A stretch of 20,510 nt of DNA from a virus, in the IMG/VR virus record IMGVR_UViG_3300025759_000905, positions 1 to 20,510 of that record. One strand, given 5' to 3'. The position numbers were made by a program, and so were the translations under genes. The notes below the pieces were generated by a model. It saw nothing but the letters and a program-made list of their open reading frames with translations, was not told the origin of the DNA and searched no databases. Of this stretch, positions 1 through 20,510 are shown one piece after another; position 1 is the first letter of the stretch, and every line of letters starts with the position of its first letter.

Positions 1-1
1 C

Positions 2-892
2 AATAACTTTTATGTGAACACTAGCGGACAGTCCAGAATGAAGGTTGAGTCTGGTGGTGTTATTGCTTATGTAAAACTTCAGGCAGACGAACTTTTCCAT
101 GCAAAACAGGGTATCTCAATGGATGCCCTTGGCATTACCTTCCCTGATGGAACCTTCCAATCAAGTGCCGCTAGTGGATCTGAAATAGTCGCTGGTGCAG
201 GTATGACACTTGATGGATCTACTTTAGGTATTGATCCAACCGCCGTGGTTCATGTCGCTGGTGTTTCGAGTGATGGTCAAATTAGCGGCGGTAATGGAAT
301 TAACTTGTCCGCTGGTAATCTTGAAATGGCTAACGGTAGTAGGATGGGTAATGCAACCAATGGACAGTTTAGAGTAGCAACAAACGAAGTGCAGTTACTA
401 CCAAATGGTGACACAACAAATGGATTTGTTGCGGCCGCATCTCTACATTACCACAATCAGAAAACGCAGTTCAAGAAAGGTATTTCTGCTGATGCCGGTA
501 TCACTGCTAATGCGCCTTGTAACTTTTTAGACAATCAAGTAATAAGGCCTCAACTTAAGGATTATTCGGAAACTGTAAACGCAATTGGTTCGAAAACTAC
601 CAGTTTCTCGGTTGATTTTGAAGATGGAAATGTGCAATCATTAACTGTTGGTGGTAATATGACTGTAAGTTTTTCAAACGCTCCCGGCGCCGGTCAAGCA
701 GGAACGGTTACTCTCGTAATAACAAACGGCGGCGCTCACACTGTAACATGGCCTTCGGGCTTTCAGACAGTAAAATGGCCTGGTGGGGTTGCACCAACAC
801 TGACATCTTCTGGTACAGATATACTCACATTCTTAACTACCAATGCAGGTGTTACAATTTACGGATTCGTGGGTGGGTTGAACTTCTCATGA
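2..892 (+). CDS. Tail-fibre-like structural protein, 5' end outside the window
   Basis: The reading frame is open to the left edge; the first GTG (14) is probably internal, so the gene is partial. The product looks like a receptor-binding or whisker/fibre-type virion protein. It is rich in Gly, Ser, Thr and Asn, and contains short units ending in 'GITFPDGTFQSSA' (about residues 41-53 from the GTG), a pattern I know from tail fibres of marine T4-like phages. A second unit of the form 'QFKKGISADAGITA' follows at about 153-166. The last 110 residues form a beta-rich domain, beginning near 'PQLKDYSE' and containing 'TVTWP' and 'VKWPGG', that recurs at the C-terminus of phage structural proteins. 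No transmembrane segment is seen. The stop overlaps the next start (ATGA at 889-892), implying translational coupling. The exact role (fibre, collar or accessory adhesin) is not resolvable from this fragment. Confidence 0.75.
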   Translation, partial: NNFYVNTSGQSRMKVESGGVIAYVKLQADELFHAKQGISMDALGITFPDGTFQSSAASGSEIVAGAGMTLDGSTLGIDPTAVVHVAGVSSDGQISGGNGINLSAGNLEMANGSRMGNATNGQFRVATNEVQLLPNGDTTNGFVAAASLHYHNQKTQFKKGISADAGITANAPCNFLDNQVIRPQLKDYSETVNAIGSKTTSFSVDFEDGNVQSLTVGGNMTVSFSNAPGAGQAGTVTLVITNGGAHTVTWPSGFQTVKWPGGVAPTLTSSGTDILTFLTTNAGVTIYGFVGGLNFS

Positions 893-1575
893 TCGGTGCA
901 TCCAGAGCGGCTTCGACGAGACAGTATCAACTGCTGTCAACCGAGACAATCACATCAACTGGATCTCAGGACGCTACAATTCCAGCAGGAACTCTGTTCA
1001 TCGAGATCGAGATGTGGGGTGCCGGTGGTGGTGGTGCGGGACTTATGGAAAGCGGCCGCCCTCCAACTTACTATGCACAGAATGGTGGTGCTGGTGGTGC
1101 ATACCTGAAGAAAAGATATCAATCATCATCACTTGTATCGGGTGATACTTTAACCTTTACTGTTGGTTCTGGAGGCGCCGGTGGTGCCGCTGGTGCCGCA
1201 GGAAGTGGTGGTGGTGATACTACTTTGTCCAGTCCTGTTTCTCTTTCCGCTGGTGGTGGGGGTGGTGCCAACACATCCACCGCTTTTGGTGCAAGTGCCC
1301 CGCTCGGAGGAAGTGCATCTGGAGGAGACACAAACACTAGTGGAGAGAACGGGAATACCCGAGCAAGCACATCTGGTGATGGTGGTGATGGCGGAGACGG
1401 AGCAAACGGTGGTGCCGGTGGTGCAGGTGGTCAAATATCTGGTAGTGTTGCTGCACAGGACGGAACAACGCCTGGTGGTGGTGGTGGCGGAGCAAGAGGA
1501 TCGACTAGTCTTGGTGTTTCTGATGCCGGTGGTGATGGTGCCAACGGTAAGGTGGTGGTAAAATACTACGGATAA
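889..1575 (+). CDS. Glycine-rich tail protein (adhesin / tail-tip type)
   Basis: Encodes 228 residues from the ATG at 889, which overlaps the preceding stop as ATGA; the frame is open further upstream, but that part is a shadow of the previous gene. An N-terminal stretch of about 45 residues leads to 'IEIEMWGAGGGGAG', the hallmark of glycine-rich phage tail proteins in which poly-glycine helices pack together. It continues with 'LVSGDTLTFTVGSGG' and then many Gly-Gly-Ala/Gly-Gly-Asp repeats to the end, closing with 'GKVVVKYYG'. In T4-like phages such proteins (gp38-type adhesins) can sit at the fibre tip and set host range. That family role is known, and assigning it here is inference from composition and position next to a fibre-like gene. 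The DNA is correspondingly rich in GGTGGT repeats, which could favour recombination or slippage. Confidence 0.8.
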   Translation: MIGASRAASTRQYQLLSTETITSTGSQDATIPAGTLFIEIEMWGAGGGGAGLMESGRPPTYYAQNGGAGGAYLKKRYQSSSLVSGDTLTFTVGSGGAGGAAGAAGSGGGDTTLSSPVSLSAGGGGGANTSTAFGASAPLGGSASGGDTNTSGENGNTRASTSGDGGDGGDGANGGAGGAGGQISGSVAAQDGTTPGGGGGGARGSTSLGVSDAGGDGANGKVVVKYYG

Positions 1576-1577
1576 TG

Positions 1578-1605
1578 TTGACTTTTCTCATACATAGAGT
1601 ATAAT
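1578..1605 (+). promoter_or_regulatory. Sigma70-type promoter before dut
   Basis: TTGACT at 1578-1583 and a perfect TATAAT at 1600-1605 are separated by 16 nt, in the only gap (62 nt) between the tail genes and the nucleotide/replication block. Transcription would start near 1612, followed by a GGAGA ribosome site at 1629-1633 and the dut ATG at 1638. The match suggests recognition by host RNA polymerase and early expression of the following genes. The word ATACATA lies inside the spacer (1590-1596) and recurs in two other gaps. Confidence 0.75.
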
Positions 1606-1637
1606 TTCGTTATGACTTTTTACTTTATGGAGATACT

Positions 1638-2207
1638 ATGTCCGAGACGATGAAGATCCACAAGTTGTATCCTAATACACTTGAACTGAAACTGGGCAGC
1701 CATGAGGCTGCTTGTTACGACATCCATGCTCATTTGCGTGGACCCGTCACTCCCGAAGATGTTGCACCATTGATTCGTGAGATCAAGTGGTATGATGGAT
1801 ATAACCAACCACATACCACCATGCCTGATGTGGTGTTCGACAGTGATGTTCCTATCTGTACATTCACTTTGAATCCAAAGTGTCGTGCTTTGATTCCGAC
1901 TGGTATGGTAATGGATATTCCCATCGGTTTCTCTGCCCGTCTGCATCCAAGATCAGGACTGGCAGTGAAGACTGGAATTACTTTGATCAATGCAGAAGGT
2001 GTCATTGACTCTGACTATTGTCAGGAAGTTTTCGTTCCACTTCACAATACCACAAACACACCATTCAAGATTACCCACGGCGATCGTATCGCTCAGGTTG
2101 AGATCATTGAATATGCTAGACATGTTAGATATGTCACCTACACAGAAGCAACACCAGAATCACAAAAGACCAACCGCGTCGGCGGTTTCGGATCTACAGG
2201 AGTATAA
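1638..2207 (+). CDS. dut: dUTPase (deoxyuridine 5'-triphosphate nucleotidohydrolase)
   Basis: Hydrolyses dUTP to dUMP and pyrophosphate, keeping uracil out of DNA and supplying dUMP to the thymidylate synthase encoded downstream. All five motifs of the trimeric dUTPase family can be read: motif 1 'AACYDIHA' (24-31), motif 2 'HPRSGLA' (103-109), motif 3 'INAEGVIDSDY' (117-127, with the catalytic Asp), motif 4 'HGDRIAQ' (147-153) and motif 5 'NRVGGFGSTG' (179-188). At 189 residues it is longer than the usual ~150, because about 40 extra residues lie between motifs 1 and 2. After motif 3 the usual Arg-Gly is replaced by Cys-Gln. First gene after the promoter, with GGAGA 5 nt from the ATG; the next gene starts 1 nt after its stop. 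Confidence 0.93.
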   Translation: MSETMKIHKLYPNTLELKLGSHEAACYDIHAHLRGPVTPEDVAPLIREIKWYDGYNQPHTTMPDVVFDSDVPICTFTLNPKCRALIPTGMVMDIPIGFSARLHPRSGLAVKTGITLINAEGVIDSDYCQEVFVPLHNTTNTPFKITHGDRIAQVEIIEYARHVRYVTYTEATPESQKTNRVGGFGSTGV

Positions 2208-2208
2208 T

Positions 2209-2604
2209 ATGACACGCGATGAACTTTTAATGTATCACTCAGAAATATGCAAATCTGCACAGCAGTTGATGTCTCTTAAAAATAGAGATTATGCAGGACA
2301 AGAGGGAAATGAACCCTTTGCAAACTTTACTCGCGTAGAGTCTATGGGTATCTGTAGCACCGAGCAAGGTTTTATGACTCGCATCACTGACAAAATGAGT
2401 CGTCTTTCCTCCTTCTTGAATTCCGGTAAAATGCATGTTGAAGATGAAAGTTTTCGTGATACAATAGTGGATGTGATCAATTACATGGTTTTACTTTCTG
2501 CTTACATTCAAGACAAAGATGAAGAAACACAATCTGAAAATTCTAAATTAGAATTGCTTATGGAAGAAAGAAACCATGAGAGTATGAGGGACAATGGCTT
2601 CTGA
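2209..2604 (+). CDS. DUF1599/Nmad1-type (nucleotide-modification-associated) all-alpha protein
   Basis: 131 residues from the ATG at 2209, with AGGAG at 2198-2202. The product is helical, with conserved-looking blocks 'KNRDYAG' (24-30), 'FANFTRVESMG' (37-47), 'TDKMSRLSSFLNSGK' (60-74) and 'ESFRDTIVDVINYMVLL' (80-96). This arrangement (K-x-x-DY, N-x-x-F-x-x-F, a K-M-x-R helix, then a D-x-x-x-D-x-x-NY helix) is what I recall for DUF1599, also called nucleotide modification associated domain 1, which is related in fold to MazG-type NTP pyrophosphohydrolases. A function in nucleotide hydrolysis or in handling modified nucleotides is inference. The acidic C-terminal tail (about 103-131) is not part of the domain. 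It overlaps the polymerase start by 11 nt, so co-expression with replication is likely. Confidence 0.75.
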   Translation: MTRDELLMYHSEICKSAQQLMSLKNRDYAGQEGNEPFANFTRVESMGICSTEQGFMTRITDKMSRLSSFLNSGKMHVEDESFRDTIVDVINYMVLLSAYIQDKDEETQSENSKLELLMEERNHESMRDNGF

Positions 2605-5122
2605 TTTTTATACTAATGTGATGGTGCGTGGTGATAACATTCTGTATCGAGGTGTCGAGAACGGAAAAAGGGTAAAGAGAACAGTTCCTTTTTCGCCCAC
2701 TCTTTATGTTCCCACCGACAAGAAAACCGAGTGGAAAAGTCTGGATGGGAGATACATGGAAGAGTTCTGTGTAGGTTCTATGCTTGACACTAATAAATTT
2801 ATCAAGGATCATCGAAACACCGCAGGGCTAGAAATTCATGGTAATACCGATTACGCATACTCTTACATCGCCCAAGAGTTTTCGGGTGAAGTAGAATACG
2901 ATATTGATGATCTTGTTATTGCTTATATTGACATTGAAACTGAAGCAGAGAAAGGATTCCCTGATTATCAAAATCCAAATGAAAGAGTGATTGCAATCAC
3001 AGTTGCAATCAATGAAACTTATTATGTCTTTGCTTTGGGGCAATATTCAAGTGACAAAGATAACGAAGTAGTTTTTAATTTTTCTTCTGAAAGAGAACTT
3101 CTAGAAGAGTTTTATCGTTTTTGGCATGAAGTTTCTCCTGACATTGTTACTGGATGGAACATTAGATTTTTCGATATTCCATATTTGTACAATCGAAGCA
3201 TCGCTGTTATTGGTTCGGCGAAAGCAAAAATGCTTTCTCCTTGGCGCTATGTGCGAGAAAGAGTCGTTCACAGAATGAATCGAGATCACACGGTTTATGA
3301 ACCAATCGGTGTTTCGGTGCTTGATTATTATGAATTGTATCAAACCTTTACATACACAAACCAAGAATCATACAGACTGGATCATATTGCTTTTGTGGAA
3401 CTAGGACAAAAGAAACTCTCTTATGATGAATTCGATAGCATTACTGAATTCTATAAAAAGGATTTTCAGAAGTTTATTGAATACAATATCAAGGATGTAG
3501 AACTAGTTCATAAACTAGAAAAGAAAATGAAATTGATTGAGTTGGTTGTCGCACTTACCTACTCTGCAAAAGTAAACATGATGGATGTTTTTTCTCAAGT
3601 GAAAACTTGGGATCAAATTATTTTTCATTATCTGCATGAAAAGAATATCATTATTCCTCCGAAAAACTTTTCAGAAAAAGATACGCAGTATGCAGGGGCA
3701 TATGTTAAAAACCCAATTGTTGGTAAACATGATTGGATAGTTTCGTTTGACTTGAACAGTCTATATCCTCACTTGATTATGCAGTACAATATTAGTCCAG
3801 ACACAAAGATCAAGGGAATCTCGTCCCGAAGATCAATTGATGTTGAGGATATATTGGAGAGAGACGAATCTTCGATGAGTTTCATTGAAGATAAGAAAAG
3901 TCAAGGGTATTGTGTTGCTGCAAACTCCACACTTTACCGCAGAGACAAGCAGGGATTCCTTGCGGAACTTATGGAAAAGATGTATGTAGAGCGCAAAATG
4001 TACAAGAAGAAGATGATTGAGTGTCAGAAGCAGAAAGAGAAAGATCCAGACAACAAAGAATTGGATTTTCAAATTGCAAAGTTCAATAACTTCCAGATGG
4101 TTCGTAAGATTCAATTGAACTCCGCTTATGGTGCGATTGGGAACGAGTGGTTTCGATATTATGATGTCGAAATGGCCGAAGCGATCACATTGTCTGGACA
4201 ACTGAGTATTCGATGGATAGAAAGTAAGTTAAATTCTTTCCTAAATGAAATTCTAAAAACAGATAATGAGGATTATGTTATTGCTTCCGATACAGACAGT
4301 GTTTACATTTGTTTGGATAAATTAGTTCAAATGAATTGTGATAATCAATCCAAAGATGATATTGTAAATTATCTCGACAAAGTTTCTACTAAAGTTCTAG
4401 AACCATATATTGAACAAAAGTATGATGAATTGGCAAAGTTGATGAATGCTTATTCTAACAAAATGATAATGAAGCGGGAAGTCATCGCTTCCACTGGTGT
4501 TTGGACTGCAAAGAAAAGATACATGCTGAATGTATTTGATTCTGAGGGAGTTAAGTATAAAGAACCAAAAGTAAAAATTATGGGGATTGAAACTTCTCGA
4601 TCATCCACACCTCAAGTGGTTCGTGACAGTTTGAAGGAAATGATAAAGATAGTGATGAATGGAGATGAGAAACAGATACAGTCAGCAGTTAAAAAGTTCA
4701 AAACTAAATTTGAGTCTTTGGAACCAGAGGTAATCGCATTTCCGCGTGGTGTTTCGAATGTAAAGAAGTACAAAGACAGCACTCAGATCTATGCGAAGGG
4801 AACTCCAATTGCAGTTAAGGGCGCATTGATATATAATCACTATATCAGAAAAATGAAACTTAGTAGAAAGTATAAAACAATAATCGATGGCGATAAGATT
4901 AAATTCATATATCTCAAAACACCAAATCCATTGGCAGGATCTTACGGAAAAGATCATGTTCTTTCTTTTCCGAACGGTATACCAAAAGAATTCAATTTGC
5001 AACCTTACATCGATTATGAAAAGCAATTTAAAACCAGTTTCCTCGATCCGCTCTCTACAATTCTCAACGCAGTTGGGTGGGAATATGAAAAGAAATCTAC
5101 ACTAGAAAGTTTTTTTGGATAA
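2594..5122 (+). CDS. 43: Replicative DNA polymerase, family B (T4 gp43-like)
   Basis: The phage's main DNA polymerase, with 5'-3' synthesis and 3'-5' proofreading. Exonuclease motifs: ExoI 'YIDIETE' with Asp113 and Glu115, ExoII 'TGWNIRFFDIPYLYNR' (about 186-201), ExoIII 'YNIKD' (297-301). Polymerase motifs: A 'FDLNSLYP' (385-392), B 'KIQLNSAYG' (505-513), C 'SDTDS' with Asp566 and Asp568, then 'KKRYM' (640-644). The N-terminus follows the order of T4 gp43, and 842 residues is slightly below T4's ~900. The C-terminus ends 'TLESFFG', which fits the short hydrophobic tail by which such polymerases bind the sliding clamp (inference). Start chosen at the first ATG, overlapping the previous gene by 11 nt. 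The clamp, clamp loader and single-strand-binding protein are not in the window. Confidence 0.97.
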   Translation: MASDFYTNVMVRGDNILYRGVENGKRVKRTVPFSPTLYVPTDKKTEWKSLDGRYMEEFCVGSMLDTNKFIKDHRNTAGLEIHGNTDYAYSYIAQEFSGEVEYDIDDLVIAYIDIETEAEKGFPDYQNPNERVIAITVAINETYYVFALGQYSSDKDNEVVFNFSSERELLEEFYRFWHEVSPDIVTGWNIRFFDIPYLYNRSIAVIGSAKAKMLSPWRYVRERVVHRMNRDHTVYEPIGVSVLDYYELYQTFTYTNQESYRLDHIAFVELGQKKLSYDEFDSITEFYKKDFQKFIEYNIKDVELVHKLEKKMKLIELVVALTYSAKVNMMDVFSQVKTWDQIIFHYLHEKNIIIPPKNFSEKDTQYAGAYVKNPIVGKHDWIVSFDLNSLYPHLIMQYNISPDTKIKGISSRRSIDVEDILERDESSMSFIEDKKSQGYCVAANSTLYRRDKQGFLAELMEKMYVERKMYKKKMIECQKQKEKDPDNKELDFQIAKFNNFQMVRKIQLNSAYGAIGNEWFRYYDVEMAEAITLSGQLSIRWIESKLNSFLNEILKTDNEDYVIASDTDSVYICLDKLVQMNCDNQSKDDIVNYLDKVSTKVLEPYIEQKYDELAKLMNAYSNKMIMKREVIASTGVWTAKKRYMLNVFDSEGVKYKEPKVKIMGIETSRSSTPQVVRDSLKEMIKIVMNGDEKQIQSAVKKFKTKFESLEPEVIAFPRGVSNVKKYKDSTQIYAKGTPIAVKGALIYNHYIRKMKLSRKYKTIIDGDKIKFIYLKTPNPLAGSYGKDHVLSFPNGIPKEFNLQPYIDYEKQFKTSFLDPLSTILNAVGWEYEKKSTLESFFG

Positions 5123-5129
5123 TAAAAAA

Positions 5130-5351
5130 ATGAATGATGAACACATGAAATTTAATTTTAGCTTAGAAGAAACACAACTTCTATATTACCTTATAAAGAA
5201 AGAATGTTTATTGACAGAGAGAAGTGTTTCTGCTAGAATTAAAGACAGTAAAACAGATTTGAAAACATACGATGATCTTTTGCACCGAAAGCAAGTTTCG
5301 GAAAATATCAAAAGAAAGATCGGAAAGAAATACGGAGAAATTAATGCTTGA
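5130..5351 (+). CDS. Small hypothetical protein between polymerase and uvsX
   Basis: 73 residues, charged and probably helical, with a leucine/tyrosine-rich N-terminal helix ('[15 protein letters not shown]') and a lysine-rich C-terminal half ('[12 protein letters not shown]'). I do not recognise a family. It fills the gap between polymerase and uvsX exactly: it starts 7 nt after the polymerase stop and overlaps the uvsX start by 8 nt, which argues that it is a real gene. The start is uncertain: the ATG at 5130 has only a weak GGAT upstream, an ATG at 5145 is also possible, and a TTG at 5115 lies within the polymerase gene. A small replication or recombination accessory is a guess from position only. 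Confidence 0.6.
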
Positions 5352-6375
5352 TGATTTGATTAAAGAAAGTGGTAATAAGTATGCAAGTGTCGTTAATGAT
5401 GGTCTTGCTGGCTCAGATATTAGTGGGTTCGTGGATACCGGATGTTACATTTTTAACGCTATTCTCAGTGGTTCTATTTACGGTGGTATTCCTGATAATA
5501 AAATCATTGCTATTGCGGGAGAATCTGCTACAGGTAAAACCTATTTTACTCTCGGAATCGTTGCTAAATTTCTTCGTGATCGTCCCGAAGGAGTAGTTTT
5601 ATATTTTGATTCTGAACAAGCCGTAACTTCCGATATGATCAAGGGAAGAGGAATTGATCCAAACAGAGTTGCTGTGATGCCGGTGTCAACTGTGGAGGAT
5701 TTCCGACACCAAGCGATCAAAATCGTAGACAAGTATAAGGCAATGCCTAAGAGTGAACAAAAACCAATGCTGATTTGTCTAGATTCTCTCGGTATGCTTT
5801 CTACTGAAAAAGAAATGTCGGACACTGCCGAGGGAAAGACCACCAGAGACATGACTCGCGCTCAAGTTATTAAGGCTACCTTTCGTGTGTTAACTCTTAA
5901 GTTAGGAGACGCTGGTATTCCCATGATCATGACAAATCACACTTATGATCAAGTTGGATCCATGTTCCCAACAAAGCAGATGAGTGGTGGTGCAGGACTT
6001 AAATATGCCGCATCAACAATCGTATTTCTTTCGAAGAAAAAAGTGAAAGAAGGAACTGATGTTATCGGTAACATTATTCACTGCAAGAATTATAAGTCCA
6101 GGCTTACCAAAGAAAATGCAATGGTAGATGTCATGCTAAACTATGAAAGTGGACTTCATCCTTACTACGGATTATTGACTCTAGCAGAAAAATATGGTAT
6201 AGTTAAAAAGGTTTCTACGCGGTATGAATTTCCTGATGGGACAAAGGCTTATGAAAAGGCCGTGTACAAGGATCCGGAAAAATATTTTACTGATGATATA
6301 ATGAAGCAAATCGAAAATATCGCATCTAAAGAATTCATGTATGGATCAGATGAAGAGGAACTTTCTGGTGAGTGA
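5344..6375 (+). CDS. uvsX: UvsX-type RecA-family recombinase
   Basis: An ATP-dependent strand-exchange protein that forms filaments on single-stranded DNA and drives recombination-dependent replication and repair. Walker A is 'GESATGKT' (59-66), the RecA catalytic glutamate region is 'YFDSEQA' (87-93), Walker B is 'MLICLDSLG' (142-150), and a RecA-like loop region '[12 protein letters not shown]' (213-224) follows. The N-terminal '[14 protein letters not shown]' matches the entry to the RecA core. It is 343 residues from the ATG at 5344, with GGAG at 5334-5337, close to T4 UvsX (~390) and RecA (~350). The frame is open further upstream to 5272, but that overlaps the previous gene and lacks a ribosome site. 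The stop lies 8 nt inside the helicase gene. Confidence 0.95.
6354..6359 (+). promoter_or_regulatory. Ribosome binding site deciding a GTG helicase start
   Basis: AGAGGA lies 8 nt before GTG at 6368, an ideal spacing. The in-frame ATGs at 6341 and 6350 have no recognisable ribosome site before them. The GTG also places the protein start where T4 gp41 begins relative to its first helix. Confidence 0.55.
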
Positions 6376-7756
6376 ATCTGTATTTACAGAAAAAATTATT
6401 TTAGAGAACTTAGTTTACAATTTTGATTATGCTAAGAAAATTATACCTTTCTTGAAAGAAGAATATTTTCATGGCAAAATCGATAGAGTAATTTTTTCTG
6501 AGATAAGTTCTTTCTATGAAAAGTATTCTGCATCACCCACTAAAGATGCAGTTAATATTCAGTTGAACAAGAGAAAGGACTTAAATGAAAGTGAATTTCA
6601 AACTACTCTAGAGTACTTGGAGTCATTTCATGATGACGAGTCGTTGAATCAAGAATGGCTAAAAGATGAAACTGAAGAGTTTTGTAAAGACAAAGCAGTT
6701 TATAATGCAATTATGGAATCCATTCAGATTATCGACGGAAAATCCAAAGAGAAAACTCAGGGATCTATTCCTACGATTCTTTCTGATGCACTTTCTGTTT
6801 CTTTTGATACTCACATCGGACACGATTACATTGAAGATTCAGAAATTCGCTTTGAATTTTATAATAGAACAGAAAAGAAAGTTCCTTTCGACTTAGATTT
6901 TTTCAACGATATCACCGGAGGAGGCACTCCGACTAAAACTCTAAATGTGGTTATGGCCGGTACGGGTGTGGGTAAATCTATGTGGTTGTGTCACCACGCA
7001 GCACATTGTCTTGCACAGAACAACAATGTTCTTTATATAACATGTGAAATGGCAGAAGAAAGAATCGCAGAAAGAATCGATGCAAATCTTTTGGATACTG
7101 ATATTAGTGATTTGAAACTTCTTGGTAAGGATAAATATGACAAGAAGATTGAGAATCTTAAACAGACAGTTAAGGGTAAACTTATTATCAAAGAGTATCC
7201 AACTGCAACTGCGACAGCGAATCACTTTCGATCTCTTCTGGAAGAATTAAAACTCAAAAAGAATTTTATTCCTGATGTTATTTTTATTGATTATTTGAAC
7301 ATTTGTGCATCCGCAAGACTTAAGGGTGGAAACATTGGATCATATTTTTTGGTGAAGTCCATAGCGGAAGAATTAAGAGGACTTGCAGTGGAACACAATG
7401 TCCCATTGTTCACTGCAACACAAGTAAATAGAGGTGGTTATTCTAATAGTGATATGGGATTGGAAGACACTAGTGAATCCTTTGGGCTTCCTCAAACAGC
7501 AGATTTCATGTTTGCTTTGATCTCCACCGAGGAATTGGAAGAATTGAATCAAATACTTGTAAAGCAACTTAAAAACAGATATAATGATGCTGCTGTGAAC
7601 AAGAAGTTCGTTCTTGGATTAAACAGGTCTAAGATGAAATTTAGCGATGTTGATCCATCACAGCAAACTTTGATTGGCTCTGGTCAGGACATGAAAACGG
7701 AAATGGAAGAAAAATTTGCAAAGACTTCTACAGTTGTTGATGATTGGAAATTTTGA
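6368..7756 (+). CDS. 41: Replicative DNA helicase, DnaB family (T4 gp41-like)
   Basis: A hexameric 5'-3' helicase that unwinds the fork and works with the primase encoded next. The sequence runs parallel to T4 gp41, including '[13 protein letters not shown]' and '[12 protein letters not shown]' before the motor domain. Walker A is 'GTGVGKS' (198-204 from the GTG), 'YITCEMAEE' follows at about 223-231, Walker B is 'VIFIDYLN' (304-311), the sensor-like 'FTATQVNR' is at 348-355, and a basic 'QLKNRYND' segment near 400 could supply the arginine finger. It is 462 residues from GTG 6368, or 471 if ATG 6341 is used; T4 gp41 is ~475. It overlaps uvsX by 8 nt and the primase by 1 nt (TGATG), so the three are almost certainly co-translated. 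Confidence 0.95.
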
Positions 7757-8814
7757 TGGCAGTTTACATAGATAAAAAATTCATAAACATGGCATCAGTT
7801 CATTTGGATAAATTCAAATGGAAGTCGGAAACCTTAGCAAATTGCAGGTGTCCCATCTGCGGTGATTCGCAGAAAAACAAAAACAAAGCTCGTGGATTCT
7901 TTTACCAGAAGGGTAGTGATTACTTCTATAAGTGTCATAACTGTGGTGCTGGCCACTCTTTGTATAGATTCTTGGAGAGTGTGTCTCCGGGACTCGTCAA
8001 AGAATATCAAATGGAAAGGTGGAAAGAAGGCCATAACGGAAACTCGAATTACAAAAAACCGAAAGTAGAAGAAATGTTTAAAATGTCTGCACCAAAGTTC
8101 AAACCAAAACACAATCTACTCAAACCACTGAAGTGCGTGAAGGATCTTCCTGAAGATCACATCTGCCGACAGTTTGTGGAGATGCGTAGAATTCCAAAGA
8201 AGTTCTACAGTATGTTGTACTTCACAGAAAATTTCTATGCTTACATGAAGTTGGTGGACCCCGAGTTCAATCCCTCAAAGACAACTGGACCAGAACCACG
8301 ACTCGTCATTCCTTTCTTTGACAAGAAAGATAATGTTGTTGCCGTTCAGGGTCGATCGTTGTCGATGAAGGATGAGTACAACGCCCGCACCACACTACGA
8401 TACATCACCGTGAAGTCAGACAAGTCTATCGAACGACTCTGGTATGGTATGTGGCGTGCGAATCCTAAGAAGCGTGTGTATGTTGTGGAGGGTCCATTAG
8501 ACAGTCTCTTCATCGACAACACGGTAGCAATGGTGGGTGCAGCATCAGTTCAGAACGAACCTGCTCGATTCGCAAACACTGATATGGTTTATGTTCTTGA
8601 CAACGAACCACGCAATCCCCAGATTGTGAAGTTCAATGAGAACCTGATCAATCAGGGAAAGACAGTGTGTATTTGGCCGAATGGTATCAAGGATAAGGAT
8701 ATCAACGACATGGTGTATCGAATGACACCAAAAGAAATCAAAAAGATTATGGATGACAATGCGGTTTCTGGTTTAGAAGCAACAATGAGACTCAATCGAT
8801 GGAGAAAAGTATAA
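7756..8814 (+). CDS. 61: DNA primase (T4 gp61-like)
   Basis: Makes RNA primers for lagging-strand synthesis in complex with the gp41-type helicase. An N-terminal zinc ribbon is visible: Cys32, Cys35, Cys60 and Cys63, in 'RCPICGDS', 'NKARGFFY' and 'YKCHNCGAGH', which is very close to T4 gp61. A Toprim domain follows, with 'VVEGPLDSLF' (Glu245) and 'VYVLDNEPRN' (Asp282), then 'KDINDMV' (314-320). It is 352 residues from the ATG at 7756, near T4's 342. The start is chosen because TGATG overlaps the helicase stop; a TTG at 7744 is less likely. From about 8100 onward the DNA becomes visibly richer in G and C than the polymerase-helicase stretch. Confidence 0.94.
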   Translation: MAVYIDKKFINMASVHLDKFKWKSETLANCRCPICGDSQKNKNKARGFFYQKGSDYFYKCHNCGAGHSLYRFLESVSPGLVKEYQMERWKEGHNGNSNYKKPKVEEMFKMSAPKFKPKHNLLKPLKCVKDLPEDHICRQFVEMRRIPKKFYSMLYFTENFYAYMKLVDPEFNPSKTTGPEPRLVIPFFDKKDNVVAVQGRSLSMKDEYNARTTLRYITVKSDKSIERLWYGMWRANPKKRVYVVEGPLDSLFIDNTVAMVGAASVQNEPARFANTDMVYVLDNEPRNPQIVKFNENLINQGKTVCIWPNGIKDKDINDMVYRMTPKEIKKIMDDNAVSGLEATMRLNRWRKV

Positions 8815-8815
8815 T

Positions 8816-9538
8816 ATGCAAGAGAAAGTATTAGATAAAGGTTTCGTTGATCTGGTAGATCACATGGGTTCGGATCTCACGGTGTGTAACGCCGCACGGG
8901 TTTCGTTCTCAAAAGATACTGAGTGGGAGATCGATGAGGAAGCAGTGGAAAGACTGCGTGAGAGTGGATCCTCGTACCACCCAGAAGATGTGCAGAAGTT
9001 ATCCGAGAGGGATGGGAAGTTGCTGAAGTATCTGGCGACTCATCAACACTGGACGCCATTTGCTCATCCTCAGATCACTCTGCGTGTGAAGGCGCCTGTG
9101 TCGATTCGCACACAAATGTTCAAGCACAAACAAGGTTTCGTGGAGAATGAGATCTCTCGCCGTTATGTTTCGTTTGAACCAGAGTTCTACTATCCAGCAT
9201 GGAGAGGAGAACCTACAGATGGTGCAAAGCAGGGAAGTAGTGATTTCATTACGATTCACCCTGAAGCAGAGAAGAACTTCGACAATGTAATGCGTCTTGC
9301 ATTATACACATACAATGAACTTCTTCGTAACAAAGTAGCACCAGAGCAAGCACGGTTCGCACTACCACAAGGAATGTACACTGAGTGGTACTGGACTGGT
9401 TCGCTTGCTGCTTATGCTCGATTCTACAAACAACGAATCGACACCCATGCACAACATGAAGTGCGAGAATATGCGAAAGCGATTGGTAAATTGATCGCAC
9501 CACTTTTCCCAGTTTCATGGTCACATCTTACAAAATAG
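8816..9538 (+). CDS. thyX: Flavin-dependent thymidylate synthase
   Basis: Converts dUMP to dTMP using methylene-tetrahydrofolate, FAD and NADPH, downstream of the dUTPase in the same pathway. The ThyX signature is at 103-117 as 'KHKQGFVENEISRRY'. The usual R-H-R at its start is K-H-K, while the later N-E-x-S-x-R-Y part is intact. Other family blocks are 'HQHWTPFAHPQ' (76-86), 'RFALPQGMYTEWYWTGSL' (about 180-197) and 'HAQHEVREYA' (211-220). It is 240 residues, typical for the family. The ATG at 8816 follows the primase stop by 1 nt and has GGAG at 8801-8804. The K-H-K form is reminiscent of phage ThyX proteins (recall, not verified) and probably does not mean loss of function. Confidence 0.95.
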   Translation: MQEKVLDKGFVDLVDHMGSDLTVCNAARVSFSKDTEWEIDEEAVERLRESGSSYHPEDVQKLSERDGKLLKYLATHQHWTPFAHPQITLRVKAPVSIRTQMFKHKQGFVENEISRRYVSFEPEFYYPAWRGEPTDGAKQGSSDFITIHPEAEKNFDNVMRLALYTYNELLRNKVAPEQARFALPQGMYTEWYWTGSLAAYARFYKQRIDTHAQHEVREYAKAIGKLIAPLFPVSWSHLTK

Positions 9539-9584
9539 TTTATACATATAGATCATATAAAAAGAAAACGGAGTAGTGTTTATT
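9539..9584. promoter_or_regulatory. AT-rich gap before the ribonucleotide reductase gene
   Basis: This 46-nt gap holds TTTATACATAT at 9539-9549, an 11-mer repeated exactly at 12880-12890 in another gap, and a TATAAA at 9556-9561 that could serve as a -10 element without a clear -35. GGAG at 9570-9573 is the ribosome site for the reductase ATG at 9585. A promoter here is possible but unproven. Confidence 0.35.
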
Positions 9585-11537
9585 ATGTCAGGACTTCCAA
9601 GTTTATATCAATCATTTATTCACCTTTCTCGATATTCTAGATGGATTGAAGAGGAAGGCCGCCGAGAGACATGGGAAGAAACCGTGAATCGGTATTTTGA
9701 GTTCTTTACAGAACACCTGAAGACAGAGTGCAATTATGATGTTCCTGATAAGTTGAGAAAGGAATTGCAGACTGCCGTTACGAATCTAGAGATCATGCCG
9801 TCTATGCGGGCGTTAATGACCGCAGGCGAGGCTCTTAAGAGGGACAATGTTGCAGGGTATAACTGTTCCTATGTTAGTGCAAGTAAAGTCAAGTCGTTTG
9901 ATGAGATTCTGTACATTCTTATGTGCGGAACTGGAGTCGGGTTCTCCGTAGAACGCGACCTCATCAAGACCCTGCCGACGATAGCAGAGGAGTTTGAAGA
10001 CAGTGATACGACTATTGTTGTCAAAGATTCAAAGATGGGTTGGGCGAAAGCCTATAGAGAACTGTTTAGCCTTCTCATTGGAGGTCAAGTTCCAAAATGG
10101 GACACGAGCAAAGTTCGTGCTGCCGGCGAGCGCCTTAAGACTTTTGGAGGTCGAGCCAGTGGACCCGAACCGCTCGAAGACCTCTTCCAATTCACCGTCG
10201 ATACTTTCCGAAAAGCAAACGGTCGAAAACTTACTTCGATCGAATGTCACGATATCATCTGCAAAATTGCGGAGATTGTCGTTGTCGGAGGTGTTCGTCG
10301 ATCCGCACTGATTTCTCTCTCATCACTCACCGACGAGCGTATGAGGGATGCGAAGAGTGGTGCATGGTGGGAAGCAGATTCGCAGAGGGCCCTTGCGAAC
10401 AACTCTGTCTCCTACAAAGAAAAGCCAGAGCCTGGCACATTCATGGAAGAATGGGTCGCTCTGTACAAGTCGAAGAGTGGTGAGCGTGGAATCTTCAACC
10501 GCGAAGCAGCACAGAAGCAGGTTGAAAAGGCAAACGCATTCAGAACCAAGATGGATCCAGAGTACCGAACCCGCGATGCGGATCACCTGTTTGGAACTAA
10601 CCCTTGTTCTGAAATCATTCTTCGTGACCGTGAGTTCTGTAATCTCACGGAAGTCATTGTCCGTGAAGATGACACACCCAAGAGTCTGGCACGCAAGGTA
10701 AGACTTGCCACCATTCTTGGAACATGGCAATCAACTCTTCTCAACTTCCGCTTTCTCTCTGGTGATTGGAAGAAGAATTGTGAAGAAGAACGCTTGCTTG
10801 GTGTGTCACTTACTGGTATAATGGACGCAGAAGTAACGAGAAAGGTAGATGGATTGGATTTAACTTTACAGAGACTTCGCAGTGAAGCGATCAAGGTGAA
10901 CAAGGAACATGCCGATGAACTCGGTATTCCCCAGTCTGCCGCGATCACTTGCGTGAAACCATCTGGAACCGTTTCTCAGTTGACCGACGCAGCGTCTGGT
11001 ATTCACGCTCGTCACAACGCACAGTATATTCGTACAGTGCGTGCGGATAACAAGGATCCCCTGTGTTCGTTTATGAAGGACAAGGGATTCCCGCATGAAG
11101 CAGATGTCATGAAACCAGATCATGTCACTGTGTTCTCCTTCCCTGTTCAATCACCTGCTGGTTGTGTCACTCGTAATGACATGACTGCGATTGAACAACT
11201 CGAACTGTGGTTAGTTTACCAACGGCACTGGTGTGAGCATAAACCATCCGTTACGATCACAGTCAAGGAAGAAGAATGGCCTACCGTGGGTGGATGGGTA
11301 TATGATCACTTCGACGAGATTTCTGGAATTTCGTTCTTGCCGCATAGTGATCACTCATATCGTCAAGCACCCTATCAGGATTGTACTTGGAATGAGTACG
11401 AAGAAATGCTCAAGCAAATGCCAGTCGATGTTGACTGGAGCGATCTCGGAGAGTACGAAAAAGAAGATAATACTTCTGGATCCCAGACACTAAGTTGTAC
11501 TGGAACCTCTTGCGAAATCGTAGACTTAACAAACTGA
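9585..11537 (+). CDS. nrdJ: Class II (B12-dependent) ribonucleotide reductase, monomeric type
   Basis: Reduces ribonucleotides to deoxyribonucleotides using an adenosylcobalamin-generated thiyl radical, so the host must make or import B12. Matching the Lactobacillus leichmannii enzyme, I see Cys94 in 'GYNCSY' and Cys352 in 'REFCNL' as the active-site pair, and 'NPCSE' (339-343) carrying Asn339, radical Cys341 and Glu343. 'CVKPSGTVSQL' (456-466) is the phosphate-binding region. The C-terminal shuttle pair Cys638/Cys643 is in 'SCTGTSCE'. The spacings Cys341-Cys352 (11) and Cys638-Cys643 (5) equal those of the reference enzyme as I recall them. It is 650 residues, shorter than the ~740 reference. 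Start at ATG 9585 with GGAG 11 nt upstream; the GTG at 9576 is too close to that site. Confidence 0.95.
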   Translation: MSGLPSLYQSFIHLSRYSRWIEEEGRRETWEETVNRYFEFFTEHLKTECNYDVPDKLRKELQTAVTNLEIMPSMRALMTAGEALKRDNVAGYNCSYVSASKVKSFDEILYILMCGTGVGFSVERDLIKTLPTIAEEFEDSDTTIVVKDSKMGWAKAYRELFSLLIGGQVPKWDTSKVRAAGERLKTFGGRASGPEPLEDLFQFTVDTFRKANGRKLTSIECHDIICKIAEIVVVGGVRRSALISLSSLTDERMRDAKSGAWWEADSQRALANNSVSYKEKPEPGTFMEEWVALYKSKSGERGIFNREAAQKQVEKANAFRTKMDPEYRTRDADHLFGTNPCSEIILRDREFCNLTEVIVREDDTPKSLARKVRLATILGTWQSTLLNFRFLSGDWKKNCEEERLLGVSLTGIMDAEVTRKVDGLDLTLQRLRSEAIKVNKEHADELGIPQSAAITCVKPSGTVSQLTDAASGIHARHNAQYIRTVRADNKDPLCSFMKDKGFPHEADVMKPDHVTVFSFPVQSPAGCVTRNDMTAIEQLELWLVYQRHWCEHKPSVTITVKEEEWPTVGGWVYDHFDEISGISFLPHSDHSYRQAPYQDCTWNEYEEMLKQMPVDVDWSDLGEYEKEDNTSGSQTLSCTGTSCEIVDLTN

Positions 11538-11559
11538 TCTAAATCATAAGGAGAAAAAA

Positions 11560-12579
11560 ATGAAAATGATCAATGCTATTATTACATCCTGTCTTTTCAG
11601 TGGAGTTGCTGTAGGACAGGATATGGACACGATGACTCTTGTCCAGATGGACGCCGCAACGCGAACATCACTCAATGACAATCACCTCAGTCTCAATGTT
11701 GGTGGTTTCATGCAGGCTGGTTGGGAGTTTTCCAACGGTGGCGGACTTCCCGCACAGAACGGATTTGCGGTTGACCGCGCCCGTCTTACCTTCTCAGGAG
11801 ATATGAGCAATGAGAGTTTCTCTTACCTCGTCAGTGGTGAGTGGTCAGATGTTACGAACAGTTTCGATCTGCTTGATGCTGTCGTTACTCTTCGCATGTT
11901 CGACGAAGCAAACATCCGAGTCGGACAGTTTGTTCCCCAGTTCTATGCTGGATTCGTCACCGACCCAACCCAACTCACAACCCTCAACTACAGCGTCTCA
12001 GCCCTCACCTTTGGTCAGGGACGAGGAGCAGGTATCGAAGCCTTCCGATCCTTCGGAGACTTTGAAGTCAGCGTCTTCTACAACAACGGTTTCGACACCG
12101 CTGGTGCAGGAGTCGGTGACAACAACTACGCCATCGGTGTTGCTGCGACTTACCATGTGGATGCTGCTGTTTCTCTTAACGGTGGTTGGGCTTATGATTC
12201 TGTCACGGAAGGTGTGAACAGTTTCACTTTCGGTGGTGAAATCACTGAGGGTCTTCTCACTCTCGACGCCGATTGGATCGTCAATGATGCAGGTGATGGT
12301 AGTCTCAACAACTGGTCTATCGTCACCACCGCTGCCTATCAGTGCATGGATGACTTTGAAGGGTTTGCACAGTGGGAAATTGGTGACTATGATGGTAGTC
12401 TCAACCTTCTCACCGTAGGTGGTAACTACGATCTTGCTCACGGACTTGTCTGGACTAACACCTTCGGGTATGCTCTTGAGAGTCTTGGTAGCAACTTCGT
12501 AACTGATAATACTGGATGGCGTGCTGGTTCCTCATCGGGACAGTTCGTTGTTCGGAGTGGTATTACGCTTAGTTTCTGA
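11560..12579 (+). CDS. Outer-membrane porin-like beta-barrel protein with signal peptide
   Basis: 339 residues with a strong ribosome site (AAGGAG just before the ATG at 11560). The N-terminus is a signal peptide: Lys2, a hydrophobic run to about 16, and a probable cleavage after 'AVG' (17-19). The rest alternates polar and hydrophobic residues with many Gly, Asn, Asp and aromatic residues, as in transmembrane beta-strands. It ends 'GITLSF', the C-terminal phenylalanine signature read by the outer-membrane assembly machinery. 'FAVDRARLTFSGDM', 'FSYLVSGEW', 'DAVVTL' and 'IRVGQF' resemble the phosphate-selective porin O/P family (recognition from memory). It should form a pore in the host outer membrane; the solute is unknown. 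It follows the reductase by 22 nt. No stop codons or frameshift are seen. Porins are rare in phage genomes, and the gene was probably acquired from a bacterium. Confidence 0.85.
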   Translation: MKMINAIITSCLFSGVAVGQDMDTMTLVQMDAATRTSLNDNHLSLNVGGFMQAGWEFSNGGGLPAQNGFAVDRARLTFSGDMSNESFSYLVSGEWSDVTNSFDLLDAVVTLRMFDEANIRVGQFVPQFYAGFVTDPTQLTTLNYSVSALTFGQGRGAGIEAFRSFGDFEVSVFYNNGFDTAGAGVGDNNYAIGVAATYHVDAAVSLNGGWAYDSVTEGVNSFTFGGEITEGLLTLDADWIVNDAGDGSLNNWSIVTTAAYQCMDDFEGFAQWEIGDYDGSLNLLTVGGNYDLAHGLVWTNTFGYALESLGSNFVTDNTGWRAGSSSGQFVVRSGITLSF

Positions 12580-12601
12580 ATCTTATTGAAAGGATAATAA
12601 A

Positions 12602-12859
12602 ATGGCTACAAAAGCAAATGAAATGACATGTTCGAAACCATGCTGCCCATGTGGGTGGCTCGGTAAGCGAGTCCTCGGACTCTCACTATGTGTGTGGATT
12701 CTTCTGTTCGCAGTGATTCCTCACACCGCTCGCGGTGTTTCTTGGAGTGCAAGAACCATCTCTGGCCTCTGGGACGGTGGTGTTCGCGTCGTAGAGCGTG
12801 GTGATCGTCCAATGCGTGGTGACCCGGGCGCTCGACGCCCTGCTCGCTCTGCTGAGTGA
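12602..12859 (+). CDS. Small cysteine-rich membrane protein, unknown function
   Basis: 85 residues, starting 22 nt after the porin stop, with a good AGGA ribosome site before the ATG at 12602. I recognise no family. An N-terminal cluster 'CSKPCCPCGW' (Cys10, 14, 15, 17) precedes a hydrophobic helix (about 22-40) that could be an anchor or an uncleaved signal. The C-terminal 45 residues are arginine-rich ('RGDRPMRGDPGARRPAR'). The codons are GC-rich, like the porin's. Its position suggests an envelope role linked to the porin. The strong ribosome site and placement support a real gene; an antisense frame of the same length (12606-12869) is judged a shadow. Confidence 0.6.
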   Translation: MATKANEMTCSKPCCPCGWLGKRVLGLSLCVWILLFAVIPHTARGVSWSARTISGLWDGGVRVVERGDRPMRGDPGARRPARSAE

Positions 12860-12872
12860 CTACACCCAAAAA

Positions 12873-12893
12873 ACGATATTTTATACATATCGT
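12873..12893. promoter_or_regulatory. Inverted repeat (operator- or hairpin-like) after the porin cassette
   Basis: ACGATAT (12873-12879) and ATATCGT (12887-12893) form a perfect 7-bp dyad with a 7-nt spacer. The spacer and right arm contain the 11-mer TTTATACATAT (12880-12890) also found at 9539-9549. It could be a protein-binding site or part of a control region for the RuvC-like gene; no T-run follows, so it is not an obvious terminator. Confidence 0.35.
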
Positions 12894-12921
12894 ACACTTT
12901 AATATTTAAGTGGATCACCTC

Positions 12922-12953
12922 ATATAGACACCCCTTCACGGGGGTGTCTATAT
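12922..12953 (+). terminator. Strong 13-bp hairpin, probable terminator of the plus-strand operon
   Basis: A perfect 13-bp stem (12922-12934 with 12941-12953) is closed by the loop TTCACG and followed by TATATATTT rather than a pure T-run. It stands 63 nt after the stop of the cysteine-rich gene and only 6 nt before the ATG of the RuvC-like gene. It may end the porin transcript, control translation of the next gene by burying the G-rich strand, or both. The arm also reads as a hairpin on the other strand. Confidence 0.65.
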
Positions 12954-12959
12954 ATTTAC

Positions 12960-13532
12960 ATGAAAGATCTTCAATTTATAGCAGGAATCGACTATAGTTT
13001 GTGTGGACCAGCGATTTGCATAAACGATCTCATGAAAAAATTCTCCTTCCACTCTTGTCAATTTTACTTTCTTAGTAATGTGAAAAAGCACGCAAGAAAG
13101 GTAAAATCTAATATTCGAGGAGAAAACTTTGCAAAATATAACGAAGAAGTTCAAAGGTATGAAACGATTGCCGATTGGGCGATTGATAAGGTTATGGGAT
13201 GTCAGAGTGTAGGACTAGAGGGATATGCATACAACGCAACCGGCAAAGTTTTTCATATTGCAGAAAATACTGGAGTTCTTAAATACAAGTTATTCCAGAA
13301 ATCAAAGCCAGTAGATGTGTTTACACCAAGTGAAATAAAAAAATTTGCGTCTGGAAAGGGAAATGCTTCGAAGAATGAAATGTACAATGCTTTCGTTGCT
13401 GAAACAAATGTTCCCCTTAAAACATTCTTTGGTATGGATGGAAAGGATGTCAAGAGTCCTATCTCAGACATCATTGATTCTTATTATGTTTGCAAGTATC
13501 TAAGGCACAAGGTGTACGAATCACCTGTTTGA
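12960..13532 (+). CDS. RuvC-like Holliday-junction resolvase / RNase H-fold nuclease
   Basis: 190 residues. Acidic catalytic positions of the RuvC fold can be placed: Asp11 in 'IAGIDYSLCG', Glu87 in 'GLEGYAYNATGK', and Asp170/Asp173 in 'SPISDIIDSYYV'. 'VFTPSEIKKFASGKGNASKNEM' lies between them, as in the RuvC family, where a Pro/Ser-x-x-(I/V)KK-x-x-x-G stretch precedes the last helix. The family cuts branched DNA, which in a recombination-driven phage would be needed to resolve junctions before packaging. The ATG at 12960 is required because later starts lose Asp11. It has no ordinary ribosome site; the only G-rich stretch lies in the hairpin stem just upstream. It converges with the minus-strand lipoprotein gene, overlapping by 12 nt. 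Confidence 0.8.
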   Translation: MKDLQFIAGIDYSLCGPAICINDLMKKFSFHSCQFYFLSNVKKHARKVKSNIRGENFAKYNEEVQRYETIADWAIDKVMGCQSVGLEGYAYNATGKVFHIAENTGVLKYKLFQKSKPVDVFTPSEIKKFASGKGNASKNEMYNAFVAETNVPLKTFFGMDGKDVKSPISDIIDSYYVCKYLRHKVYESPV

Positions 13533-13796
13533 TTTTTTATAATCTTTCCATAACCAAAAACTTAAACCTAAAACAGCAGCACCCCACATAATGTGTGGTG
13601 TCGCTTGATAAAGGAAAGAAGTTTTCTCTGCCTTTACTTCAGGAAAAGACTCGGGTCTTTCGGTTCTAGTGTAATCGCTGGTTCTTAGAGTTTGATCCCC
13701 CGCGCAGCCAAACAGAGAAACCAATATCATAATGCTAATTAAAACAGAAATGATCAAAGAAATAAGAAGTTTTCTTGTTTTACACATCATTTGCAT
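13521..13796 (-). CDS. Small lipoprotein with C-terminal membrane helix, spanin-like
   Basis: 91 residues. A basic N-terminus (Lys6, Arg8, Lys9) and hydrophobic run end in 'LFGC' with Cys31, a plausible lipobox (Phe at the -2 position is not ideal). About 36 polar residues follow, then a second hydrophobic helix 'WGAAVLGLSFWLW' (about 71-83) and a short basic tail. A lipid anchor at one end and a transmembrane helix at the other is the layout of unimolecular spanins, which join inner and outer membranes at lysis. The periplasmic part here is short for that, so the assignment is tentative. It is the last gene of the minus-strand block and overlaps the holin-like gene by about 10 nt; the start could also be the ATG at 13790 (ATGA overlap). 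Confidence 0.7.
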   Translation of the reverse strand: MQMMCKTRKLLISLIISVLISIMILVSLFGCAGDQTLRTSDYTRTERPESFPEVKAEKTSFLYQATPHIMWGAAVLGLSFWLWKDYKKSNR

Positions 13797-14239
13797 TTCG
13801 CCGATGCGTTTCCGAAATAGAACCCCACAATTGTCACAAGAATTTGTCTGTTCTCTTGGGTGAACAGATAACCATTGATCGCTTCGAATGAGATGTAAGT
13901 ATTTTTACCAAAAAGTCCGAAGAAGTCAAGGGGTGCATATCGTTGCTCTTCGAGTTCTACTACTGTTGGTATGGAAAAGAAAGGTAGAATGAATGGTGCG
14001 AGGATCGTACCAAAGAGGATGCATAGAACGATAATCCTGCGTACAACCTTTCCTGCCTCCAGCGGTACTCGCTTGACTGCTGCGTCGGCTGCTTCTTTTC
14101 TTTTGTCGATGAGTTGAATTGTTCTTTCGAATCTTTCTTTTTCATCCTGTCTTCTCTCTGCAAGTGTTTTGAATATAAACCCTGCAAGACTGCCGCCTAC
14201 GAGTGAAAGAAACTCGGTTGTTAATAATGATTCTATCAT
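13787..14239 (-). CDS. Three-helix membrane protein, holin-like
   Basis: 150 residues from the ATG at 14239, which overlaps the previous stop as TGATG and has GGAG upstream; a TTG at 14242 is less likely. Hydrophobic helices lie at about 9-24 ('LSLVGGSLAGFIFK'), 67-91 ('VLCILFGTILAPFILPFFSIP') and 130-146. A charged amphipathic stretch (27-60, 'ERRQDEKERFERTIQLIDKR') separates the first two. This resembles the 3-TM holin family described for gene transfer agents and marine phages (recognition from memory). A holin would make the hole that starts lysis. The next gene is spanin-like, which supports a lysis module, but no endolysin lies in this window. Confidence 0.7.
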   Translation of the reverse strand: MIESLLTTEFLSLVGGSLAGFIFKTLAERRQDEKERFERTIQLIDKRKEAADAAVKRVPLEAGKVVRRIIVLCILFGTILAPFILPFFSIPTVVELEEQRYAPLDFFGLFGKNTYISFEAINGYLFTQENRQILVTIVGFYFGNASAKCK

Positions 14240-14766
14240 CAATTTCTCCGGAACGACATGATACCAATTCCATCGACATCAAAGAATTTATTTTTCTTCT
14301 TTTTCTTTCGATATTTTAGAGGTGAAATTTTAACATTATCAGGTGGTTTTGGACCTATACCTAAACCTGCAATTGCACCTGATCCCATAACATTTGCAAT
14401 CTCTTCTGTTGTAATGACACCCTCATCTTGAAGATAATTGAAAACGCCGTTTTTGAATTCTTCAATATCGCCTCCGACATTGTTGAAATCTTCTGAAAAT
14501 AATTTGGTTGCAGCAACAAAGGAATTTAATTTTGCCTTGGTTGATGGATCTGGTATTTTGTCAAACAATTTTCGCACAGATATAACCATTTGTTCGTATG
14601 GTGTCCATGCGTTGTATTCTGCTTGGTTGCTTGGTTCTTTTAGAAGGTTTCCCTTTGCATCAATCAACCCGAGTGCGTATGCTTTAGTGTTGGTTATGGG
14701 GGTTGTGATATCTCGAATGAATTTTGCAAGGGTGAAAGATGTTATGTATGAGCCTAGTGTGTTCAT
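14239..14766 (-). CDS. Conserved T4-like marine phage protein, probably virion-associated
   Basis: 175 residues, no transmembrane helix. The N-terminal part ('LAKFIRDITTPITNTKAYAL', 'GLIDAKGNLLKEPS') resembles proteins I have seen in T4-like marine phages annotated as virion structural proteins. A central helix follows ('MVISVRKLFDKIPDPSTKAKLNSFVAA' region, about 60-88), then an acidic section (90-122). The C-terminus has a lysine run ('KYRKKKKKNKFF', about 150-161). Function is not established. Its start overlaps the upstream stop (ATGA) and its end overlaps the holin-like start, so it is translated with them, consistent with late expression. Confidence 0.7.
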   Translation of the reverse strand: MNTLGSYITSFTLAKFIRDITTPITNTKAYALGLIDAKGNLLKEPSNQAEYNAWTPYEQMVISVRKLFDKIPDPSTKAKLNSFVAATKLFSEDFNNVGGDIEEFKNGVFNYLQDEGVITTEEIANVMGSGAIAGLGIGPKPPDNVKISPLKYRKKKKKNKFFDVDGIGIMSFRRN

Positions 14767-15140
14767 TTCATTTCTTTCAATTTACCGTAAATCACTGAGT
14801 CTAAGTTTACATAATTTACATTTACTTCTGGTATACTGGGAGGAAGATAATTTAAAAAAGTAAGAAAAGATTTCAAATAAGAATGATGTTCGGAATCAAT
14901 ATAGAAAAACAATAGTCTTGAAGCAACTGATGGAGTGAAAAGATTTCCCAAGATTATTATATGATTTAGCAATAATCTCTCTCGCAAAACGCCTGTTCTG
15001 TCGTATTTTACTAATAATCGTTTGACATACTTCAAAGTGTTTAGATCTTCGTAAAATTCTTCTATTGTCGCACCCGTTGGATTATCGTAATTTTGCATTG
15101 CAAACATTACATAATTATCATCATTTAATTTTTGGTTCAT
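14763..15140 (-). CDS. Conserved T4-like phage protein of unknown function
   Basis: 125 residues, helical and leucine-rich. The segment from 'GATIEEFYEDLNTLKYVKRL' through 'TGVLRERLLLNHIIILGNLF' (about 23-68) matches a small protein I recall from cyanophages and other T4-like marine phages, usually near structural genes; no biochemical role is known to me. The later part ('ASRLLFFYIDSEHHSYLKSF') continues a compact helical fold. ATGA overlaps join it to both neighbours (15137-15140 upstream and 14763-14766 downstream). Confidence 0.75.
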   Translation of the reverse strand: MNQKLNDDNYVMFAMQNYDNPTGATIEEFYEDLNTLKYVKRLLVKYDRTGVLRERLLLNHIIILGNLFTPSVASRLLFFYIDSEHHSYLKSFLTFLNYLPPSIPEVNVNYVNLDSVIYGKLKEMK

Positions 15141-15721
15141 TTATTATATTTGAGAAAGCTCTGTATTTCACCTTTTGCTGGGGGCTGATTTGCACCCGAG
15201 GCAATTTTAGTAGAATCTCTTGCATCATTCACATCAATGTCAGCACTTTCACCTTCTTTAATAGTGGCCTCTATTTTGTAAAGACCATTTGGATTATCTA
15301 CGACATTTAATTCTAGAACATAAGACTTACCTTCTTCGAATCCATCTGTTTCTTCAAATTCTGTGTGAGGAGTTGTTGGTGTTTTACCAAAGGTTCCGCC
15401 GTACTTGAGAAGACGATATGTTTTACTTTCGTTCGCATTTAAATCAATAGAGTTATCGAAAGGAAAATCAAGACCAGTTGAGTTTAACTTTGATCTCATG
15501 AGGTTGATTGCACCTCTAGGATCTAGATACTCTTTCTGAGTAAATGCATTTACGAATGCATTGAGCCTTTTCAGTTGCGAGGGGTTTTCGGTGTATTGAA
15601 TACCATAATCGCTGACAGCACTTCTTCCCTTTGTCATTGGGTTTCCGCCGTCTGCGAATCCACCACCGAGTGTTGCTTCGCTTTCCTTGATTGTTTTTCT
15701 AATTTCTCTGTAGGTTTTCAT
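15137..15721 (-). CDS. Putative virion structural protein
   Basis: 194 residues with AGGAG 8 nt before the ATG at 15721. No membrane segments or catalytic motif. The first 90 residues are polar and helical, including 'LKRLNAFVNAFTQKEYLDP' and 'RGAINLMRSKLNSTGLDFP', a pattern similar to uncharacterised proteins of marine T4-like phages where it is often listed among virion proteins (from memory). The C-terminal half is beta-like ('SYVLELNVVDNPNGLYKIEA') and rich in Asp and Glu. Position between other late-type genes supports a structural or assembly role; no further assignment can be made. Confidence 0.65.
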   Translation of the reverse strand: MKTYREIRKTIKESEATLGGGFADGGNPMTKGRSAVSDYGIQYTENPSQLKRLNAFVNAFTQKEYLDPRGAINLMRSKLNSTGLDFPFDNSIDLNANESKTYRLLKYGGTFGKTPTTPHTEFEETDGFEEGKSYVLELNVVDNPNGLYKIEATIKEGESADIDVNDARDSTKIASGANQPPAKGEIQSFLKYNK

Positions 15722-15740
15722 TTGAGTCTCCTAACTCTAT

Positions 15741-16385
15741 TTAGCCTTTTTTCCAGCCACCGCCGCGCTTTTTGTACCATTTTGCAGCCCATCCGTTAGC
15801 ATATGCCGAGGGATAAACTTTAAATTTACTTTTTGCGAGTGTCTTTGCTCTTGACCAAAGGGATGGATTGGTTGGTGTGTTCTTTTCAAGAATTAGATCT
15901 CCTTCGGGATCGAAGGAATCTTTTAGGGTTGCGCCATTTGTTTTAGCGTTGTATTTGTAATCAGATGGTTTTTTGCCAGATTTTTTCGCTGCGCGATCTT
16001 TCGCTCTACCAGCGGCCCCCATTTGTTCTCTTTTTTTACCATGCTTCGTGAGTTCTCTTGTTCCTGACTTGAGGGAACCATGCTTTTGTAATTGTGATGT
16101 TGCAGTTGCATGTGCTTTGTTTTCGGGCATACCTTTAGCCATCAGTTGGGAAACGAGACGATCGTAGAGTTTACCCTCATTTAGATCATCTGTCCTTACA
16201 TTATACTTTTGATCGTTTCTCACATAAATTTCATGAACATTATCAGCAGAGTCAGAAAATGATATTAGTTTCACATTCTCTGTTACATCAATGATGGATT
16301 CTACTTTTTCAGCATAACCATGATGCTTTATTACAATTGATCCTTCTTTGAGATCTTTTGCTTTTACTTCTTTATATTTTCTCAT
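15741..16385 (-). CDS. Basic two-part phage protein with GAAGRAKDRAAK motif
   Basis: 214 residues. An N-terminal beta-like domain (1-65) precedes a very basic central segment: 'KLYDRLVSQLMAKGM' (72-86), 'HGSLKSGTRELTKHGKKRE' (102-120), 'MGAAGRAKDRAAKKSGK' (122-138), 'DYKYNAKTN' (142-150). This segment is common in marine phage proteins and is likely to bind nucleic acid or be packaged in virions (inference). The C-terminus ('NPSLWSRAKTLAKSKF', 'YPSAYANGWAAKWYKKRGGG', 173-210) is a second recurring small domain of unknown function. TAATG overlap with the upstream gene and AGGAAAAGAAAG upstream support the start. The net charge is strongly positive. Confidence 0.7.
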   Translation of the reverse strand: MRKYKEVKAKDLKEGSIVIKHHGYAEKVESIIDVTENVKLISFSDSADNVHEIYVRNDQKYNVRTDDLNEGKLYDRLVSQLMAKGMPENKAHATATSQLQKHGSLKSGTRELTKHGKKREQMGAAGRAKDRAAKKSGKKPSDYKYNAKTNGATLKDSFDPEGDLILEKNTPTNPSLWSRAKTLAKSKFKVYPSAYANGWAAKWYKKRGGGWKKG

Positions 16386-16705
16386 TACTTTCTTTTCCTG
16401 TGAGTAACGACATGTGGTTTTTTATCTGGGTTGTCTGCTTTTGTTCTTTCGACTTTTCTTTTGGATGACGAAGCAGACTTCTTTTGTTTATCAGACATCT
16501 CTCCAGATGTTTGTGGTGTTTTAGAGGAAACTCTTCTCGAAGGACGACATTTAGGATATGCCTTGTTGAAATCACCCTTAGATCTTTTCTTTGCAGATGC
16601 ACCGCATTCTGGGTGTTTTCCAGATGAATCTTTTCTGGAAATGTCCACCCATTTTTCCTTAAACCATCGTCTAAGATCTTCTTTTATTTGATCTTTATCC
16701 ACCAT
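16385..16705 (-). CDS. Small very basic phage protein with conserved Cys/Trp motif
   Basis: 106 residues. The N-terminal 'LRRWFKEKWVDISRKD' (11-26) is followed by 'GKHPECGAS' (29-37) and 'YPKCRPSRRVSSKTPQT' (50-66), then a Lys/Arg/Ser tail. The order W-x-x-W-V-D-x-S-R-K, CG, YPKCRPS-x-x-V-S-x-K-TP is familiar from uncharacterised proteins of marine T4-like phages. The tail suggests nucleic-acid binding; the two cysteines might bind metal. Function unknown. It overlaps the upstream membrane-protein gene by 11 nt and the downstream gene by 1 nt. Confidence 0.7.
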   Translation of the reverse strand: MVDKDQIKEDLRRWFKEKWVDISRKDSSGKHPECGASAKKRSKGDFNKAYPKCRPSRRVSSKTPQTSGEMSDKQKKSASSSKRKVERTKADNPDKKPHVVTHRKRK

Positions 16706-16964
16706 TTTGCTCTAACGACTTTCTTATCCAAAGTAGATCAGTTTTTATTTCTGCTAAATCTGTCATTAACGCTGCCCTAAATGTTTCACTGGTATCCAGT
16801 CTATTATCCAGTGAAATTAACTCTTTTTCGATGAAATCCAGTCTAGAGTTTGTCGAAGCGTCAGTTGCACTTACATACCAAACTGCGGATCCAAATGTAA
16901 TAAACCATCCAACAAGTAAGCTAACCATCGAAATTCCCAGTCCCTGTTTATGTTGTTCGGTCAT
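16695..16964 (-). CDS. Small membrane protein with coiled coil (possible inner-membrane spanin)
   Basis: 89 residues: a short polar N-terminus, one transmembrane helix (about 11-32, 'SMVSLLVGWFITFGSAVWYV'), then a long heptad-like helix (40-86) with regularly spaced Leu/Ile ('RLDFIEKELISLDNRLD', 'LAEIKTDLLWIRKSLE'). A single N-terminal anchor plus an extracytoplasmic coiled coil is the layout of inner-membrane spanins, and a lipoprotein gene lies at the end of the same block. However, the same shape is shared by many small phage membrane proteins, so this is a topology-based suggestion. The start overlaps the stop of the 859-residue protein as ATGA. Confidence 0.65.
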   Translation of the reverse strand: MTEQHKQGLGISMVSLLVGWFITFGSAVWYVSATDASTNSRLDFIEKELISLDNRLDTSETFRAALMTDLAEIKTDLLWIRKSLEQNGG

Positions 16965-19540
16965 TTTAATGAGTCTCTCTTTTTCTTGTGTTTAAATCCA
17001 ATAATGGACATATATGGTGTATCTTTAATATACCTATGTAGTAATTCGTCGGTTCCCATCTCTCCGGCCCCATGCTCTTCGGGGATATTTTGATGCTTTT
17101 CTCCCTTTCTGTGCTTATTGTCTGCTCGGTTTGATTTCACTGATCTTACTCTTAAATTTCCATCACCGTTATTTAGAGCATTGCCATCTTTGTGATCTAT
17201 ATCTTTCCCATCACCCTTTTTGGCTTTGCCTTTTTTGATCATTTTTCTTCTAGCGAGAACACGATTCGATCTTTTCTTTCTCTGTTTCGCTTTACCGTGA
17301 AACAGTCTGTACTCTCTCTTATAATCTCTCTTTGAAGGATCGTCTTGTTCTGCCAAAAATATTTCATTCACATCAATGTCATCGGTTATCTCTCCGCCTG
17401 TTACGGGTATTTTCTTTTCTTTACCGTTGACGGTAATTATGTTATATGAGCCAGCAGACATTGTTTCGCTCGTCATATCTCCACTAAGAGATGACTCAAT
17501 TCCACTCATTGCTTCGTGTGTGAGCAAATCGGGATTCTGGGAATAAAACATACTGAGTTTGTCTGGGGTGAAGATATAGTCGCTGCTTCCTTTGATATCT
17601 ACTGCTTCTGTCACTCTTTCAATTTTATTTCCTTTAAGTTCAAATCTAAATGTTGGTTGTGTTATTCTTTTTCGAGATTTTGCTCGAATACCAACTACCG
17701 TTTTATCTTTGAGACTGTCAATAAACTCTCCGTCAGATTCACCTATTTCTGTGAACCCGTCTGGGAAAAGAAGATGAGTGGCGGCCGCCGCTTCATTGTC
17801 TCCGAACTTCATTCTTCCAGTAAGTGCTTCATGAATTAGGGCTCTCTTGAAGTCTTCATTCTTATCAAGATATTTGATTAGATTCTTCTGAATTGTAGGG
17901 GTTACCTTTTCCCTATGAATCCCCCAATTATACTCGTCTTTGATTTCTCCATTGTCATCTAGCATTTCTTCGAACCAAGGCTTACCCGCGTGTCTCATTT
18001 TTGCTTCTTCGAGATTGTTTGGATCAATCATTTTTGTGGGCATTTTTGACAATGCCTTTGTTATAGAATTCAGTGCATTTTGAGTGAACTTTGCATCTTT
18101 TGTGGTTAGATTGGAAGCGATTGCAGCAAGAGCCTCTGCTGATTTCTTTGAACTTTCAGATGACAGTTGAATCTGTCCATCCATTTTTACGCTTATTCGG
18201 TTATCACCGGCAACAATATCTGTTTTTGGTTCAGGATCTCCCGCGATTCCAAGTTCACTGCTGTGTTTAAGATCTGCTCTTAGTTCCTGTGGAATATTTT
18301 TCATTGTTTTCTTTGCAAGATCAAACGAGTCTTTCGAGAAAGACATGAGATTGTTGTTAGTCATCGTATCTCTTTGACTTATCTGCTCGTCACTAAATCC
18401 TGCTGACTTGAGTCCGGTATAGATCAGCGCCCATTCAAACTGAACACCTTTACTCTGTGTAAGAGGTTTAGTTGGTCTTGGGTATGAAATCGCATCTAAA
18501 CTAATTGGTGATCCCATAGGCATTGATAAATCTAATGCTTCTGCGCCTGCTTGATCTGCTGCTGCTTGCACATCAGCGTCGTCAACTTCCGCAGCGGGAT
18601 CTCTTCCGGTTTCCGCTTGGGATGCTACATCAGATCCTGCAACACCTCCTGTGTCTGGTTTAGCCTGTCCCTCTGGTTCTTCCGCACTAATCTCTGCTGA
18701 AAGATCCCCAAACACTTGAATTGATGTTGGTGTCTGCTTGAACTCACCTTTTTTGATGTGATTCATAACATCAGTAATGGTTGGTTTTTGTTTATCTACT
18801 CCGCCCTTGAGAACAACATCATCATCGGGATCAGGACGAACAACTACCTCTACCTTGTTCTGTTTTCTCTTGCGAATAAGATAAAGATCTGGACGGAGAT
18901 ATTTTGCTGCTTCGTCTAGGAGTGTTTGTTCTCCGAGGAATGCAAGGAACTCTTGTTCATCGAACCATTCGACGCTTTCGTTAGCGGTGTTCAGGTGATG
19001 ATGAACTGTATTCATCATCTCTGTTGCGGCCGCCCGGTTGATGTGTCTTGGCATGTGAGTTCTAAACTTGTTGATATTCTTTTCATTTGCCGCTGCTCTT
19101 ACTTTGGTGGCAGATGTGCCTTCGACTCCTTCTGAGTCTGGATCTCTGTGTCCTGCATTTACGACATTAACTTTGATGCCAACTGCACTTGCTATTTTTC
19201 CAGCCCTGGCTGACATTTCTTCGTGTCTGTCTCCACCTACCACGAGATGTGCATGACTGTAACCTTTTTTCTTTGCATGTTCAAACGCATGTCCCATGTG
19301 ACGAATACTGTCATCCGAGACAACATTTGCATTAGGTAATATCTTTTTTGCCATTCCGTGTTTCACATCAGGTGGAAGAGGATTTTTTTCTCCGCCGTGA
19401 GATTGACTAAGGATAACCGCGTGATCACCACCCACTTTTCTTGCATGTGATATTACTGCATCTGCTAGTTTCGCATGTCCGGCGTGTGGTGGGTTCATTC
19501 TACCGAATGAAAATACAAAGTGTCGTTCTTTTTTAGGCAT
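16961..19540 (-). CDS. 859-residue fusion: nucleotidyltransferase-like, putative PD-(D/E)XK-like and HNH domains
   Basis: N-terminus (1-150) is a cytidylyltransferase/NMNAT-like Rossmann domain: 'SFGRMNPPHAGH' (11-22, the HxGH nucleotide site), 'VVGGDRHEE' (100-108) and 'GTSATKVR' (141-148, equivalent to the ISSTxxR motif). A low-complexity Ala/Asp/Glu/Pro linker (280-340) follows. The middle part has 'GVQFEWALIY' (Glu369) and 'PKTDIVAGDNRISVK' (Asp441, Lys452), an arrangement resembling a PD-(D/E)XK core with Ser-x-Lys instead of Glu-x-Lys (inference). 'EALTGRMKFG' (571-580) is a block I recall from marine phage proteins of unknown role. The C-terminus has an HNH_3-like unit 'KDIDHKDGNALNN' (779-791) with 'NLRVRSVKSNRADN', preceded by basic residues (740-775). 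It heads the minus-strand late-type block, with GGAG at 19552-19549. Size and place suggest a virion-associated or DNA-processing protein; the substrate is unknown. Confidence 0.8.
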   Translation of the reverse strand: MPKKERHFVFSFGRMNPPHAGHAKLADAVISHARKVGGDHAVILSQSHGGEKNPLPPDVKHGMAKKILPNANVVSDDSIRHMGHAFEHAKKKGYSHAHLVVGGDRHEEMSARAGKIASAVGIKVNVVNAGHRDPDSEGVEGTSATKVRAAANEKNINKFRTHMPRHINRAAATEMMNTVHHHLNTANESVEWFDEQEFLAFLGEQTLLDEAAKYLRPDLYLIRKRKQNKVEVVVRPDPDDDVVLKGGVDKQKPTITDVMNHIKKGEFKQTPTSIQVFGDLSAEISAEEPEGQAKPDTGGVAGSDVASQAETGRDPAAEVDDADVQAAADQAGAEALDLSMPMGSPISLDAISYPRPTKPLTQSKGVQFEWALIYTGLKSAGFSDEQISQRDTMTNNNLMSFSKDSFDLAKKTMKNIPQELRADLKHSSELGIAGDPEPKTDIVAGDNRISVKMDGQIQLSSESSKKSAEALAAIASNLTTKDAKFTQNALNSITKALSKMPTKMIDPNNLEEAKMRHAGKPWFEEMLDDNGEIKDEYNWGIHREKVTPTIQKNLIKYLDKNEDFKRALIHEALTGRMKFGDNEAAAATHLLFPDGFTEIGESDGEFIDSLKDKTVVGIRAKSRKRITQPTFRFELKGNKIERVTEAVDIKGSSDYIFTPDKLSMFYSQNPDLLTHEAMSGIESSLSGDMTSETMSAGSYNIITVNGKEKKIPVTGGEITDDIDVNEIFLAEQDDPSKRDYKREYRLFHGKAKQRKKRSNRVLARRKMIKKGKAKKGDGKDIDHKDGNALNNGDGNLRVRSVKSNRADNKHRKGEKHQNIPEEHGAGEMGTDELLHRYIKDTPYMSIIGFKHKKKRDSLK

Positions 19541-19556
19541 ATGAATATCTCCACTT

Positions 19557-19564
19557 TATTTATA
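19557..19564 (-). promoter_or_regulatory. T4-type late promoter-like box
   Basis: The minus strand reads TATAAATA, the exact T4 late-promoter consensus, at the only sizeable gap upstream of the eight-gene minus block. I found no second exact copy in the window by eye. It directly follows the T-run of the terminator. Expected initiation, about 6 nt downstream near 19551, would place the ribosome site GGAG (19552-19549) almost at the transcript start, which is unusually tight and lowers confidence. Confidence 0.5.
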
Positions 19565-19593
19565 AAAAAACAGGGGAGCGAATGCTCCCCTGT
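19564..19593 (-). terminator. Rho-independent terminator, minus direction
   Basis: A perfect 10-bp stem, 19593-19584 with 19579-19570, with loop ATTC (minus strand) is followed by a run of seven T (19570-19564). It would end transcripts of the exonuclease and NUMOD-like genes before the late-type block begins. Confidence 0.88.
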
Positions 19594-19648
19594 CGGGTCC
19601 GTTGGAGTTTGCTGCGTTTGGATCACCTCCTGACTTATGTCTGGACCC
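19564..19648 (-). ncRNA. Candidate structured RNA carrying an extended Shine-Dalgarno sequence
   Basis: On the minus strand this 85-nt segment starts with GGGTCC (19648-19643), which can pair with GGACCC (19600-19595) plus one wobble pair. The loop between them contains AGGAGGTGATCC (19631-19620), complementary to the last bases of bacterial 16S rRNA. It ends in the terminator hairpin. TATATAAG immediately upstream (19658-19651) could be a -10 element, though no good -35 is seen. No properly spaced start codon follows the Shine-Dalgarno sequence; a GTG overlapping it would open 23 codons running through the terminator. A small RNA, a leader or a processed 3' end are all possible. The opposite strand instead resembles the 16S 3' end itself. 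Confidence 0.4.
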
Positions 19649-19651
19649 AAC

Positions 19652-19993
19652 TTATATAGTAATCTTTTTCTCTACAAACCGAAAATTTTTGTGATGATTT
19701 CTTTTTCCGGAGATTACTTCATAAATTGCGGACTTATTCAGGGATTTTTCCCTACAAAAACGCATCATATTGTTTACTTCCACTAATACACCGTCTGGAT
19801 CAGTGAAAATGTAGGTATATTTTTCTTGTTTTTTTGTTTCTGTTTCTTTGTTCCATACCCATATTTCATTTATTTTCTTAAATTCACCGTTGTGTAAATT
19901 ACAAAATCTTTTCCTCCACATAGAACTTTGTGCATCTTCGTTCATTTTCACCCATGTGGGTGTGTTTTGTTTATTTACATGATCAACATTCAT
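19652..19993 (-). CDS. NUMOD-like small DNA-binding protein
   Basis: 113 residues. The C-terminal half (about 60-108) reads 'YIFTDPDGVLVEVNNMMRFC', then 'LNKSAIYEVISGKRNHHKNF'. This pattern (F-x-D-P-x-G, a V-x-N-x-x-x-F-C-R-E helix, then a helix ending S/A-G-K-x-x-x-H-K) I associate with the small helix-turn-helix modules found with HNH and GIY-YIG homing endonucleases. The N-terminal half ('SMWRKRFCNLHNGEFKKI') is charged and unrecognised. No nuclease motif is present in this protein, so it may be a stand-alone DNA-binding fragment. The start overlaps the exonuclease stop as ATGA. A terminator lies 59 nt beyond its stop. Confidence 0.65.
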   Translation of the reverse strand: MNVDHVNKQNTPTWVKMNEDAQSSMWRKRFCNLHNGEFKKINEIWVWNKETETKKQEKYTYIFTDPDGVLVEVNNMMRFCREKSLNKSAIYEVISGKRNHHKNFRFVEKKITI

Positions 19994-20510
19994 TTGTTTT
20001 CTCTCTTATAATTTTGTATGGTTTTAAACAGAGGTTTTACCCAATTGATCGGCGAATCAGAAAAAACTTGAATTTCTCCAGACTCACATGAAACTAAAAT
20101 TTTAAATTTATTTATTTCCTCTCCTGTCATGTCTTGCCACATAAGAGAGTACGCAGTCGCTTGCATCATGTAGTTATCGACTTGTCTGGCATCTTTACTT
20201 CGAGTTGATCCCTTAAAGTCAATGATTGCAAGTTCATTTGCATGTTCTGCAATACAATCGACACGCCCTGCTAAACCTATCTTAGTACTCCACAAGGGAA
20301 CTTCTAACGCTCTTATGTTATCAATTCTATCGAGTTCTGGTTTTAGTTGTATAAACAAATCACATTCGTTTGGGGGTAGATCTTGAAGAACAATCTTTTT
20401 GTTATTCAGATAGTCTTCGATGACGGAGTGCAGTTTGTTGCCTCTCGAACATACTCTAACAGATTCTCTTGGGTTCTTCTTTCGCCACTGAGCAAAAAAC
20501 TTTCTTTTTT
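19990..20510 (-). CDS. PD-(D/E)XK exonuclease (RecB/Cas4-like), 5' end outside the window
   Basis: The reading frame is open to the right edge, so the gene is partial; the first start-like codon inside (TTG at 20358) is not the true start. Upstream of it the frame reads 'SRGNKLHSVIEDYLNN' (about 20401-20448), the helix with His and Glu that opens this nuclease fold. Then come 'GLAGRVDCIAE' with the metal-binding Asp (20259-20257) and 'LAIIDFKGS' with Asp-x-Lys (codons from about 20220), followed by 'QATAYSLMW' (the Q-x-x-x-Y helix). Together these are the RecB/Cas4/lambda-exonuclease-type motifs. Likely a DNA exonuclease for recombination or host DNA breakdown. It is translationally coupled to the NUMOD-like gene. 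Confidence 0.85.
   Translation of the reverse strand, partial: KRKFFAQWRKKNPRESVRVCSRGNKLHSVIEDYLNNKKIVLQDLPPNECDLFIQLKPELDRIDNIRALEVPLWSTKIGLAGRVDCIAEHANELAIIDFKGSTRSKDARQVDNYMMQATAYSLMWQDMTGEEINKFKILVSCESGEIQVFSDSPINWVKPLFKTIQNYKRENK

Follow-up and report, generated by a model that had tools for sequence, protein, structure and literature searches.

A phage RNA element, probably of an undescribed family, predicted to pair with the 3' tail of 16S rRNA

Phages are known to act on ribosomes through proteins and tRNAs, and the 3' tail of 16S rRNA offers a site that serves in maturation as well as in initiation. Small RNAs derived from 3' UTRs lie after a stop codon and comprise an AU-rich stretch, a structured body and a terminator. 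Shine-Dalgarno (SD) sequences that lack a start codon can stabilise mRNAs from the 5' side (PMC7509114), and phage proteins that target host ribosomes are among the subjects treated in PMC10914614. Here we describe a phage element that, as judged from sequence comparison, very probably represents a real, apparently undescribed family of RNAs pairing with the tail of the 30S subunit. It lies in a virus record of the IMG/VR type, 20,510 bases long, which was analysed as a whole and is referred to below as the window; the DNA polymerase encoded there shares about 50% identity with its nearest deposited relatives, the polymerases of T4-like cyanophages.

The element and its match to the 16S tail

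The minus strand of the window carries, in this order, genes for a PD-(D/E)XK exonuclease and a NUMOD-like protein, the element (5'-GUUGGGUCCAGACAUAAGUCAGGAGGUGAUCCAAACGCAGCAAACUCCAACGGACCCGACAGGGGAGCAUUCGCUCCCCUGUUUUUUU) and a gene for a cytidyltransferase-like protein (Table 1). The plus strand reads CTGCGTTTGGATCACCTCCT at positions 19612-19631, and we reproduced the observation of the first-pass annotation that this stretch agrees at 19 of 20 positions with the 3' end of E. coli 16S rRNA, which we take to be CTGCGGTTGGATCACCTCCT. On the minus strand, the core presumably complements about nt 1527-1540 of 16S rRNA (E. coli numbering). Its 14 nt are the longest exact complement of the 16S tail in the window; a reversed-target control reached 9 nt, and in 300 first-order Markov windows the longest match never exceeded 12 nt, a length attained in only three of them. 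The match beats both kinds of control, which bears out the annotation's view that a chance origin is very unlikely.

The minus strand is predicted to fold into a GGGTCC/GGACCC stem that holds the SD-like core and is followed by a strong terminator hairpin. Its minimum free energy is −39 kcal/mol, compared with a mean of −21.4 kcal/mol for shuffled sequences (z = −5.75), and none of 200 shuffles equalled it. Fold and reading-frame analysis thus agree with the earlier description of an enclosed SD-like core that has no usable start codon and precedes a terminator. We take the motif TATAAATA beyond the hairpin to be of the T4 late-promoter type. Compared with Rfam 15 at the curated gathering score, the element of the window, of L004, of L005 and of L048 matched no family, and the open-access literature yielded no description of a 16S-tail antisense RNA in phages; within this scope of Rfam and open-access literature, we regard the element as a new RNA family.

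Table 1. Features of the element and of its flanking genes in the window
Feature	Position	Strand	Basis
Core AGGAGGTGATCCAA (= AGGAGGUGAUCCAA), 14 nt, perfect complement of the 16S 3' tail	19618..19631	-	Sequence match; near-invariant in relatives
Enclosing stem, 5' arm UUGGGUCC; ninth pair extends to 19651	19643..19650	-	Fold; compensated pairs in group A
Enclosing stem, 3' arm GGACCCGA; ninth pair extends to 19592	19593..19600	-	Fold; compensated pairs in group A
Intrinsic terminator, ACAGGGGAGC-AUUC-GCUCCCCUGU hairpin and U run	19564..19593	-	Sequence and fold
TATAAATA, late-promoter-like motif of the next gene, directly after the terminator	19557..19564	-	Sequence
TATATAAG, TATA-like, just 5' of the stem, possible own promoter	19651..19658	-	Sequence; window's group only
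Upstream gene, 113 aa, I-HmuI NUMOD-like C-terminal domain	19652..19993	-	Domain comparison
Downstream gene, 859 aa, cytidyltransferase-like, HNH-like C-terminus	16961..19540	-	Domain comparison

Conservation of core and stem in related phages

This arrangement is found again in related phages, all of them known as uncultured contigs: 26 distinct sequences were collected, 21 of them strict. Three genes (the downstream gene, the upstream gene and that of the exonuclease) served as queries in the collection of relatives, together with DNA pattern scans, whose matches were accepted only when intergenic and accompanied by stem, terminator and late-promoter-like motif. Other matches to the core pattern, with varied 3' extensions, were rejected; they were mostly coding, many reading GGDP in one frame. 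The first-pass annotation had named a lack of conservation in related phages as the finding that would speak against the element; stem, core, terminator and position proved to be kept, with compensatory changes.

The 21 strict members share the same base at ten of 13 core positions. At the remaining three, which all face a U of 16S rRNA, only A and G occur, so that a G keeps the pairing as a G.U wobble. Base 14 is A or G and faces what we take to be U or C in two common versions of the bacterial tail. Relatives keep the core of 13-14 nt plus one to three further pairable positions, 14-17 in total. For the 13 members first tested, 14-17 contiguous positions paired with the better-matching tail at −26.5 to −32.5 kcal/mol, compared with −20.3 kcal/mol for the best of 3000 shuffled 28-mers against the 16S tail. 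By this pattern of substitutions, the core behaves like a strand that forms an RNA duplex with 16S rRNA.

On 16S rRNA, the complemented stretch begins at the base of helix 45 and comes close to the 3' end; as the bases 5' of AGGAGG are unconserved, it ends about where mature 16S rRNA ends. Such a span would also suit pairing with the precursor or mature 30S tail for other ends, namely a block of 16S 3' maturation, subunit storage or nuclease guiding. However, it is the target site alone that suggests roles of this kind, and the bases matching the 16S precursor past the mature end are not conserved; we consider them improbable.

The weaker similarity to helix 45 (CGCAG) reported earlier is present in the window but not in the relatives, which lack this extension; members have unrelated bases on either side of the core, and the single, mismatched 16S-like extension is confined to the window. 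Captured host rDNA, which the annotation had offered as the simpler alternative, is contradicted by the covariation of the stems and by the family's 16S similarity stopping at the tail. Its proposal of a plus-strand anti-SD RNA fails as well, since the A-to-G changes in the core preserve pairing with 16S rRNA for a minus-strand RNA alone. What stands of that interpretation is a structured minus-strand RNA with an extended SD sequence and no start codon, which could bind the 30S subunit. In a single lineage, within group B (L067, L068, L070, L270-L273, L275, L276), a conserved CTGAACCTACGGATG 3' of the core resembles 16S helix 45, the 3' half of which we take to be GAACCTGCGGTTG; this resemblance may be due to chance.

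From one phage group to another, the enclosing helices have different sequences; within every group compared, they carry compensatory base changes, the mark of a structured RNA. In group B (11 sequences, including close relatives), four of 17 pairs show double changes (8 cells) and 97.1% of the cells are paired; the covariation score was reached by none of 500 shuffles, and slid controls gave zero or one double-change pairs. In the hand-aligned stems of groups A, C and D, three compensated pairs, including a G-C/G.U/A-U series, were seen in group A (four sequences only) and four further ones in groups C and D taken together. In 22 of the 26 members, the enclosing helix surpasses those of shuffled flanks at p ≤ 0.05. 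Many members also have a short CCCT, CCCC or CTCC on the 3' side of the core that could engage part of AGGAGG, with much of UGAUCCA left open; such an open stretch would resemble the exposed loop of antisense RNAs.

These changes bear on a possible role at the level of DNA, in which the element would, for example, serve the adjacent homing-endonuclease-like protein as its target or protected site, or be rDNA that was captured. While the I-HmuI NUMOD-like DNA-binding domain of the upstream gene would fit such a site, the compensated stem pairs argue against it, as do the A/G changes in the core, which go in one direction and keep RNA pairing, and L144, in which the relative of the upstream protein has no recognisable NUMOD part and the element is still present. 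We therefore hold a DNA-level role to be very improbable.

Members of the upstream NUMOD-gene family sit 5' of the element in nearly all cases. When the 420 nt downstream of this gene were scanned for complementarity to the 16S tail, the distribution was bimodal, with runs of 13-17 in the presence of the element versus at most 10 in its absence; a reversed tail gave runs of at most 9, and the degenerate member L284, which is the same place as L072, scored just 10. A whole-contig search with GGRGGTGRTCCR found the element once per strict member and the reversed pattern in none of those IMG/VR contigs; an extra match in G003 reads GGDPF in an open frame. Together with the Markov and reversed-target controls, these counts rule out chance; the element is neither a chance match nor captured rDNA.

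Five of the 26 sequences (L274, L280, L285, L281 and L284) have degenerate cores; these could be copies in decay, or sequences matched to another tail. Several relatives have the upstream gene without the element at that place. The element pattern had no match in six deposited genomes of the cyanophage group and one match in a single-cell record. In the group of L288 and L296, the contigs have no element behind the upstream gene but contain AAGGAGGTGATCCAGCC in an apparently non-coding stretch elsewhere. The sites noted for this sequence, 17 nt complementary to the CTGG-type 16S tail, are L323 (G034) near 745 and, on the minus strand, L324 (G038) near 713, away from the upstream gene in contigs without the element at its usual place.

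A second, distinct intergenic hairpin, AGGAGGTGATCCA(A/G)nTATCTC(C), was noted in other phages, at L008, L012, L019, L021, L027, L028, L030, L041, L042, L050, L056 and L058, and also in the genomes L209, L229, L236 and L258, the Gram-positive sites resembling prophages. Its GGAGGTG can pair with TATCTCC, the upstream stop often overlaps (TAGGAGG), and it often stands ahead of scaffold-like or terminase-like genes, with no normally spaced start codon after it. This family may be another 16S-tail element. L058, a Streptococcus-type phage contig, additionally holds an Rfam SpF41 sRNA (RF02435) at 6583-6688 (-).

Genomic setting and possible roles

The sole start-like codon near the core is a GTG that overlaps GGAGGTG and is common to the members. 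No conserved open reading frame begins there in the members compared, the frames being unrelated and running from 3 to more than 25 codons; a start codon at suitable spacing followed by a conserved frame, as would characterise a ribosome-binding site, was thus not found. The SDs of the window's own genes are all short, e.g. GGAG. As an extended SD sequence, the element might nevertheless be thought to be an extended ribosome-binding site or standby site of a gene, given that S. aureus uses extended SD pairing (PMC13009471). Besides the missing start codon and frame, the terminator and the late-promoter-like motif, which set the element apart from a downstream gene with its own short SD, speak against this reading, the least probable of those we considered.

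An AlphaFold model of the upstream protein (pLDDT 90) matches I-HmuI over part of its length (E 0.011). The next structural match, AcrVA3, was weak (E 0.5) and uninformative, and an RNA-binding role of the protein was set aside. Searches of deposited phages with this protein returned mostly homing-endonuclease-type genes and no close relative. A gene for bS21, a possible partner of the element, was found in none of the 14 contigs and three deposited genomes tested. Elsewhere in the window, a phosphate-selective porin O/P-like gene at 11560-12579 (+) may be host-derived, an ORF similar to it standing near the element in L144, and a small cysteine-containing ORF (MATKANEMTCSKPCCPCGWLGKRVLG...) at 12602-12859 (+) has relatives in L080 and L081. 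In the related phage L004, a DruA-domain protein (1731-2537 (+); Pfam PF14236, E 2.9e-21) is encoded between the exonuclease and the NUMOD gene.

In the relatives, the element is followed by a different, equally strong terminator hairpin, stable but divergent in sequence, and then by TATAAATA or TATACATA. The element stays before the terminator while the surrounding genes change: depending on the group, the mRNA ahead of it encodes exonuclease and NUMOD proteins, RuvC-like and NUMOD proteins, or a NUMOD and a small membrane protein. In the window's group, the element lies about 10 bases or less from the upstream stop or overlaps it (L005).

We tentatively suggest, as the most likely role, that the element yields a terminated RNA that works in trans as a decoy for 30S subunits. 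We favour this reading because the complement spans the whole tail, exceeding what initiation needs and much exceeding the phage's own ribosome-binding sites, because the element persists while the preceding mRNA changes, and because it has a strong terminator end, like 3' UTR-derived small RNAs. The RNA would be the 3' end, formed by the terminator, of a short transcript from upstream, and its stem-loop would present a complement to the whole single-stranded 16S 3' tail, over 14-17 positions, far above a normal ribosome-binding site. The RNA might be freed by cleavage within the AU-rich sequence on the 5' side of the stem, or be transcribed from a promoter at that place; it could then pair with the 30S tail as a separate molecule, occupy the anti-SD sequence in trans and restrain initiation on SD-dependent mRNAs. 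The fuller proposition, of a phage RNA decoy that is antisense to the entire free 16S tail, ties up 30S subunits and shifts mRNA choice, with its variable core bases fitted to the 16S tail of each host, is conceivable but more doubtful.

Several observations count against a decoy in trans. In many of the fold models, part of AGGAGG is base-paired within the element, its mean unpaired probability being near 0.4. The TATA-like motif is present in just four of 26 members, all from the window's group, so that a promoter of its own was rejected as a general feature. In addition, the phage's own SD-led late genes would be restrained too, and there are the five degenerate cores and the relatives that carry the upstream gene but no element in that place.

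The decoy in trans and a role in cis, as part of a 3' UTR, form the main pair of rivals, and the present data fit both. In cis, the upstream mRNA would retain a 30S subunit at its end and be shielded from decay, or the bound subunit would affect termination or transcription-translation coupling at the terminator. The position of the element 3' of the same small gene, near or overlapping its stop in the window's group and just before the terminator, would suit such a role, and start-less SDs can stabilise mRNAs (ompA, ermC, lacZ; PMC7509114). However, the known cases are 5' leaders, the terminator hairpin already guards 3' ends, and the element persists as the mRNA ahead of it changes between groups; we judge a role in cis less likely than the decoy. 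An RNA family with a conserved part antisense to the 16S tail would amount to RNA-based control of the 30S subunit itself. As the partner sequence of the element is exactly known, the pairing idea is directly testable by compensatory mutation.

Comparison with described systems

If it acts in trans, the element would be of a new kind; on function, we conservatively file it with the start-less SD elements. STAB-SD and start-less SD stabilisers (aprE, gsiB, SP82 phage mRNA, ompA, ermC) likewise have a strong SD-type complement to 16S rRNA with no need of a start codon, here with 14-17 pairable positions, and exert their effect without translation, sometimes beside a stem-loop (PMC7509114). They are, however, ordinary SDs in 5' leaders, whereas the phage element is a complement of the whole tail, placed inside a stem-loop at the 3' end, after a stop codon and before a terminator. 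With 3' UTR-derived small RNAs, the phage element, as known by its sequence, shares position and layout, including a 3' end predicted at an intrinsic terminator (hairpin and U run) in the window and its relatives; the known ones mostly target mRNAs, whereas the conserved part of the phage element is antisense to 16S rRNA. The extended SD-aSD sites of S. aureus also pair past the core SD with the 16S tail (PMC13009471) but lead to a start codon, which the phage elements do not. Finally, ribosome-acting phage proteins (PMC10914614) would share their target machinery with the element, while the agent here would be an RNA.
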